Below are positions 1-64,000 of a stretch of DNA of 64,000 nucleotides, in pieces. The position numbers were made by a program, and so were the translations under genes. This DNA is from Flavobacterium piscisymbiosum (lineage in GTDB: Bacteria > Bacteroidota > Bacteroidia > Flavobacteriales > Flavobacteriaceae), in the NCBI RefSeq assembly GCF_020905295.1, contig NZ_JAJJMM010000001.1, forward strand, positions 682,001 to 746,000, read 5' to 3'. The notes below the pieces were generated by a model. It was not told where the DNA came from. It was given only the letters and a program-made list of their open reading frames with translations, and made no database searches. Position 1 is the stretch's first letter. Each line of letters opens with the position of its first letter.

Positions 1-77
1 TGTGGTAACTCTTGTACCTTATGCTTTCCCTCTATAAATTTTAGGAGTAGAATTTTTATTTCAATTTTGGAAAAAAG

Positions 78-108
78 AAGCTTCGTATATTACGAGGCTT
101 TTTTTTAT
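78..108 (+). terminator. Rho-independent terminator
   Basis: A 10-bp stem (78-87 pairs with 91-100, one G-T wobble, 3-nt loop) is followed by eight or more T on the + strand. It probably ends a + strand transcript entering from the left of the window, and it also lies just beyond the stop codon of the convergent membrane protein gene. Confidence 0.7.
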
Positions 109-698
109 GACTCTAATTGATTGTTGATTTCCTCAAATTTCTCAATCAGATGATTAATTTTAGTTTCCTGTTTTTTGATTTGCTTTGGTCGAATATAAAA
201 CCAATTAAATGCAATCCACAACAAAGTGATTCCGTAAGTAACCAAAGCGTAGAAAACAGTCATTCTTGATGCGTATTCATACATATACAGACAAATTCCT
301 GCCATAAGCAAAACAAAATACCAGCTCAATACTTTAGACTGCATGTATTGCTGTTTTTTTCTAATCGAAATTAACTGTTGCAAATATTCCTGATTGGTTT
401 GTGTAGTATCTGTATTTTTATAAGGCCCCAACAATTTGTTATAAATACCTACATACATTACCATTGCCAAAATCGCCAAAACGATTCCAATTTTGGTCGA
501 AATAAATTCAGGCTGATAATGGTACCATAAAAAAATTATAAAAGCAGTTGTTGCTGCAAGTAAGATATTAGTTCTCCACAAAGATCTTAAACTTGATTTT
601 TTAAACTGTTTTAATCTCAGTAACAAATCTTCAATATTGGGCTGATTTACGGTTTGTTTCTTCCATAAATCTTTAAAATCTATATTATTGTTGTCCAT
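105..698 (-). CDS. Four-TM membrane protein downstream of ECF sigma factor
   Basis: A 197-residue protein with no family I recognise. It has a charged N-terminus (residues 1-42), hydrophobic segments near 43-62, 66-87, 124-142 and 146-168, and a charged lysine/glutamate-rich tail. Its start overlaps the end of the sigma factor gene by 14 bp, which suggests translational coupling. The gene next to an ECF sigma factor often encodes its membrane anti-sigma factor; that role is an inference from position only, because no ZAS or FecR domain is visible. Confidence 0.75.
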   Translation of the reverse strand: MDNNNIDFKDLWKKQTVNQPNIEDLLLRLKQFKKSSLRSLWRTNILLAATTAFIIFLWYHYQPEFISTKIGIVLAILAMVMYVGIYNKLLGPYKNTDTTQTNQEYLQQLISIRKKQQYMQSKVLSWYFVLLMAGICLYMYEYASRMTVFYALVTYGITLLWIAFNWFYIRPKQIKKQETKINHLIEKFEEINNQLES

Positions 699-1158
699 TT
701 TCTTTAAATTTTTGAGTCAGTTTTTCTTTAATTCTGTGAATTTTCACTCTAACATTCGCTTCAGAAAGCCCAATAATTGTAGCAATTTCGGCTTGCTTCA
801 CTTCTTCTAATTCCAGCGAAATAATGATACGGTCTGTTTCCGGCAATTCGGCAATACATTTGTATAAAAACTGAATTTGAGGTTCTATCGAAGTCTGTTT
901 TTCCTCGGTAAGATGATTGGGCAAATCCGATTTTGGGAAGCGTTTTTCTTTTTCAATCTGCCTTAAACAATTATTAGATGCGATTCTAAAAATCCAAGTT
1001 CCTATACCGGATTCATTTCTAAAAGTTTCCAGCTTTTGCCAAACAATAATAAAAGTTTCCTGTGCCAAATCCTGTGCAACATCATGATCGTTTACGAAAC
1101 CCATACAAAGCCTGAAGATCCTGTCCCAATATGTTTTATAAATAGTTTCAAATTCCAT
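685..1158 (-). CDS. ECF-type RNA polymerase sigma factor
   Basis: A 157-residue sigma-70 family protein of ECF size. Region 2 spans about residues 5-70 (core-binding and -10 recognition helices, with the DLAQETF signature). Region 4 spans about 95-150 and has an HTH (QAEIATIIGLSEANVRVKIHRIKEKL) for -35 recognition. Regions 1.1 and 3 are absent, as expected. The gene lies 3 bp after the alpha/beta hydrolase gene and overlaps the following membrane protein gene, so the three form one operon. Target genes cannot be told from the sequence. Confidence 0.93.
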   Translation of the reverse strand: MEFETIYKTYWDRIFRLCMGFVNDHDVAQDLAQETFIIVWQKLETFRNESGIGTWIFRIASNNCLRQIEKEKRFPKSDLPNHLTEEKQTSIEPQIQFLYKCIAELPETDRIIISLELEEVKQAEIATIIGLSEANVRVKIHRIKEKLTQKFKENGQQ

Positions 1159-1161
1159 TTA

Positions 1162-2010
1162 TTACGATTTTATAAAATTGCCAATCTGAGTTAAATACCA
1201 CGCTTTATCATCATACATTATAAAGTGCAAACCTTTATTGGCATATTGAAAATTGCCTGTTTTTAAATTTTTATACTGAGCATCAATTGCTGGTTTTAAA
1301 TTTACAAAATAAGATTCCAGTAAAATTAATGACGGACATTTTATAGCTGCAATTTTATCTCTTAAATCGGTATTAGAGAAATCGCAATACATTTCGGCAA
1401 AGGTTTTTCGATCTGATTTTAGGCTCCAATCTACTACCATATCTAGTTTCGAAGTATCTTCAAGAAGTCTTGGCATTGTTTTTTTCTGCATATCTGCAAA
1501 CTGAGTATCTGATAATGCCGTCATTTGACTTACCATAGTTGAACAGTCATTATTTTCTTTTGATTTGAATGAAGGATCCATCAACGCGCCTAAACATGGT
1601 AATGCGTCGACCACAATAATTTTACTGATTAATTCAGGATAATCTGCAGCAATTGCCAATGCTAATCCGCCGCCCATACTATGACCAACAACAATTGGTT
1701 TCTCTATTTTATTTGCTTTTATATAATTAACGATTTCATCTTCCCAATTTTTAAAAGAAGGATTTGGCTGGGGTTTTACTCCTGCAAAACCAGCCATTGT
1801 AAAAGTGTAACAGGTAAAATCTTTTTCGAAAGTTGCTTTGGTTTCATTCCAGACATCTCCTGATGAGGCAAATCCGGGAATAAATAAAATGGATTGTTTT
1901 CCTTTTCCGGTTTTAAGAACCTCAAACGGATATTGTTTTGTTTGTGCAAATACATTTAAACATAATGCTGAAAATAATAAGGCGATAACCAGGATGATAT
2001 ACTTTTTCAT
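1162..2010 (-). CDS. Secreted alpha/beta-fold hydrolase
   Basis: A 282-residue protein with a signal peptide (residues 1-23, ending VFAQ). The nucleophile elbow GHSMGGG places the catalytic serine at 111. An oxyanion-loop FIPGFASS lies near 43-50, and a late histidine in KGLHFIM fits the triad. It belongs to the broad alpha/beta hydrolase-1 family; the substrate is unknown. It is the first gene of the operon with the ECF sigma factor, so it may be co-regulated with the envelope response that sigma factor controls (inference). Confidence 0.88.
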   Translation of the reverse strand: MKKYIILVIALLFSALCLNVFAQTKQYPFEVLKTGKGKQSILFIPGFASSGDVWNETKATFEKDFTCYTFTMAGFAGVKPQPNPSFKNWEDEIVNYIKANKIEKPIVVGHSMGGGLALAIAADYPELISKIIVVDALPCLGALMDPSFKSKENNDCSTMVSQMTALSDTQFADMQKKTMPRLLEDTSKLDMVVDWSLKSDRKTFAEMYCDFSNTDLRDKIAAIKCPSLILLESYFVNLKPAIDAQYKNLKTGNFQYANKGLHFIMYDDKAWYLTQIGNFIKS

Positions 2011-2475
2011 TTTTAATAGATTTAAGTTGTTAAATGATTTAATTCGCCTTTTGGATACGAGAAGTTTTAAAATGTTACAGATTTTTTTGAAAAAAATAAA
2101 TTTTAATATTTATGGTCGTTATTTAACCGCAAAGAGCGCAAAGGTTTACGCAAAGGGCGCGATTTTTTTTGCTCGCAAAGGCGCAAGGGCGCAAAGTTTT
2201 TTCCGCAAACTATACGAAAATATTATCATGAAAATGATTGCCCTAGCCCCGATAGAAGTGTAAATCCTTTTATTTTTTTTCCTTTAAAAAAATAAAAGAT
2301 TGGAACGGATAGCGGGATTAGCTCCTCACAAAAAATATTACAGAAATTGAAATGACAAATTAAAACGTAAAAAAGCAATTCGTGAATTCGTGGCAAAAAA
2401 ATAAGTGCAAAAAAAATCCCAAACCCCAATCGTAAAATTGGAATTTGGAATTTTAAATATTTGGAATTTATTCGG
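2011..2475. repeat. Gene-free region with dispersed repeats and leuS terminator
   Basis: This 465-bp gap holds no convincing gene. It contains a GCAAAG-rich stretch (2126-2205, units like GCGCAAAG in both phases), one copy of a dispersed element (about 2234-2327, sharing GCCCCGATAG and GGATAGCGGG ends with copies near 25.3 and 47.9 kb), and the terminator for leuS at 2409-2448. Confidence 0.7.
2409..2448 (-). terminator. leuS terminator, same sequence family as at 17.55 kb
   Basis: On the minus strand a stem CCAAATTCCAAT / ATTGGGGTTTGG with a short loop is followed by a T run. Almost the same sequence follows the antiporter gene (17545-17584), so this terminator is a repeated module. Confidence 0.7.
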
Positions 2476-5400
2476 TTATCCAACCAAATTGATAATCTTT
2501 CCAGGAACAATAATCACCTTATTTGGAGTTTTACCATCTAACTGACGTAATGTTCTTTCGTCTTTCATGATGATTTCTTCGATTTGTTCTTTGGTCAAAT
2601 CCAAAGGCAATTCGATTGTGAAACGCATTTTACCATTGAAAGAAACCGGATATTCTTTATTCGTCTCTACTAAATGTTTGGCTTCAAAAACAGGAAAATC
2701 AACTGTTGCAATAGAAGTTGTGTGCCCTAATTGCGACCATAATTCTTCAGCAATATGCGGCGCGTAAGGCGAAACCAAAATCGCTAATGGCTCTAAGATG
2801 GCTCTCGAATGACAATTTTGAGCAGACAATTCATTCACACAAATCATAAACTGAGAAACCGAAGTATTAAAAGAGAAACTCTCGATATCTTCTGCTACTT
2901 TTTTGATGGTTTTGTGTAATGATTTTAAGTTGTCTTTTGTTGGTTCGTCGTTGTTTACGATTAAACCGTTATTTTCATCAAAATACAATCTCCATAATTT
3001 TTTAAGGAAACCAAATACGCCTGAAATTCCGGCAGTATTCCAAGGTTTTGCTTGCTCTAATGGTCCTAAAAACATTTCGTACAAACGTAATGTATCAGCA
3101 CCGTATTCATTACAAATATCATCTGGAGTTACCACGTTGTAATATGATTTCGACATTTTTTCGACTTCACGGCCTACAATGTATTTCTTACCATCTTGAT
3201 TAATAAATTCTGCTTTAGCATAATCTTCCCTCCAATTTTTAAATTTCTCTTCGTCTAATTCATCTGAAGAATTGACAAAATTTACGTCTACTCTAAGAGG
3301 CTGAAAATCTAAAGAATAATTCATTTCCCATTCTTCATTCTTTCCATTGAAGTCATTAACAGCTCCTTCAATATGCTCTTTAAGTTTTCCTTTTATAAAA
3401 GAAAGATCTTTATCTTTTTTATATTTATCTACCAAATCTTTAGAAACAAATACCTCTTTATAAACTTGTCCGTTAGTTTCTGATCGATTTATATTAGATT
3501 TAACAAATTGTTTAAACAAAACTTCCAATCTATAAACATAAGCAGTCGTTCCCAAAATCATTCCCTGATTGATCAGTTTTTTGAATGGTTCTTCGGTTGG
3601 AGCAAAACCTTTGTCTTTTAAGAATTTGTTCCAGAAACGAGAATACAATAAGTGTCCGGTTGCGTGTTCGCTTCCTCCAATATATAAATCTACGCTTTCC
3701 CAATATTTCAAAGCTTCCTTGCTTGCAAATTCAGTTTCGTTATGCGCATCCATATAACGCATCCAATACCAAGAACTTCCTGCCCAACCTGGCATAGTAT
3801 TCAATTCTAATGGAAAAATCGTTGCATGATCTACCAAATCTGTATTGACAACTATATTGTTTTGAGTATCCCAAGCCCAAACAGCTGCGTTTCCTAACGG
3901 AGGCAAACCATCTTCAGTTGGTAAATATTTCTCTACTTCAGGTAAAATAATTGGCAAATGCTGCGCATCGATCATCTTTGGCAAACCATTTACATAATAC
4001 ACCGGGAAAGGTTCTCCCCAATAACGCTGACGAGAGAAAACAGCATCACGCAAACGGTAATTTGTTTTTCCTTTTCCTTGCCCTAATTTTTCTAATTCAG
4101 CAATTGCTTTTTGAGTTGCCGCTTTGTAATTTAATCCGTTTAAGAAATCAGAATTGGCGATTTCAACATTGTCTTTAGAACCGTAAGCCGCTTCAGAAAT
4201 ATCAACATTGGCGAAGATATTCTTGATTTCCTGCATTCCGTTTTCACCTTTAAAGAAATTCGCAAAAGCATAATCTCTTTCGTCTCCGCAAGGAACCGCC
4301 ATTACAGCACCAGTTCCGTAACCTGCTAAAACGTAATCCCCAATCCAAACCGGAATTGGTTCTTTTGTAAAAGGATGTTCTGCATAAGCTCCGGTAAATA
4401 CTCCAGAAATGGTTTTTACATCGGCCATACGCTCACGCTCTGAACGTTTTGCTGTTTTTTCGATATAAGCCTCAACTACTGCTTTTTGTTCCGGAGTTGT
4501 AATTTTAGCTACCAAATCATGTTCCGGTGCCAAAGTCATAAAAGTAACTCCAAAAATAGTATCAGGACGAGTAGTAAATACTTCGATAACTTCGTTATGA
4601 TCTTTTACATTAAAAGTAACTAAAGCACCAACCGATTTTCCGATCCAGTTTCTTTGTGATTCTTTTATCGATTCACTCCAGTCGATATCATTTAAACCTT
4701 GCAACAAACGTTCTGCATAAGCCGAAATTCGCATGCTCCATTGGGTCATTTTTTTACGAATAACCGGATATCCACCACGTTCTGAAACTCCGTTTACAAT
4801 TTCGTCATTCGCCAAAACAGTTCCTAAACCGGGACACCAGTTTACTTCGGTTTCAGCCAAATAAGTCATTCTGTATTGCAAAAGGATTTTTTCTTTCTGA
4901 TCGTCAGAATACGAATTCCAATCTTCTCTTGTAAAAATCGCAACATTATCATCGCAAACTGCTTCGACCAAAACATTTCCTTCTTCTTCAAAAACTTTTA
5001 CAAGCTCTGAAATATCAAATGCTTTTCCTTGTTTTCTGCAATACCACGAATTAAATAACTGGATAAAAATCCATTGTGTATGTTTATAATAATCAGGATT
5101 TGACGTACGCACTTCACGGCTCCAGTCAAACGAAAAACCAATTTTATCCAATTGTTTTCTATATCCTGCAATTTGTTTTCCTTCTTTATCTACTCCACCG
5201 TCGATATTTACGCGCGTTGTATCTTCCGGACGTTGCCCTGTTTGTATCGCATATTGTTCTGCCGGCAAACCAAAACTGTCATAACCCATTGGGTGCAAAA
5301 CATTGAAACCCTGATGTCTTTTGAAACGAGAATAAACATCTGAAGCAATATAACCCAGCGGATGTCCTACGTGTAATCCTGCCCCAGACGGGTAAGGAAA

Positions 5401-5514
5401 CATGTCCAGTACATAATGCTTTGGTTTTTCAGAATTGTTTGATGCAGCAAAAGTTTGGTTTTCAGCCCAATATTTCTGCCATTTTTCTTCGATTTCGTTT
5501 GGATTGTATTTCAT
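2476..5514 (-). CDS. leuS: Leucine--tRNA ligase
   Basis: Class I aminoacyl-tRNA synthetase that charges tRNA-Leu. The HIGH-type motif HVGH is at residues 48-51 and KMSKS at about 786-790. The editing (CP1) domain includes the TRPDTIFGVTF motif and the conserved DERDYAFA region. At 1012 residues it is much longer than the roughly 860 of E. coli. Extra sequence lies near 155-205 and about 655-770, the latter just before KMSKS, and is poorly conserved and charged. The gene is monocistronic with its own promoter and terminator. Confidence 0.98.
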   Translation of the reverse strand: MKYNPNEIEEKWQKYWAENQTFAASNNSEKPKHYVLDMFPYPSGAGLHVGHPLGYIASDVYSRFKRHQGFNVLHPMGYDSFGLPAEQYAIQTGQRPEDTTRVNIDGGVDKEGKQIAGYRKQLDKIGFSFDWSREVRTSNPDYYKHTQWIFIQLFNSWYCRKQGKAFDISELVKVFEEEGNVLVEAVCDDNVAIFTREDWNSYSDDQKEKILLQYRMTYLAETEVNWCPGLGTVLANDEIVNGVSERGGYPVIRKKMTQWSMRISAYAERLLQGLNDIDWSESIKESQRNWIGKSVGALVTFNVKDHNEVIEVFTTRPDTIFGVTFMTLAPEHDLVAKITTPEQKAVVEAYIEKTAKRSERERMADVKTISGVFTGAYAEHPFTKEPIPVWIGDYVLAGYGTGAVMAVPCGDERDYAFANFFKGENGMQEIKNIFANVDISEAAYGSKDNVEIANSDFLNGLNYKAATQKAIAELEKLGQGKGKTNYRLRDAVFSRQRYWGEPFPVYYVNGLPKMIDAQHLPIILPEVEKYLPTEDGLPPLGNAAVWAWDTQNNIVVNTDLVDHATIFPLELNTMPGWAGSSWYWMRYMDAHNETEFASKEALKYWESVDLYIGGSEHATGHLLYSRFWNKFLKDKGFAPTEEPFKKLINQGMILGTTAYVYRLEVLFKQFVKSNINRSETNGQVYKEVFVSKDLVDKYKKDKDLSFIKGKLKEHIEGAVNDFNGKNEEWEMNYSLDFQPLRVDVNFVNSSDELDEEKFKNWREDYAKAEFINQDGKKYIVGREVEKMSKSYYNVVTPDDICNEYGADTLRLYEMFLGPLEQAKPWNTAGISGVFGFLKKLWRLYFDENNGLIVNNDEPTKDNLKSLHKTIKKVAEDIESFSFNTSVSQFMICVNELSAQNCHSRAILEPLAILVSPYAPHIAEELWSQLGHTTSIATVDFPVFEAKHLVETNKEYPVSFNGKMRFTIELPLDLTKEQIEEIIMKDERTLRQLDGKTPNKVIIVPGKIINLVG

Positions 5515-5581
5515 TTCTTTGAGTTGCTGAGTTACTGAGTAACTGAGTTGCTAAGTTTTAGTATATTGAATAATAAGTTTG

Positions 5582-5612
5582 CAAATTTACGTTTATTGTG
5601 GATTGTACCAAA
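5582..5612 (-). promoter_or_regulatory. leuS promoter of the Bacteroidota type
   Basis: On the minus strand, TTTG (5612-5609), 19 bp, then TAAATTTG (5589-5582). This is a full match to the TTTG / TAnnTTTG consensus of Bacteroidota housekeeping promoters. The distance to the leuS ATG is about 68 bp. The leader contains runs of the GAGTTACTGAGT repeat. Confidence 0.75.
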
Positions 5613-5788
5613 GTAATTTTTTTAGATTAAAAAATGTGATAAAAATCATTCTTTAAAAACCCATAAATACTCAAATTTGCACTCTGATATTTAGAGCAGA
5701 AAATGGTCTTTTTTAAACACTTTTCGAATTAGAAGAATCATTTTACTAAAAATAGTCTATTTTTAAAGATGTTTTTTAAAGTGCAAAA

Positions 5789-6136
5789 ATGGAAAATAAT
5801 AAAAAATACACTATTGAAGTACGACTTTGGATTGAAGAAGCCGAAGGTCCTTTTTTAGGAATTGGAAAAATCTGGTTATTAGAAAATATTCGAAAAACCG
5901 GATCTATTACCAATGCGGCTAAAGAAATGAAAATGGCGTATCGTCAGGCATGGCAATTGGTCGAAGAAATGAATCAGCGGGCAGAAAATCCGTTGGTAGA
6001 AAAACTTCTTGGCGGAAAAGGCGGCGGCGGCGCAAGACTAACTCCTGCCGGAGAAAAAGCAATAACCGTATTTTATGAAATCGAAAAACGGATTAAAGAT
6101 TTTGCCCAAAAAGAAACTCAAAACCTAAAATCCTAA
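5789..6136 (+). CDS. ModE-like winged-helix (LysR-type HTH) regulator
   Basis: A 115-residue protein that consists only of the N-terminal DNA-binding domain of ModE. The helix-turn-helix is at about 33-60 (SITNAAKEMKMAYRQAWQLVEEMN), and the glycine-rich wing (GGKGGGGARLTPAGEKAI) is typical of ModE. The C-terminal molybdate-binding (MOP) domains are absent, so it either senses no ligand or uses another partner. It sits 100 bp before a TonB-dependent receptor gene on the same strand and is likely its regulator (inference). Confidence 0.85.
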   Translation: MENNKKYTIEVRLWIEEAEGPFLGIGKIWLLENIRKTGSITNAAKEMKMAYRQAWQLVEEMNQRAENPLVEKLLGGKGGGGARLTPAGEKAITVFYEIEKRIKDFAQKETQNLKS

Positions 6137-6194
6137 AATCCTAAATTATTTATTTATAAAAATTACAGCGAAAAAAAAACATTCTTTTAAACAC

Positions 6195-6222
6195 TTCGGT
6201 ATTCATTTATAAACATACTGAA
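6195..6222. promoter_or_regulatory. Inverted repeat before the TonB receptor gene
   Basis: TTCGGTAT (6195-6202) and ATACTGAA (6215-6222) form an 8-bp inverted repeat with one mismatch and a 12-bp spacer, 15 bp before the receptor ATG. It is a candidate operator for the adjacent ModE-like protein. It does not match the E. coli ModE box. Confidence 0.3.
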
Positions 6223-6236
6223 TAATAATCCAAATC

Positions 6237-8792
6237 ATGAAAATTCAACTTTATCTTTTTCTATTTTTAATCAGCTTTAATTGTTTTTCTCAAGTAGAAA
6301 ATTCAAAAAGAAGCCAGGATAGCATCAAAAAAGAAGAGTTGAACGAAATTGTGATTACAGCTTCCCGTCGTTCCGAAAAAATAATGCGTTCTCCTATAAG
6401 TATCGAGCAGTTAAAATCGGCGGAAGCCAAAACAATGGGATCTCCAAGTATTTATGAAGCACTCGAAAATATAAAAGGCGTTCAGATCATCACGCCGAGT
6501 TTAGGTTTTAAAGTCATCAATACAAGAGGTTTTGCGAATTCGACCAACGTACGTTTTGCACAATTGGTTGACGGAATAGATAATCAGGCACCACATTTGG
6601 GCGCTCCAATTGCAAATGCATTAGGCGCGAATGATCTCGATATTGACAAAATAGAAATTATTCCGGGAACGGCCGCAGCTTTATACGGAATGAACGCCAT
6701 AAATGGTCTTGCCAATATTCAGACTAAAAACCCTTTCGAATATCAGGGCGTCAGCATTCAGCAATTGACCGGCGTAAATCATGTTGGAAATATTGACCGG
6801 TTTTCACCGAAGATTTATTCGCAGTTTAATTTACGTTTTGCAAAAGCATTCAATGAAAAATTTGCCTTTAAAATTAATGCTTCGACAACAGGCGGAACAG
6901 ATTGGGTTGCTGATGACCGGACAGATTTGGCTCCAAATGCTAATGCTTCAACCAATTTATACGGCACAGATAATCCGGCTTATGACGAAGTAAATGGCTA
7001 CGGAAACGAATCGGCCAACAGGAAAACTTTAAACCTAAATGGTAAAAATTATGTGGTTGCCAGGACAGGTTATCGCGAAACAGATATTTCTGATTATGGA
7101 ATAAAAAATTATAAAGCCGATGTTGGTTTTTACTTTCGTCCTAAAAAAGGAAATGAATTGGCTGTGACTTACAAAACCGCATTAATCAATACAATCTATC
7201 AACGTTCAAACCGATTTAGATTAGACAATTATACTTTAAACCAAATTGCCGTTGATTATCATACTCCAATTTTTCAGGTAAAAGGATATGCCACTTTCGA
7301 GAATACCGGAAACTCATACAACCTTCGTTCTCTTGCAGAAAATATGGATCGCGCGTATAAATCAGATGATCAATGGTTTGCTGATTATTCTGTCGCTTAT
7401 AAAAATGCCATAACAAACGGATCTGCTGTAGCCGATGCGCATAAAATAGCCAGAACATCATCAGACCAAGGCCGTTTTGAACCCGGAACTGACGCTTACA
7501 ATCAGGAAAAAGAAGAATTAATCAACATCAACAATTGGGATTACGGCGCAGCTTTGCGCGTAAAATCGACTTTGGTTCATGCCGAAGGTTTATTAAATTG
7601 GGACAAAGCTTTCCTCACTTTCTTCGAAAAAATAGATGCCCAATTATTGAGCGGTTTCGACTACAGAACTTATATCATTGTACCTGACGGAAACTACTTT
7701 ATTAATCCGGTAAATCCTTCTGAAAATTTGACTTATCAAAAAACAGGTGCTTTTACACAATTAAAAAAAGATTTTTTAGATCGAAAAATAAGCTTGGGCG
7801 CCACCATAAGAATGGACAAAGCCGATTATTTCAATACAAAATTTACGCCTCAGTTTACTGCCGTTTATGCTCCCAAAAACGAAATTAGCTTTAGAGCTTC
7901 TTATCAAAATGGCTATCGTTTCCCGAGTATTTTCGAAGGTTTTTCTAACGTAAATAGCGGCGGCGTAAAACGTGTGGGCGGATTGCGCATTATGTCGGAT
8001 GGTATTTTTGAGAATTCGTACACCAAAGCTTCGATAGATAAATTTCAATCGCAGGTAAACAATGATGTCAACACACTTGGAATCACTCAGGCGCAAGCCA
8101 TTGAAAAGAATAAAAATACAATTCAGAAAAATCCATATACCTATTTACAACCGGAGTTTGTTAATTCTTTCGAATTTGGATTTAGAGGAATTGCATTAAA
8201 ACAAAATCTTTTTATCGATGCCGATTTTTATTACAACTCGTATAAAAATTTCATTGCACAAGTCGAAGCCAGTATTCCCAATACTACAGATCCTAAACAG
8301 ATTCCAACCGCATTGTATTCAAAAAACACGCAAAACAGATACCGTTTGTGGACGAATTCTAAAAGTAAAATTTACAATTACGGAGGAAGTTTAGGTTTAA
8401 AATATCGCATTGATAAAACTTTCACGGCTTTGACGAATGTTACGTATACGAAACTCGACCGAACAGATGACAAAGACGGTCTCGAAGACGGATTCAACAC
8501 TCCGGAATTCAACATAAACGGAACATTAATCGCAGCGAATATCTGGAAAAATCTTGGCGCAAGCGCAACGGCACGATATCAAAACAATTTTGATTATGTT
8601 TCGTTTTTAGTCAGCGGAACCGTTCCTGCTTACTGGTCGATGGATGCGCAAATCAATTATAATTTCAAAAAAGCAGGTATTACCACCAAACTTGGAGGAA
8701 CCAATATTCTAAACAAACCTTACAATTCTATTTTAGGCGGACCATCCATTGGCGGATTGTATTATTTATCATTGGTTTGGGAAACGAAGTAA
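6237..8792 (+). CDS. TonB-dependent outer-membrane receptor
   Basis: An 851-residue receptor with a signal peptide (1-18), a TonB-box-like stretch (EIVITASR, about 36-43), a plug domain (about 45-165, with NTRGF and VDGIDN motifs and the DIDKIEIIPGTAAALYG segment), then a beta-barrel ending in an aromatic-rich strand (YYLSLVWETK). It lacks the SusC-type carboxypeptidase-like N-terminal domain, so it is a classical ion or siderophore-type receptor, not a glycan one. Neighbouring a ModE-like regulator suggests a substrate such as molybdate or a related metal complex; this is inference only. Confidence 0.93.
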   Translation: MKIQLYLFLFLISFNCFSQVENSKRSQDSIKKEELNEIVITASRRSEKIMRSPISIEQLKSAEAKTMGSPSIYEALENIKGVQIITPSLGFKVINTRGFANSTNVRFAQLVDGIDNQAPHLGAPIANALGANDLDIDKIEIIPGTAAALYGMNAINGLANIQTKNPFEYQGVSIQQLTGVNHVGNIDRFSPKIYSQFNLRFAKAFNEKFAFKINASTTGGTDWVADDRTDLAPNANASTNLYGTDNPAYDEVNGYGNESANRKTLNLNGKNYVVARTGYRETDISDYGIKNYKADVGFYFRPKKGNELAVTYKTALINTIYQRSNRFRLDNYTLNQIAVDYHTPIFQVKGYATFENTGNSYNLRSLAENMDRAYKSDDQWFADYSVAYKNAITNGSAVADAHKIARTSSDQGRFEPGTDAYNQEKEELININNWDYGAALRVKSTLVHAEGLLNWDKAFLTFFEKIDAQLLSGFDYRTYIIVPDGNYFINPVNPSENLTYQKTGAFTQLKKDFLDRKISLGATIRMDKADYFNTKFTPQFTAVYAPKNEISFRASYQNGYRFPSIFEGFSNVNSGGVKRVGGLRIMSDGIFENSYTKASIDKFQSQVNNDVNTLGITQAQAIEKNKNTIQKNPYTYLQPEFVNSFEFGFRGIALKQNLFIDADFYYNSYKNFIAQVEASIPNTTDPKQIPTALYSKNTQNRYRLWTNSKSKIYNYGGSLGLKYRIDKTFTALTNVTYTKLDRTDDKDGLEDGFNTPEFNINGTLIAANIWKNLGASATARYQNNFDYVSFLVSGTVPAYWSMDAQINYNFKKAGITTKLGGTNILNKPYNSILGGPSIGGLYYLSLVWETK

Positions 8793-9260
8793 TTTGCAAT
8801 GCGAAATTTAACTATTGACATTAACCGCAAAGTGCGCAAAGTTTTTTAAATTTTGAAGGTTTTGTAAAAACACAAAGTTCGCAAAGCTGGATGTTAATTA
8901 ACTTTGTGTGAATCTTTGTATACTCTGTCGTAAATTTTTCTAAGTTTCTATTTTTCTCAAAGCTTTGCGAACTTTGCTTTTGTCAACTTAATCTAAACAC
9001 AATCTGTTATAAAAACTTTGCGCGCTTTGCGGTTAAATAAAATTTTAAGACCAACAGTTGCAAAGCTTGAGAACTAAAGGTTTTTATTCCTTTGCGACTT
9101 TGCGTCTTTGCGAGATTAAAAAAACAAAGCTTTGCAGTTAAATAAACTTTTTATTCAACATCTAATTGTACATTTATGGTACTAAAGTCAAAACTTTGAT
9201 CGTTATTAACTTCAAATAAAGAAATTCTTTATTATTTTTACCACATAATTTAAGCAAACT
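8793..9260. repeat. Gene-free region filled with GCAAAG-type repeats
   Basis: From 8821 to 9145 the sequence is built of variants of ACCGCAAAGTGCGCAAAG and its complement CTTTGCGACTTTGCG, in both orientations. These can pair with each other. The same motif occurs at 2126-2205. No gene or clear promoter is seen inside it; a short AT-rich stretch precedes ftsX. Confidence 0.75.
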
Positions 9261-10136
9261 ATGAGTTCTAACTTTGATAAATTTCAAAAGCGCAGGTTAA
9301 TTTCCTCTTATTTTTCGGTTGTACTAAGTGTATTTCTGGTTTTATTCCTTTTAGGAGTACTGGGATTATTCATTATCAATTCTAAAAAACTAGCCAATGA
9401 TTTTAAAGAAAAAATCGCGATGACGGTTTTCTTTAAAAATGAAGCTAATGATAGTGTGATAAAAGCATTCGATACTGAATTGAAAAGAGCTCCTTTCGCA
9501 AGATCTTATGTTTATGTTACCAAAGACAAAGCAGCAAAAGAACATACTGATATTATTGGAGAAGATTTCCTTACTTTTTTAGGAGAAAATCCTTTATTAA
9601 ACTCCTACGACATTCACTTAAAAGCTGATTATGTTGAGAGAGACAGCATCGTACAAATAGAAAGCAAGTTGCGTAAAAATACTATGATCGAAGATATTGT
9701 TTACGATAAACAATTGGTCAATCTGGTAAACGACAACATCAAAAAAGTAAGTATGTGGATTTTGATTATCAGCGGTTTCCTTGCTGTTATCGCCGTTTTA
9801 TTAATCAACAGTTCGTTACGTTTATCGATACATTCTAATAGATTTATTATTAAAACCATGCAAATGGTAGGTGCTACAAAATCGTTTATTCGTAAACCTT
9901 TTGTAACGCGTAGTGTAAAATTAGGAATGTTAGGCGCAGGATTGGCTATAATTGCCCTTATCGGAGTTTTATTTTATGTAGAAACCAATTTTCCTGGTTT
10001 AGGAATTTTAGAAGATAAAGTATTAATAGGATTGGTGTTATTAGGCGTTTTCGGACTAGGAGTTTTAATAACATGGGTAAGCACACATTTTGCAACTCAA
10101 CGTTTCCTTAATTTAAGAACAGACGATCTTTATTAA
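9261..10136 (+). CDS. ftsX: Cell division protein FtsX (permease-like)
   Basis: A 291-residue inner-membrane protein with TM1 at about 20-42, an extracytoplasmic domain (about 45-165), then TM2-TM4 near 168-190, 218-240 and 255-280. The layout fits FtsX, which with the ATPase FtsE controls septal peptidoglycan hydrolases. The motif TMQMVGATKSFIRKPF is typical of the cytoplasmic loop. FtsE is not in this window. DUF3098, uppP and truB follow on the same strand, an order common in Flavobacteriia. Confidence 0.95.
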   Translation: MSSNFDKFQKRRLISSYFSVVLSVFLVLFLLGVLGLFIINSKKLANDFKEKIAMTVFFKNEANDSVIKAFDTELKRAPFARSYVYVTKDKAAKEHTDIIGEDFLTFLGENPLLNSYDIHLKADYVERDSIVQIESKLRKNTMIEDIVYDKQLVNLVNDNIKKVSMWILIISGFLAVIAVLLINSSLRLSIHSNRFIIKTMQMVGATKSFIRKPFVTRSVKLGMLGAGLAIIALIGVLFYVETNFPGLGILEDKVLIGLVLLGVFGLGVLITWVSTHFATQRFLNLRTDDLY

Positions 10137-10255
10137 GAAAGTATTCAGTCACAGTTTTTAGTGTACATTAAAAAATAGCCTTCGACTTCGCTCAGGCTGA
10201 CAAAAAAAATCATATAAAAAGAGGGTGAGATTGCTTCGTTCCTCGCAATGACAAG
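10137..10255. repeat. Dispersed intergenic repeats between ftsX and the DUF3098 gene
   Basis: Contains CTTCGACTTCGCTCAGGCTGAC (about 10181-10202) and GCTTCGTTCCTCGCAATGAC (about 10232-10251). The first recurs twice at 20.07-20.20 kb and in variant form at 10550-10580; the second recurs at about 25.23-25.25 kb. Confidence 0.6.
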
Positions 10256-10513
10256 ATGAAAAACAATAACAATACAGAACCACAACAGCCACAAAAACAA
10301 GAATTCCTTTTCGAAGGTATTAACTATAAAATTCTATTAATTGGAATTGGAGTTATTGCATTAGGCTTTATCTTAATGTCTGGCGGAGGAAGTAAAGATC
10401 CTAATATCTTTAATGAAGATGTTTTTAATTTTAGACGTATTCGTTTAGCTCCAACAACTGTTTTAATTGGTTTTGGAATTGCTGTTTATTCTATTTTTAA
10501 AAAATCAAAATAA
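10256..10513 (+). CDS. DUF3098 family small membrane protein
   Basis: An 85-residue protein with a glutamine-rich N-terminus and two hydrophobic segments (about 25-43 and 63-80) separated by the short loop GGGSKDPNIFNEDVFNFRRI that characterises DUF3098. Function unknown. Its position between ftsX and uppP is conserved in relatives as far as I recall, which hints at an envelope role. Confidence 0.88.
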   Translation: MKNNNNTEPQQPQKQEFLFEGINYKILLIGIGVIALGFILMSGGGSKDPNIFNEDVFNFRRIRLAPTTVLIGFGIAVYSIFKKSK

Positions 10514-10615
10514 ATAGATTTACTAGGTTTCTAATTGGAACGCCCTTCTCCCGAAGTTTCGGGATCGCTCAGGGTGACAAATCTGAAATCTAAAATCTAA
10601 AATCTAAAGTTCTCA

Positions 10616-11413
10616 ATGGATACATTACAAGCTATTGTTCTAGCTATAATTGAAGGAATAACAGAATTTTTACCTGTTTCTTCAACTGGCCACATGATTA
10701 TTGCCTCTTCTTTTTTCGGAATTGCCCACGAAGATTTTACTAAACTTTTTACCATTGTTATTCAGCTTGGTGCTATACTTTCTGTGGTTGTTTTATATTT
10801 CAAACGTTTTTTTCAAACACTTGATTTTTATTTTAAACTTTTGGTTGCATTTATTCCGGCTGTAGTTTTAGGTTTATTATTAAGTGATTTTATTGATGGT
10901 TTACTAGAAAATCCGGTTACTGTTGCTGTTTCACTTTTAATAGGAGGACTAATTTTATTAAAAGTTGATGAATGGTTCAACAATCCGAATACTGCTGAGA
11001 CTTCACAAGAAATTACCTATCTACAGGCTTTCAAAATCGGAATGTTTCAATGTTTGGCTATGATTCCCGGAGTTTCGCGAAGCGGAGCGAGTATTGTTGG
11101 AGGTATGTCTCAAAAATTATCAAGAACAACAGCTGCTGAGTTCTCATTCTTTTTGGCTGTACCAACCATGTTGGGTGCAACGGCAAAAAAATGCTACGAT
11201 TATTATAAAGACGGATTCGATTTATCTCACGATCAAATCAATTTATTAATTATAGGGAATGTTGTGGCTTTTATTGTAGCACTTTTGGCCATTAAAACCT
11301 TTATTGGATTTTTGACTAAAAACGGTTTTAAAGTTTTTGGTTATTATAGAATAATCGCCGGAATCGTTTTATTACTGATTCACTTTTTCATTCATCCTCT
11401 TACCATTATATAA
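10616..11413 (+). CDS. uppP: Undecaprenyl-diphosphatase UppP (BacA)
   Basis: A 265-residue polytopic membrane enzyme that dephosphorylates undecaprenyl diphosphate to recycle the lipid carrier of peptidoglycan synthesis. Signature motifs are [14 protein letters not shown] (about 13-26) with the catalytic glutamate, and PGVSRSG (about 149-155). Its stop codon overlaps the truB start (TAATG), so the two are translationally coupled. Overexpression of this family gives bacitracin resistance in other bacteria. Confidence 0.97.
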
Positions 11414-12108
11414 TGACACCTGAAGATTATTTAAACGGACAAGTTTTATTGATAGACAAACCTTTAAAATGGAGTTCGTTTCAAGCTGTCAATAAATTAA
11501 AATACCTTTTGATCAATAAAGTTGGACTTCCTAAAAAGTTCAAAATTGGCCATGCCGGAACGTTAGATCCTTTGGCAACAGGCTTATTATTAATTTGCAC
11601 CGGAAAATTCACAAAAAGAATTACCGAATTGCAGGGCCAGGCAAAAGAATACACGGGAACTTTTTATATCGGAGCCACTACTCCATCGTATGATCTTGAA
11701 ACCGAAATCGACGAAACATTTCCAACATCGCATATCGATGAAGCTTTGATTCATGAAACCGTAAAACAGTTTTTAGGAGAAATCGATCAAAAACCGCCTA
11801 TTTTTTCGGCTATTAAAAAGGATGGTGTTCGTTTATACGAACATGCACGTGCCGGAGAAACTATAGAAATTGCCAGCAGAAAAACTACTATTCACGAATT
11901 TGAGATTACCAGAATTGCTTTGCCTGAAATCGATTTTAGAATCGTTTGCAGCAAAGGAACCTACATTCGATCTATAGCTTATGATTTTGGAAAAGCTATG
12001 AATTCAGGATCACATTTAACCGTTTTACGCAGAACCAAAATTGGTGACTATGACGTAAAAAATGCAATCGATGTTACTTTATTTGAGGAAAGCCTTAACT
12101 TAGAATAA
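11413..12108 (+). CDS. truB: tRNA pseudouridine(55) synthase TruB
   Basis: A 231-residue enzyme that makes pseudouridine 55 in the T loop of tRNAs. The catalytic motif GHAGTLDPLATG contains Asp52; further conserved segments are KPPIFSAIKKDG and SKGTYIRSIAYDFG. It is short because the C-terminal PUA domain of longer TruB proteins is missing. It overlaps uppP by one base. Confidence 0.97.
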   Translation: MTPEDYLNGQVLLIDKPLKWSSFQAVNKLKYLLINKVGLPKKFKIGHAGTLDPLATGLLLICTGKFTKRITELQGQAKEYTGTFYIGATTPSYDLETEIDETFPTSHIDEALIHETVKQFLGEIDQKPPIFSAIKKDGVRLYEHARAGETIEIASRKTTIHEFEITRIALPEIDFRIVCSKGTYIRSIAYDFGKAMNSGSHLTVLRRTKIGDYDVKNAIDVTLFEESLNLE

Positions 12109-12475
12109 AACACAAAGCACATTACAAATTAAAAAATTGCAATGTGCCAACTCCTAAAGTAATTCTATTTCATAAAGTGTTTTTTTGGAGTTAATAATTG
12201 CAAACATTTTTTCCTCCAAACAATACACCTGAAATAAAATCATAAAATCTTTCGAATAACTTTTTCATAATAGTCCATTTTTTAATTGTTAAACATTAAA
12301 TAAACACCAATAAAAAGAGTAAATCAGAAAGTAAATAATAGAAGTGGGATGATGTTACTAAGTTACATTTTTTTTAAATCAAAAAAAATATTTTAATAAC
12401 TTTTTAAGATCTATTAAACTAAACATCAATACATTAAAAAACATAATCCCTTTTTAATATCTTAACAAAACAAAA
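12109..12475. other. Intergenic region between truB and the thioredoxin-like gene
   Basis: Holds a hairpin at about 12117-12147 (GCACATT ... AATGTGC) that may terminate truB and anything from the opposite strand, and one tiny minus-strand ORF (listed separately). The rest is AT-rich with no recognised signal. Confidence 0.5.
12191..12268 (-). CDS. Possible 25-residue small peptide
   Basis: A short reading frame with an ATG and the plausible layout of a basic N-terminus followed by aromatic and hydrophobic residues (MKKLFERFYDFISGVLFGG). A hairpin 44-74 bp downstream could terminate it. There is no homology I recognise; it may be chance. Confidence 0.25.
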   Translation of the reverse strand: MKKLFERFYDFISGVLFGGKNVCNY

Positions 12476-13093
12476 TTACAAACGATTATATTTGATATCT
12501 TCTATAATTTGCATGAGTTCTTCCTGAACCGAAACCCCTTTATCTGCAAGATACCATAATTGCAAATCTGTTTTTATTTTTTCATCCAATACACCAAATT
12601 CCTTTTTATAATTCGTTATTAATTCAGATGCTACTTTTGGTCGCGGTCCCCAATCGGCACGAACAATTCCTGCTTCTTTACAAATTACAATCACTTTCGG
12701 AATTGCTTTTCCGCCATTCGTAAGATATTGGCTCATTAATTCCTCATTTTCGTCGCGCAGTACAATTCTAAGATCGATTTTTTTATTCGATGCCAAAGCC
12801 ATTTTATTAATAATAGGAAGTATTTGAGCAGCATCACCGCACCAGCCTTCAGAAATTACAAGCCAAATATATCTATGATCCAGGTTTTCTAATTTTAAAA
12901 CAATTTCATCTGTTAATTTTATCGTTTTATCTAATCGATTCATTCTGGCATCGTTCAGTTTACTATAATTAGTTAAACTTTCAGATTGTTCGCTACCAGT
13001 TGATTGGCCGTCGACTAATAAATCAGCAACCAATTTGCGATATTCAGGATAGGTATGACTTTTAAATAATGCTTTAGCGATAATATTTTTCAT
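12476..13093 (-). CDS. Thioredoxin-family protein lacking CxxC
   Basis: A 205-residue protein whose middle has a thioredoxin fold. The usual redox motif WCxxC is WCGDA (in [10 protein letters not shown], about residue 93-98), so only one cysteine remains. The cis-proline region [10 protein letters not shown] is present. This matches the Thioredoxin_9 type of domain. It is cytoplasmic by sequence. With a single cysteine it cannot act as a normal dithiol oxidoreductase; its role is unknown. Confidence 0.85.
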
Positions 13094-13253
13094 ATTTATT
13101 TACTTTTTGAATTGGATAAAATTACAAATTTCAGGAAGACCCAAAGAATGACTTTTATCACATTCAAAAAAATCCTGAAAATTCCTTATAAATTTAAAAA
13201 TAAAAGAACTATTAATTTTTTTAAAACATTATTTTTAAAAATAAGAATATGTC

Positions 13254-13261
13254 TATATTTG
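13254..13261 (+). promoter_or_regulatory. pyrH -7 promoter element
   Basis: TATATTTG matches TAnnTTTG, 21 bp before the pyrH ATG. No clear -33 TTG is present. Its place supports the start at 13283 rather than an upstream in-frame ATG. Confidence 0.6.
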
Positions 13262-13282
13262 CACAAATTAACGCAACAACAC

Positions 13283-13990
13283 ATGAAATATAAAAGAATT
13301 CTTCTAAAACTGAGCGGCGAAGCCTTGATGGGTGATTTACAATACGGTATTGACCCTAAAAGATTAGCCGAATATGCTGAAGAAATTAAGCAAATTCACA
13401 GTAAAGGAGTAGAAATTGCTATTGTTATTGGAGGAGGAAATATTTTTAGAGGCGTTGCAGGTGCAAGTGCTGGTATGGATAGAGTACAAGGCGATTATAT
13501 GGGAATGCTGGCTACCGTGATCAACGGAATGGCATTACAAGGCGCTCTTGAAGACAAAGGAATGAAAACGCGTTTGCAAACTGCTTTAAAAATGGAATCT
13601 ATTGCAGAACCATATATTAAAAGAAGAGCAGATCGTCACCTTGAAAAAGGAAGAATTGTAATTTTTGGAGCCGGAACCGGAAATCCTTATTTTACAACTG
13701 ATACTGCAGCCGTTTTAAGAGGAATTGAAATTAACGCAGATGTGATCTTAAAAGGAACTCGTGTTGATGGTGTTTACGATTCTGATCCTGAAAAAAATGC
13801 ATCAGCGGTGAAATTTGATATGATTTCGTTTGATGATGTCCTTAAAAAAGGATTAAACGTGATGGATACAACAGCTTTTACATTAAGTCAGGAAAACAAA
13901 TTACCAATCGTTGTTTTTGATATGAACAAAATTGGAAATTTATTAAAAATCTGTGAAGGCGAAAACATAGGAACAGTAGTAAATATATAG
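13283..13990 (+). CDS. pyrH: UMP kinase
   Basis: A 235-residue enzyme that phosphorylates UMP to UDP. It starts at [17 protein letters not shown], which holds the conserved N-terminal lysine motif. Other motifs are [23 protein letters not shown] and DGVYDSDP. The frame stays open upstream to 13112, but that extension is AT-rich, contains the promoter element and has no family counterpart, so the later start is chosen. frr follows 77 bp downstream, the usual pyrH-frr pair. Confidence 0.97.
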
Positions 13991-14067
13991 TCATCAGCAA
14001 CAGTTTACAGTCGCAAATGCAGGCTTTAACTGAAAACTGAGAATGAAAACTGAAAACTTAAAAAAAA

Positions 14068-14631
14068 ATGACTGAAGAAATAGAATTTATATTAGATAGT
14101 ACTGAAGAATCAATGAATGGTTCGATTGCGCATTTAGAGAAAGAATTTCTTAACATTCGTGCAGGAAAAGCTTCTCCGGCAATGCTTGGAAGCGTTTTTG
14201 TAGATTATTACGGATCAGCAACACCACTTTCGCAAGTGTCTAAAATTAGTGTTCCTGATGCAAGAACAATTACATTACAGCCTTTCGAAAAAAACATGTT
14301 ACAAGTTATCGAAAAAGCAATTATGATTGCCAATATCGGTTTCAACCCAATGAACAACGGTGATGTAATCATTATCAGTGTTCCGCCATTGACAGAAGAG
14401 CGTCGTAGAGATTTGGCAAAACAAGCAAAATCTGAAGCTGAAGATGCCAAAATTGGTGTGCGTAATGTGCGTAAAGATGCCAATACCGACATTAAAAAAT
14501 TAGAAAAAGAAGGAACTTCTGAAGACGTTTGCAAATCTGCCGAAGAGCAAGTTCAGAATCTAACCAACACTTATATCAAAAAAATCGATGAATTATTGGC
14601 TGCAAAAGAAGCCGAAATCATGAAAGTATAA
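14068..14631 (+). CDS. frr: Ribosome recycling factor
   Basis: A 187-residue protein that, with EF-G, splits post-termination ribosomes. Typical features are the LEKEFLNIRAGKASP start, VPDARTITLQPFEKN in domain II, PPLTEERRRDLAKQAK, and the NVRKDANTDIKKLEKEG segment. Length matches the family (about 185). It lies downstream of pyrH and is probably co-transcribed. The gap carries the ACTGAAAACTGAGA-type repeats also seen near 40.4 kb. Confidence 0.97.
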   Translation: MTEEIEFILDSTEESMNGSIAHLEKEFLNIRAGKASPAMLGSVFVDYYGSATPLSQVSKISVPDARTITLQPFEKNMLQVIEKAIMIANIGFNPMNNGDVIIISVPPLTEERRRDLAKQAKSEAEDAKIGVRNVRKDANTDIKKLEKEGTSEDVCKSAEEQVQNLTNTYIKKIDELLAAKEAEIMKV

Positions 14632-14650
14632 CGATATTATCACAAAATAA

Positions 14651-14690
14651 AAATCCGTTTAGTTAAATTGTACTAGACGGATTTTTTTTA
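14651..14690 (+). terminator. frr terminator
   Basis: A 13-bp stem (14651-14663 with 14672-14684, one G-T pair) with an 8-nt loop is followed by a T run. Confidence 0.85.
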
Positions 14691-14694
14691 TTGC

Positions 14695-14702
14695 TATTTT
14701 TG
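14695..14702 (+). promoter_or_regulatory. -7 promoter element for the DUF5686 gene
   Basis: TATTTTTG matches TAnnTTTG, 46 bp before the chosen ATG. It lies directly after the frr terminator. Confidence 0.5.
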
Positions 14703-14748
14703 CATACCAAAATTGCATTTTGTCCGTTTTGAAACTATAATATTCTCT

Positions 14749-17241
14749 ATGAAGCTATTTTGTTTATTGACTTTGTTTTTTACGCTTACTATTCAGGCGC
14801 AATTTCAAATAAACGGAATTGTAACGGACTCTAATAATAAACCGCTTCCTTTTGCAACCATAACAACTCCGGACAACATCAATACGATTACAGATGTTGA
14901 TGGAAAGTTCATTTTTACACCTTCTCAAAAAGCAACTAGTTTTTCGGTTTCCTATATTGGTTTTCAAACCAAAATTGTTGCCATTACAGAAAAAAGATAT
15001 TATTCTGTTTCACTTTCTCAAAAAACTGATGATCTAAAAGAAGTGATAATTTCGAATGAAAATCCTGCTTTAACCATCATAAGAAAAGTAATTGCGAATA
15101 AGAACAAAAACAATCCTCAAAAAAAGCTGAACAGTTTTGAGTATAAAAGCTACAACAAACTTATCGTAACTGCCAATCCGGATTCTATCGATGGCAGGAT
15201 CGATTCTACTGCAGCTTATAAGGATTTCGATAAAAAACGCATCAATGTCGATTCATCAGATTATAAATTCAAAGAAATAATCACCAAGCAGCATTTGTTT
15301 CAAACCGAAAAAGTCTCACAATATCAGTTTGGAAATAACAAGCTAAAAGAAACCATTCTGGGAACCAAAATGGCAGGATTCAAAAACCCGATCTATGAAG
15401 TTATTGCTTTCAATTTGCAATCTATTTCGATTTACGATAATAAATACGAGTTATTCGAAACCAAATACGAAAACCCAATTTCGAATACTGCAACTACAAG
15501 TTACAACTACAAATTACTCGATACCGTAAACATAAAAGGTCGCGAAACTTATATGATTTACTTTAAAAACAAACAAAACAGAAAATCATCAGGATTAGAA
15601 GGTGTCTTGTATATCGATCAGGAAAATTTTGCCGTAGCCAAAGCTGTAATGCGTATAAAAGGCGTTCTCGATATTAGCGGCATTCACGAATTCGAATATG
15701 TACCAAGTGAAAAAGTATGGTTTCAGAGCAATACGACTTTTAAAATCGTAAAAGGAAAAAATGATGACGATATTAAAATTCTGGGGGGAACCATTCAGTT
15801 TGACGGAGATGTAGAAGACAATTTCGAACCAAGAAAAAAATCAGCTTCAGACTTTACTTATTTGCTATCTGAAAGTAATAATTTCGACATTCATTACAAT
15901 ACAAAAACACCAATAAAAGATCCGTCACTTTATATCGAAATTAAAGAAGATGCCAACAAAAAACCGGAAGCATTCTGGAATGAATACCGAAAAGAAAGTT
16001 TAGACCTGAAAGGGCAAAAAACATATCAATTGATAGATAGCCTTTCGATCAAAAAAAGAATCGAAAATCGCTTAGGCTTTGGCCGAAAAATCATCAATGG
16101 CTACATCCCTATCGGACCAATTGATCTTGATCTGAAAAAGATCATTAGTTACAACAATTATGAAGGTTTCCGACTTGGTCTTGGCGGCATCACAAACGAT
16201 CGTTTTTCTAAAAATTTCAGAATCGAAGGATACTCTGCTTACGGAACCAAAGATGGCGAAGTTAAATACAGTTTAGGAGCCGGAGTTTTGCTCGACAAAA
16301 GCACGAACACCTGGGTAAACGGATATTATACAGATGATGTTCGCGAAATTGCAAGTACCGTTTTTGCCGTTGATAAGCGTGTTTTTAAAATTTATGATCC
16401 TCGCCCAATAAACATTAGTACTTTCTATCAATATACCGCATGGAAAGCCAACGTTCAATCTAAAATTATTCCAAAAACCGAGGCCGTTTTCGAATTAGCA
16501 CGTACTTATGTCGCGCCACAATTTGATTACATGTTCAATTACGACGGGAAATTATATTCGAGTTACGTTATGACCACCGCAATGGTTTCTATTGTTTGGG
16601 CGCCATTTAGCAACTTTATGCAAACACCAACCGGGCGAAACGAATCAGAGAAAAGATTCCCTAGATTTACTTTTCAGTACACACAAACATTACCCGACGT
16701 TTTAGGAAACGACTTTACTTTTGGTAAAATAGATTTCAAAACCGAGTATGAAAAAAATTACCTAAACGGTCAAAAAACAAGCTTGCTTTTGCAAGGAGGT
16801 TACGCAATAGGCGATGTCCCGCTTACACATTTGTACAACACAATGCCCAACAACTTAACAAAAGAAACCGTTATCCAGCGTATTACTTTTGCAGGCCGAA
16901 ACAGTTTTGAAACCATGTATTTTAATGAGTTTTTCTCGAGCCAATATATCTTTTTCCAAATCAAACATGGTTTTGACCGAATCAGAATCCTTAAAAAAGT
17001 ACGTCCTTCTTTAGTTTTAGTTACCAGAATGGCCTGGGGAAATATGGAAAATCCACAACAGCACGTTGGTCCAACCTACAAAACTTTAGACAAAGGTTTC
17101 TTCGAATCCGGAATCGAACTAAACAAGATTTACAAAGGTTTTGGACTTGGTGGTTTCTATCGCTACGGACCAAATCAGTTGCTGAAATTCGAGGACAATA
17201 TTGCCGTTAAGATTTCGTATGTTCTGGATTTGGGGCTTTAG
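14749..17241 (+). CDS. DUF5686 outer-membrane protein with carboxypeptidase-like regulatory domain
   Basis: An 830-residue secreted protein. A signal peptide (MKLFCLLTLFFTLTIQA) is followed by a carboxypeptidase-like regulatory (CarboxypepD_reg) domain at about 20-100 (GIVTDSNNKPLPFATI), then a long region of the DUF5686 family that probably forms an outer-membrane barrel (aromatic-rich C-terminus). The start at 14749 (ATG) is preferred over an in-frame TTG at 14713, because it gives a clean signal peptide. Function unknown; common in Bacteroidota. Confidence 0.88.
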   Translation: MKLFCLLTLFFTLTIQAQFQINGIVTDSNNKPLPFATITTPDNINTITDVDGKFIFTPSQKATSFSVSYIGFQTKIVAITEKRYYSVSLSQKTDDLKEVIISNENPALTIIRKVIANKNKNNPQKKLNSFEYKSYNKLIVTANPDSIDGRIDSTAAYKDFDKKRINVDSSDYKFKEIITKQHLFQTEKVSQYQFGNNKLKETILGTKMAGFKNPIYEVIAFNLQSISIYDNKYELFETKYENPISNTATTSYNYKLLDTVNIKGRETYMIYFKNKQNRKSSGLEGVLYIDQENFAVAKAVMRIKGVLDISGIHEFEYVPSEKVWFQSNTTFKIVKGKNDDDIKILGGTIQFDGDVEDNFEPRKKSASDFTYLLSESNNFDIHYNTKTPIKDPSLYIEIKEDANKKPEAFWNEYRKESLDLKGQKTYQLIDSLSIKKRIENRLGFGRKIINGYIPIGPIDLDLKKIISYNNYEGFRLGLGGITNDRFSKNFRIEGYSAYGTKDGEVKYSLGAGVLLDKSTNTWVNGYYTDDVREIASTVFAVDKRVFKIYDPRPINISTFYQYTAWKANVQSKIIPKTEAVFELARTYVAPQFDYMFNYDGKLYSSYVMTTAMVSIVWAPFSNFMQTPTGRNESEKRFPRFTFQYTQTLPDVLGNDFTFGKIDFKTEYEKNYLNGQKTSLLLQGGYAIGDVPLTHLYNTMPNNLTKETVIQRITFAGRNSFETMYFNEFFSSQYIFFQIKHGFDRIRILKKVRPSLVLVTRMAWGNMENPQQHVGPTYKTLDKGFFESGIELNKIYKGFGLGGFYRYGPNQLLKFEDNIAVKISYVLDLGL

Positions 17242-17614
17242 TTTTTGAAATTCCAATCTTTTTAAATTCCAAATTCCAATTATCCTTAATCTTGTCATTT
17301 CAATACGAAGAAAAATCAAACAAGAAATCACCAATATTTACTGAGCTACTTACGGAGATCCTTCATCCTTCAGGATTGACAAGATTGTGTTAATCTTTGT
17401 CCATATACGAGTGCGATTTCTCCCTTCGGTCGAAATGACAAAAAATGCGAGTAAATCAATGGAAAAATCCGCGCAAATCCGTGTTTTCGCGCAAGCGAAT
17501 CCGTGTCATCCGCGTGCCATCTCTCAATCCTAAAAAAAGAAAACAAAAAAAAATCCAAACCCCAATAGTAAAATTGGAATTTGGAATTTTAAAATATTGA
17601 GATTTAAAAAACTC
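17242..17614. repeat. Gene-free region with dispersed repeats
   Basis: Contains fragments that recur elsewhere in the window: AAATTCCAAATTCC runs, CCCTTCGGTCGAAATGACA, and CGCAAATCCGTGT / GAATCCGTGTCATCCGCG. It ends with the antiporter terminator (17545-17584). No gene supported. Confidence 0.6.
17545..17584 (-). terminator. Terminator of the CPA2 antiporter gene
   Basis: Minus-strand stem CCAAATTCCAAT / ATTGGGGTTTGG plus T run. It is nearly identical to the module after leuS at 2409-2448. Confidence 0.7.
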
Positions 17615-19885
17615 TTATGGTTTCAAGATCAAAACCGAAGGCGTATTATTCAGCCACGTACTTTGAGATTCGATTAGTTTTTTCCAACTGTCTAAACTAA
17701 TAATCATCAGGTTCTGGTTTTCTAAAAACTCTTTTTTGATCGTTCTGTCATGCATAATCATGATATGATTGGGTGCAATTTGTTCAATAGAACGAATTGT
17801 TTCCTGAATATCCCTTGTATTTTTCACCTCTCCACTCGCATCAAGAACCGTGATCTGAGATCCGTTATTATTGATTAGTTTCTTCGCATATTCAATAAGG
17901 AAAGAATCTTCTTTACTGAAAATTGGCATAAAAATCTGATTTACTTCTTCCAGTTCTTTATCGATAAAAATACCAACCGGCATTTTACTTTTTGCAATAA
18001 TATGACGTGTTCTTTCATCAAAAGGAGAATTCTCGAACAAACCTTCTTTTCCTGTAAACTTATCGATCAAACGATCCGGATTTACAATTCGGGTAGTAAA
18101 ACCAAGAATCTTCCCAAGCAAAGTTCCATCAAAAATAGATTGTCCTAAACCTACTAACAATAAATCATATTCGCCTTGGTTTGCAGTATCTATAATATCA
18201 GTATCAATATCATTCGTTACTTTAAAAACGCTCACCATATTCTGATTCAAACGTTCTGATTCTTCAATAACCGGAACTAACATTTTACGCTCATGATCTT
18301 TGATGTCAAACGAATGTATCTCGGTACTTAATGATAAATGCATCGCCGTTACAATCGAATTATCGCCTTGTTTTTTAACTAAGCTATTTGCGATTTTCAA
18401 TAATTTCTTTCCTCTTTCAGGAGTTGCAAACGAAAGCAGAATCTTGTACTTGCTTTTATTTCCAATTTCCTGAGGAACTGCGGTGACTTTATCTTTAAAT
18501 ATAAAACCTATAAAATCCAGTGCCGGACCTGTCATAAAAGTTGTTACCAAAGCCATAATAACCATCATGGTAAAAATCTCTGTAGACAAAACGCCCAGAT
18601 CGTACCCAATATTTAAAACTACAAGCTCCATTAAACCACGAGTATTCATTAATGCTCCAATAGCTAAACTATCTTTCCAGCTTTGTCCTACGAATTTTGC
18701 GGCAAAAGCGCTTCCTAAAAATTTACCCGCTACAGCAACTGCAATAATTACAGCTGTAACTTTCCATAAATACGGATCGTTTAATAATCCTATTTGCGTA
18801 CGTAAACCTGTAAACACAAAGAACAATGGCAATAGAACAATAATGGCAACGTCTTCGACTTTTTCGATAAAAATATTTCTGAATTTATTATTTTCAGGCA
18901 TAATTGCTCCCGCTAAGAAAGCACCAAATAAAGCGTGAATCCCAATTAATTCAGAAGCATAAGCTGAGAATAAAAGGGTAATAAAGAAAATAGCAACAAC
19001 AGGTTTGTTCAAACTTTCTCGGGTTGAATTTAAATCTCCAACACGTTTCAAAAACGGACGAACTATTTTTAGCATCACAATTACATACAAAATAGCCAAC
19101 CCAATTACATATAAAGCACTTGTAAACGAACCTGCTTTTACGATCGCAATTACAACAGCCAAGATACACCAGGCAGTAATATCATCGGCCGCAGCACAAG
19201 TTATGGCAATAGTACCCAGTTTTGTTTTTTGCATGCCTCGTTCCTGCACGATTCTCGCCAATACGGGAAACGCCGTGATACTCATTGCGATTCCCATAAA
19301 CAAACCAAACGATGCAAACTCAACGCCAACCGGAGCAAAAGTATGGTAGATAAAATAAGCTAATGACAAACCCAGGGCAAACGGGATAACAATACTTGCG
19401 TGACTTATTACCACCGCATCATGTGCTTTGTTTTTTAATACTTTCAGATCTAATTCCATCCCGATAACGAACATGAAAAGGATCAAACCAATCTGACTTA
19501 AAAACTGCAGGTTCCCTAAAGATTCTTTTGGAAACAATGCAGCAGAGAATTCAGGAAAATACATCCCTACTAAAGACGGTCCTAAAACAATACCTGCAAT
19601 CATTTCGCCAATTACAGATGGCTGCCCTATTTTTCTAAAAACCCATCCAAATAAACGTGCTACTAAAATAATCGTAACGATTTGTGCCAATAAAATAGCC
19701 AACGGATGTTTTAAATTGTCTATCATCGAATCGAGAAAATCATTCCAATGATTGCTTTCGATTTGTTTGTGTACGATTCCGCGCCCCACTTCGAGTGCAG
19801 CACCTTTTGAAATTACCCAATATATCAAGGCAGTGAATCCGCCAATTACAGTAACGTAAAATAAGGAGTTTTTTATGTTATTCAT
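17615..19885 (-). CDS. CPA2-family cation:proton antiporter with C-terminal USP-like domain
   Basis: A 756-residue Kef/NhaP2-type membrane protein. TM1 is at about 8-25; the antiporter domain covers about 55-460, with the motifs GPSLVGMYFP, AADDITAWCILA and the conserved NTRGLMELVVLNIG. The last 290 residues are soluble and resemble universal-stress-protein repeats (about 480-610 and 620-756). It probably exchanges K+ or Na+ for H+; the ion is not decided by sequence. Monocistronic, with its own terminator. Confidence 0.92.
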   Translation of the reverse strand: MNNIKNSLFYVTVIGGFTALIYWVISKGAALEVGRGIVHKQIESNHWNDFLDSMIDNLKHPLAILLAQIVTIILVARLFGWVFRKIGQPSVIGEMIAGIVLGPSLVGMYFPEFSAALFPKESLGNLQFLSQIGLILFMFVIGMELDLKVLKNKAHDAVVISHASIVIPFALGLSLAYFIYHTFAPVGVEFASFGLFMGIAMSITAFPVLARIVQERGMQKTKLGTIAITCAAADDITAWCILAVVIAIVKAGSFTSALYVIGLAILYVIVMLKIVRPFLKRVGDLNSTRESLNKPVVAIFFITLLFSAYASELIGIHALFGAFLAGAIMPENNKFRNIFIEKVEDVAIIVLLPLFFVFTGLRTQIGLLNDPYLWKVTAVIIAVAVAGKFLGSAFAAKFVGQSWKDSLAIGALMNTRGLMELVVLNIGYDLGVLSTEIFTMMVIMALVTTFMTGPALDFIGFIFKDKVTAVPQEIGNKSKYKILLSFATPERGKKLLKIANSLVKKQGDNSIVTAMHLSLSTEIHSFDIKDHERKMLVPVIEESERLNQNMVSVFKVTNDIDTDIIDTANQGEYDLLLVGLGQSIFDGTLLGKILGFTTRIVNPDRLIDKFTGKEGLFENSPFDERTRHIIAKSKMPVGIFIDKELEEVNQIFMPIFSKEDSFLIEYAKKLINNNGSQITVLDASGEVKNTRDIQETIRSIEQIAPNHIMIMHDRTIKKEFLENQNLMIISLDSWKKLIESQSTWLNNTPSVLILKP

Positions 19886-20201
19886 AACTCGTTTTTTTGA
19901 TTTTAATGGTGCAAATATCAGAACTGAGAATTAAGTGATAAAGCAATTTTAAACCTAATTTTCAATGTATGTAACAAGTCGGAAAAACTTTGTAATAAGT
20001 TATAATAATTGGCAGTATTACACTGTCAATCGGAATAAAACCAAAGGTATTTATCGTAAAAAGAGCTTCGACTTCGCTCAGCCTGACATTGGTAAAACTT
20101 AAAAAAAACATTATAACAAACTACTATCATCCGGAACTAAGTCGAAGGCTCGGTCATACAAAACAGACTTCGGGTTCGCTCAGCCTGACATTGGTAATCC
20201 T
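19886..20201. repeat. Intergenic region with paired TTCGCTCAGCCTGACATTGG repeats
   Basis: Two direct copies of TTCGCTCAGCCTGACATTGG lie at about 20073-20092 and 20173-20192. The second copy is next to the stop codon of the LytTR gene. The rest is AT-rich and should contain the antiporter promoter on the minus strand, which I cannot pinpoint. Confidence 0.55.
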
Positions 20202-20921
20202 CTAGATTTTTACCTTTTTTAGAAAATCAGAACGATAGGTTTCGCTTAAGATTAAAGTGCTATTTTTATCATTTTTTTCTAAATGATGCAGCACAATTTC
20301 GTTATGATTAAAAAATTTAATGGCTTTTACCGCCACAATTTCCTTCTTGTTTACGCGACAAAAATCGGCATCAGATAATTCGTTTAATAACGTATCAAAC
20401 TTTACATTTTTTAGATTCAGAAAACTTCCATCAACAAGTAAAACTGTTTTATCGCGACTATCACTGGCGGCCGTTTTTATGTACACAATCTGATTAAAAT
20501 ACAATAAAGTTTTTCCTTTGTCTGTATTCAACTGAATGAACTTTTTAGCCGCGTCCGGTTTATGAAAACGCTCATAAGCTTTTGAGATCGCTTTTTGTAA
20601 ACGTTCCAGTTTTACTGGTTTTGTGATATAATCTACTGCATCAATATTAAAAGCATCGGCAGCATAATCTTTATAAGCAGTACAAAAAATTACTAATTTA
20701 TTGTCGAGCATTTCTGCCAGATGCAAACCGTCGATTCCGGGCATTTCGATATCTGATATTAAAAGATCAAAATCGAGATTCGGAATATCGGCAAGGAGTT
20801 TCTCCGGATTATTATACGTTTTTACAATTTCGACTTCATGAATTTGTTCGCAAAGCATTTTTAAGTACGTTAATCCCGGTAACTCATCGTCCAGCAGCAA
20901 GCATTTCAGTTTTGTATTCAA
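20202..20921 (-). CDS. LytTR-family response regulator
   Basis: A 239-residue regulator. The receiver domain (about 5-120) has acidic residues DDE at 11-13, phospho-acceptor Asp57 in LISDIEMPG and the conserved lysine in YITKPVKL. A LytTR DNA-binding domain follows (about 135-235, with FCRVNKKEIV and the ILSETYRSDF end). It overlaps the preceding sensor kinase gene by 38 bp, so the pair is coupled and forms a two-component system. Confidence 0.95.
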   Translation of the reverse strand: MNTKLKCLLLDDELPGLTYLKMLCEQIHEVEIVKTYNNPEKLLADIPNLDFDLLISDIEMPGIDGLHLAEMLDNKLVIFCTAYKDYAADAFNIDAVDYITKPVKLERLQKAISKAYERFHKPDAAKKFIQLNTDKGKTLLYFNQIVYIKTAASDSRDKTVLLVDGSFLNLKNVKFDTLLNELSDADFCRVNKKEIVAVKAIKFFNHNEIVLHHLEKNDKNSTLILSETYRSDFLKKVKI

Positions 20922-21645
20922 GTAAATCTATTTTAAGATGAGCTATATAAACATCATTTTCTACAAACTTATCGAGTTTGAAGTTGTTTTTATAAATAAT
21001 ACGAAGTCGGTGTTCTAAAGTCGCATGACCAAAACCGCTTCGTTCTTTTTTTAGCACTTTTTTATCAGAGATTTTATTCGAAACCGTCATAAAAAAAGCA
21101 TTATCCCTAAACTCAAAAACTACCGAAATAAAAGCGTCGGCACTTTGCAAATCAGCGTGTTTAAAGGCATTTTCGATTAAATCAATAGAAATCAGCGGCG
21201 CTAATAACGGCTGATCGTATAATTTATCTTCTTTATTGATGTTGGTTTTGATCTTCAATTCAAAAAGCGGGCTGATCTTTATTTTATTGATTTCAATTAA
21301 ATTCAAGGCAAAATCAATTTCTTCTTTTGCGGTAACAAATTTCTTTTTGCTTTCGTATAAAATATAATCCAAAACATTGGCCAGTTTATCTAAAGCAAAA
21401 TAAGTTTGATAGGCATGCGACTGAATGGAATTCAAAATATTCTTGAACAAATGCGGATTCAGTTTTGATTCTAAAGTTTCTAACTGCAAATCATTCACTT
21501 TCATTTCGAGTGCATAGAAACTTTTCTCAGCATCATCTTTTGCTTTTTTAAACTGCATCAATTGATACATCAAAAAACAAATGATAACGATAAGCAATAA
21601 AAGAATCGCCAGAAATATAAAAGTAATAGTGTTGTTTTCTTGCAT
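20884..21645 (-). CDS. LytS/YehU-type sensor histidine kinase, short form
   Basis: A 253-residue kinase. One N-terminal TM (about 9-30) is followed by a coiled coil (32-60), the His_kinase domain with KLNPHLFKNILNSI (phospho-acceptor His65) and a HATPase domain (about 150-245, N-box DLIENAFKHA, GFGHATLEHRL). It has almost no extracytoplasmic part, so it cannot sense outside signals by itself. The four-TM protein encoded 3 bp upstream is a natural candidate for the sensing unit (inference). Confidence 0.92.
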   Translation of the reverse strand: MQENNTITFIFLAILLLLIVIICFLMYQLMQFKKAKDDAEKSFYALEMKVNDLQLETLESKLNPHLFKNILNSIQSHAYQTYFALDKLANVLDYILYESKKKFVTAKEEIDFALNLIEINKIKISPLFELKIKTNINKEDKLYDQPLLAPLISIDLIENAFKHADLQSADAFISVVFEFRDNAFFMTVSNKISDKKVLKKERSGFGHATLEHRLRIIYKNNFKLDKFVENDVYIAHLKIDLLEYKTEMLAAGR

Positions 21646-21647
21646 TG

Positions 21648-22094
21648 TTATGCTTGTAAAGTTGTTTTTAGTGACACTTTATAATTAATCAAAATCCCGA
21701 TTGTCAATATCAGGATACTCGCTAACCAAAGATAGTAACCCAATTCAAGAGAAACAATCTTAGCCATCGTACCGCTTTCCGCACCCAATATTTCGTTCCA
21801 AAATGAAAATGAAATAGCCAGACCAGATGCTATCAAACTCCACAGAACTGCTTTTTCATTATTTTTAATCAAAAGTATTATGGCAAGCAAACATAACGGA
21901 TTCGCCAGCCAAACAATCTCTTCTAACAATCCTCCGCCCATAAAAGCTATTGATCCTATAAAAAGATATTCTAATGATGATGCTGTTTTTATTTCATTAT
22001 TATAATTCACAACCAAAGCATTTTGAGTAAGCGAAATAGCAAAAACTAATAAGCTCAATCCAATAGTTGTAAATTTAATTTCTCTTGATTCCAT
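21648..22094 (-). CDS. Four-TM protein, first gene of the LytS/LytTR operon
   Basis: A 148-residue membrane protein not recognised as a named family. Hydrophobic segments lie near 10-28, 45-60, 64-98 (two) and 115-138, with a conserved-looking GGLLEEIVWLANP loop. It is the first gene of the operon with the kinase (2-bp gap) and regulator. This arrangement suggests it supplies the membrane sensor that the short kinase lacks. Confidence 0.78.
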   Translation of the reverse strand: MESREIKFTTIGLSLLVFAISLTQNALVVNYNNEIKTASSLEYLFIGSIAFMGGGLLEEIVWLANPLCLLAIILLIKNNEKAVLWSLIASGLAISFSFWNEILGAESGTMAKIVSLELGYYLWLASILILTIGILINYKVSLKTTLQA

Positions 22095-22205
22095 AATTTA
22101 TATAAATGTTATTTCTTGCCTGCATTTTTTTTACCACGAATTCACGAATTTAAATCAACCAATCAGTGTAAACCAGTGGAGTCCGTAAAACCCGCGGGCC
22201 AATTC

Positions 22206-22535
22206 TTAATGACTAGAAACAAACTTTAACCCAATGATCGAAGCGATTAAAGTCGAAAGAAAAAATATCCTCCAGAAAGTTGCCGGTTCTTTAAAAATTA
22301 AAATCCCGACTAAAACAGTTCCAACTGCGCCAACTCCTGTCCAAACGGCATAAGCGGTTCCTATGGGCAAAACTTGCGTGGCTTTATACAATAATACCAT
22401 ACTTATAGAAAGACAAACAAAAAAACCAACCATCCAATATGTGGAGATCATTCCTGTTGTTTCTTTGGCTTTGCCTAAACAAGAAGCAAACCCTACTTCA
22501 AAAAGTCCTGCTATAATTAATAAAATCCAATTCAT
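22206..22535 (-). CDS. SMR-family efflux protein (Gdx/SugE-like)
   Basis: A 109-residue four-TM transporter. The essential glutamate lies in TM1 (IIAGLFEVGFA, Glu13), and the loop TAYAVWTGVGAVGT is the classic SMR signature. The GLFEV context is closer to guanidinium exporters (Gdx/SugE) than to QacE/EmrE, but the assignment to a subtype is tentative. No guanidine riboswitch is seen upstream. Confidence 0.92.
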   Translation of the reverse strand: MNWILLIIAGLFEVGFASCLGKAKETTGMISTYWMVGFFVCLSISMVLLYKATQVLPIGTAYAVWTGVGAVGTVLVGILIFKEPATFWRIFFLSTLIASIIGLKFVSSH

Positions 22536-22687
22536 TTTCGTCTCATTTTTAAATTACGTACAAATATGAGAAAAGCTGATCATTAAAACACAAAAAGAGA
22601 GAAATATATCACAAACATCAAGTGCTCATTTTGTGTTAACATTAAGTAAAATACAATCGATTATTTATGATTTAGAGCACTTTTCAC

Positions 22688-22695
22688 TACATTTG
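22688..22695 (+). promoter_or_regulatory. -7 promoter element for the MMPL exporter
   Basis: TACATTTG matches TAnnTTTG, 19 bp before the ATG at 22715. Confidence 0.6.
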
Positions 22696-22714
22696 CATCC
22701 ATTTTAAAGAATTT

Positions 22715-25081
22715 ATGAAAAACGCTGTACAAGTTGGATTTTGGGAAAAACTAGCCCGAATCATACTTAAGAACCGAATTATAATACTAGTAATCCTATC
22801 TGCTTTAACAATTTTCCTTGGTTATCAATGGAAAAACCTTTCTATGACTTATACCGAAGCCAACTTGCTTCCTAAAGATCATATCGTAAATAAACAATAC
22901 CAACAGTTTCTGGATAAATTTGGTGAAGAGGGAAATTTAGTAGTAATTGGGTTTCAGGATCCAAAATTTTTTACACCTAAAAACTACGCGGCCTGGAATG
23001 AATTAATGACAGGTTTAAAAAATTCTAAAGAGGTAGATTTGGTCGTTTCTTTGAATGATTTAAAGAAACTCGAAAAAGATACCGTTAACGAAAAATTTGT
23101 CCTTACTCCTTTTATTGATCAAAAGAAAGCGCTTGATCCTGAGTATTTAAAAAAGATACAATATGATTTGTTTCACAATTTACCTTTTTACGAAGGATTA
23201 TTGTTTAATAAACAAAGCGGTAGTATTCGTTCGGCCATTTACATCAATAAAGCACTTGTAAATACACCGGAAAGAAAGACTTTTATTCTTGAAAACCTGG
23301 TTCCGAAAATTGATAAATTCGAAAAAACAACAGGAGTTGACTTGAAAGTTTCCGGAATGCCGTACATCAGAACGATTAATGCGGATAATATGAAAGGTGA
23401 AATCGGGCTATTTATTGGCGCGGCTTTATTCACCGTTTCGTTGATTTTCTTTTTCTTTTTCCGTTCGTTCAGAGCGACTTTTATTTCTATTTGTATTTTA
23501 ATAATTGGTGTAATCTGGTCTTTTGGGACACTTGGATTATTTCATTATAAAATCACGATTCTAACGGCTATTATTCCGCCATTAATTATCGTAATTGGGA
23601 TTACGAATTGTATTTTCCTGATTAATAAATATCAGCAGGAAATAAAACTGCATAACAATCAAGCAAAGGCTTTACAGCGTATTATTTCGAAAATTGGAGT
23701 TTCGACTTTAATGACGAATTTAACCACCGCGATAGGTTTTGCTACGTTTATGATTACGGGTAATGATTTGCTTTTTGAATTTGGATTAGTGACTTCGATC
23801 AACGTAATTTCGGTTTATTTACTAACGCTTTTAATTGTGCCAATTGTATACAGTTTTATGTCGATTCCGGGCGAAAGACATTTGTATCACTTAAACAAAA
23901 CTTACATTTCGACTTTATTAAATTTTGTTGAAAATGTGGTAAAAAACAAACGAAAAGTAATTTATACCATTTACGGTTTGCTTTTGATTTTTAGTGTAAT
24001 TGGGGTTTCGCAAATGAAAGTTTCCGGAAGTTTGATTGGTGAGATGCCAAAAAGCGCTTCATTTTATAAAGACATTTTATTTTACGAAAAAGAATTCAAC
24101 GGTGTAATGCCACTCGAAATAATGATTAACACCAAACATAAAAAAGGTGTTATGAAATTATCGACGATGAAAAAAATGGATGAATTGCAAAACACGATTG
24201 CAGAACTTCCTGAATTATCAAAACCGGTTTCTGTAGTAAATTTGGTTAAATATTCGAAACAGGCTTTCTATAACGGAAATCCGGAATATTACCAATTGCC
24301 AACTTCGCAGGAACAAACATTTATTTTATCGTATGCAAAAAATGCGACAAAAAACAGCAAAGACAATTTAATGAAATCGTACGTAGATTCGACTGGACAA
24401 TATGCCCGAATCACGACTTTCATGAAAGATATTGGAACTCAGGAAATGGCAAGAGTAGAGAAAAAATTACGCTCAAAAATTGCCGAAATTTTCCCTGAAG
24501 ATCGTTACGAAGTGACTCTGACCGGAAAAGCTTTGGTTTTCCAGAAAGGAACATCGTATTTGGTCGACAACTTAATCGAATCGTTGATTTTTGCGATTTT
24601 AGTAATTGCAGGATTAATGTTGTACTTGTTCAGATCGTTCAAAATGGTTATGGCGTCTGTGATTACGAATATTTTACCGCTTTGTATTACGTCCGGATTA
24701 ATGGGTTATTTCGGGATTCCGCTAAAACCTTCTACGATTTTAGTATTCAGTATTGCGTTTGGTATTTCGGTAGATAATGCGATTCAGTTTATGGCGAAGT
24801 ACAAACATGATTTAATTCAGAGCAACGGAAAAGTCAAAAAATCTGTTTTCAGTGCTTTGAGAGAAACAGGAATCAGTACTTTTTATACTTCGGTAGTTTT
24901 GATTTTAGGTTTTGCTACTTTCACGCTTTCAAGCTTTAGCGGAACAATCGCCCTTGGCGGATTAATTTCTTGTACTTTGGCCTTTGCAATGTTCGCGAAT
25001 TTATTGGTTTTACCGGCTTTGGTTTTGACTTTTGAAAAGAAGAAAGCTAAGAAAGAGGATTTGGAGAATTTGGAGGGGTAA
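22715..25081 (+). CDS. RND-superfamily (MMPL/SSD) transporter
   Basis: A 788-residue inner-membrane protein with internal duplication: TM1 at about 19-37, a periplasmic loop to about 220, TM2-6 at 225-390, TM7 at about 415-430, a second loop, then TM8-12 at 630-780. It lacks the size of AcrB (about 1040) and matches the MMPL/hydrophobe-exporter group that moves lipids or hydrophobic compounds. No membrane-fusion or TolC partner gene is adjacent. The substrate is unknown. Confidence 0.93.
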   Translation: MKNAVQVGFWEKLARIILKNRIIILVILSALTIFLGYQWKNLSMTYTEANLLPKDHIVNKQYQQFLDKFGEEGNLVVIGFQDPKFFTPKNYAAWNELMTGLKNSKEVDLVVSLNDLKKLEKDTVNEKFVLTPFIDQKKALDPEYLKKIQYDLFHNLPFYEGLLFNKQSGSIRSAIYINKALVNTPERKTFILENLVPKIDKFEKTTGVDLKVSGMPYIRTINADNMKGEIGLFIGAALFTVSLIFFFFFRSFRATFISICILIIGVIWSFGTLGLFHYKITILTAIIPPLIIVIGITNCIFLINKYQQEIKLHNNQAKALQRIISKIGVSTLMTNLTTAIGFATFMITGNDLLFEFGLVTSINVISVYLLTLLIVPIVYSFMSIPGERHLYHLNKTYISTLLNFVENVVKNKRKVIYTIYGLLLIFSVIGVSQMKVSGSLIGEMPKSASFYKDILFYEKEFNGVMPLEIMINTKHKKGVMKLSTMKKMDELQNTIAELPELSKPVSVVNLVKYSKQAFYNGNPEYYQLPTSQEQTFILSYAKNATKNSKDNLMKSYVDSTGQYARITTFMKDIGTQEMARVEKKLRSKIAEIFPEDRYEVTLTGKALVFQKGTSYLVDNLIESLIFAILVIAGLMLYLFRSFKMVMASVITNILPLCITSGLMGYFGIPLKPSTILVFSIAFGISVDNAIQFMAKYKHDLIQSNGKVKKSVFSALRETGISTFYTSVVLILGFATFTLSSFSGTIALGGLISCTLAFAMFANLLVLPALVLTFEKKKAKKEDLENLEG

Positions 25082-25461
25082 AACACGAATTTCACTAATT
25101 AGCACGAATTAAATATTATAAAACCTTTGTCAAAGGTTTAAAACTTTGACAAAGGCTACAGACAAACTTGGTCTTTGCGAGAAATGAAGCCATCACACTT
25201 GCTAAATTAATTACTGCTTTTAGTTGTGAGGTTGCTTCGTTCCTCGCAATGACAAAAATAAGAGTAGCTCTTTTGAAAACGATTGCCCTAGCCCCGATAG
25301 CAGCGGTATCCTTTTTATTGCTTCTTTAGCAATAAAAAGATATAGCGGATAGCGGGAAACAGCTTCTAATTTTAATAATTATCGTTTATATTTGCAACTC
25401 GATATAAAAACACTGATTTTTATTTTAATCTAAAATCAGAAATCTAAAATCTAAAATTAAA
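25082..25461. repeat. Gene-free region with several dispersed repeats and asnS promoter
   Basis: Contains in order: an ACACGAATTTCACTAATT repeat (also at 31.8 and 45.1 kb), a CTTTGTCAAAGG / CTTTGACAAAGG hairpin (25123-25156, also near 40.36 kb), a CTTCGTTCCTCGCAATGAC repeat, a complete copy of the dispersed 85-bp element (25265-25356) with an internal stem CTTTTTATTGCT / AGCAATAAAAAG, and the asnS promoter. Confidence 0.7.
25387..25394 (+). promoter_or_regulatory. asnS -7 promoter element
   Basis: TATATTTG matches TAnnTTTG and is 67 bp before the asnS ATG. The leader contains the repeated phrase AAATCTAAAATC. Confidence 0.6.
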
Positions 25462-26910
25462 ATGAGACACACAAAAGTTAAAGACTTATTAAACAGTACG
25501 ACGACGCTTCAGGAGGTTAATGCAAAAGGATGGGTGAGAACTTTTAGAAATAATCAGTTCATCGCTCTTAATGACGGTTCTACCATTAATAATATACAAT
25601 GTGTTGTTGATTTTGAAAATACACCTGATGAAACTTTAAAAAGAATTACTACCGGAGCTGCTATTTCTGTAATTGGTACTTTGATCGAAAGTAAAGGTGC
25701 TGGTCAGAAATATGAAATTCAGGTAAATAAATTGGAGATCTTAGGAGATTCTGATGCAGAGAAATTCCCAATACAGCCAAAAAACAAACCTAGTTTAGAT
25801 TTCTTGCGCGAAAATGCACATTTACGTGTTCGTACAAATATGTTTGGCGCGATTATGCGTGTACGTTCGGTATTATCGTTTGCGGTTCACAATTATTTTC
25901 AACAAAAAGGATTTGTGTACGTAAATACGCCAATCATTACCGGATCTGACGCTGAAGGTGCTGGAGAAATGTTTAAAGTTACAGCTTTACCTTTTGACAA
26001 CACGCCAAGAACTGAAGACGGAAAAGTAAATTATAAAGAAGATTTCTTCGAAAAAGAAACGAACTTAACAGTTTCGGGACAATTAGAAGGTGAAACTTAC
26101 GCAATGGCTTTGGGTCAGATTTATACTTTTGGACCAACTTTTAGAGCTGAAAACTCTAATACTTCTCGTCACCTTGCAGAATTTTGGATGATTGAGCCAG
26201 AAGTTGCTTTCAACAACCTTGATGACAACATGGATTTAGCTGAAGATTTTATTCAGTACGTAATTAAATATGCTTTAGATAATTGTCAGGATGATTTGAA
26301 GTTTTTGGAAGGAAGACTTTTAGATGAAGAAAAATCAAAACCTCAGGCAGAAAGAAGCGAAATGGCTTTGCTGGAGAAATTGAACTTCGTTTTGGAGAAC
26401 AACTTCAAACGTGTTTCTTATACCGAAGCAATTGACATTTTGAGAGATTCAACTCCAAACAAGAAGAAAAAATTTCAATATATCATCAACGAATGGGGAG
26501 CTGATTTACAATCAGAACACGAGCGTTATTTGGTGGAAAAACACTTTAAATGTCCGGTAATCTTGTTTGATTACCCGGCAAATATTAAAGCGTTTTACAT
26601 GCGTTTGAACGACAACACTGAACCAGGAAGAGAAACGGTTCGTGCAATGGATATTCTTTTCCCTGGAATTGGAGAAATCGTTGGTGGTTCTGAAAGAGAA
26701 GAGCGTTACGATGTTCTAATCGAAAAAATGAAAGCCCTGGAAATTGACGAAGAAGAATTATCATGGTATTTAGATACCAGAAGATTTGGTTCTGCAACTC
26801 ACGCAGGTTTTGGTTTAGGATTCGAGCGTTTGGTATTGTTTGTAACAGGTATGACAAACATTAGAGACGTAATTCCTTTCCCGAGAACTCCTGGAAATGC
26901 AGAATTTTAG
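25462..26910 (+). CDS. asnS: Asparagine--tRNA ligase
   Basis: A 482-residue class IIb synthetase that charges tRNA-Asn. The N-terminal OB-fold anticodon-binding domain spans about 1-110 ([18 protein letters not shown]). Class II motif 2 is [21 protein letters not shown] and motif 3 is [15 protein letters not shown] near the end. The [17 protein letters not shown] segment is characteristic of AsnRS. It is followed 138 bp later by rpoN; the gap carries CTAAGG/CTCAGT-type repeats. Confidence 0.98.
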
Positions 26911-27048
26911 AAAAAAGATTCTAAGGTGCTAAGACACTGAGGTTCTAAGTTTTTAAAATATAAATAAAAAATAATTCAACCGCGAATTTAATTCGCCAAT
27001 ATAAGATACTCAGTACCTTAGTAGCTCAGTATCTTAGCAACTTTTTTT

Positions 27049-28509
27049 ATGCTAAAGCAATTTTTAAATTTAAAATTATCCCAAAAATTATCTCCACAGC
27101 AAATTCAGCTGATGAAGTTAATTCAATTGCCTACGCAAGCTTTTGAACAACGTTTATTAGAAGAAATGAACGAAAATCCGGCTCTTGAAGCTGGTAAAGA
27201 AGATGAATACGAAGCGGATGAATTCGCAAATGAAGAATACGACGATTATGATGATGCAGAATCTGACAGAATCGAAGCAGACGACATTAACATAGACGAA
27301 TACTTAAGCGACGACGATACTCCGGATTATAAAACTCAGGTGAATAATTATAGTGAAGACGAAGAAAGAGAAACTCCTTTTGCTTCGCCAATTAGTTTTC
27401 ATCAGGATTTAATCAATCAGCTGAATACTTTTATTTTGAATGATGAAGAGCGCGAAATAGCGGAATTCCTTGTTGGAAGTATTGATGATATGGGTTATAT
27501 CCGCAGAAGCGTTCCGGATATTGTAGACGATATGGCTTTTACTCAGGGTATTTATACCGATGAGAAAATGGTCGAGAAAATGCTTCAGGTAATTCATGAA
27601 CTGGAACCTTCAGGGGTTGGAGCGCGTGATTTGCAGGAATGTTTATTGTTGCAATTGAAACACAAAACGCCAACGGAATATGTTGATCTTGCAATTGATA
27701 TTATCGAAAATCAGTTTGATGCTTTTACCAAAAAACATTACGACAAACTGCTTCAAAAATATGGTGTTTCGAACGAACAGCTTAAAAAAGCGATTCACGA
27801 GATCGAAAGATTAAACCCGAAACCGGGCGGATCTTATACCGGAAATAATAAAGTAACCGAAAATGTGGTTCCTGATTTCGCGATCAGAATTGTGGATGGC
27901 GAACTGGAACTGACTTTAAACGGAAGAAATGCTCCTTCCCTGCACGTTTCGAAGGATTATCAGGAAATGATGCAGACGTATAAAGATTCTCGTGATAAAT
28001 CATCGGCTCAAAAAGATGCGGTTCAGTTTATCAAACAAAAACTGGATTCGGCTAAATGGTTTATCGATGCGATAAGACAACGTCAGGAAACGCTGTTTGT
28101 AACGATGAATGCGATTATGCATTATCAGGAGGAATATTTCTTAGATGGCGACGAAACTAAGCTAAAACCAATGATCTTAAAAGACATTGCAGATATGGTT
28201 GGTTTGGATATTTCGACAATTTCGCGTGTTGCCAACAGTAAATATGTAGAAACGCCATACGGAACGAAACTTATCAAGGAATTTTTCTCTGAAGCGATGA
28301 AAAACGATCAGGGTGAAGATGTTTCGACTTTAGAAATCAAAAAGATTCTTAAAAATACAATTGAAGAAGAAGATAAAAAGAAGCCTTTACCAGACGATCA
28401 ACTGGCAGAAATTCTAAAAGAAAAAGGTTATCCTATTGCCAGAAGAACTATCGCAAAATACCGTGAACAATTGGATATTCCTGTAGCGAGAATGAGAAAG
28501 AAGATATAA
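27049..28509 (+). CDS. rpoN: RNA polymerase sigma-54 factor
   Basis: A 486-residue sigma-54. The glutamine- and leucine-rich activator-interaction region I is at 1-50, an acidic linker at about 55-110, the core-binding domain at about 115-300, then the HTH and the RpoN box ARRTIAKYREQ (about 464-474) for -24 recognition. It is the partner of NtrC-type activators such as the one at 60.0 kb. It ends in a strong terminator. Confidence 0.98.
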   Translation: MLKQFLNLKLSQKLSPQQIQLMKLIQLPTQAFEQRLLEEMNENPALEAGKEDEYEADEFANEEYDDYDDAESDRIEADDINIDEYLSDDDTPDYKTQVNNYSEDEERETPFASPISFHQDLINQLNTFILNDEEREIAEFLVGSIDDMGYIRRSVPDIVDDMAFTQGIYTDEKMVEKMLQVIHELEPSGVGARDLQECLLLQLKHKTPTEYVDLAIDIIENQFDAFTKKHYDKLLQKYGVSNEQLKKAIHEIERLNPKPGGSYTGNNKVTENVVPDFAIRIVDGELELTLNGRNAPSLHVSKDYQEMMQTYKDSRDKSSAQKDAVQFIKQKLDSAKWFIDAIRQRQETLFVTMNAIMHYQEEYFLDGDETKLKPMILKDIADMVGLDISTISRVANSKYVETPYGTKLIKEFFSEAMKNDQGEDVSTLEIKKILKNTIEEEDKKKPLPDDQLAEILKEKGYPIARRTIAKYREQLDIPVARMRKKI

Positions 28510-28568
28510 GTTTTTTTCACCATTAAGAGATTAAGAAAAATTAAGCTTACTTTGAGTTTATAATACAT

Positions 28569-28612
28569 AGCAAACCCGACAGGTTTTTTTAACCTATCGG
28601 GTTTGCTGTTTT
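28569..28612 (+). terminator. rpoN terminator
   Basis: A 17-bp stem (28569-28585 with 28591-28607, one mismatch) closes a TTTTT loop and is followed by GTTTTATT. Confidence 0.8.
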
Positions 28613-28644
28613 ATTAATCTGTAGAAATATAGATTATTCATTAT

Positions 28645-28830
28645 TCCGTAGGAATATTTCATCGGTAGAAAAAAAATATTACGATTTTCCAATTGTGTCC
28701 TATAGGGACACTTGTTTCATGCAATTAACCACAACATATCCGTTCGATTATTCAAACGTTCCTACGGAACGTATATTCATAAACCAATTTAAAATAGCTA
28801 CCGACCAAACATTCCTGCGGAATGAATGAA
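28645..28830. repeat. Cluster of short REP-like hairpins
   Basis: Four small palindromes in a row: ATTCCGTAGGAAT, GTGTCCTATAGGGACAC, CGTTCCTACGGAACG and CATTCCTGCGGAATG. Each is a 5-7 bp stem with a 3-nt loop (GTA, TAT, TAC, TGC), the form typical of REP sequences. Confidence 0.6.
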
Positions 28831-28848
28831 ATAAAACAACAGATTTAA

Positions 28849-29413
28849 AAACCCGTAGGCCCTATTTTTTTACATTCTCACATATTAAACCGGATTAAAA
28901 TCCGGCCCTACAATATAAACCAAGCCAAAGGCTCTTTTTAAGTTCCGGAGGAACATATTATGTTGTAGAGCTGGACTTCAGTCCCGTTTAAAACAGAAAT
29001 ACGATTAATTCAAATCAAAAACAAAAAACCCGACAAATTCAAAACCCGTAGGCCTTATTTTTTTACATTCTCACATATTAAACCTGATTAAAATCCGGCC
29101 CTACAATATTGATCGAGCCGAAGGCTCTTTTATAGTTCCGGAGGAACATATTATGTTGTAGAGCTGGACTTCAGTCCAGTTTAAAACAGAAATATGATTA
29201 ATTCAAAACAAAAACCCAACAAATTCAAAACCCGTAGGCCTTATTTTTTACATTCCCACATATTAAACCGGATTAAAATCCGGCCCTACAATATTGATCG
29301 AGCCGAAGGCTCTTTTATAGTTCCGGAGGAACATATTATGTTGTAGAGCTGGACTTCAGTCCAGTTTAAAACAGAAATATGATTAATTCAAAACAAAAAC
29401 CCAACAAATTCAA
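28849..29413. repeat. Three tandem copies of a ~187-bp hairpin-rich unit
   Basis: Copies run about 28849-29040, 29041-29227 and 29228-29413 and are nearly identical, the second and third most so. Each begins AAAACCCGTAGGCC and contains the hairpins CCGGATTAAAATCCGG, GAGCCGAAGGCTC, TTCCGGAGGAA and TGGACTTCAGTCCA. Each ends with ACAAATTCAAAA, which is the left arm and loop of the terminator at 29395-29428. In the first unit the palindromes differ slightly (GTCCCG instead of GTCCAG). Confidence 0.85.
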
Positions 29414-29432
29414 AATCTGTTGGGTTTTCTTT
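29395..29432. terminator. Terminator of the tdk operon (and possibly bidirectional)
   Basis: AAAACCCAACA (29395-29405) pairs with TGTTGGGTTTT (29418-29428). It lies about 20 bp beyond the stop of the minus-strand gene at 29450. Confidence 0.7.
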
Positions 29433-29449
29433 TATGTAACAATTTCTAA

Positions 29450-29878
29450 TTATTTATACTGCTCGGGTGTTATCGTAATTTCAAATAAATAATCTTCTTT
29501 TTTATCATCGTAATTATAAATCAAAGTAAAACCCTGGTCTCTAAAAGCTTTAAGTCCGGGATTTGCTTTTACTGTGCTTAGCAGACTTTCTTTAATATTT
29601 TCTTTTATTAACTCAATTTCTGCAGTTTCTTTTTCAACATTTAACAACGTCAAATTATATTGAACCACTTTATCTTTAGGCAAAGTAACGTTATCCAAAC
29701 GAATCCCTGCCTGAATTGTTAAAGGGCAACTTGCATTATATTTGGCAACCAGCTCAACCATTTCCTTATCTGCAACGGGTTCCTTAAAAGAATAATATAA
29801 GATTAAAGCCAATGAAAATGCTACAATTGCACTTATTATTAAAACAGTTGATTTTTTCCCTTTAGTTGGTTGCTGCAT
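29450..29878 (-). CDS. Small membrane-anchored protein, function unknown
   Basis: A 142-residue protein with one N-terminal TM (about 12-30) and a soluble domain outside. The domain contains CPLTIQAGIRLDNVTLPKDKVVQYN, resembling the short conserved core seen in many Bacteroidota hypothetical proteins. It follows tdk by 25 bp on the same strand and is likely co-transcribed. No function can be assigned. Confidence 0.75.
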   Translation of the reverse strand: MQQPTKGKKSTVLIISAIVAFSLALILYYSFKEPVADKEMVELVAKYNASCPLTIQAGIRLDNVTLPKDKVVQYNLTLLNVEKETAEIELIKENIKESLLSTVKANPGLKAFRDQGFTLIYNYDDKKEDYLFEITITPEQYK

Positions 29879-29903
29879 TTTCTAGTTTTTTGTTGTAAGA
29901 ATC

Positions 29904-30494
29904 TTATTTCTCCTGATTTTTTTTCATTGCATTGTAATAAGCGGCGCGACTAAGTGGTTCGTATTCTTCGGTTTCACCAAGCATAACCAACTTATCATTA
30001 TCTGTTTTACGGAAACTATAATTCGCCAGATTTCCTGTTCTGGTACAAACGGCATGAACCTTAGTTACATATTCGGCCGTTGCCATAAGTGCCGGCATTG
30101 GACCAAAAGGATTTCCTTTAAAATCCATATCAAGTCCTGCAACTATCACACGAATCCCCTGATTGGCAAGATCATTACAAACTGTAACTATCTCATCATC
30201 AAAAAACTGTGCTTCATCAATTCCTATAACGTCGCAACCTTGAGCTAAAATAGCAATATTGGCAGCGGCCGGAACCGGAGTAGAACGAATTTCGTTAGCA
30301 TCATGAGATACTACCATTTCGTCATGATAGCGGGTATCGATAGCGGGTTTAAAAATTTCGACTCTTTGTTTGGCAAATTGGGCGCGTTTTAATCTGCGGA
30401 TTAACTCCTCGGTTTTACCCGAAAACATTGATCCACAAACAACTTCAATCCAACCAAATTGTTCTTTATGATTTACTGTATTTTCGAGAAACAT
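29904..30494 (-). CDS. tdk: Thymidine kinase (type II)
   Basis: A 196-residue salvage enzyme that makes dTMP from thymidine and ATP. The P-loop [10 protein letters not shown] is at 21-30, the Walker B-like IGIDEAQFF near 90-98, and the lasso-domain start at [18 protein letters not shown]. Typical type II enzymes bind zinc with four cysteines in the lasso; here only one (in AVCTRTG) remains, so the zinc site is absent. This probably reflects the lineage and does not imply inactivity. Confidence 0.96.
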
Positions 30495-30731
30495 TTTGTA
30501 TTTTTCTACCTTTAAAAATGAATAGTTTTTATTACTTTGTACTGGTAATAAATCGACGTGAAAAACAGCTGTTTTTTCACTTTTTCAAAAGTAGAAAATT
30601 TTTATCAAATCGGAGATTCGCAAACGCTTATTAACAGAAATAAAAAAATATCTTTTAGATTTCTACCGGTAATAAAGACATTCAAATACAAAATATACTA
30701 AAATACCCTATTCACTATAATTTCAACAGTT

Positions 30732-31790
30732 ATGAAAAAAAAATTGGAAGCCGATTTAATCAGCATTGCACATCGAATTTTAAAGCTTAAAAACAAATCC
30801 GATATCAATCAATTGTATCTTGAAACGCAGAAATTATATGAGAAATTAGCGGTTTTAAAGTTTGTAGACGAAAATTTCGACACTTTGAAGCCTACAATTG
30901 GTCACAGCGAAATTACTTCTGAAATTGAATCTATTTTTGATAAGGAAGAAATAATTCCGGCAGAAGTTAAAATCGAAGAGCCAGTTGCAGTTGCAGAAAC
31001 TCCAATTGAAACTATAGCTGAACCAGAAGTTACAGAAGAAATCAAAGCAGAAGAAATCAAAGCAGAAGAAGCAGAAGAAGCTGTTGAAGAAGAAATTGTA
31101 GCCGAAGTTCCTGAAGAAGTAACGCCGGAACCTATTATCGAAAATGTTGCTGAGCCAATTGCTGAAGTTATTGAAGAACCTGTTGCTGAAAAAACTGAAG
31201 AAGCAATCGTTGAAACTAAAGAAGAAACAAACGAAGAACTTTCTTTTACAACCGTTAGCGATTTAAAACCAATTCCGGATTTTGTACCTCTTTTTGAATT
31301 AGACAAACCAGAAGAAAAAGAACCGGAAAAAGAAGAACCGAAAGCAGAAATTTCAATACCAAATCCTATGACAATCACGTTTGAAGATTTTGGAGTGAAT
31401 TATGCCGATGCGCAATTTGTAAAAGTAGATAGTTTTGAAAACGTTGCCTCTACTCCTGCTCCGGTAATTAACGAATTTAAAGAGAAAAGAGAACCTATCG
31501 AAACTGTTGTTATAGAAAAACCAACAGAAGCAAAAGCTGTTACTTTGAATGAAAAACTGGCAAAAGGTTTTCATATCGATCTGAACGACCGAATTGCTTT
31601 CACCAAAAACCTCTTCGGAAACAGTTCTGAAGATTACAGCCGTGTCCTAAATCAGTTATTGACTTTTGACTCTTACGTTGAAGCGCATGAGTTTATAGAA
31701 AACATGGTAAAACCGGATTATAACAATTGGGACGGAAAAGACGATTACGCAGAACGTTTCCTTGGAATTGTAGAGAAGAAATTCTCATAA
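30732..31790 (+). CDS. Acidic repeat-rich protein, function unknown
   Basis: A 352-residue cytoplasmic protein. An N-terminal helical domain (about 1-65) is followed by a long low-complexity linker (about 70-215) rich in Glu, Val, Ala and Pro with repeats such as EEIKAEEIKAEE, and a conserved C-terminal domain (about 270-352, NEKLAKGFHIDLNDRIAFTKNLF ... YAERFLGIVEKKF). The C-terminal block is shared by many Flavobacteriia hypothetical proteins. It precedes rsmI, separated by 124 bp. Confidence 0.8.
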   Translation: MKKKLEADLISIAHRILKLKNKSDINQLYLETQKLYEKLAVLKFVDENFDTLKPTIGHSEITSEIESIFDKEEIIPAEVKIEEPVAVAETPIETIAEPEVTEEIKAEEIKAEEAEEAVEEEIVAEVPEEVTPEPIIENVAEPIAEVIEEPVAEKTEEAIVETKEETNEELSFTTVSDLKPIPDFVPLFELDKPEEKEPEKEEPKAEISIPNPMTITFEDFGVNYADAQFVKVDSFENVASTPAPVINEFKEKREPIETVVIEKPTEAKAVTLNEKLAKGFHIDLNDRIAFTKNLFGNSSEDYSRVLNQLLTFDSYVEAHEFIENMVKPDYNNWDGKDDYAERFLGIVEKKFS

Positions 31791-31914
31791 AAAGTAAAAC
31801 ACAAATTACACGAATTAGCACGAATTTTTTCTTTGTGAAATTTTTTTAAGACACCTGAAATTTGTGTCAATTAGTGAAATTCGTGTTCTAATTAAAATAG
31901 AATAGCGAAAAATT
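31791..31914. repeat. Inverted CACGAATT / AATTCGTG repeat
   Basis: ACACGAATTAGCACGAATT and, 50 bp later, its partner AATTAGTGAAATTCGTG form a loose inverted repeat. The same family occurs at 25.08 and 45.08-45.18 kb. It could fold as a terminator-like structure between the two genes. Confidence 0.5.
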
Positions 31915-32643
31915 ATGTCTAAATTATATATCGTTCCAACGCCAATTGGCAATCTTGAAGACATGACTTTTCGTGCCATCAGGATCCTGAAAGAAGTCGA
32001 TTTGATCTTGGCCGAAGACACCAGAACCAGTGGTAAATTGTTAAAGCATTTTGAAATTGGCACGCACATGCACAGCCATCACATGCACAACGAACACAAA
32101 ACAACCGAGAATTTGATTGCTCGTTTAAAAGCCGGCGAAACCATCGCTTTAATTTCAGATGCAGGAACTCCGGCAATTTCAGATCCCGGTTTTTTATTGA
32201 CGCGCGCTTGTGTCGAAAATAAAATCGAAGTCGAATGTTTACCTGGTGCAACAGCTTTTGTTCCAGCTTTAGTAAACAGTGGATTACCAAATGATAAATT
32301 TATTTTTGAAGGTTTCTTGCCTGATAAAAAAGGACGTCAGACTCGTTTTTTGGCTTTAGCCGAAGAAACCAGAACGATGATTTTATACGTTTCTCCACAT
32401 AAACTCGTTAAGACATTAGCTGAATTTATTCAGTATTTTGGAGAAGACAGACAAGTTTGTGTTTCACGAGAATTATCAAAACTTCACGAAGAAAATGTTC
32501 GCGGAACCGCAAAAGAAGTTTTAACCCATTTTGAAAAAACAGCTCCACGCGGCGAAATTGTAGTAGTGGTTGCCGGAAAAACAATAACGAAAGAACCTAA
32601 GAAAAGTAAGTTTTCTAAGGATGATGAAAAAGAAGAAGATTAA
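31915..32643 (+). CDS. rsmI: 16S rRNA (cytidine(1402)-2'-O)-methyltransferase
   Basis: A 242-residue tetrapyrrole-methylase-fold enzyme that 2'-O-methylates C1402 in the ribosomal P site. Signatures are the start LYIVPTPIGNLEDMTFRAI, AEDTRTSGKLL, LISDAGTPAISDPG and LPGATAFVPALVNSGLP, followed by FEGFLP. A lysine-rich tail ends the protein. It is slightly shorter than E. coli RsmI because the C-terminal RsmI-specific tail is reduced. Confidence 0.97.
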   Translation: MSKLYIVPTPIGNLEDMTFRAIRILKEVDLILAEDTRTSGKLLKHFEIGTHMHSHHMHNEHKTTENLIARLKAGETIALISDAGTPAISDPGFLLTRACVENKIEVECLPGATAFVPALVNSGLPNDKFIFEGFLPDKKGRQTRFLALAEETRTMILYVSPHKLVKTLAEFIQYFGEDRQVCVSRELSKLHEENVRGTAKEVLTHFEKTAPRGEIVVVVAGKTITKEPKKSKFSKDDEKEED

Positions 32644-32650
32644 ATTATTT

Positions 32651-33082
32651 ATGCAAAGAATAACTTGTTTCTTAATATTGATTATAATTTTTTCTTGTAA
32701 TGAAAGAAAGGCGAACAGCGAAATAAAACCTGACAGTAAAAATTATAATGATCAAGGAATTCAAGAAATTGGACAATTATATAATCCAGAAAATATAACT
32801 ACAAGACCTATTAAACTCTATAATAATGACGAAGAAAAGAATTATGAAATAGATATTTTTAATAGTGACCTATTATTGAGAGATAAAGAAAACTTGAAAC
32901 CTCATTCTGATAAAATTGCACTTTTATTAAAAAATCATTTAATAAAAAATAATGTTATCTATAATGATATTATTGTTAGAATATATCAAAAAAATGATGG
33001 GAAGCAATCTTTTCAGTATTCTGATAAAGAGTTGATAGAGATCAAAAACAAAAGACATTTAAATCAATCTCAAAAAAATTAA
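32651..33082 (+). CDS. Small lipoprotein, function unknown
   Basis: About 143 residues when started at the ATG at 32651, which gives a neat lipoprotein signal (MQRITCFLILIIIFSC with the lipobox cysteine). An in-frame upstream ATG overlaps rsmI and is not preferred. The mature part is polar and lysine-rich. The gene is more AT-rich than its neighbours. Confidence 0.65.
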   Translation: MQRITCFLILIIIFSCNERKANSEIKPDSKNYNDQGIQEIGQLYNPENITTRPIKLYNNDEEKNYEIDIFNSDLLLRDKENLKPHSDKIALLLKNHLIKNNVIYNDIIVRIYQKNDGKQSFQYSDKELIEIKNKRHLNQSQKN

Positions 33083-33094
33083 AGCGTAAATAAC

Positions 33095-33439
33095 ATGAGC
33101 ATACAAGCCTTTTTAGAAAAAGTAAAACAAACTCCAAACGAAATAACATTCCCTGAAACTATTGCAGTAATCGAGGAAAATTACAATTTTACTCCAACAG
33201 CTTTCCAAAACGGAACGCAGCATAATGCAGCCGGAGAAAATTCTGGTTCTTGCAAATTATTTTCTTTTGCAAAATTGCAAAATCTAAGCAAAGACGAAAC
33301 TTTGGCTTGTTTTGGCGCTTTTTATTTCGAAGAAGTTTTAGAAGACCCACACGGAACGAATCACCAAAACATTAGAAATTTCATCAACTTGGGCTGGGAC
33401 GGAATTAAGTTTGAAGGAAATGCTTTGGAACTGAAATAA
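33095..33439 (+). CDS. HopJ-family protein
   Basis: A 114-residue protein of the HopJ 'type III effector' family, with the conserved core NGTQHNAAGENSGSCKLFSFAKL and CFGAFYFEEVLEDPHGTNHQNIRNF. The family is widespread in bacteria without type III secretion, so the name is historical; a metabolic or housekeeping role is likely but not known. Confidence 0.9.
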   Translation: MSIQAFLEKVKQTPNEITFPETIAVIEENYNFTPTAFQNGTQHNAAGENSGSCKLFSFAKLQNLSKDETLACFGAFYFEEVLEDPHGTNHQNIRNFINLGWDGIKFEGNALELK

Positions 33440-33447
33440 AGTTATAA

Positions 33448-33942
33448 ATGAAGGAAACATTAAAAGAAATCCCAACTATACTATTTCTGCTTATAATTGG
33501 CATTCTTTTACCTGTATTATTTCTTCCTATAATTTTAGTTTATTTAGTCTTTGATTTTTTTCACAGAAAACGGTTCAAAAAAAGATATCATAATTATTTA
33601 TTATCCATTGAAGGAAAAAAATTCTTTTGTTACACCAATCGAAAAAATAACCATCACTATATTGAAAAAAATATAATACCAAATCTTACAGGTGATATTG
33701 AACCTATTTTTTTGGAAGGTAAAATTTTAAGATCCAAATACATTCAAGAATACATTTCTCATATGGTAGTTGCTGTTTCTGACCGAAAAGGTTATCCATA
33801 CTTAATTAAAATCAGCAAAGGAAAAGCAATAGACAAATCGATGAATAATGAATTTTACAATTTCAAAAGTCAAAATAAAAACCCTGAAGATTTACTAATT
33901 TTAATAAATAGCAGTTTCGATAATCTAAAATCAACACTCTAA
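33448..33942 (+). CDS. Single-TM protein, function unknown
   Basis: A 164-residue protein. One long hydrophobic segment (about 9-35, IPTILFLLIIGILLPVLFLPIILVYLVFDFF) is followed by a basic soluble domain. There is no domain I recognise. It lies 8 bp after HopJ and 16 bp before recJ, so it is probably in one transcript. Confidence 0.7.
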   Translation: MKETLKEIPTILFLLIIGILLPVLFLPIILVYLVFDFFHRKRFKKRYHNYLLSIEGKKFFCYTNRKNNHHYIEKNIIPNLTGDIEPIFLEGKILRSKYIQEYISHMVVAVSDRKGYPYLIKISKGKAIDKSMNNEFYNFKSQNKNPEDLLILINSSFDNLKSTL

Positions 33943-33958
33943 AATCTACAATAAAAAA

Positions 33959-35659
33959 ATGCGTTGGACATTAAAAACAAAACCTTCTGAAGATAAAGTC
34001 AAACATTTGGCGCAAGCCCTGAATGTAGAAGATTTTGTAGCAACCCTTTTGATTCAGCGTGGCATTGAAACTTTTGAAGATGCTAAGAATTTCTTTCGTC
34101 CTTCGTTAGAACATCTTCATGATCCGTTCTTGATGAAAGACATGGATAAAGCGGTTGCGAGAATCGAATTGGCGATCGAAAATCAGGAAAACATTTTGGT
34201 TTTTGGCGATTATGATGTTGATGGAACAACAGCTGTTTCTTTGGTTTCGGCTTATTTAAAATCACACTATCCTAATATTGCCACTTATATCCCGGATCGC
34301 TATGCAGAGGGTTACGGAATTTCTTTTAAAGGAATTGACTTTGCCGATGATAATGGTTTTTCGCTAATCATAGCACTAGATTGTGGAATAAAATCTATTG
34401 ATCATATCGCCTACGCGAAAGAAAAAAACATCGATTTTATTATTTGTGATCACCACCGTCCAGGAGAATTTCTTCCGGATGCGGTTGCGATTTTAGATCC
34501 AAAAAGAGAAGATTGTTTTTATCCATATGATGAACTGTGCGGTTGCGGCGTTGGCTTTAAACTGATTCAGGCTTTAGGAACAAACAGAAACGAGACAATA
34601 GAAGATTTAGTTCCGTATCTGGATTTAGTTGCCACAGCAATTGCGGCCGATATTGTACCAATCACTGGCGAAAACAGAGTTTTGGCTTATTTTGGATTGC
34701 AAGTAATTAATGCAGATCCCAGACCTGGAATTAAAGCTTTGGTACATCAGGTAAAAAAGAAAACACTTGACATTACCGATGTTGTCTTTATTATTTCACC
34801 AAGAATAAATGCTGCCGGAAGAATCAAACACGGAAATCATGCGGTTGAATTATTGACAGAATTTAATTTTGAACAAGCACAACAATTCGCATCCGAAATA
34901 GAACAATACAACTCAGACCGAAAAGATCTGGACAAACAAATTACTAAAGAAGCTTTTCAGCAAATTATACAAAATCAGGAGGAAGACCGATATTCGACCG
35001 TAGTATTTCAGGAAGACTGGCACAAAGGCGTTATCGGGATTGTAGCTTCGAGACTAATAGAAACCTATTATCGTCCTACTTTGGTTTTTACCAAAAGCGG
35101 CGATAAATATGCCGCTTCTGCAAGGTCTGTAAAAGGATTTGATGTGTATAACGCTCTTGATGCTTGTTCGCAGCATTTAGAACAATTTGGAGGACATATG
35201 TACGCTGCAGGAATGACTTTGAAAGCAGAAAACTATAAAACCTTTAAAGACGCTTTTGAAAAACAAGTAGAGGAAACCATTTTACCCGAAATGCGAACTC
35301 CGGAAATAGAAGTCGATGCCGAAATTGACTTCGCCGACATTACTCCGAAACTTGTTCGGATTTTAAAACAATTCGAACCTTTTGGCCCTTTGAATATGAC
35401 ACCTGTTTTTATGACTAAAGACGCCAAAGACACCGGTTATGCGAAAACTTTAGGCTCAGAAGACGAACATTTGAGACTTTTTGTAAAACAGCATAACTCA
35501 GACGGAATTGCCGCTATAGGTTTTGGCCTTGGAAAAAAAATAAACATCGTAAAAAATCAAAATTCTTTTCAGCTAGCTTATTCACTGGCCGAAAACGAGT
35601 GGAACGGAACTGTATGTACTCAACTTATGCTTAAAGACATTAGAACAAATGACAACTAA
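33959..35659 (+). CDS. recJ: Single-stranded-DNA-specific exonuclease RecJ
   Basis: A 566-residue 5'-3' exonuclease of the DHH phosphoesterase family used in recombination and mismatch repair. The catalytic DYDVDG (about 84-89) and DHH (164-166) motifs and the DHHA1 signature GGHMYAAGMTL near 405-415 are visible. The OB domain is at the C-terminus. It overlaps the next gene by 11 bp. Confidence 0.97.
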   Translation: MRWTLKTKPSEDKVKHLAQALNVEDFVATLLIQRGIETFEDAKNFFRPSLEHLHDPFLMKDMDKAVARIELAIENQENILVFGDYDVDGTTAVSLVSAYLKSHYPNIATYIPDRYAEGYGISFKGIDFADDNGFSLIIALDCGIKSIDHIAYAKEKNIDFIICDHHRPGEFLPDAVAILDPKREDCFYPYDELCGCGVGFKLIQALGTNRNETIEDLVPYLDLVATAIAADIVPITGENRVLAYFGLQVINADPRPGIKALVHQVKKKTLDITDVVFIISPRINAAGRIKHGNHAVELLTEFNFEQAQQFASEIEQYNSDRKDLDKQITKEAFQQIIQNQEEDRYSTVVFQEDWHKGVIGIVASRLIETYYRPTLVFTKSGDKYAASARSVKGFDVYNALDACSQHLEQFGGHMYAAGMTLKAENYKTFKDAFEKQVEETILPEMRTPEIEVDAEIDFADITPKLVRILKQFEPFGPLNMTPVFMTKDAKDTGYAKTLGSEDEHLRLFVKQHNSDGIAAIGFGLGKKINIVKNQNSFQLAYSLAENEWNGTVCTQLMLKDIRTNDN

Positions 35660-36929
35660 AACAAACAAGCAAGATCCTTATCAGGCGTTACGCTACAGAG
35701 AATTTAATGTATTTTTAATATTGCGTTTTGCTATGGTTTTTGCCTGGTCGATGCAATTTATTGTTATTGAATGGGAAGTTTATAGTTTAACCAAAAATCC
35801 GCTTTCGTTAGGGCTTATTGGATTAATGGAAGTAATTCCTGCTGTTGGTATGGCATTATTTGCCGGACACATGGTCGATCAGCGTGAGAAAAAAGGTTTA
35901 TTGGTAAAATGTATTCTGGGTTTTTCAGTAATTAGTTTTGGATTATTTTTATTAACCTGGCCAAAAATCGTTGGCGGTTGGTCTACTGATGCTATTTTAT
36001 ATTCTATTTACTTTTTAGTTTTTCTTGGTGGTTTGGTTCGTGCCTTTCTTGGTCCAACTATATTCTCGCTTTTGTCATTGATTGTTCCTAAAAAAGTATA
36101 TCCAAATGCTGCAACCTGGAGTAGTTCGGTTTGGCAAATTGGCTCAGTTTTAGGTCCGGCAATTGCAGGATTTTCTATCAATTATATTGGGGTGCACTGG
36201 TCGATGTGTTCTGTTTTTGCATGTTCACTTTTTGCTTTAATTTCTTTATCTCAAATTAGTAAAAAACCCATCATGAATCCCAAAATAGGCGAACCAATAA
36301 TGGAAAGTCTTAAAGAAGGATTAAAGTTTGTTTTCAATAATAAAACTATTTTAGGAGTACTTTCCCTTGATATGGTTGCCGTTCTTTTTGGTGGAGCCGT
36401 TGCTTTATTACCTGTATTTGCTCAGGATATTTTAAAAGTAGGGCCTGAAGGTTTTGGAGTTCTAAGAGCTGCTCCGGCGGTAGGTGCTTTTATTACCATG
36501 ATGGTCTCAGCCTATGTTCCTCTATACAAAAAAGCCGGAATGAAACTTTTAGGAGCCATTTTTGTTTTCGGATTATCGATTATTCTATTTGGAGTTTCCA
36601 CTATTTTCTGGGTTTCTGTAGTAGCTTTATTTTTAAGTGGTCTTGCAGATGGAATTTCGGTTGTGATTCGCCAAACTATTTTACAGCTTAAAACTCCAGA
36701 TCATATGCGCGGCCGTGTTGCTGCTGTAAACTCGATGTTTGTAGGTTCATCTAACGAATTAGGTGCTTTTGAAAGCGGTTTAACAGCCAAATTGATGACA
36801 CCTGTTATTTCGGTAGTTTTTGGCGGAAGTATGACCTTACTAACTGTTTTAGGCTTTGGTTTAAAATCACCAACATTTAGAAATTTAGATCTTCGAAAAG
36901 ACATGGAAGATCATCAGAATATGGAATAA
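35649..36929 (+). CDS. MFS transporter (EntS/TetA-like)
   Basis: A 426-residue major facilitator with about 12 TM segments. The loop between TM2 and TM3 has the MFS signature variant GHMVDQREKKGLL, and the second half has DHMRGRVAAVNSMFVGSSNELGAFESG, a motif of the enterobactin-exporter (EntS)-like subgroup. Its start overlaps the recJ stop. The substrate is unknown. Confidence 0.92.
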   Translation: MTTKTNKQDPYQALRYREFNVFLILRFAMVFAWSMQFIVIEWEVYSLTKNPLSLGLIGLMEVIPAVGMALFAGHMVDQREKKGLLVKCILGFSVISFGLFLLTWPKIVGGWSTDAILYSIYFLVFLGGLVRAFLGPTIFSLLSLIVPKKVYPNAATWSSSVWQIGSVLGPAIAGFSINYIGVHWSMCSVFACSLFALISLSQISKKPIMNPKIGEPIMESLKEGLKFVFNNKTILGVLSLDMVAVLFGGAVALLPVFAQDILKVGPEGFGVLRAAPAVGAFITMMVSAYVPLYKKAGMKLLGAIFVFGLSIILFGVSTIFWVSVVALFLSGLADGISVVIRQTILQLKTPDHMRGRVAAVNSMFVGSSNELGAFESGLTAKLMTPVISVVFGGSMTLLTVLGFGLKSPTFRNLDLRKDMEDHQNME

Positions 36930-37177
36930 TTGAAATTTCAATTTTTTAAATCCCAAATTCCAAGGTTATATGACGTTTTATTTTTTTTATCATCATTTCA
37001 CCAATCTTTACACAATGCTTTAAATGATATAAAAAAATTACATTTAAAATAATCAGCTCACGTATTTTAGATGAACTTACATTACTTATATGATGAATAA
37101 TTTTTCTAAACTTTAAGACTTTTTTATTTAGAATTAATATAAATAATATTTATATTTGTTGAAATAAAGGATCTATA
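36930..37177. other. Intergenic region with -7 element before the small Cys-rich protein
   Basis: Contains ACTTACATTACTTATATG (about 37075-37092), a repeat also seen twice, in opposite orientations, at 55.16 and 55.40 kb. TATATTTG at 37151-37158 is the -7 element for the gene at 37178. Confidence 0.55.
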
Positions 37178-37534
37178 ATGAGAGAAATAGAACAACTATA
37201 CCACAACAACTTCGGAATTGCCTTTTACTGGAAAAAGGAAAACGAAACTATAACTGATAAAGTACAATTGGTCTTTAAGGAAACCGGATTTTATTTTACG
37301 ATCCAGGAACTGAATTATTTTTGTGATTTGATTGAAGACAGCATGATCGAAAATGCTTGTTGTGAAGCTTGTGAATTAAAAAATTCATGTCACAAATTTT
37401 TACTTAAAACCCCATGCTCTGCCATAGATTTGGCTGTGTCGATAAAAGAATTAAAATCGATCAAAGATTTGGTTGAAGGATCTTTATTCAGAATTGAGCT
37501 TGACGAATATGTTTACGGAGTTGGCTTAAACTAA
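37178..37534 (+). CDS. Cys-rich small protein (possibly DUF6686)
   Basis: A 118-residue protein with clustered cysteines CCEACELKNSCHKFLLKTPC (about 65-84), which could bind a metal or an Fe-S cluster. It has no signal peptide. It resembles the Bacteroidota-specific DUF6686 family as I remember it. It sits before a multiheme cytochrome gene, 83 bp apart on the same strand. Confidence 0.75.
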   Translation: MREIEQLYHNNFGIAFYWKKENETITDKVQLVFKETGFYFTIQELNYFCDLIEDSMIENACCEACELKNSCHKFLLKTPCSAIDLAVSIKELKSIKDLVEGSLFRIELDEYVYGVGLN

Positions 37535-37617
37535 GACACATTCTAAATATTTTAACAACATTTTTTCATTATTGAAATATATTTTGATTTTCTACAAAAA
37601 AAAGTATATTTACAACA

Positions 37618-38820
37618 ATGAAAAAAACAAGCATTCTTTTTGCTGTTGTTACCCTGATCGCTTTTTTCGCAAGCTGCAAAAACGAATCTGACAACTACAT
37701 TGATCCTCGAGGAGCCGATTATGCCGGTTCTGAAAGCTGTATTCAGTGCCATCAGGTACAATACAATATGGCTTTGCAAAGCTCTCATTTTAAAGCTACT
37801 GCTCCGGCAATTTCAGAAAATGTTTTAGGTGATTTTGACAAAGGCAATCATACTTTTATTTATGACAAAGACACTAAACTTGTTATGGAAAAACGTAACG
37901 ACAGTCTTTATCAGGTTTTATATAAAAACGGAAAAGAAGTTCAGGCGCATCGATTTGAAATTGTTTTTGGCACTAAACATGCACAAACATCAGTTTACTG
38001 GCGAGATAACAATACTTACGAACTGCCGCTTTCTTATTATAACGCAATAAATAGTTGGGCAACCAGTCCGGGATTTCCCGCAGACAAACCTTATTTTGAC
38101 CGAAAAGTGGTGAAAGATTGTTATGCTTGTCACAGTTCGAACATAAGCAGCAGAAGTGTGAATCAGAAACCTGAAGAAGTAAATTTTCTATCTGCAGAAG
38201 TTGAAGATGTAATTGATAAAAAAACGATTGTTTACGGAATTGATTGTGAACGTTGTCACGGACCTGCTAAAAAACATGCTGAATTTCATCTCAAAAACCC
38301 AAATGTAAAAGTCGCGAATAGCATTGTAAGCTATAAAACATTAAATCGACAACAAAAATTAGATGCCTGTGCGCTTTGTCATTCCGGAAATGACGGAATG
38401 AAAATGAAGTCGCGTTTTGATTTTAAGCCCGGAGATAATTTAACTGAATTTTACAGAAGTACAAGAGATCCTAATGACACAACATTTGACGTACATGGAA
38501 ATCAATTTCATTTAATGTCGCAAAGTAAATGTTTTATCAAAAGCGAAAAAATGGATTGTATTACTTGTCATAATCCACATGAAAATACCTCTAAAAATCT
38601 GGCTTCCTATTCTAAAATTTGTATGAGCTGCCATCAGGGTTTAAAACACAATGAAACAACGCTAAAAACGATGTCAGGAAGTTTATTGGCTAATAATTGT
38701 GTAGAGTGCCACATGCCTAATAAGATGTCAAATGCTATTAAATTTCAAATTTCCAACACCAAAGAAATGTCGAATTATATTTTAAGGACACACAAAATCG
38801 GGATTTATCCAGCAAAATAA
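37618..38820 (+). CDS. Seven-heme c-type cytochrome lipoprotein
   Basis: A 400-residue protein. The signal peptide ends in a lipobox (FFASC, Cys20), so it is anchored to a membrane outside the cytoplasm. Seven CxxCH heme sites are present: 41-45, 168-172, 210-214, 251-255, 314-318, 335-339 and 361-365. The spacing resembles cytochrome c554 or perioxidoreductase families of multiheme proteins, not NrfA (no CxxCK). It is a candidate electron carrier or reductase; the partner is not in the window. Confidence 0.9.
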   Translation: MKKTSILFAVVTLIAFFASCKNESDNYIDPRGADYAGSESCIQCHQVQYNMALQSSHFKATAPAISENVLGDFDKGNHTFIYDKDTKLVMEKRNDSLYQVLYKNGKEVQAHRFEIVFGTKHAQTSVYWRDNNTYELPLSYYNAINSWATSPGFPADKPYFDRKVVKDCYACHSSNISSRSVNQKPEEVNFLSAEVEDVIDKKTIVYGIDCERCHGPAKKHAEFHLKNPNVKVANSIVSYKTLNRQQKLDACALCHSGNDGMKMKSRFDFKPGDNLTEFYRSTRDPNDTTFDVHGNQFHLMSQSKCFIKSEKMDCITCHNPHENTSKNLASYSKICMSCHQGLKHNETTLKTMSGSLLANNCVECHMPNKMSNAIKFQISNTKEMSNYILRTHKIGIYPAK

Positions 38821-38827
38821 AAAATGA

Positions 38828-39571
38828 TTATTCGCCGAATTTTTTAAGTTCAAAAGTTTCTCCGTCAAAAACGCCATAAGTAAAATAACCAATCCAGTCG
38901 CCCAGATTTACATATTTGGCATCTTGACCAACGTCTATAATCATAGGTAAATGACGATGACCAAAAATAAAGTAATTGTAATGCTGGGTTTCGAGTTTGC
39001 GTTTGGCGTATAAAACCAGCCATTCGTTTTCCTCGCCTAAAAATTTTACATCTTCGGCACCAGAAATCAATTTGTTTTTAACTGATAAATATTGGGCTAA
39101 ACTTACGCCAACATCAGGATGTAACCAACGAAAAAGCCACTTGGAAAACGGATTTGTAAATACCTTTTTCATGCGCTTATATCCTTTATCTCCGGGACCT
39201 TTTCCGTCGCCGTGACCAATCAGGAATGTTTTTCCGTTAAAAGTAAATTCCTTATTATCATGATACACCGGAATATTCAATTCGGTCTGAAAGTAGTCGT
39301 TCATCCATAAATCGTGATTTCCCACGAAAAAATAAATCGGGATTCCGCTATCACGAATTTCAGCCAGTTTACCTAAAACGCGTACAAAACCCTTTGGAAC
39401 AACTGTTTTATATTCGAACCAAAAATCGAATAAATCACCTAATAAAAAAATAGCTTCCGCATCCTGTTTCACCTCATCCAGCCAGGCCACAAATTTTTGT
39501 TCGCGCGGCAAACTCAACTCAGGCGTTGGCGCACCAAAATGCTGATCAGAAGCAAAATATACTTTCTTCAT
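38828..39571 (-). CDS. lpxH: UDP-2,3-diacylglucosamine diphosphatase LpxH-like
   Basis: A 247-residue calcineurin-type metallophosphatase of lipid A synthesis (UDP-diacylglucosamine to lipid X). Metal motifs are DQHFG (with Asp and His), GDLFDFWFE, GNHDLW and GHGDGKGPGDKGYK, and a final GHRHLP. It is convergent with the cytochrome gene with a 7-bp gap. The fit to LpxH is good; the closely related LpxG/LpxI types are excluded by these motifs. Confidence 0.93.
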   Translation of the reverse strand: MKKVYFASDQHFGAPTPELSLPREQKFVAWLDEVKQDAEAIFLLGDLFDFWFEYKTVVPKGFVRVLGKLAEIRDSGIPIYFFVGNHDLWMNDYFQTELNIPVYHDNKEFTFNGKTFLIGHGDGKGPGDKGYKRMKKVFTNPFSKWLFRWLHPDVGVSLAQYLSVKNKLISGAEDVKFLGEENEWLVLYAKRKLETQHYNYFIFGHRHLPMIIDVGQDAKYVNLGDWIGYFTYGVFDGETFELKKFGE

Positions 39572-39644
39572 TGAAGTTATGAGTTAGGAATTAAGAGTTA
39601 TGAGTTAAACACTGAATTGGAATTTGGATTTTTTTATTGAAATT

Positions 39645-40097
39645 TTAAACATTATCGCTCGCGTACCATTCTGCAAACGAAGATTCTGTTTCCTGAAGTT
39701 TAAGAGAAAAAAGAGAGATATCCTTTGGCAAACGCGCAATGATTCTATCTGCAAAATCAACTACCATGTTTTCGCTTGTTGGCTGATAATCTACTAAAAT
39801 TACGTGATGACCACGATTTTTCAATTCATTTGCCAATTCGATATGCGGCGTAGTTTCATTAAAAACCGTTGCATGATCAAACTGATCGACGATTTCTTCT
39901 TTTACAATTTTCTTTAAGTCCGAAAAATCAATTACCATTCCGAATTTCACATTCGATCGATCTGTGATTGGTGAACCAATAACCGTTACCGATAATTTAT
40001 AACTATGCCCGTGAACGTTTTTGCATTTTCCGTCGTAACCGTACAAAGCATGCCCGGTTTCGAAACTAAATTGCTTTGTAATTCTGATATTACTCAT
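39645..40097 (-). CDS. queD: 6-carboxytetrahydropterin synthase QueD
   Basis: A 150-residue 6-pyruvoyl-tetrahydropterin synthase-type enzyme that makes 6-carboxy-5,6,7,8-tetrahydropterin in queuosine synthesis. The zinc histidines are in FETGHALYG and HGHSYKL; the catalytic cysteine is in the KCKNVHGH segment. Another conserved segment is MVIDFSDLKKIVKEE. A -7 element TAAATTTG (40124-40117 on the minus strand) lies 20 bp upstream. Confidence 0.93.
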   Translation of the reverse strand: MSNIRITKQFSFETGHALYGYDGKCKNVHGHSYKLSVTVIGSPITDRSNVKFGMVIDFSDLKKIVKEEIVDQFDHATVFNETTPHIELANELKNRGHHVILVDYQPTSENMVVDFADRIIARLPKDISLFSLKLQETESSFAEWYASDNV

Positions 40098-40128
40098 CGA
40101 TTTGAATTTTAGGTTGCAAATTTACAAA

Positions 40129-40305
40129 TTAATAACCGTTTTCATCTCTTTTTTTAGCTCTGTTATACATCCAATACGCAATTAGAATCAAAACTACAAA
40201 AGGAATGAACGATCCGATGATAACTCCGATTTGATAACCCGCATCAGGAGCGGTTTTTATTTTCTCTGCAACATCGACTTTTTGAAATAATGAAATGACA
40301 GTCAT
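40129..40305 (-). CDS. Small single-TM protein (58 residues)
   Basis: A short gene not covered by longer frames. An N-terminal amphipathic part (MTVISLFQKVDVAEKIK) is followed by a TM helix (about 25-47, IGVIIGSFIPFVVLILIAYWMYNR) and a basic tail. The ATG and the clear TM pattern, upstream of queD on the same strand, support it. The function is unknown. Confidence 0.65.
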   Translation of the reverse strand: MTVISLFQKVDVAEKIKTAPDAGYQIGVIIGSFIPFVVLILIAYWMYNRAKKRDENGY

Positions 40306-40357
40306 TTTATTAAAATTTAAATTAACATGAAGAAAAATAAGCCCTTACCAAACCCAG

Positions 40358-40390
40358 AACTTTGTCAAAGTTTAAAACTTTGACAAAGTT
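40358..40390. repeat. CTTTGTCAAAG / CTTTGACAAAG hairpin
   Basis: AACTTTGTCAAAGTTT and AAACTTTGACAAAGTT are complementary over 16 bp. The same hairpin family is at 25123-25156. It lies between the enoyl-CoA hydratase gene and the small TM protein gene and may serve as a transcription terminator. Confidence 0.55.
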
Positions 40391-40435
40391 ATCGCACTGA
40401 AAACCGAGACTGAGACTGAAAACTGAGACTACACT

Positions 40436-41200
40436 TTACTTCTTAAACTGTGTCAAAGCCTTTTTTGAAAAATCAGACAAAACCAATTTTCCGGTAATAG
40501 CAGCACGTTCTATAAGTAACGATTCCCAATGTTCTGTTCCTTCCCAAATAATTTTCTTCATTTCCTGCAAAGCTTCGGGATTGTACAAACTTAATTTTTC
40601 AGCAAAATTCGCAACTGCATTATCAAGATCTTCCGCATTATGAATTTCCGAAAATAATTTATTTGCTAAAGCCCACTCTGCCGATTTCCATTCGTGTGCA
40701 GCCAGTGTCATTTCGGCCATTGCAGCTTTTCCTATTTTGCGGGAAACGGCAGGCTCAATCACAAACGGACCAATACCAATTGCCAGTTCAGATAATTTTA
40801 CAGCACTTTCAGGAGTTGCCAAAACATAATCGCAAGCCGATATAATTCCTACACCGCCGCCAACAGCTTTTCCCTGAACACGGCCAATAATAAGTTTAGA
40901 GCAATTGCGCATGGCATTTAGCAAATGAGCAAAACCAGAGAAAAACTCAGTTCCCTGCTCCTCATTTTCTACCTGCAGAAGCTCATCAAACGAAGCACCT
41001 GAACAAAACACTCTGGATCCTTCGCTTTGTAAAATAATTACCGAAACAGTTTCCTTAAGACTTAAAGAATTGATTTCGGCTGTTAATCTATCCAACAATT
41101 CTCTTGGAAAAGAATTACTCGCCGGATGACCAAATTGCACTTTTGCAACAGCATTATTAAAGACAGTTTGTAAAGAACCGTTTTGATTTTCTGAACTCAT
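40436..41200 (-). CDS. Enoyl-CoA hydratase/isomerase family protein
   Basis: A 254-residue crotonase-fold protein. The oxyanion-hole segments are SEGSRVFCSGASFDEL (about 53-68) and GRVQGKAVGGGVGIISACDYVLATPES. It probably hydrates or isomerises acyl-CoA. The catalytic glutamate typical of enoyl hydratases is at ELAIGIGPFV. The specific pathway is not apparent; its neighbours are unrelated. Confidence 0.92.
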   Translation of the reverse strand: MSSENQNGSLQTVFNNAVAKVQFGHPASNSFPRELLDRLTAEINSLSLKETVSVIILQSEGSRVFCSGASFDELLQVENEEQGTEFFSGFAHLLNAMRNCSKLIIGRVQGKAVGGGVGIISACDYVLATPESAVKLSELAIGIGPFVIEPAVSRKIGKAAMAEMTLAAHEWKSAEWALANKLFSEIHNAEDLDNAVANFAEKLSLYNPEALQEMKKIIWEGTEHWESLLIERAAITGKLVLSDFSKKALTQFKK

Positions 41201-41306
41201 AAAAATAGATTTGATCGTAAAGTTACGGTTTTGAAAAATAATTTCGCCTGAACCCGATTTGAAATTTGTTTTTTGAAAATTAATTGACTTTATTTGCTAT
41301 CGCTTT

Positions 41307-41377
41307 GGGGGATTAGCTCATTTGGCTAGAGTATCCCGATCTGATCGGGAAGGTGACCGATTCGAATACAAATTCTA
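41307..41377 (+). pseudogene. Broken chimeric tRNA copy with palindromic anticodon arm
   Basis: The first 25 bases (GGGGGATTAGCTCATTTGGC and onward to GAG) are identical to the tRNA-Ala 85 bp downstream. The anticodon arm is replaced by TCCCGATCTGATCGGGA, a near-perfect palindrome (loop read as ATCTGAT, nominal anticodon CTG). After the T loop TTCGAAT the 3' T stem and acceptor strand are lost (ACAAATTCTAAA), so it cannot fold into a working tRNA. It now lies between the presumed promoter and the real tRNA. Confidence 0.8.
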
Positions 41378-41391
41378 AAGTTTACAAAAAA

Positions 41392-41465
41392 GGGGGATTA
41401 GCTCATTTGGCTAGAGCGCTTGCCTGGCAGGCAAGAGGTGATCGGTTCGAATCCGATATTCTCCA
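41392..41465 (+). tRNA. tRNA-Ala (anticodon GGC)
   Basis: A complete 74-nt cloverleaf. The 7-bp acceptor stem GGGGGAT / ATTCTCC contains the G3-U70 wobble pair, the identity element of tRNA-Ala. The D arm is GCTC/GAGC, the anticodon arm CTTGC-CTGGCAG-GCAAG gives anticodon GGC with U33, and the T arm is ATCGG-TTCGAAT-CCGAT. The discriminator is A and CCA is not encoded. It is followed by the first GIY-YIG unit. Confidence 0.95.
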
Positions 41466-41482
41466 CAAATATTTCACAAAAA

Positions 41483-41516
41483 AATACCCAAACATAGATA
41501 TATGTTTGGGTATTTT
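41483..41516 (+). terminator. Hairpin terminator, unit 1
   Basis: A perfect 14-bp stem (41483-41496 with 41501-41514), 4-nt GATA loop, then TTTTC. It follows the tRNA by 17 bp and precedes the nuclease ATG by 17 bp. Confidence 0.85.
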
Positions 41517-41530
41517 CATTTACACAAACT

Positions 41531-41923
41531 ATGTTTTACACTTATATCTTATTTTCAACCTCACTTAACAAATATTATATTGGGTCGTGTCAAAATATTG
41601 AACAACGCTTACAAGATCACTTAAACAGCAGAAGTAAGTTTACCAAAATCGCCAAAGATTGGGAATTAAAATATTTTGAAACTTTTCTCACCCGCAGTGA
41701 AGCCTGCAAAAGAGAATTGCAAATTAAAAAAATGAAAAGCAGGAAATACATCGAAACATTAATACAAACATTTCACAAAAAAATACCCAAACATAGATAT
41801 ATGTTTGGGTATTTTCATTTACACAAACTATGTTTTACACTTATATCTTATTTTCAACCTCACTTAACAAATATTATATTGGGTCTTGTCAAAACATTGA
41901 ACAACGCTTACAAGATCACTTAA
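41531..41923 (+). CDS. GIY-YIG nuclease, copy 1 (fused to readthrough tail)
   Basis: The first 80 residues form a compact GIY-YIG nuclease domain: FYTYIL and KYYIGS (the GIY and YIG strands), the conserved Arg in QRLQDH, and the KRELQIKK segment with the catalytic-type glutamate. The frame then lacks the usual stop, because the tRNA fragment that supplies it is deleted. It runs on through the unit-2 leader to 41923, giving 130 residues with a meaningless tail. The native end would be near 41772. Confidence 0.85.
   Translation: MFYTYILFSTSLNKYYIGSCQNIEQRLQDHLNSRSKFTKIAKDWELKYFETFLTRSEACKRELQIKKMKSRKYIETLIQTFHKKIPKHRYMFGYFHLHKLCFTLISYFQPHLTNIILGLVKTLNNAYKIT
41782..41815 (+). terminator. Hairpin terminator, unit 2
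   Basis: Identical to the hairpin at 41483-41516. It lies inside the readthrough tail of copy 1 and before the ATG of copy 2. Confidence 0.8.
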
Positions 41924-42078
41924 ACAGCAGAAGTAAGTTTACCAAAATCGCCAAAGATTGGGAATTAAAATATTTTGAAACTTTTCTCACCCGCAGTGAA
42001 GCCCGCAAAAGAGAATTGCAAATTAAAAAAATGAAAAGCAGGAAATACATCGAAACATTAATACAAACAAAAGGCTAG
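41830..42078 (+). CDS. GIY-YIG nuclease, copy 2 (intact)
   Basis: An 82-residue single-domain GIY-YIG protein, nearly identical to copy 1 (one visible change, Cys to Arg at residue 68). It has no DNA-binding extension. Its last codons AAA GGC TAG come from the D-arm sequence GGCTAG of the tRNA fragment, so the stop codon is inside tRNA-derived sequence. Nearest family: the short UPF0213/YhbQ-like GIY-YIG proteins. It may cut DNA at the tRNA gene; unproven. Confidence 0.9.
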   Translation: MFYTYILFSTSLNKYYIGSCQNIEQRLQDHLNSRSKFTKIAKDWELKYFETFLTRSEARKRELQIKKMKSRKYIETLIQTKG

Positions 42079-42128
42079 AGTATCCCGATGCATCGGGAAG
42101 GTGATCGGTTCGAATCCGATATTCTCCA
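42073..42128 (+). pseudogene. tRNA 3' fragment with palindromic anticodon arm (unit 2 end)
   Basis: Starts at GGCTAGAG (D loop/D stem) and runs to TATTCTCCA. The anticodon arm is replaced by TCCCGATGCATCGGGA (42083-42098), a perfect 16-bp palindrome. T arm ATCGG/CCGAT and the acceptor 3' strand are identical to tRNA-Ala. The 5' acceptor strand is absent. Confidence 0.85.
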
Positions 42129-42145
42129 CAAATATTTCACAAAAA

Positions 42146-42179
42146 AATACCCAAACATAGATATATGTTTGGGTATTTT
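42146..42179 (+). terminator. Hairpin terminator, unit 3
   Basis: Third identical copy of the 14-bp-stem hairpin with GATA loop. Confidence 0.8.
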
Positions 42180-42193
42180 CATTTACACAAACT

Positions 42194-42442
42194 ATGTTTT
42201 ACACTTACATCTTATTTTCAATCTCACTTAACAAAAATTATATTGGGTCTTGTCAAAATATTGAACAACGCTTACAAGATCACTTAAACAGCTGAAGTAA
42301 GTTTACCAAAATCGCCAAAGATTGGGAATTAAAATATTTTGAAACTTTTCTCACCCGCAGTGAAGCCTGCAAAAGAGAATTGCAAATTAAAAAAATGAAA
42401 AGCAGGAAATACATCGAAACATTAATACAAACAAAAGGCTAG
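42194..42442 (+). pseudogene. GIY-YIG nuclease, copy 3 (nonsense mutation)
   Basis: The same length and frame as copy 2, but codon 34 (AGA, Arg, in the others) is TGA at 42293-42295. A few further substitutions exist (Thr10 to Ile, Tyr15 to Asn). The remaining frame is intact to the AAA GGC TAG end, so inactivation is recent. Confidence 0.88.
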
Positions 42443-42492
42443 AGTATCCCGATGCATCGGGAAGGTGACCGGTTCGAATCCGGTATTCTCCA
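42437..42492 (+). pseudogene. tRNA 3' fragment with palindromic anticodon arm (unit 3 end)
   Basis: Same layout as the fragment at 42073-42128. The T stem is ACCGG/CCGGT instead of ATCGG/CCGAT, a paired (compensatory) change. It is followed by different flanking DNA, marking the right end of the array. Confidence 0.85.
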
Positions 42493-42504
42493 CAAACATA
42501 TTTT

Positions 42505-42540
42505 AAGTCTATAAATTTATTATTTATAGACTTTTTTTAT
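42505..42540 (+). terminator. Terminator to the right of the array
   Basis: AAGTCTATAAAT / ATTTATAGACTT (42505-42516 with 42522-42533) with a 5-nt loop and T run. It begins 13 bp after the last tRNA fragment and may be the original terminator of the tRNA gene, displaced by the insertions. Confidence 0.75.
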
Positions 42541-42769
42541 TTCTACTACATCCTTATTCAATACAAAACTTGTTTAGATTAGAGCTGTTTTACACAAGAT
42601 CATATTTAACTTCTTAAGTTGTCATCAAATTATCTTAATTTAACCTCTGTAACAATTCTTCAAACATTTCGTCTATATATAACATTAAACAGGACAAATT
42701 TCAGCATAAAAGAACATTTTGCTTCATTTACAAAACAGACAACCAGTAACATAAACCAGAACCAACCGT

Positions 42770-44140
42770 ATGAAAAATAAAATCTTACTTCTATTTTTAT
42801 TTTTAACAACCTTAGGATTTGCGCAAAAACCAACCTTTAAGATTAAATATTCTGAGCAATTGGCAGTTTTTATTTTTTTACAAAGTCTATCCGAGAATTA
42901 CCATGAAAATGTTTTCAAAACCGAATTCGAAAAATCAAAATACAATACCGAAAAATATAAAACTATCATTTCAAACTTTGATAAATTAAATATCTATTAC
43001 AGTTATCGGTTTGATGAATATCCTTTCGGTTCAAAAAAGACAATGCAAACGGAAGACATCGTGAAAAAAAATCTGATTGAAACTGAAAACCTAACAGATT
43101 TCAAACTTCGAACTATTGGCTTTATTTCCAGCAAAACGTTGAGTGATTTTGCAGAAAGTATTTTAGCATTTACCCCAATTTACAACGAATTAATTTATAA
43201 TCCGAACAAAGAAAAATTCGAAAAACAAGTCGAAGAAATTAAAAAATACTCTAACGAGCATAATATCGAAAACTACTTTCAAACAGGTCTAACATTTTAC
43301 AATTCCAGTTGGGATAATTCAATTCCTTTCGAAATAGCTTTTTATCCCCTACCCAATTCTGAGGGATTTACAGCACAAGCATTTTGCAACAATTTTATTA
43401 GCGCTGTACAAACCGACTTAAAATCGCACAAAGATTTATTTAGTGTGATGCTGCACGAAACGTATCATATTATTTATGACGAGCAATCACTCGAAGTAAA
43501 AACCCAAATTGATCAATATTTTAAAGAAAGTAAATCAAAATACAGCAATTACGCTTATCAGCTTATGAATGAAGCTTTGGCAACAGCATTAGGAAATGGC
43601 TATGTTTATGGAAAACTGGACGGACAAATTGATCCCGGAGATTTGTATAATAAAAAATACATCAGTCTTATGGCAAAGCAAATTTATCCCTTAGTAACAG
43701 AATATATCGACCAAAAGAAACCTATGGATAAAAACTTTATCGACAGTTACATCAATCTCTATGAAGTAAATTTCCCGGACTGGATAAACGAACTCAATAA
43801 TATAATGAGTTACCGATATGTTCTCACCGAAAACGAAGACGATATTAATGCCATAAGAAAAATGTATCGTTACCGTTCCAGAACCGAAGGAGAATATCAA
43901 ATTACCGAAGCCAGCATCGAAAAGATGAAAAAAACATCACTTACAAAAGTGATCATTATTTCAAAAAACAGTGCCGAAAAAATCAAATTATTAAAAAATG
44001 AATTCCCGGAATTAAAAAACTGGAAGGCTAATGCTAACAAGGAATTTGCAAACATGATCTTATTAACTGATAAAAGTCAATTGATTGTAATCAACCAAAA
44101 AACATCGACAATTGAAACGCTTTTTAAATCCATAAAATAA
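42770..44140 (+). CDS. Secreted HExxH putative metalloprotease
   Basis: A 456-residue protein. Signal peptide 1-18 (GFAQ end). The zinc-binding motif HETYH is at 229-233, and a later NEALATALGNG offers a third ligand Glu268, a gluzincin-like layout. The N-terminal 200 residues and C-terminal 100 are not recognised. The secreted enzyme may act on peptides in the periplasm or outside. The family resembles the Bacteroidota proteins annotated DUF4932 or DUF2268, uncertain. Confidence 0.75.
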   Translation: MKNKILLLFLFLTTLGFAQKPTFKIKYSEQLAVFIFLQSLSENYHENVFKTEFEKSKYNTEKYKTIISNFDKLNIYYSYRFDEYPFGSKKTMQTEDIVKKNLIETENLTDFKLRTIGFISSKTLSDFAESILAFTPIYNELIYNPNKEKFEKQVEEIKKYSNEHNIENYFQTGLTFYNSSWDNSIPFEIAFYPLPNSEGFTAQAFCNNFISAVQTDLKSHKDLFSVMLHETYHIIYDEQSLEVKTQIDQYFKESKSKYSNYAYQLMNEALATALGNGYVYGKLDGQIDPGDLYNKKYISLMAKQIYPLVTEYIDQKKPMDKNFIDSYINLYEVNFPDWINELNNIMSYRYVLTENEDDINAIRKMYRYRSRTEGEYQITEASIEKMKKTSLTKVIIISKNSAEKIKLLKNEFPELKNWKANANKEFANMILLTDKSQLIVINQKTSTIETLFKSIK

Positions 44141-44258
44141 AGATTATTAAGCCCAACCATTATTGTTTTTATAAATTGTCGTAAACTATTACAATCAAAA
44201 CCTATACAGTCTTTTTTATAGATTTTCTCTTCATTTATTTGTTTAAAATAAATAAGAC

Positions 44259-44663
44259 ATGAAAAAACTAATTTTATTATTTGCTTTGATTTTTATTACT
44301 TCTTGTTCTAAAGACGATACAAATCATGAGAATATATTTACTGATGATACTTACATGTATTTTGATCCTCCAAGTTGGTTATTTGGAACGTGGACTAACA
44401 CTCAAGGTGACAAAATAACGTTCACAGCAAATAATGTAATTTTTAATGAATACGGAAATCCTGCTAGTTCTGCCAACGAAGAAATTGCCTATTATGAGAA
44501 GAATTTTGGAAACCCAAATATTCAGGAAACAGCTTACGCTAATTACTACAGTTTAAAGTACAATTACAATATCGATTATCGAATGAAATTTACCATCATT
44601 CAAATATCCGACAGAAAAATAGATGTAGAAGGTTTCTTTACAGGAACATTTACAAAACTTTAA
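44259..44663 (+). CDS. Lipocalin-like lipoprotein
   Basis: A 134-residue lipoprotein (MKKLILLFALIFITSC, lipobox Cys16). The mature part begins the lipocalin-like pattern WLFGTWTNTQGDKITFTANNVIF and ends with FFTGTFTKL. Function unknown. It is followed by a strong terminator. Confidence 0.75.
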   Translation: MKKLILLFALIFITSCSKDDTNHENIFTDDTYMYFDPPSWLFGTWTNTQGDKITFTANNVIFNEYGNPASSANEEIAYYEKNFGNPNIQETAYANYYSLKYNYNIDYRMKFTIIQISDRKIDVEGFFTGTFTKL

Positions 44664-44683
44664 TATTCCTATAATTAAAACAT

Positions 44684-44718
44684 AAAAACCCTTGTAGAAC
44701 AATCCTGCAAGGGTTTTT
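44684..44718 (+). terminator. Terminator of the lipocalin-like gene
   Basis: A 14-bp stem (44684-44697 with 44705-44718, one G-T pair) in AAAACCCTTGTAG / CTGCAAGGGTTTT. It also lies 23 bp beyond the stop of the minus-strand small gene at 44741, so it may serve both. Confidence 0.8.
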
Positions 44719-44740
44719 AGTTTTATCCAGACCACTGTTT

Positions 44741-44917
44741 TTACTTTTCATTTGCCGCATCATCAAAATTCGGTTCGTCTTCTTCCGGTTTCTTAAAATC
44801 ATTATTCAGCAAATCTGTTAGTTTCTTTTTCTCTTTCTGATTCTTTTTTGTAGTAAACACAATTAAAATAATCACTACCGCAACTACAACTCCTATTATT
44901 ACCCAATTGATTTCCAT
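44741..44917 (-). CDS. Small single-TM protein (58 residues)
   Basis: A short gene missed by longer frames. MEINW, a TM helix at about 5-22 (WVIIGVVVAVVIILIVF), then a basic and acidic tail (KKNQKEKKK ... PEEDEPNFDDAANEK). Resembles small Flavobacterium membrane proteins of unknown function. Confidence 0.7.
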   Translation of the reverse strand: MEINWVIIGVVVAVVIILIVFTTKKNQKEKKKLTDLLNNDFKKPEEDEPNFDDAANEK

Positions 44918-45364
44918 AACTTTAATTTTTTATTAAAGTTAAGATTTTAAACTTACAGAATATTATCAAAAGGTTAAGCCTTAGCGTTATAAAAATCAGG
45001 AGCAGAAAGTTTTGTTTTCAAAACACCAATTGTCCCACTGTACACTGTATCCTATCGTCGGGCCATAAGTATAAAAATAAACACGAATTTCACTAATTGC
45101 CACTAATTAGTTTGTGAAATTAATTTCACAAACTAAGCTGACCATTAAAATTTGTGCAAATTTGTGAAAGTAGTGTTTAATATTTGTGTCCAGATGGTAG
45201 GTTTTAATCAGCGCTAGATTAGAGGTTTTTAATTTATTAGACATCTTTTTTTATATATTTATATCTGTAAAAAGTCATATGGTTTTTAATTTACTTAAAA
45301 TCTAAGCAAAATAATCCCCCTAAATACCGTGAATACAATACCTTATAATTTCCTCCTGACCAAA
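44918..45364. repeat. Gene-free region with CACGAATTTC / TTTGTGAAA repeats
   Basis: At 45078-45185 inverted copies of AACACGAATTTCACTAATT, TTTGTGAAATTAATTTCACAAA (a 22-nt palindrome) and AAATTTGTGCAAATTTGTGAAA occur. The remaining sequence is AT-rich, with no gene seen. Confidence 0.6.
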
Positions 45365-45793
45365 ATGTTTAAAAATCTAAAAAAGCCTTTATCAATTGGC
45401 TTACTATTTTTTGTAAGCACCATTTTAGAAATTTACTGGGCAGTTGGCGAATTTTCCGGAAGAATGTCAAGTGGCAATCCAGATGCTTCGTTTTTTGATG
45501 ATGCTTATTTAATTTCATTGTTTACAACTATCTTTTTGACAATTGTATTTCTTTTTCTTTCCCTCATTAAAAACAAATATTTAAAAATCACCATTCAATT
45601 TATGTTCTTAATTTCAGTTTGGTTTTTCTGGAATTATACCGTTTTTGTCGATCGCGAATCGTCGTGGAGCACCTACACTTTCAACGAAGAACTTCTTTAT
45701 ACATTATCAACTTCAATTTTGCCTGTTTTGGTTTTATCAATTCCCACACTATTTGGTTTAAATCATATCTTAAAAAGTCATGAACCAAAATAA
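45365..45793 (+). CDS. Four-TM membrane protein, function unknown
   Basis: About 142 residues from the ATG at 45365 (MFKNLKKPLSIG); a GTG at 45329 is a possible earlier start. Hydrophobic segments lie near 9-30, 50-70, 75-95 and 115-135. There is no family I recognise. Its end overlaps the next gene by 14 bp, so the two are coupled. Confidence 0.7.
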   Translation: MFKNLKKPLSIGLLFFVSTILEIYWAVGEFSGRMSSGNPDASFFDDAYLISLFTTIFLTIVFLFLSLIKNKYLKITIQFMFLISVWFFWNYTVFVDRESSWSTYTFNEELLYTLSTSILPVLVLSIPTLFGLNHILKSHEPK

Positions 45794-46376
45794 AAAATCT
45801 ACAATAGTTTTAAGAGTTTATCTTATTCTTAGTTTGCTTCTGGCAATAGATTGCTTATTATATTATTATAAACTCATTAGTTTACGAGGCTATTACAGCG
45901 ATGTGGTTCTCTATTGGCTTTGGTTTTTAACCAACTTTGTGGTGATTGTACTATTTTGGAAAAAAATTATGGCAAAATTACTTTTGGGAGGAATTATATT
46001 AGCCATAATACTCAGTATTTTACCGCTAATGATGCCTTTTTATGCATGGATACTTTCGACTACACCACTAGGATTAATGATAGATAGAAATCTAAATGAA
46101 AAATACAGGGCGCAAATTGTAAGCTATAGCGCAATGGCACCACCGTGGCTTGAAGTAATAGAAAAACACGGTCTTTTAGAAAAAAGAATATTAAAAAGTA
46201 CCGATTATCAACTTATGAACGATAATCTAAATGTAAAAATCAGAACAGCAAAAGATATTATTTTTAATCAAGAAACTGATAGCACACTTACACTTACGCT
46301 ATTTTATGGCGGTCCAAACAAAACTATCACCTTCAACAAAAATACCGGGGAAGTCCTGAATATAAAAACAAATTGA
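45780..46376 (+). CDS. Membrane protein with extracytoplasmic C-terminal domain, unknown
   Basis: A 198-residue protein with three hydrophobic segments (about 9-28, 39-58, 63-100) and a polar C-terminal half, about 105-198, probably outside. Not recognised. It is the second gene of a run of four (45365-47802) that seem to form one operon of lineage-specific envelope proteins. Confidence 0.7.
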   Translation: MNQNKKSTIVLRVYLILSLLLAIDCLLYYYKLISLRGYYSDVVLYWLWFLTNFVVIVLFWKKIMAKLLLGGIILAIILSILPLMMPFYAWILSTTPLGLMIDRNLNEKYRAQIVSYSAMAPPWLEVIEKHGLLEKRILKSTDYQLMNDNLNVKIRTAKDIIFNQETDSTLTLTLFYGGPNKTITFNKNTGEVLNIKTN

Positions 46377-46398
46377 ATTGAACTAAAAACAAAACAAT

Positions 46399-46752
46399 AT
46401 GACATTATTACTCCGTTGGTTACTAGTACCTATAATAGCACTGATCGCATTATTGTTCTGGAAAGGCAGTCCGCTTCTTATAAAATCAGCATTATTGATT
46501 GTTCCGTTGGTTGTTATTGTAAGCTGGTTTGCGCACGAAGGAGCCTTTAGCGGAAGCGGCGGATTAGAAAAACTTTACGGCATATTAACCATAATAGCAT
46601 TCCTGGTTTGCTATGAAGTCGGAATGTTATTTAATCGCTTTTATTTGGCAAAAAAAAGCATCGAAACCGCTCAGGATGATATACTTCTTACCATTGGTGC
46701 AATTATATTAGTATTATCAATCGTATATTTCTTTATAATTATTTCAAAATAG
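46399..46752 (+). CDS. Three/four-TM membrane protein, unknown
   Basis: A 117-residue protein, mostly hydrophobic: segments at about 4-22, 26-45, 58-75 and 93-115. The loop HEGAFSGSGGLEKLYG is conserved-looking. No function can be assigned. Confidence 0.7.
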   Translation: MTLLLRWLLVPIIALIALLFWKGSPLLIKSALLIVPLVVIVSWFAHEGAFSGSGGLEKLYGILTIIAFLVCYEVGMLFNRFYLAKKSIETAQDDILLTIGAIILVLSIVYFFIIISK

Positions 46753-46776
46753 ATAAAAAATTAACTTACCAAATTT

Positions 46777-47802
46777 ATGAATCTAAAAATACAAGCAATT
46801 ACAGTTGCCTCATTTATTTTCCTGCTTTCCTGCAACAACAAACAGGAAACTAAAAGCAATAAACCTCAGGCCAACAAAACAGCAACAACCCAAAACGACT
46901 CTGTACAAAACGAGGAACTTCCCAGAAAAGAAAGCATCAATTTATTTACCCTCACTTACAGAGACAGTACCGATGTAGCTTTTGTTTCCCTTTCAGACAT
47001 TTACCCGCTCGACGATACGGCTTCAGACACTCTTGCTTTGCCCAATATCGAAAAAATGGAAAAAAAGTCTGCAAAATATTTCACCTTAGAAAAAAAATAC
47101 AGAAATCGTTTTTTATCCAAAACCAATATTTCCGAAACCGATTCTTTGTTTGTCTATGATTATGCCAAAAACAAACTGGCTTCATTTGCCATAAAAAATC
47201 TTAAAGCCGCTGCATGGCTAAACGGTTATTCATCCGAAGAAGACTGGCCTTATCCCAAATATTATTACATGATTGGATTCGAAATCAGCAAAAAATCCTT
47301 AACCGCATTAAGTGATTATTATTCTGATGTTTTAGTCTATGTAGGTAAAGAAAATCCATTTACAAATAAACCTTTAACTGCAATTGTCTGGACGAAAATT
47401 CCCTCGAAAGAATTCCCGTCAAAACCAATAAAAAAAGAAGATCTTGATCAACTAAAAAACAAAGTCAGTGGCAACACCTATTCTTATAAAACAGAAGATT
47501 ATCACTATTTTCTACAGGAATATCTGGAATCAAGAGAAGTTACCGGAAGGCGCTTATTGGTTGTCGATTCAAAAACAAAAGACATCATTATCGAAAAAAT
47601 GTTTATCGATGGCGAAAGTTTATCCGCAGCACCATTAAACGATAAAAACAATGATGTTGCGGTACAATACACAGGCAAACTCTTTAAAAACAAACCGCCA
47701 GTTGTATTTGGTTTTGCATATGAATCATTCGGATGTCGTGCCATTTCGCTTATCGACAAATCAAACGAAGACATTTATATTCAATGCGATAACCGACATT
47801 AA
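46777..47802 (+). CDS. Lipoprotein, function unknown
   Basis: A 341-residue lipoprotein (signal to LLSC19, lipobox). An N-terminal Asn/Gln/Lys/Thr-rich linker (about 20-55) is followed by a globular part with no recognised domain. It is last in the operon-like run. Translation shows normal codon use with no sign of disruption. Confidence 0.7.
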   Translation: MNLKIQAITVASFIFLLSCNNKQETKSNKPQANKTATTQNDSVQNEELPRKESINLFTLTYRDSTDVAFVSLSDIYPLDDTASDTLALPNIEKMEKKSAKYFTLEKKYRNRFLSKTNISETDSLFVYDYAKNKLASFAIKNLKAAAWLNGYSSEEDWPYPKYYYMIGFEISKKSLTALSDYYSDVLVYVGKENPFTNKPLTAIVWTKIPSKEFPSKPIKKEDLDQLKNKVSGNTYSYKTEDYHYFLQEYLESREVTGRRLLVVDSKTKDIIIEKMFIDGESLSAAPLNDKNNDVAVQYTGKLFKNKPPVVFGFAYESFGCRAISLIDKSNEDIYIQCDNRH

Positions 47803-47999
47803 ATTCATAATTTAGAAAATCAGGAGCAGAAAAATTCATTTTCAAAAAGACCAATTGTCCCGCTCTCGGCTATATCTTTTTCCTGCTAAAGAAGCAGTAA
47901 AAAGGATACCGCCTCGATCGGGGCTAAACTAGAAATTTTAGTTTTTATAAGAACTTTTTTTTAGTTTCATTACTCAATAATTTAATTAAAAAAATTTAT
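47803..47999. repeat. Copy of the dispersed 85-bp element (reverse) between genes
   Basis: At about 47867-47932 the sequence carries the dispersed element in reverse orientation: CTATATCTTTTTCCTGCT, loop, AGCAGTAAAAAGGATACCGCCTCGATCGGGGCT. The internal stem is CTTTTTcCTGCT / AGCAGtAAAAAG. Comparison with copies at 2.23 and 25.27 kb shows conserved outer ends and a variable stem tip. Confidence 0.65.
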
Positions 48000-48371
48000 A
48001 TGAAAATTTCTTTCTGGCTTTATTGTTCAAACCTCGAAGTCTCATTTGATTTTTATCAAAAAGTTTTTAATCTCAAAAATGAAACCTTTACCAACAAAAC
48101 AAAAACTTTCTTTGTACCAATTGATAATCATGCCGAATTAAAAATAAGCACTTTACAGACCCCCCTTAACGAAGGAAATATCGAAATAAACGAAGCGCCT
48201 ATAAATGATGTATACAATCGTCTGATAAAAAACCAGCTTCCGCAAAGCAATGAATCTGATGTAGAAAAAATGCCGACAAGTACATTTTCAGGCCCTTGGG
48301 ATTATCCCGGCGGAAAAGCGCTCTTCCTAAAAGATCCGGACAATCATTTTATTGTTTTTATGGAGTGGTGA
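48000..48371 (+). CDS. VOC/glyoxalase-family protein
   Basis: A 123-residue protein with the vicinal-oxygen-chelate fold: N-terminal SFWLYCSNLEVSFDFYQKVFNL and a final GGKALFLKDPDNHFIVFMEW, the typical end of a VOC domain with the metal-type Glu. The substrate is unknown (glyoxalase, bleomycin resistance or dioxygenase type). Confidence 0.85.
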   Translation: MKISFWLYCSNLEVSFDFYQKVFNLKNETFTNKTKTFFVPIDNHAELKISTLQTPLNEGNIEINEAPINDVYNRLIKNQLPQSNESDVEKMPTSTFSGPWDYPGGKALFLKDPDNHFIVFMEW

Positions 48372-48420
48372 TTTAATAATCCCGTTTATTGAAAGAGAAA
48401 TAGTCATTTGATATAAAATT

Positions 48421-48452
48421 AAAAAAGCCATTCTAAAGAGAGTGGCTTTTTT
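48421..48452 (+). terminator. Terminator of the VOC gene
   Basis: AAAAAAGCCATTCT / AGAGTGGCTTTTTT stem with an AAAG loop and T run, 50 bp after the stop codon. Confidence 0.75.
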
Positions 48453-48652
48453 GATGGATAAAATAGTAGTTTAAAAACATAACTTATTTTGACTAAAAAA
48501 TGACTTTTAGAGGAAGAGCAGAAAACGGAATTAATCTATTTTTACTAAGATCGATTTATATTTAATTATTTAAACACAAATAATATCAGAATAACCGAAC
48601 CTTCCAATAAAACAAAATTATCGATCATAAATTAGAAACAACCATCGCAAGT
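48453..48652. other. Intergenic, nothing recognised
   Basis: About 200 bp of AT-rich sequence between the terminator and the left end of the RAYT element. No gene or promoter is supported. Confidence 0.4.
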
Positions 48653-49288
48653 GGGCTGAAAGCCCAAAAGCAATAGCGTAGTGCAACGCACTACGAATTA
48701 AAACCAATCGTGAATATTGCCCTGAAAGGGCCAACGCAAAAATCAATATGTCGCAATCACTATCAAAAGTATATGTTCATTTAACATTTAGCACCAAAGG
48801 ACGTCACCCATTTATTGACCATACTATACAAGAGAGATTATGGCAATACCTTGGCGGAATTTGCAAAGGATTAGAATGCAACCCAATTCAAATAGGAGGA
48901 TATAAAGATCACGTACATATCTTATGCTTGTTGTCTAAAAAAATTACTCAAATGAAATTGGTAGAAGAAGTAAAAAAGCAATCTTCAAAATGGATAAAAA
49001 CGATAGATAAAAATTACGTAAATTTTTATTGGCAAGATGGCTATGGTATCTTTTCTGTCAACCCATCACAACTAGAAATAGTAACACAGTACATTAAAAA
49101 TCAAGAAGAACATCATAAAAAACATACATTTAAAGAAGAACTACTTGCTTTTTTAAATAAATACCAAGTAAAATATGATGAACGTTTTCTTTGGGATTAG
49201 GCTTTCGCCCTTACAGGGCTGAAATAATAATCCTTCATTTATTCATAGTGCTCCGCACCATGCTATTGCTAAGGCTCTTTCAGAGCAA
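48653..49288 (+). mobile_element. RAYT transposon with REP-like hairpin ends (complete copy)
   Basis: The left end (48653-48731) has three hairpins: GGGCT-GAA-AGCCC, CGTAGTGC-AAC-GCACTACG and GCCCT-GAA-AGGGC. The right end (49207-49285) has GCCCT-TAC-AGGGC, GTGC-TCC-GCAC and GCTCT-TTC-AGAGC. The transposase gene lies between. These triloop hairpins fit the REP/BIME layout recognised by RAYT (TnpA-REP) enzymes. Confidence 0.8.
48748..49200 (+). CDS. REP-associated tyrosine transposase (RAYT, IS200/IS605-like Y1)
   Basis: A 150-residue Y1 HUH transposase. The HUH motif is HVH (55-57) in GYKDHVHIL; the catalytic tyrosine is Tyr115 in IVTQYIKNQEEHH, preceded by the YFWQDGYG-type segment (here FYWQDGYGIFSV). 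It is single-strand-specific in related systems. The gene starts 17 bp after the left hairpins and ends at the right ones. It appears intact. Confidence 0.93.
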   Translation: MSQSLSKVYVHLTFSTKGRHPFIDHTIQERLWQYLGGICKGLECNPIQIGGYKDHVHILCLLSKKITQMKLVEEVKKQSSKWIKTIDKNYVNFYWQDGYGIFSVNPSQLEIVTQYIKNQEEHHKKHTFKEELLAFLNKYQVKYDERFLWD

Positions 49289-49381
49289 CAGGATTCGAAT
49301 ACTTTAATTTTGTAAGTTGTGTACAAAAAGAGATTCATTAGCGCAAATTTGCAATCATCAGAGCTCGACACTTTAAAAAAT
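49289..49381. repeat. Spacer repeat between RAYT units
   Basis: About 90 bp (TTTTGTAAGTTGTGTACAAAAAGAGATTC and on) that recurs before the third unit (49635-49727), so the tandem repeat includes this spacer; the overall period is about 348 bp. Confidence 0.6.
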
Positions 49382-49629
49382 GGGCTGAAAGCCCTAAAAG
49401 AAATAGCGTAGTGCAACGCACTACGAATTAAATCAAAAGTAAAAATTGCCCTGAAAGGGCAAAAGAAAATTGAGAATAAAGAATTAAAGAAAAAGGTATT
49501 TAATAGAAGAACATCATGTTAAACATACTTTTTGAAATTAGGCTTCTGCCCTTACAGGGCTGAAATAATAATCCTTCATTTATTCATAGCGCTTCGCACT
49601 ACGCTATTGCTAAGGCTCTTTCAGAGCAA
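49382..49629. mobile_element. MITE-like deletion derivative of the RAYT element, copy 1
   Basis: It has the same left-end hairpins (49382-49461) and right-end hairpins (49548-49629). The 453-bp gene is replaced by a remnant of about 85 bp. The piece AGAAGAACATCATgttAAACATAC matches the 3' part of the transposase gene (AAGAACATCATAAAAAACATAC), showing that the derivative came from an internal deletion. Confidence 0.8.
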
Positions 49630-49728
49630 TTTTCCAGCATTTTAATTTTGTGATTTGTGCACAAAAAGAGATTCGTTAGCGCGAATTTGCAATCGTAAGT
49701 ATTCGACATTTTTAAAAATGGGCTGAAA

Positions 49729-49967
49729 GCCCTAAAAGAAATAGCGTAGTGCAACGCACTACGAATTAAATCAAAAGTAAAAATTGCCCTGAAAGGGCAA
49801 AAGAAAATTGAGAATAAAGAATTAAAGAAAAAGGTATTTAATAGAAGAACATCATGTTAAACATACTTTTTGAAATTAAGCTTCTGCCCTTACAGGGCTG
49901 AAATACTAATCATCATTCTATTCATAGTGCTTCGCACTATGCTATTGCCAAGGCTCTTTCAGAGCAA
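49729..49967. mobile_element. MITE-like deletion derivative of the RAYT element, copy 2
   Basis: Nearly identical to the derivative at 49382-49629 and separated from it by the same spacer. Tandem amplification of one deletion derivative is the simplest explanation. Confidence 0.8.
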
Positions 49968-50024
49968 CATTTCGAACACTTATAATTTCTTATGATTTGC
50001 AATCCGTGCCAGCAAAGAGAATAC

Positions 50025-51230
50025 TCAACGCCCCAAAACCGTAGGCTTTTTAGATTTAACATAAATCAAATCCGGTTCATTATCCCAGGAAATTACGAGA
50101 CGATCTTTCGTTACTTTTTTAATGATTCCCAAATACCATTTACTACGAGAATAATGCACCCAAAGAGAATCGTTCTTGTAATTGCAATCGTAAACTTTAC
50201 CATCACTATCGTTTACAAAATAATCGGCATTGATTTCTATTTTACTGAAATTGCCTTTTCCTCTAGATTCCCACTTACCGTATGCGTCAGAAATATTTAA
50301 AGGTTCTTTTTTCTTTCCAAAAGTCAAATTAAAAGCTTCTCCTCTGGAGAATTCGTTTAATCCTTTGTTTTCTATTTTACTAAAAAATGCTTTTTTGTCA
50401 TAGATTTTTAGTGGTTTCCAATTACTATCTAAAATTGAAATTTTAAAATCTTTAGGAAAACCTACTAATGTATCTTTATTATGTAACGGCAATACAATAT
50501 ACTGTTCAGCTCCTTTATCTAATACAAGCGGATCTGTAACATTGTTATTTTGTCGCAACAACCATTCATCATTTACTTCCTTTACAATATCTATCGAATC
50601 TGATTCTTTATAAACCAATTTATATTCCTCTCCGTATTCACTAATAAATTGTTTAAGTTTTGCTATGGTAATTTTGATTTCCTGCTTTTTATAAAATTCA
50701 ATTTCATTTTCAGAAAATTTAAAATCTACTACAATCACAACTTTTTTATCACTTTCATTTTTCAGATTCAAATATCTAAAACCATCCTCAAATGTTTCAG
50801 GTCGGGGTTTCTGCGTAGTCGCAACAAAAAAGAAACAAGAAAGAAGAAAAATCAATTTTAGAAAAACGGGCCGCACTTTATATACGACAGATTCTTGCTT
50901 TAATAACCAAAACGAAACCAGAATACTTACCAAGGCAATATTATCTGAAAAATCTACAACGCGATAAAAACCAAAAAAGTCAATAAAAGCTTCCGAAAAG
51001 GAACTCTTCCAAAAAACAAAAAATAACGCAACAGCAATATGAATTTCTTTGGTTCTTTTTGGAAAAAGTACACTCCAAAAAAACGGGAAAGCAAGAAGTC
51101 CCGCAAAATCAGATAATTTTCCGGTGAGATAATTATGAAAGACAGTTTTTAATATGAAGTCATTTAAAAGAAGAATCAATAACGAAACAAGAAAAACAGG
51201 ATGCGCTAATCTATTTAAATTTTTTATCAT
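50025..51230 (-). CDS. Membrane protein with large soluble C-terminal domain, unknown
   Basis: About 401 residues from the ATG at 51230 (MIKNLNRLAHPVFLV); an upstream TTG would add 20 residues and is less likely. The N-terminal half has about four TM segments (residues 10-28, 40-62, 70-85, 100-150). The C-terminal part is soluble, with no recognised domain. It is divergent from the RAYT array and not linked to it. Confidence 0.75.
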   Translation of the reverse strand: MIKNLNRLAHPVFLVSLLILLLNDFILKTVFHNYLTGKLSDFAGLLAFPFFWSVLFPKRTKEIHIAVALFFVFWKSSFSEAFIDFFGFYRVVDFSDNIALVSILVSFWLLKQESVVYKVRPVFLKLIFLLSCFFFVATTQKPRPETFEDGFRYLNLKNESDKKVVIVVDFKFSENEIEFYKKQEIKITIAKLKQFISEYGEEYKLVYKESDSIDIVKEVNDEWLLRQNNNVTDPLVLDKGAEQYIVLPLHNKDTLVGFPKDFKISILDSNWKPLKIYDKKAFFSKIENKGLNEFSRGEAFNLTFGKKKEPLNISDAYGKWESRGKGNFSKIEINADYFVNDSDGKVYDCNYKNDSLWVHYSRSKWYLGIIKKVTKDRLVISWDNEPDLIYVKSKKPTVLGR

Positions 51231-51311
51231 ATTTGATTTGACATTATGAATTAACAGGTATGTAAAAAAAACCTGCATGGGAAAAATCAAATTTCGAGCC
51301 AGATAATGTGC

Positions 51312-52259
51312 TTACCTTTTAGTCAATTCGATCCATTCATTAATCGTTCCTTCTCCTCCAACTCCTTTTATGTAATATTTATCGTTTTCTTTTTTTATCG
51401 AGAAAGTATTATTAATCTCCTTGCATCTAACATCATCATTCTCGACATAAAACAAGTCCAAAATATTTTCATGCTGCAATACTTTGTATGCTCCCATACA
51501 TGATATCGGCTCATGATAAGAATCCTTATTCAACAAAACTTTGTCTTTTAAAATTGAAAAATAATAGGTGATATTTGCCATTCCAGATGAAGTTTCTTCT
51601 GTTTCAACACTTACAGAAAATTCGCCTTGAAATTCTTTTGGAATTGGTTTTGCATCTTTTAATTTATATTCTAAAATCAGATCATTGTAGAGCGTAATTC
51701 CTTTTTTATCTATTTTGTTAGATGCTATTTTTTTAATAAAAACCCACTTATTATTCTCATACAAATAAAAATAAACCAAAGCACCATCTTTCAGTTTAAA
51801 GTCTTCAGGGCTGTTGTATTCAGCCATTTCTTCCTTAGGAAAGAACTCTGAAATTTTGTAATATTCATTCGAATTCTTTTTTAGGACCTCTTTTATTTTT
51901 TGATCTATTATTTCAGGTTTTCCAATTGCAGCTTTATTTTCATCAGAGAAGAAACCAAACATATAATCTGCTTCCCAAAAAAACTGTTCATTCCCTGTCT
52001 TTCCAATATAATTAACCGTAAAAACACCAAGATCATCAGAGGAAAGATAAGATGGATAAGTTCGAACCGTTTTTGAAGTATCAGGTAAAACAAAACCATT
52101 CTCCTGATATTTCTTATCTAAAAAGTCAACAGGAGCAATTTCGAAATTGCTTTTGGCTTTAGGCGTACAGGCTATAAATAATACACAAACCAATAATGTT
52201 ATCGCAATTCTTCCGGTTATTTTATCAATCATTTTTAAGAATTTTAGTTTTTTATGCAT
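51312..52259 (-). CDS. Lipoprotein, function unknown
   Basis: A 315-residue lipoprotein; the lipobox is LFIAC. An internal start at 52232 (MIDKITGRIAI) gives a shorter, more usual signal peptide and may be the real one. The mature part has no recognised domain. It lies 18 bp after the LpxR-like gene on the same strand and may be in one transcript with it. Confidence 0.75.
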   Translation of the reverse strand: MHKKLKFLKMIDKITGRIAITLLVCVLFIACTPKAKSNFEIAPVDFLDKKYQENGFVLPDTSKTVRTYPSYLSSDDLGVFTVNYIGKTGNEQFFWEADYMFGFFSDENKAAIGKPEIIDQKIKEVLKKNSNEYYKISEFFPKEEMAEYNSPEDFKLKDGALVYFYLYENNKWVFIKKIASNKIDKKGITLYNDLILEYKLKDAKPIPKEFQGEFSVSVETEETSSGMANITYYFSILKDKVLLNKDSYHEPISCMGAYKVLQHENILDLFYVENDDVRCKEINNTFSIKKENDKYYIKGVGGEGTINEWIELTKR

Positions 52260-52277
52260 TAACTTTCATTGCAAATC

Positions 52278-53234
52278 CTACTTCAACAAATACCCAAACC
52301 TGATCGATCCGTAAAAATAGCCTGAATTGGTATTCGTTTCCGGATCTCTCAATTCTCGTCCTCTATAAATAAAAGAATACGACATATTGAAGTTATTGTG
52401 TCTGTATTTTAAACCAAACTCTGCATTAAAACGAAGCGGCTCAAGCTCAAAAGTTAACGGACTTGTATTACTAAACATGCTTCCCTCGATCGTCGCATCA
52501 TAAAACTGATAATTGACGCTTGGCATCGCATAAAAATAAAATTCCCTGATATTGTATTGCGGTACAGAACTTACCGAAGCATCATGCAAATTCGAATCAT
52601 AAATTGGCAGTAATTTTTTAAACCCAATTCGGGTTAAGAATCCTGTAGAAACGCCATCAAAAATAGTTCCCACATTTGCTTCTGACTGAAAATGAAGATC
52701 TATAAAATCATTGTGTTTTGATGGAAACATTTTTTTCGAATACATTACATGCGCCTGAACAGCAAAAGCATTATGCAACTGATTTTCCCAGCCAAAAACT
52801 TCTTTATAACCAATAATATGATGAAAACTTTCCTGAGTTTCTTTTCCTAAAGCATTTGGTCCCATGAAGCCCAATTGAAAATCGGTTTTTAAGACAGATT
52901 CGCTTTGGTAAAAAAAACTTCTTCCGGCTTCGGCAAAAAGATATCCGGTAAAAGGGCGATCATTTATCGTTACAGCTTCTGCATTAATAAACCTCGGATT
53001 ATAGATATATTGTCCAACACGAAATTCGGTAATCTTCTTGTTGATTTTCGGGTTCTCATTTTTCGATAAAAAGCGATAAAAAAGCTCTAAACCATTTGTA
53101 TAATACATATCATTTTTTGATGATGTGTATAAATCGTTGTCGGTAATAAAACCAATCTCTGTTGTTTTTGCCTGACCAAAAGCCAAAGCCGATGTCAATA
53201 CTAAGAGCGCAATAAATGATTTTTTATTTCGCAT
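52278..53234 (-). CDS. LpxR-type lipid A 3'-O-deacylase family outer-membrane protein
   Basis: A 318-residue protein. Signal peptide 1-20 (AFGQ). Family signatures are GFITDNDLYTSSKNDMYYTNGLEL, a VTINDRPFTGYLFAEAG segment (DRPYAGYL type), GFMGPNALGKETQESFHHIIGY and repeated aromatic beta strands. In Gram-negative pathogens LpxR removes the 3'-acyl chains of lipid A; here activity is inferred. It overlaps the mtgA stop by 11 bp. Confidence 0.85.
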   Translation of the reverse strand: MRNKKSFIALLVLTSALAFGQAKTTEIGFITDNDLYTSSKNDMYYTNGLELFYRFLSKNENPKINKKITEFRVGQYIYNPRFINAEAVTINDRPFTGYLFAEAGRSFFYQSESVLKTDFQLGFMGPNALGKETQESFHHIIGYKEVFGWENQLHNAFAVQAHVMYSKKMFPSKHNDFIDLHFQSEANVGTIFDGVSTGFLTRIGFKKLLPIYDSNLHDASVSSVPQYNIREFYFYAMPSVNYQFYDATIEGSMFSNTSPLTFELEPLRFNAEFGLKYRHNNFNMSYSFIYRGRELRDPETNTNSGYFYGSIRFGYLLK

Positions 53235-54015
53235 GATAATTTATTTTCCCAACGGCGCGCATTTCACGAACAATTCTCTCTTTTCTTCTGTTTATATAAC
53301 TTGAAGATCCTGTTGCTTTAAATTTTCTTGGGTTGGGTAATATCGCAGCAATTCCGGCCGCCTGCATTGGCGTTAAGCTTGATGCATCACGACGATACCA
53401 ATGTTCTGTTGCTGCATAAGCTCCGTAAACTCCATCGCCCATTTCGATACTATTAAGATAAACTTCCATAATACGTTCTTTGCCCCAAATTACTTCGATT
53501 AAAACTGTGAAATAAGCTTCGAGACCTTTACGTAAATAACTTTTACCCTGCCATAAAAAGACATTTTTGGCGGTTTGTTGTGAGATCGTACTTCCTCCAC
53601 GAATTCTACGTCCGCGTTCGTTACTTTTATATGCTTTTTGAAGTGCTTTAAAATCAAAACCATTGTGCTTTAAAAAAGTTCCGTCTTCACTGGCGATCAC
53701 GGCTTTTTGTAAATTCATCGAAATTTTCTCGATAGGTTCCCAATCGTGATCAAAGAAAACTTCTTTACCATCTAATTTATTTTCGATTGCCCTAATCAGC
53801 ATCAAAGGTGTGAACGGTACGGGAATATATTTAAAGAATACGACTGACGCGATCGAGATCCCGAAGAACCATAAACATAATTTAATAAAAAACCATTTTA
53901 CTTTTTCACCAAAAGAGCGGTTGCCTTTTTTTGCTGCTGCTTTAGGTTTTGGTTTGTTTCCGGTTGATTTGTTTGCGGTTGTTGTTTTTGGTATCGGTCT
54001 TTTGGTTACTCCCAT
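53224..54015 (-). CDS. mtgA: Monofunctional peptidoglycan glycosyltransferase
   Basis: A 263-residue GT51 enzyme that polymerises glycan strands from lipid II. A basic N-terminus and one TM (about 43-63) are followed by the transglycosylase domain with EDGTFLKHNGFD, RGGSTISQQTAKN and KERIMEVYLNSIEMGDGVYGAYAA motifs. The start at 54015 is used because its ATG overlaps the stop of the upstream gene (TAATG), a coupled arrangement. There is no penicillin-binding domain. Confidence 0.95.
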   Translation of the reverse strand: MGVTKRPIPKTTTANKSTGNKPKPKAAAKKGNRSFGEKVKWFFIKLCLWFFGISIASVVFFKYIPVPFTPLMLIRAIENKLDGKEVFFDHDWEPIEKISMNLQKAVIASEDGTFLKHNGFDFKALQKAYKSNERGRRIRGGSTISQQTAKNVFLWQGKSYLRKGLEAYFTVLIEVIWGKERIMEVYLNSIEMGDGVYGAYAATEHWYRRDASSLTPMQAAGIAAILPNPRKFKATGSSSYINRRKERIVREMRAVGKINYHAK

Positions 54016-55127
54016 TATATTAAATCTGCTAATTCTGTTCCTATTAAACTCCCAATTGCTACTCCCATTCCGCCTAAACGCACTCCACAAAACACGTTTT
54101 CAGACAGTTGAGCAACAACAGAATTTTTACTATTTCCTATTCCCATAATCCCACTCCAACGATGGGCAATCTGGAAATCCTGATTTGGTAAAATTACATT
54201 TTTAAGTAAATCCTCCAATTTATTTTGTACAATTTTCGTCTGGCCAAATTCTGTTGTTGTTTCTGTCTCAAAATCAAGATTTCGACCACCGCCAAGCAAA
54301 ATTCTATTGTCTATATTTCTGAAATAATAATAACCGCGATCGAGATGAAAAGTACCTTTTATATCTAAATTCGCAATAGGTTCTGTAATTAAAACCTGTG
54401 CTCTTGCCGGTTGTACAGCGCCTTTTGTAATAATATTTGCAAAACCATTTGTCGCAAAAAGTATTTTATTTGATTTAAAACTAAAATCATTTAGTACAAT
54501 TTCGACCTGATTTCCTAAATCAGCATAAGAAGTCACGGTTTGTTGATTCAGGATTAAAATGTTTTCAGAAACCGCCTGCTTTAGCAATTCCTGCATCATA
54601 TTTCCCGTATCAATTTGAGCTTCAAACGGATTAAAAATTAAATATTCCTGAATATTATTAAACCCAAATCGATCAAGTTCTTTAGAGAAAACATCCGCTT
54701 TAAATAGTGGTTTCAAAATTTCATTTACAAAAGGCAATCTCGAAATACATTCGCTAAATCCGCTTTCATCCTCTTTCAGAAACAATTCATATCCGCCGTG
54801 AGGCTTAAAATCTATTGCCGCATCTCCTAATCTTTTTCGGAGCAATTGCAAACCTTTCCAACGTTTCTCGATGAGATTTATTACCTCTTCTTCAGAATGT
54901 GTTTTGAGATCGTCCAAAATTTCAGAAAGGCTTCCAAAACAGGCAAAACCGGCATTCTTGGTACTCGCGCCTTGCGGCAGCATTCCTTTTTCTAACACCA
55001 GAATTTTTGCTGCAGGAAATCTTTCGCGTAAGCGTAATGCTGCATGTAATCCTACAATACCGCTACCCACGATTGTATAATCAACATTTGTGAACCAATT
55101 TTTAAGCTCCCAATAACTCAAATCCAT
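54015..55127 (-). CDS. FAD-dependent oxidoreductase (DAO family)
   Basis: A 370-residue protein. The FAD-binding GxGxxG motif is VGSGIVGLHAALRL near residue 20-33, followed by the LEKG ribose-binding acidic residue at the end of beta2. Later DAO-type segments are FATNGFANIITKG and HRWSGIMGIGNSKN. The substrate, an amine or amino acid, is not evident. It is the first gene of a chain with mtgA, lpxR-like and a lipoprotein. Confidence 0.9.
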   Translation of the reverse strand: MDLSYWELKNWFTNVDYTIVGSGIVGLHAALRLRERFPAAKILVLEKGMLPQGASTKNAGFACFGSLSEILDDLKTHSEEEVINLIEKRWKGLQLLRKRLGDAAIDFKPHGGYELFLKEDESGFSECISRLPFVNEILKPLFKADVFSKELDRFGFNNIQEYLIFNPFEAQIDTGNMMQELLKQAVSENILILNQQTVTSYADLGNQVEIVLNDFSFKSNKILFATNGFANIITKGAVQPARAQVLITEPIANLDIKGTFHLDRGYYYFRNIDNRILLGGGRNLDFETETTTEFGQTKIVQNKLEDLLKNVILPNQDFQIAHRWSGIMGIGNSKNSVVAQLSENVFCGVRLGGMGVAIGSLIGTELADLI

Positions 55128-55489
55128 TTGTCAATTTTTTATAAAAATAATGATTTTTTTGAACCATATAAGTAATGTAAGTTCATTTAAATGTTTTCTT
55201 TTTTACCATTAAGATATTAAGAAAAACTAAACTTTAAATAATAATTATCTCAAAATATAATGTCTAATAACAAACATTAAATATTTATTTTTTTTAACTA
55301 TTAAGCAATTAAGTTAGATTAAGAAGTAGCACTTAATTTTTCTTAATATCTTAATGGTGAGATTAAAAATTAAATGTTTCAAAACTAAATTTAAATCAAC
55401 TTACATTACTTATATGGTTTAGTACTTTTTAACATTTACTTGCTAAATTATATTCGTATTTTTAGCCTCACGAATATTAGAATTTTATT
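55128..55489. repeat. Gene-free region with a large imperfect inverted repeat
   Basis: ACCATATAAGTAATGTAAGTTCATTTAAAT ... CCATTAAGATATTAAGAAAAACTAA (55164-55230) is matched in reverse by TTAATTTTTCTTAATATCTTAATGG ... ATTTAAATCAACTTACATTACTTATATGGT (55333-55420). Arms of about 65-90 bp flank about 100 bp. The motif ACTTACATTACTTATATG also occurs at 37.08 kb. The rest is AT-rich. Confidence 0.7.
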
Positions 55490-57391
55490 ATGAAAAAAGT
55501 ATTATTTACAACCTTAATAATGATGAGTTTAAACGCTATCGGACAGAATGTGATGTCTCCGGAATTGTTATGGAAATTAGGAAGAGTAAGTGCTCTTGGA
55601 CTTTCGAAAGATTCGAAAAATGTTGTTTTTAAGGTTTCGACTCCTTCGATCGAAGAAAACAAATCGTCTTCTAAATTTTACATTATCCCTGTAAATGGCG
55701 GAAATGCAACTGAAATTAAAGACACAAAAGATGTTTTGGCCGACAAAAATGTTTCGCCTGACGGAAAATTTTTAGTGTACAATGAAGAAGTAAAAATTGA
55801 CAAGGTTTTAGGTAAAGATTTTTATCCAAAAATGGATAAATCTGATGCTCAAATCTATGATGGTTTAGATTATCGTCATTGGGATACCTGGAATGAAGGT
55901 AAATTTAACCACGTTTTTTATAAAGAAAACAAAGACGGCGCAAAAGGAATTGACATTTTGAAAGGGGAAAATTTTGATTCTCCGCAAAAACCTTTTGGCG
56001 GCGACGAAGATTACATCTGGTCTCCTGACAGTAAAAGTATTTTGTATGTATGCAAGAAAAAAGCTGGAACGCAATATGCGATTTCTACCAATACAGATAT
56101 TTATGAGTACAATTTAGAAACTCAAAAAACGACAAACAGAACCGAAGAAAACTTAGGTTACGATACGGCACCGCAATTTTCTCCAACAGGAAACCTAACC
56201 TGGCTGCAAATGAAACGTGACGGTTATGAAGCTGATAAAAACGATATTATTGTAGAATTTAAAGGAATAAAAACCAACTTAACAGCAAACTGGGACGGAA
56301 CTGCAGATAATTTTATCTGGAGTAAAGATGGTAAAAACATATTTTTTGTAGCTGCTGTTGATGGTACAAAACAATTGTTTACGGTAAACTTTCCGGGATT
56401 AACCAGAATTGCGATTCAGGTTCGCCAATTAACAAAAGGAGATTTTGACGTAAATGATTTAGTAGGATTTGCCGGCGATGATATTATCGTAACCAGAAAT
56501 GACATGAATCACGCTCCGGAAATTTATGCTTTTAACTTAAAGAAAAATAGCTGGAAACAATTGACGAATGTAAATACTGAAACGTACAAAACATTAGCGT
56601 TAAGCAAAACAGAAAAACGTTACGTTACAACTACCGACGGTAAAAAAATGTTGGTTTGGGTAATTTTACCTCCAAATTTTGATGCTTCTAAAAAATATCC
56701 AACTTTATTATTTTGTCAGGGAGGACCTCAATCTCCGTTGACACAATCGTATTCTTTCCGTTGGAATTTCCAGTTAATGGCTGCTAAAGGTTATGTAGTG
56801 GTAGCACCAAACCGTCGTGGAATGCCAGGACATGGTGTTGAATGGAATGAGCAAATTAGTAAAGATTGGGGCGGACAAGTTATGGACGATTACCTATCGG
56901 CAATTGATGATGTATCTAAAGAAAATTATGTAGATAAATCACGTTTAGGTTGCGTTGGTGCTAGTTACGGTGGATATTCAGTATTTTATTTGGCCGGAAT
57001 TCATAAAAACCGTTTCAAAACTTTTATCGCGCATGATGGCGTTTTCAATACAGTAAGTATGTTAGGAACTACCGAAGAGGTTTTCTTTAACAATTGGGAT
57101 TTTGGTGGTGCTTATTGGGAAAAAGATAATGCTGTAGCGCAAAAAGCATATACGACTTTTAACCCTGCAACTTTAGTACAAAACTGGAACAAACCTATTT
57201 TGATTTTTCAGGGAGGAAAAGATTACCGTGTACCAATTGGGCAAGGACAAGAAGCTTTTCAGGCTGCGCAGTTAAGAGGAATCAAATCGAGATTTGTGTA
57301 TTTCCCTGATGAAAATCACTGGGTTTTACATCCGCAAAATGCTCAAGTTTGGCAAGGAGAATTCTTTAAATGGTTAGACGAGACACTTTAA
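55490..57391 (+). CDS. S9-family prolyl oligopeptidase-like peptidase
   Basis: A 633-residue secreted serine peptidase. Signal peptide 1-18; an N-terminal beta-propeller of PD40/WD40-like repeats (about 30-370, WSPDSKSILY, FIWSKDGKNIFF); a C-terminal alpha/beta hydrolase domain. The catalytic triad reads Ser492 (GASYGGYS), Asp578 (GGKDYRVP) and His610 (DENHWVLHP). It resembles dipeptidyl aminopeptidase/acylaminoacyl peptidases. It is monocistronic with a strong terminator. Confidence 0.95.
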   Translation: MKKVLFTTLIMMSLNAIGQNVMSPELLWKLGRVSALGLSKDSKNVVFKVSTPSIEENKSSSKFYIIPVNGGNATEIKDTKDVLADKNVSPDGKFLVYNEEVKIDKVLGKDFYPKMDKSDAQIYDGLDYRHWDTWNEGKFNHVFYKENKDGAKGIDILKGENFDSPQKPFGGDEDYIWSPDSKSILYVCKKKAGTQYAISTNTDIYEYNLETQKTTNRTEENLGYDTAPQFSPTGNLTWLQMKRDGYEADKNDIIVEFKGIKTNLTANWDGTADNFIWSKDGKNIFFVAAVDGTKQLFTVNFPGLTRIAIQVRQLTKGDFDVNDLVGFAGDDIIVTRNDMNHAPEIYAFNLKKNSWKQLTNVNTETYKTLALSKTEKRYVTTTDGKKMLVWVILPPNFDASKKYPTLLFCQGGPQSPLTQSYSFRWNFQLMAAKGYVVVAPNRRGMPGHGVEWNEQISKDWGGQVMDDYLSAIDDVSKENYVDKSRLGCVGASYGGYSVFYLAGIHKNRFKTFIAHDGVFNTVSMLGTTEEVFFNNWDFGGAYWEKDNAVAQKAYTTFNPATLVQNWNKPILIFQGGKDYRVPIGQGQEAFQAAQLRGIKSRFVYFPDENHWVLHPQNAQVWQGEFFKWLDETL

Positions 57392-57409
57392 TCAAATAAT
57401 TTAAACATA

Positions 57410-57450
57410 AAAATAGCCGTAGATTTTATATAATCTACGGCTATTTTGTT
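57410..57450 (+). terminator. Terminator of the S9 peptidase gene
   Basis: A perfect 16-bp stem AAAATAGCCGTAGATT / AATCTACGGCTATTTT (57410-57425 with 57432-57447), 6-nt loop, then GTTTTTT. Confidence 0.9.
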
Positions 57451-57569
57451 TTTTAGACCTTTTAATTATGTAAAAGATTAGCATTTATTTGTATTTCTAA
57501 AACAGATTTTTTGAATAAATTGCAGCAATTTCCCAATATAAATCTTCTCAATCCCCACAATAGCAATCT

Positions 57570-60011
57570 ATGGAGAGTAAAAAAAGTTATACAGCACTCA
57601 AAGTCCTTTTTAGTTACATTGCTCTTTTGGGACTAGTAGTTACTGTTGGATGGTTTTTATATTCTGAAAATGTAGTTTATAAAAAATTAGAGGATAAAAT
57701 TGCTTTCGAAAAAACCAAGATTCTTAGGGTAAGTAAATTGTTTTCGAATGTGTATAAAACAGAGAGTTTAGCCCGGAAAACAATCCAAAACAATTCTGAA
57801 GAAGATTTTAAAAACTATCTTATCGAAACCGATTCTTTAAAATCAAGAATCGATACTTTAAAACAAATTGTTACCACTCAATATCAAAAAACGTTACTGG
57901 ATAGTGTTACGTATTTACTGTCTGAAAAAACGAAAAACATTCGACAATTAAAAACAATAAAAAATAAAGCCGAAGATGAAGTATCTGTCAATACTGCTAT
58001 TGATGAAATTACCAAAATGGAGTTTAAACTTCGAAAATTAGAACTTCAGGATTTCAACAAAAACCCGAATCAGCTGGGCAGTTATCAGCGCAATGTGCTT
58101 CAAAAATATGTTGATTATCTCAATCAGAATATTCCGGATGACAGCACAAATACATTGAGCAAACAAGCATCGGATTCTATTTTGGCCAATTCGAAAAAAT
58201 TGTTGAGTAATGTAAAAATCAAGGCCGAAAAGAAAAAAGAATCACTGAATTTTGAAGAAAATAAATTACTGAAAAACGAAATCGCTATTTCGGATCAGCT
58301 TCGTAAAGTACTTCGAATTATCGAAAGAGAAATTATCATCAACTCGATAAAAAACAATTCATTAAAAGAAAAATCACTTAAAAAAGTCAACGAAATCGTA
58401 ACCATTTCGGCTATTGTTGGTTTGGTCTTAACGTTGTTTTTCTCGATCCTGATTGTAAGCGATTATTCGAAATCGCAGGTTTATAAAAAACAACTCGAAA
58501 TTGCGAATTTCAAAACCAAGAATTTGCTTAAAAGCCGCGAACAGTTAATTTCGACGGTAAGTCACGATTTAAAAACACCTTTGAGTACTATTGTGGGTTA
58601 TTCTGAGCTTCTGGGCAATTCTGATGTTACTACAAAGCAATCGTATTTCATTAAAAACATAAAAAACTCATCAGAATATATTACGCAATTGGTTCAGGAT
58701 TTACTGGACTTTTCGAAGATTGAAGCCGGAAAAATTACTATCGAAAAAGTTCCGTTTTTATTACCCGACATTATTGATGAAGTCGCCAAAAGTATCCAGA
58801 CCGTTTACAAACATAAAAACATTGATCTTATTATTAATGTCGATGAGAAACTGAATTCGAGAATTGTTGGAGATCCTTTTAGGTTAAAACAAATTCTGAG
58901 TAATATTATCGGAAACGCATATAAATTTACCGAAGAAGGTTTCATCAAAATTAGCGGATATATTGCGGACAATGATAAGTTTTACACCATTAGAATTGAA
59001 GACACGGGAATAGGAATCGAAAAAGGAAATCAGAAATTAGTTTTTGAAGAGTTTGCGCAGGCGAATGAAAATATTGAAAAAGAATATGGCGGAACTGGTT
59101 TGGGATTGTCTATTTGCCAAAAAATAATTTCGATTTTGGGCGGTGATTTAAAACTGGAAAGTACATTTGGTAAAGGAAGTACTTTTGAAGTACAACTTCC
59201 GTTACAGTTCGATAATAGTCAGACTTCAGTTCCTGAAATCCAAAAGCCTATAGTTCGCAACACCAAAAAACAAACTTTTATTGTTCTGGACGATGATATC
59301 AATCTTTTGAATTTGACAAGCGGAGTTTTAAGACAGGAACAACATCAGGTGCTGTCTTTTAATAGCGGTATAAAAGCTTTAGAAGCGATTCAGAATACCA
59401 ATTTTGATTTTATCATTACAGATATACAAATGCCGGAAATGGATGGTTTTGCGTTTTTGAAAAAATTAAAAAATTCAGGATATTCCACTTATAAAAACCA
59501 GCCTGTAATTGCACTTACAGGAAGAACTGATCTTGATGCTGCTGTTTATAACGAAGCTGGTTTTACAACTGTAATACAAAAACCGTATTCGCCTAAAATA
59601 TTACTGGAGACCATACATCTTATTTTAGAAAATGACACCTTACCCAATGTTGACATTAATGAGCATGAAGAAAAAACCAGTACTAAATTGTATTCGCTGG
59701 AAACACTGCAAGAATTTCTAGGCAACGATACTACAGCATTAAAAGAAGTTTTAAAATCATTTATCGAAAGCAGCTCTGAAAATCTGAATTTACTAGAGAA
59801 TGCAATGATCGATAAAAACACAGCCGAAATTAATTCAGTTGCACACCGAATTGCGCCAATGTTCAAGCAAATTCAGGCACGTGAAATTGGTGAAATTTTA
59901 AAAGTCTTAGAAAATAAGGATCTTGAAACTTCTGATTTAAACGATATTTTCAAAGTTTTGAAAGCAAAAACAGATGTGCTTTTTAAAGCTTTACATAAAG
60001 AAATAGCTTAA
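57570..60011 (+). CDS. Hybrid sensor histidine kinase with receiver and Hpt domains
   Basis: An 813-residue hybrid kinase. TM1 is at about 13-31 and TM2 at about 278-297; between them lies a helical extracytoplasmic region. The HisKA H-box is STVSHDLKTPLS (His332), HATPase about 430-545 (N-box NIIGNAYKFTEE, GTGLGLSI), receiver about 568-680 (Asp618 in ITDIQMPEMDG), and a C-terminal Hpt domain with His759 (SVAHRIAP). The full phosphorelay can be passed to a separate regulator, most likely the NtrC-type protein whose gene is convergent (4-bp overlap). Confidence 0.95.
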   Translation: MESKKSYTALKVLFSYIALLGLVVTVGWFLYSENVVYKKLEDKIAFEKTKILRVSKLFSNVYKTESLARKTIQNNSEEDFKNYLIETDSLKSRIDTLKQIVTTQYQKTLLDSVTYLLSEKTKNIRQLKTIKNKAEDEVSVNTAIDEITKMEFKLRKLELQDFNKNPNQLGSYQRNVLQKYVDYLNQNIPDDSTNTLSKQASDSILANSKKLLSNVKIKAEKKKESLNFEENKLLKNEIAISDQLRKVLRIIEREIIINSIKNNSLKEKSLKKVNEIVTISAIVGLVLTLFFSILIVSDYSKSQVYKKQLEIANFKTKNLLKSREQLISTVSHDLKTPLSTIVGYSELLGNSDVTTKQSYFIKNIKNSSEYITQLVQDLLDFSKIEAGKITIEKVPFLLPDIIDEVAKSIQTVYKHKNIDLIINVDEKLNSRIVGDPFRLKQILSNIIGNAYKFTEEGFIKISGYIADNDKFYTIRIEDTGIGIEKGNQKLVFEEFAQANENIEKEYGGTGLGLSICQKIISILGGDLKLESTFGKGSTFEVQLPLQFDNSQTSVPEIQKPIVRNTKKQTFIVLDDDINLLNLTSGVLRQEQHQVLSFNSGIKALEAIQNTNFDFIITDIQMPEMDGFAFLKKLKNSGYSTYKNQPVIALTGRTDLDAAVYNEAGFTTVIQKPYSPKILLETIHLILENDTLPNVDINEHEEKTSTKLYSLETLQEFLGNDTTALKEVLKSFIESSSENLNLLENAMIDKNTAEINSVAHRIAPMFKQIQAREIGEILKVLENKDLETSDLNDIFKVLKAKTDVLFKALHKEIA

Positions 60012-61357
60012 TCTATATTGTAATGCTTTAATTTATTATAAAGTGTTTTTCTGGTAATTTTAAGCAATTTTGCCGCTTCGGATTTATTATTCTGTGCTTT
60101 TGATAAAGCGTGAATAATAGCTTCTTTTTCGTTTTCTGACAGTGAAAAATCACCATTATTGGTTTGTTGTTTTTGAATCTGGAAAAATTCAACCGGCAAC
60201 ACATCACTTTTTATAAAATCGCCCTGAGTTAAAAGCGTAGCACGTTTTACGCAATTTTGAAGTTCACGTAAATTTCCCGGCCAGTTGTAGTTTTGAAAAA
60301 TAGTAACTACTTCCGGTGAAAATCCGATGATATCTTTATTTAATTGCTGATTGGCTTTTTCTAAGAAATAATCGGCGAAAACCATTAAATCTTCGTCTCT
60401 GTCTTTTAATGATGGAGACTGAATCGAAAATTCGTTGATTCTATGGTATAAATCTTCTCTAAAATCGCCATTTTTTACTGCTTCGCGCAAATCTTCGTTT
60501 GTAGCGGTAATGATACGTATATCAACATTAATTTCCTTATTGCTTCCAACAGGTTTAATTTTACGTTCCTGAAGCGCTCTTAAAAGCTGTATTTGATTTT
60601 CGTATGAAAGATTCCCTATTTCATCTAAAAAAAGAGTTCCTCCATTAGCAGCTTCAAAATAACCCATTTTATCGCTTATGGCTCCTGTAAAAGATCCTTT
60701 TAAGTGTCCGAAGAATTCACTTGCCGCCAATTCTTTCGGAATAGCTCCACAATCGACTGCAATGAAATTATTATTCTTTCTTAAACTTTGCTGATGAATA
60801 CTTTTGGCAATGATTTCTTTTCCTGTTCCGCTTTCTCCAATAATCAAAACCGACATATCTGTTGGACTAACCAAATGAATGTGATCTAATAATTTTTTGG
60901 ATGCCACCGAAATTCCTTTTACAAACTCATTTTCGGTATTGGCAGTTTGTTTCTTCACAGATTTTTTTTCCTTTACAGGAATTTCTTCTTCTGTTTCTGA
61001 AGATTTTAAAGCATTGGTAATAACCAGTAAAACCTCATCAGGATTGAAAGGTTTCGAAATGTAATCAGCAGCTCCGTTTTTAATCGCTTTTACTGCAGTA
61101 TTCACATCTGAATATCCTGTCATAAGAATTACAGGGATTTCCGGGTAAGCCGTCTTAAATTCAGACATTAGTCCAATACCGTCAGAATCAGGCAAGCGAA
61201 GATCTGTCAAAATTAAATCGAAGGATTCCTTTTTGATGGCTAATCTTGCTTCTGCTGCAGAGAAAGCAATGGTTACTTCGTATGCTTTTTTTACCAGAAA
61301 TTTTTCTAATAATTTGCAAAACGAAATATCATCTTCTATGAGTAATATCTTTGGCAT
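60008..61357 (-). CDS. Sigma-54-dependent response regulator (NtrC type)
   Basis: A 449-residue activator. Receiver at 1-115 (Asp52 in LTDLRLPDSDG), AAA+ domain about 143-370 with Walker A GESGTGKE (174-181) and GSFTGA (221-226, the sigma-54-contact loop; alanine is replaced by serine), and a C-terminal Fis-type HTH (about 408-449, KSEAAKLLKITRKTLYNKLK). It works with RpoN. The gene is convergent with the hybrid kinase, and a run of five PepSY-like genes lies upstream on the same strand. Confidence 0.97.
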   Translation of the reverse strand: MPKILLIEDDISFCKLLEKFLVKKAYEVTIAFSAAEARLAIKKESFDLILTDLRLPDSDGIGLMSEFKTAYPEIPVILMTGYSDVNTAVKAIKNGAADYISKPFNPDEVLLVITNALKSSETEEEIPVKEKKSVKKQTANTENEFVKGISVASKKLLDHIHLVSPTDMSVLIIGESGTGKEIIAKSIHQQSLRKNNNFIAVDCGAIPKELAASEFFGHLKGSFTGAISDKMGYFEAANGGTLFLDEIGNLSYENQIQLLRALQERKIKPVGSNKEINVDIRIITATNEDLREAVKNGDFREDLYHRINEFSIQSPSLKDRDEDLMVFADYFLEKANQQLNKDIIGFSPEVVTIFQNYNWPGNLRELQNCVKRATLLTQGDFIKSDVLPVEFFQIQKQQTNNGDFSLSENEKEAIIHALSKAQNNKSEAAKLLKITRKTLYNKLKHYNID

Positions 61358-61424
61358 TTGTTTTTAGGGACTTTTTTGCTAAAATAAGACTATTAAAATT
61401 GTCTTTTCACAAAATTATGCAAAA

Positions 61425-61455
61425 AAAAAGAGATTGCGTAATGCAATCTCTTTTT
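61425..61455 (-). terminator. Terminator between the PepSY genes and the NtrC-type gene
   Basis: A perfect 13-bp stem (61425-61437 with 61443-61455, AAAAAGAGATTGC / GCAATCTCTTTTT) and a 5-nt loop, with T runs on both strands. It lies 32 bp after the last PepSY gene and separates it from the regulator gene. Confidence 0.88.
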
Positions 61456-61486
61456 CACCAAAAACATAAATCTAAATTCACCTAAT

Positions 61487-61783
61487 TTATATCTTCAACC
61501 AGTTGCCATTGACATCTGAAAAAACAGTAGCCTTTTGGTCACCAACCGATATTTCGAGTTTATACTCTTTTTTTTCATTTACAAATGCTTTATCCAGTTT
61601 TGCTCCCGGATAAGCAGTTTGCAGTGCGGTTTTTATAGCAGCAGGTACAGCATCTGCACTTACTTCTATATATTCTGTCTGAGCAGAAACAACCGTCTTA
61701 GTTTGTTCCGGAGTTGTCTCATTACTTGCGTAAATAGAAAAACTTCCTAAAACTATTACTGCTGATAAGATTAACTTTTTCAT
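61487..61783 (-). CDS. PepSY-like secreted small protein, copy 5 (last in the tandem)
   Basis: A 98-residue protein with a signal peptide (MKKLILSAVIVLGSFSIYA) and a small domain with YIEVSADAVPAAIKTALQTAYPGAKLDKAFVNEKKEYKLEI, of the PepSY-like (DUF2874/BLIP-like) type. Probably periplasmic or outer-surface. It is 16 bp from the next gene in the run. Confidence 0.88.
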   Translation of the reverse strand: MKKLILSAVIVLGSFSIYASNETTPEQTKTVVSAQTEYIEVSADAVPAAIKTALQTAYPGAKLDKAFVNEKKEYKLEISVGDQKATVFSDVNGNWLKI

Positions 61784-61799
61784 GTTGCTCTCTTTTTAA

Positions 61800-62093
61800 T
61801 TATTTTTTAATGATGTTTCCAGAAGCATCTGTAAATACAGTATACTTTTTGTCACCACTAGAAATTTCCAACTTGTACTCATTCTTTTCGTTTTTATACG
61901 CTTTTTCAAGTTTTGTATTCGGAAAAGATTTTTCGACAGTTGATTTTACAGCTGCCGGAACAGCATCCGTACCAATTTCAGTAAATTCATCCTGAACTGT
62001 CACTGACTGAGTCATTGAAGTTGTTACCGGATTAGCTGCCTGAATTGACAAACTTCCTAAAATGATTGCTGCTGATAAGATTAACTTTTTCAT
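61800..62093 (-). CDS. PepSY-like secreted small protein, copy 4
   Basis: A 97-residue paralogue with the same signal peptide pattern and the VPAAVKSTVEKSFPNTKLEKAYKNEKNEYKLEISSGDKKYTVFTDASGNIIKK domain form (key residues: EYKLEI, GDKK, FTDASG). It lies in the same strand run as its neighbours. Confidence 0.88.
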   Translation of the reverse strand: MKKLILSAAIILGSLSIQAANPVTTSMTQSVTVQDEFTEIGTDAVPAAVKSTVEKSFPNTKLEKAYKNEKNEYKLEISSGDKKYTVFTDASGNIIKK

Positions 62094-62119
62094 AATAATA
62101 GTTTTTATGGGTTACTTAA

Positions 62120-62410
62120 TTATTTTTTAATAATTTTACCAGTAGCGTCTGTATAAACAGTAGACTTTTCACCTCTAACGGTGATTTCTATTTTATACTC
62201 TTTTTTCTCGTTTACATAAGCTTTGTCCAATTTTACACCTGGATAAGCTTCGTCTAACGCTGTTTTAATAGCTGCCGGTACGGCATCAACTTCTTTATAT
62301 TCGTCCTGAATGTTTACTGATTGAACCATTGAACTTGTCACGGCTACATTCCCTGCTTGCATTGACAACCCTCCTAACAGGATAGCTGCCGATAATATTA
62401 ACTTTTTCAT
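62120..62410 (-). CDS. PepSY-like secreted small protein, copy 3
   Basis: A 96-residue paralogue. Signal peptide to about residue 18, then DEYKEVDAVPAAIKTALDEAYPG and a charged ending KIIKK. Within the family it has the shortest loop before the first helix. Confidence 0.88.
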   Translation of the reverse strand: MKKLILSAAILLGGLSMQAGNVAVTSSMVQSVNIQDEYKEVDAVPAAIKTALDEAYPGVKLDKAYVNEKKEYKIEITVRGEKSTVYTDATGKIIKK

Positions 62411-62438
62411 AGTGATAGTTTTTACGGTTATTTTTTAA

Positions 62439-62735
62439 TTATTTTTTAATCCAAGATCCATCTGCGTTAGCAAAAAGTGAACCTACTTTGTCACCTACTG
62501 TAACGTCTAGTTTATACTCTGATTTAGCATTTTTGTATGCTTTAGAAAGTACTGCATCCGGATACGCTTTTTTAAGTGCATCAGTAATTGCAACTGGTAC
62601 TTCTTCTAATTTAATTTCAGTGTATTCGTCCTGAATTGAAATTGTTTTTACGATTGTATTTGTTACTGGAGAAGTTGAAGCAAATGATGTTAAACCTCCC
62701 AAAACGATTGCGGCTGATAAAAATAGATTTTTCAT
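62439..62735 (-). CDS. PepSY-like secreted small protein, copy 2
   Basis: A 98-residue paralogue, very close to copy 1 (same signal peptide MKNLFLSAAIVLG and same ending ADGSWIKK). The recent duplication is evident: both share the insert TEIKLEEVP/LP and GDKVGSLFANADG. Confidence 0.88.
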   Translation of the reverse strand: MKNLFLSAAIVLGGLTSFASTSPVTNTIVKTISIQDEYTEIKLEEVPVAITDALKKAYPDAVLSKAYKNAKSEYKLDVTVGDKVGSLFANADGSWIKK

Positions 62736-62815
62736 AATAGTTATATTTTAATATTGTTAATTTTATTTTAGTATTGCTAATTTGAATCTGCATGAGAATC
62801 TAAAGTTTAGCTAAA

Positions 62816-63112
62816 TTATTTTTTAATCCAGGTTCCGTCTGCATTAGCAAAAAGATTTCCTACTTTGTCACCAACGGTAACGTCCAATTTGTATTCTGCT
62901 TTTTCGTTTTTATATGCTTTAGTAATTACAGCATCCGGATAAGCTTTTTTCAAAGACTCAGCAATTGGAGCTGGTAATTCTTCTAATTTGATTTCTGTGT
63001 ATTCGTCTTCAATAGAAATCGTTTTTACGATTGTATTTGTAATAGGAGTAGTTGAAGCGAATGAAGTTAAACTTCCTAAAACAATTGCGGCTGATAAAAA
63101 TAGATTTTTCAT
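62816..63112 (-). CDS. PepSY-like secreted small protein, copy 1 (first in the tandem)
   Basis: A 98-residue protein, the promoter-proximal member. It has the signal peptide MKNLFLSAAIVLGSLTSFA and the domain form TEIKLEELPAPIAESLKKAYPD. All five genes read in the same direction with gaps of 16, 26, 28 and 80 bp, so they probably form one operon. Confidence 0.88.
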   Translation of the reverse strand: MKNLFLSAAIVLGSLTSFASTTPITNTIVKTISIEDEYTEIKLEELPAPIAESLKKAYPDAVITKAYKNEKAEYKLDVTVGDKVGNLFANADGTWIKK

Positions 63113-63157
63113 AATGTATATATTTTAATTATTTAATAGTTGTTTACGCTTTAGATA

Positions 63158-63175
63158 ATGAAAATATTGTGCCGC
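63158..63175 (-). promoter_or_regulatory. Weak candidate sigma-54 (-24/-12) site before PepSY operon
   Basis: The minus strand has GCGGCACAATATTTTCAT. GG of the -24 element and CAC match GGCAC; ten bases later TC stands where GC is required. It is 46-63 bp before the first PepSY ATG. One key mismatch makes this weak; a mapped transcript start would decide. Confidence 0.2.
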
Positions 63176-63518
63176 AACGCAAACGTTACCTCCCTAACTG
63201 CTTAATCTCTTATTTTTAAAGGGATTAAGCTATATGTGCCAAAATTATAAATTATGATAAAGTGTGTAATTCTCTTAAATATTGTGTAAAAAGTATACAC
63301 AAATAGTGTTTACTTAGAGAATTTAACCAATAAAACTGATAAACTTAGATGTGGCAAAACCAAAAAAACATCTGAATCATGATTCCTTTGTAATTATTTT
63401 CCACCAACGAAATATTCCTAACAGAATAACAAAAACAACATACAGTTTGATGAAGGTAATTAAACGACAAAACCCGATAGCATGAAATGTATCAGGTTTA
63501 GCAATATTATAAAACAAA

Positions 63519-63546
63519 AAAGGCTGCCAAAATTTTGACAGCCTTT
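63519..63546 (-). terminator. accC terminator
   Basis: AAAGGCTG / CAGCCTTT outer stem with an inner CAAAA / TTTTG pairing and a T run on the minus strand, immediately after the accC stop codon. Confidence 0.75.
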
Positions 63547-63549
63547 ATA

Positions 63550-64000
63550 TTATTCTTCTATAGGTTTCATTTTAAATGTATCCATAAATGCAGTTGTATA
63601 ATCTCCTGCAATATATCTAGGATCATCCATTAATTGTCTATGGAAAGGAATTGTAGTTTTTACACCTTCAATTACAAATTCGTCCAAAGCTCTTCGCATT
63701 TTGCTAATTGCTTCTTCACGAGATTGAGCAGTCGTAATTAACTTAGCAATCATCGAATCGTAATTTGGTGGAATTGTATATCCAGAATAAACGTGAGTAT
63801 CTAAACGAACTCCGTGACCTCCCGGCATATGAAGTGTAGTAATTTTTCCTGGTGAAGGACGAAAATCATTATAAGGATCTTCGGCATTAATACGACATTC
63901 GATAGCGTGCAATTCCGGTAAATAGTTTCTACCTGAAATTGGAATTCCGGCAGCAACCATAATTTGCTCACGAATTAAATCGTAATCAATTACTTGTTCT
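63550..64000 (-). CDS. accC: Acetyl-CoA carboxylase, biotin carboxylase subunit (C-terminal part)
   Basis: The 3' part of the gene; its start is outside the window. The frame continues to 64000 (residues EQVIDYDLIREQIMVAAG). Motifs are HAIECRINAEDPYNDFRPSPGKI, HVYSGYTIPPNYDSMIAKLI and the C-terminal RRALDEFVIEGVKTTIPFHRQLM, all of biotin carboxylase. It carboxylates biotin on AccB in fatty acid synthesis. An apparent ATG at 63960 is an internal codon. The terminator lies 3 bp after the stop. Confidence 0.96.
   Translation of the reverse strand, partial: EQVIDYDLIREQIMVAAGIPISGRNYLPELHAIECRINAEDPYNDFRPSPGKITTLHMPGGHGVRLDTHVYSGYTIPPNYDSMIAKLITTAQSREEAISKMRRALDEFVIEGVKTTIPFHRQLMDDPRYIAGDYTTAFMDTFKMKPIEE

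Follow-up and report, generated by a model that had tools for sequence, protein, structure and literature searches.

The window, a 64,000-nt stretch of the Flavobacterium piscisymbiosum genome, contains between 41307 and 42533 a decayed tRNA-Ala copy, an intact tRNA-Ala(GGC) and three units each made of a hairpin and a GIY-YIG ORF, in this order and all on the forward strand. The intact tRNA gene (41392-41466), already recognised in a preliminary description of this DNA, was identified by ARAGORN and matches Rfam RF00005 with 61.6 bits. It is preceded by a left remnant (41307-41376) with a 5' half that is identical over 25 nt (41307-41331), the palindrome TCCCGATCTGATCGGGA (41334-41350) and a decayed 3' half. 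Three 300-nt copies starting at 41465, 41764 and 42128 (pairwise identities 296/300, 295/300 and 293/300) carry an identical hairpin with 16-bp arms and one GIY-YIG ORF each, in agreement with the three units described before. The first hairpin (41481-41516, 16-nt arms, terminator-like) is followed by ORF copy 1 (41531-41923, 130 aa, domain part 41531-41770), the second inverted repeat (41780-41815) by the intact copy 2 (41830-42078, 82 aa) and the third (42144-42179) by copy 3 (42194-42442), which an in-frame TGA interrupts at codon 34. Units 2 and 3 terminate in the 3' part of tRNA-Ala, namely right remnant 1 (42073-42129; D-arm end, palindrome at 42083-42098, T arm and 3' end) and right remnant 2 (42437-42493; palindrome at 42447-42462). 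Between units 1 and 2 no such part is present, a deletion that had been correctly noted, and because of it ORF 1 continues into unit 2. Right remnant 2 forms the right end of the insertion; the sequence 3' of it is not element-like, and a hairpin at 42505-42533 (forward strand) was taken for the displaced native tRNA trailer, its match to the trailer of the relative L113 being modest (score 38, highest shuffled score 30). Upstream of the array lies a host gene on the reverse strand (40436-41200), presumably enoyl-CoA hydratase-like, which was used as site anchor in relatives.

In all three broken tRNA-Ala copies of the window a TCCCG...CGGGA palindrome takes the place of the anticodon arm; in both right remnants it is TCCCGATGCATCGGGA. 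These downstream copies retain the T arm and 3' end together with just a piece of the 5' half, and the stop codon of copy 2 lies within this tRNA-derived sequence. The 3' halves first seen at the ends of units 2 and 3 are therefore present but not plain. As to the proposed flanking direct repeats, AAATATTTCACAAAA follows the intact tRNA and the first right remnant, but is absent after the last one. Only GIY-YIG ORFs were found inside the window units (ORF list and PF01541 search), no ORF of integrase size occurs in the ORF list for 41307-42533, and no group I intron was among the 13 Rfam matches at E<=1 for 41000-42800. A second, distantly related case lies behind tRNA-Val in the same genome, and its tRNA-Val remnants again have the anticodon arm swapped for a hairpin of the TTCCGA...TCGGAA type. 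As the architecture recurs there and in most relatives examined, the window layout is not due to chance, and we regard the architecture as established. From remnants with palindromes on both sides, it looks as if the native tRNA had been split at the palindrome and an intact tRNA lay between its parts, which contradicts the earlier idea that the element simply supplies a tRNA 3' end. For the same reason the full unit may exceed the repeat of about 363 bp. The minimal, nuclease-only element associated with tRNA genes that was postulated at first is otherwise strongly supported.

TCCCGA...TCGGGA palindromes are also dispersed over Flavobacterium genomes, with 0 to 171 per genome; the window genome (G000) has 171 compared with 1 for a reversed-pattern control, an example being that at 10549 in the window. 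Those looked at are mostly away from tRNAs; the palindromes form a REP-like family. Palindrome density was considered as an element marker (rho 0.50 with locus number) and dropped; we claim no such link because locus number also correlates with genome size (rho 0.49). At another locus (L142:1500-1724), tandem 104-bp units consist of a tRNA-like T arm, a palindrome and a hairpin and are too short for a nuclease ORF; they are perhaps a non-autonomous derivative.

The copy 2 protein matches PF01541 (GIY-YIG) with E 7.6e-16, the domain occupying residues 1-73 of 82. Y6, Y17, G19, R27, H31 and E63 (L026 numbering) are among nine columns invariant in 20 diverse members. An AlphaFold model shows a single compact domain (mean pLDDT 93.2), and neither the model nor the Pfam search revealed a protein part beyond the nuclease domain. 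The closest structures by sequence are the UPF0213 proteins 1zg2 (E 9e-14) and 1ywl (3e-11), followed by SLX1 entries (1.7e-5 to 0.002) and I-TevI (0.028), while on comparison of folds there is little difference in score between SLX1, UPF0213 and I-TevI. Judged by these sequence matches, the protein is of the UPF0213/SLX1 type. A GIY-YIG nuclease of Neisseria is reportedly specific for single strands. The median dN/dS over 183 unsaturated pairs of 30 intact ORFs is 0.07, which establishes purifying selection and implies that the protein is in use.

Linkage to tRNA genes

A search of 61 Flavobacterium genomes with the 82-aa protein, in which the DNA around every match was fetched, gave 122 matches in 46 genomes. 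The 77 matches at E<1e-6, a line drawn post hoc, form 56 close-family clusters. A same-strand tRNA lies within 200 nt upstream of a copy in 45/56 clusters (median distance 58 nt). Among the 45 weaker matches, six are beside strong ones and 39 are solitary and served as an internal control: none of these 39 has a same-strand tRNA within 200 nt upstream, and only one has any tRNA within about 1.5 kb. The chance expectation is about 0.001 per locus, and the predicted enrichment of homologues beside tRNA genes was observed. The 11 remaining clusters comprise two with a tRNA at 204 and 341 nt, two that begin less than 100 nt from a contig end (L029, L055), five behind an apparent tRNA 3' stub (L049 and L065 have a clear one, whereas that of L048, L063 and L066 is decayed or doubtful) and two with no tRNA in the fetched stretch (L022, L054), of which L022 holds tRNA-Pro-like remnants with palindromes. 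The five stub loci look as if other DNA had been inserted between tRNA and array; the gene after the L065 array, which we take to be thioredoxin-reductase-like, starts like the gene after the intact tRNA-Pro site in L024. A Flavo-1 RNA (RF01705, 67.1 bits) was found at L054:904-976, near the nuclease locus. Two to six ORF copies are present in 12/56 clusters, and 27/61 genomes have no locus at E<1e-6.

At the scale of the phylum, a profile of 20 members (E<=1e-8) gave matches in 249/395 genomes and 124/170 genera. For 28 further loci from this search, a tRNA lies within 200 nt upstream in 24, two are at contig edges and two have none; for another 20 loci, taken as the next list entries with two entries skipped, the tRNA is within 200 nt in 17 and at 241 and 403 nt in two, and one has none. 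For the best 80 of 153 relatives from named genomes, a same-strand tRNA was found within 120 nt upstream in 67, at 121-1500 nt in eight, in none of four at contig edges and not in one further case, a few of these tRNAs being oddly typed by ARAGORN (L282, L308). According to record titles, carriers include Flavobacterium, Aequorivita, Algoriphagus, Pedobacter, Mucilaginibacter, Neolewinella, Chitinophagaceae and Ignavibacteria; in one match from a Calditrichaceae MAG the contig ends before any tRNA. One query each of phages and plasmids with the window protein found no copy, and a single query with the L026 protein found none in viral contigs. Recurrence beside tRNA genes is established.

Thirteen tRNA isotypes occur within 200 nt of the nuclease genes (Ala, Val, Lys, Asp, Asn, Met, Pro, Arg, Phe, Ser, Thr, Leu and Gly), and they are clustered on the protein tree: 52 label changes are needed compared with 139 after shuffling, with 'no tRNA seen' treated as one label, on a poorly resolved tree of 211 proteins and only 83 columns. 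When the unlabelled rows are removed, the isotypes need 34 changes; the shuffled value of 139 belongs to the full set of labels. From the 52 versus 139 changes, lineages mostly hold to one tRNA yet have switched, and this isotype fidelity is likewise established.

tRNA remnants and empty sites

A clear 3' part of the upstream tRNA was detected in 116/189 distinct units; the other 73 have none at the threshold used. In the 116 remnants the tRNA resumes mostly at positions 43-47 or 56-61. The former, just 3' of the anticodon arm, prevail in Ala, Val, Pro, Arg, Lys and Ser units, the latter, in the T loop, in Asp, Thr and Gly units, and Asn and Met units are mixed. A stem of at least 6 bp lies just 5' of the resumption point in 104/116 remnants versus 2% of shuffles; these values come from a separate shuffled control, the hairpin counts of the remnant scan itself holding by construction. 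The motif T[C/T]CCG or TCCGC is found in 96/116 remnants and at the equivalent place in only 2/116 intact tRNAs. An upstream copy of the tRNA 5' half was observed at 69/153 element-bearing tRNA sites, followed by a hairpin at 55, some of the 69 being ordinary tandem tRNA genes (Asn at L038 and L210, Arg at L205, Lys at L294). At Ala sites the number of upstream remnants varies from zero to six. In Ala elements the most frequent palindrome is TCCCGATGAAAAATCGGGA on the left but TCCCGATGCATCGGGA on the right (15/36). Upstream remnants were found at 26/40 occupied and 5/15 empty Ala sites (p 0.065), or at 27/41 and 4/14 (p 0.027) when L260 is reassigned by hand to the occupied group, its ORF appearing among the matches of the relatives scan.

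In 38 of the 40 Ala-type Flavobacterium loci (39 named loci and the window) the same host gene lies beside the tRNA, and beside this gene the tRNA-Ala site is empty in other species. Such empty sites, and sites of variable copy number, had been predicted and do exist; the comparison is between species, with one genome per species in the collections, and no gain or loss at the level of strains was observed. For the junctions, 60-nt stretches from 32/40 Ala loci were compared with the trailers of 14 sites without the ORF, upstream remnants being present at some of these sites; the eight loci left out have no exact remnant end. The alignment of junctions, as proposed at the outset, revealed a native-like trailer after the last remnant: at 27/32 loci the 60 nt 3' of the last remnant outscore the 60 nt 3' of the intact tRNA (medians 65 and 22; shuffled 20, maximum 30), and the 60 nt after the intact tRNA are shared with other elements (median 91). 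From this resemblance the units look like precise insertions, and insertion relative to the empty sites of other species is established. Five of the 32 loci fail the test; three of them (L254, L256 and L262) are element-like 3' of the last remnant, which may perhaps be explained by loss of a further unit. The insertion is clearest in a sister pair whose host genes are 90.8% identical, L261 (Flavobacterium ginsenosidimutans) being occupied and L114 (genome G049) empty. Both the upstream region and the trailer of L261 continue the sequence of the empty site. Between them is the array, made up of a pair of 5'-half remnants, a tRNA whose anticodon stem differs, a single nuclease ORF and a single remnant. 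The number of ORF copies per cluster reaches six, and arrays differ between near relatives.

ORF identity at the Ala-type loci tracks host-gene identity (Mantel r 0.63) and, with 38/40 loci sharing the host gene, the distribution may be largely vertical with loss. In the pair L263/L272 the ORFs are far more alike than the host genes (88% versus 69%). The intact tRNA retains the arm that would be cut. Protection of this tRNA by recoding of the anticodon arm was rejected, as occupied and empty Ala sites show identical alleles, and there is weak support for joint travel of tRNA allele and ORF (partial r 0.12, p 0.03); the allele is shared with the nearest locus by ORF in 19/37 cases and by host gene in 18/37. 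Over the 55 loci at the hydratase-like gene, the tRNA-Ala allele can differ at 4 or more positions between close species, for example between L247 and L249, whose host genes are 95% identical.

Proposed cycle and rival explanations

Taken together, the units are probably minimal selfish homing elements of tRNA genes that encode a GIY-YIG nuclease of about 82 aa and keep an intact tRNA together with remnants in which an arm has become a palindrome. The element would comprise the nuclease gene, the terminator-like hairpin, the intact tRNA in front and remnants on one or both sides, with the anticodon or T arm swapped for a palindrome. Cleavage, movement by homing and the role of the palindrome are what we infer. 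The nuclease would cleave a tRNA gene that has no element yet, within its anticodon or T arm, and an occupied locus would serve as repair template, its 5'-half and 3'-half remnants providing the homology. The tRNA present before would end up split at palindromes, and the inserted intact tRNA would keep the cell alive. Tandem arrays could grow or contract through the same breaks, for which phage SegB is a reported precedent, and the palindrome may protect the remnants or be itself the substrate. A homing element is the most economical reading, to be taken with caution because the intact tRNA is not recoded, evidence that tRNA and ORF travel together is weak and inheritance is partly vertical. 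Further points against it are that the nuclease domain stands alone in the protein, that the queries of phages, plasmids and viral contigs found no copy, that five of 32 loci fail the junction test and that 73 of 189 units gave no 3' part of the tRNA at the threshold used. We raise more tentatively, as a possibility, a categorically new kind of element: hairpin-ended, splitting a tRNA at an arm and carrying the complete replacement with a minimal GIY-YIG nuclease ('cut and rescue'), in tRNA-specific lineages across Bacteroidota including Ignavibacteria.

The same element might instead use a structure-specific step, in which an SLX1-like nuclease cuts cruciforms or hairpins, i.e. the palindromes and tRNA arms, with the palindromes as element ends, just as hairpins serve as element ends in IS200/IS605. 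The position of the palindromes on hairpin arms of the tRNA, the closeness by sequence to UPF0213 and SLX1 structures, and the difference between left TCCCGATGAAAAATCGGGA and right TCCCGATGCATCGGGA, as two ends might show, all speak for such a step; yet the palindromes occur genome-wide (171 in G000, 1 in the control) and may be unrelated repeats, and fold similarity shows no activity, with SLX1, UPF0213 and I-TevI having similar scores, so that we consider this variant rather unlikely. An old gene inherited vertically beside tRNAs, duplicated in tandem by unequal recombination between tRNA repeats and frequently lost, would account for the Mantel correlation, the common neighbour of 38/40 Ala loci and the isotype fidelity without any mobility. 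Such a history is unlikely in view of the element-type sequence behind the intact tRNA and the trailer of native character behind the last remnant (27/32), the palindromes in remnants on both sides, the thirteen isotypes over a phylum and pairs like L263/L272.

Purifying selection and SLX1-like sequence would also be expected of a nuclease domesticated by the host, e.g. for upkeep of tRNA copy number or recombination at tRNA genes; a comparable role has been described for eukaryotic SLX1 at rDNA (PMC1564403). The 27/61 genus genomes without a locus at E<1e-6, the broken copies and the differing arrays of near relatives make this very improbable. Finally, the up to five clusters behind a tRNA 3' stub recall the far end of an island, as if the units were passengers at the attachment site of ordinary tyrosine-integrase elements, an explanation to which we give hardly any credence: no ORF of integrase size accompanies the window units, and palindromes and 5'-half remnants would be left unexplained.

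Comparison with known systems

New here are the anticodon-arm palindromes in every broken copy of the window and the breakage of ORF 3. The recurrence beside many tRNAs across Bacteroidota suggests a very small parasite that lives off tRNA genes without disabling them. If this is true, the common and little-studied 'GIY-YIG nuclease family proteins' of Bacteroidota would be selfish elements of tRNA genes and their units would rank among the smallest mobile elements. A role would be found for SLX1-like minimal nucleases, and there would be an explanation why tRNA loci hold broken copies of the gene and arrays that vary. The units would also be an instance from nature of an essential gene damaged by an element that brings a working copy. 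An 82-aa protein and a 75-bp target make the idea directly testable. Among the open-access PMC matches listed, judged by title or abstract and with subscription papers and preprints outside this scope, there was no description of tRNA-linked GIY-YIG units in bacterial chromosomes.

SegB of phages T4/T6 is reported to be a free-standing GIY-YIG homing endonuclease beside tRNA genes that cuts inside tRNA genes with the preferred motif RAWTSGAAC (PMC13096335; PMC2988022), and it drives tandem amplification of its own locus via homologous recombination (PMC13096335). In our own reading this motif would resemble the T arm in reverse complement. Both systems share a GIY-YIG nuclease gene adjoining tRNA genes; however, SegB is phage-borne and longer than about 82 aa, whereas the Flavobacterium unit is chromosomal, encodes an UPF0213/SLX1-like protein of about 82 aa and, unlike SegB, has tRNA remnants with palindromes as recurring parts. 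In I-TevI and Seg enzymes the nuclease domain is followed by a separate DNA-binding part. Here the domain fills residues 1-73 of 82 in one compact model, and the tRNA-array nuclease is not a member of that family. The UPF0213 and prokaryotic SLX1-like proteins (1zg2, 1ywl), closest by sequence, are likewise a single minimal domain; the 39 solitary weaker GIY-YIG matches in Flavobacterium genomes are mostly small too and, unlike the array nucleases, lack tRNA linkage.

Tyrosine-integrase elements that target tRNA genes leave a working tRNA and a displaced 3' part upon insertion, whereas the unit has no integrase, a palindrome in the displaced part and 5'-half remnants in addition. REP/RAYT systems link palindromes to an HUH-type transposase; the ORFs within the unit itself are all of the GIY-YIG type. 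Group I introns with homing endonucleases are reported in tRNA genes (PMC3984707) and are similar in their insertion at a tRNA gene and in the possible use of a GIY-YIG enzyme; the unit differs in that no intron was found in it and the split tRNA stays unjoined, accompanied by an intact copy. Homing endonuclease genes have a defined site with empty alleles elsewhere, both of which were found here, between species, and we file the units as working like homing endonuclease elements.
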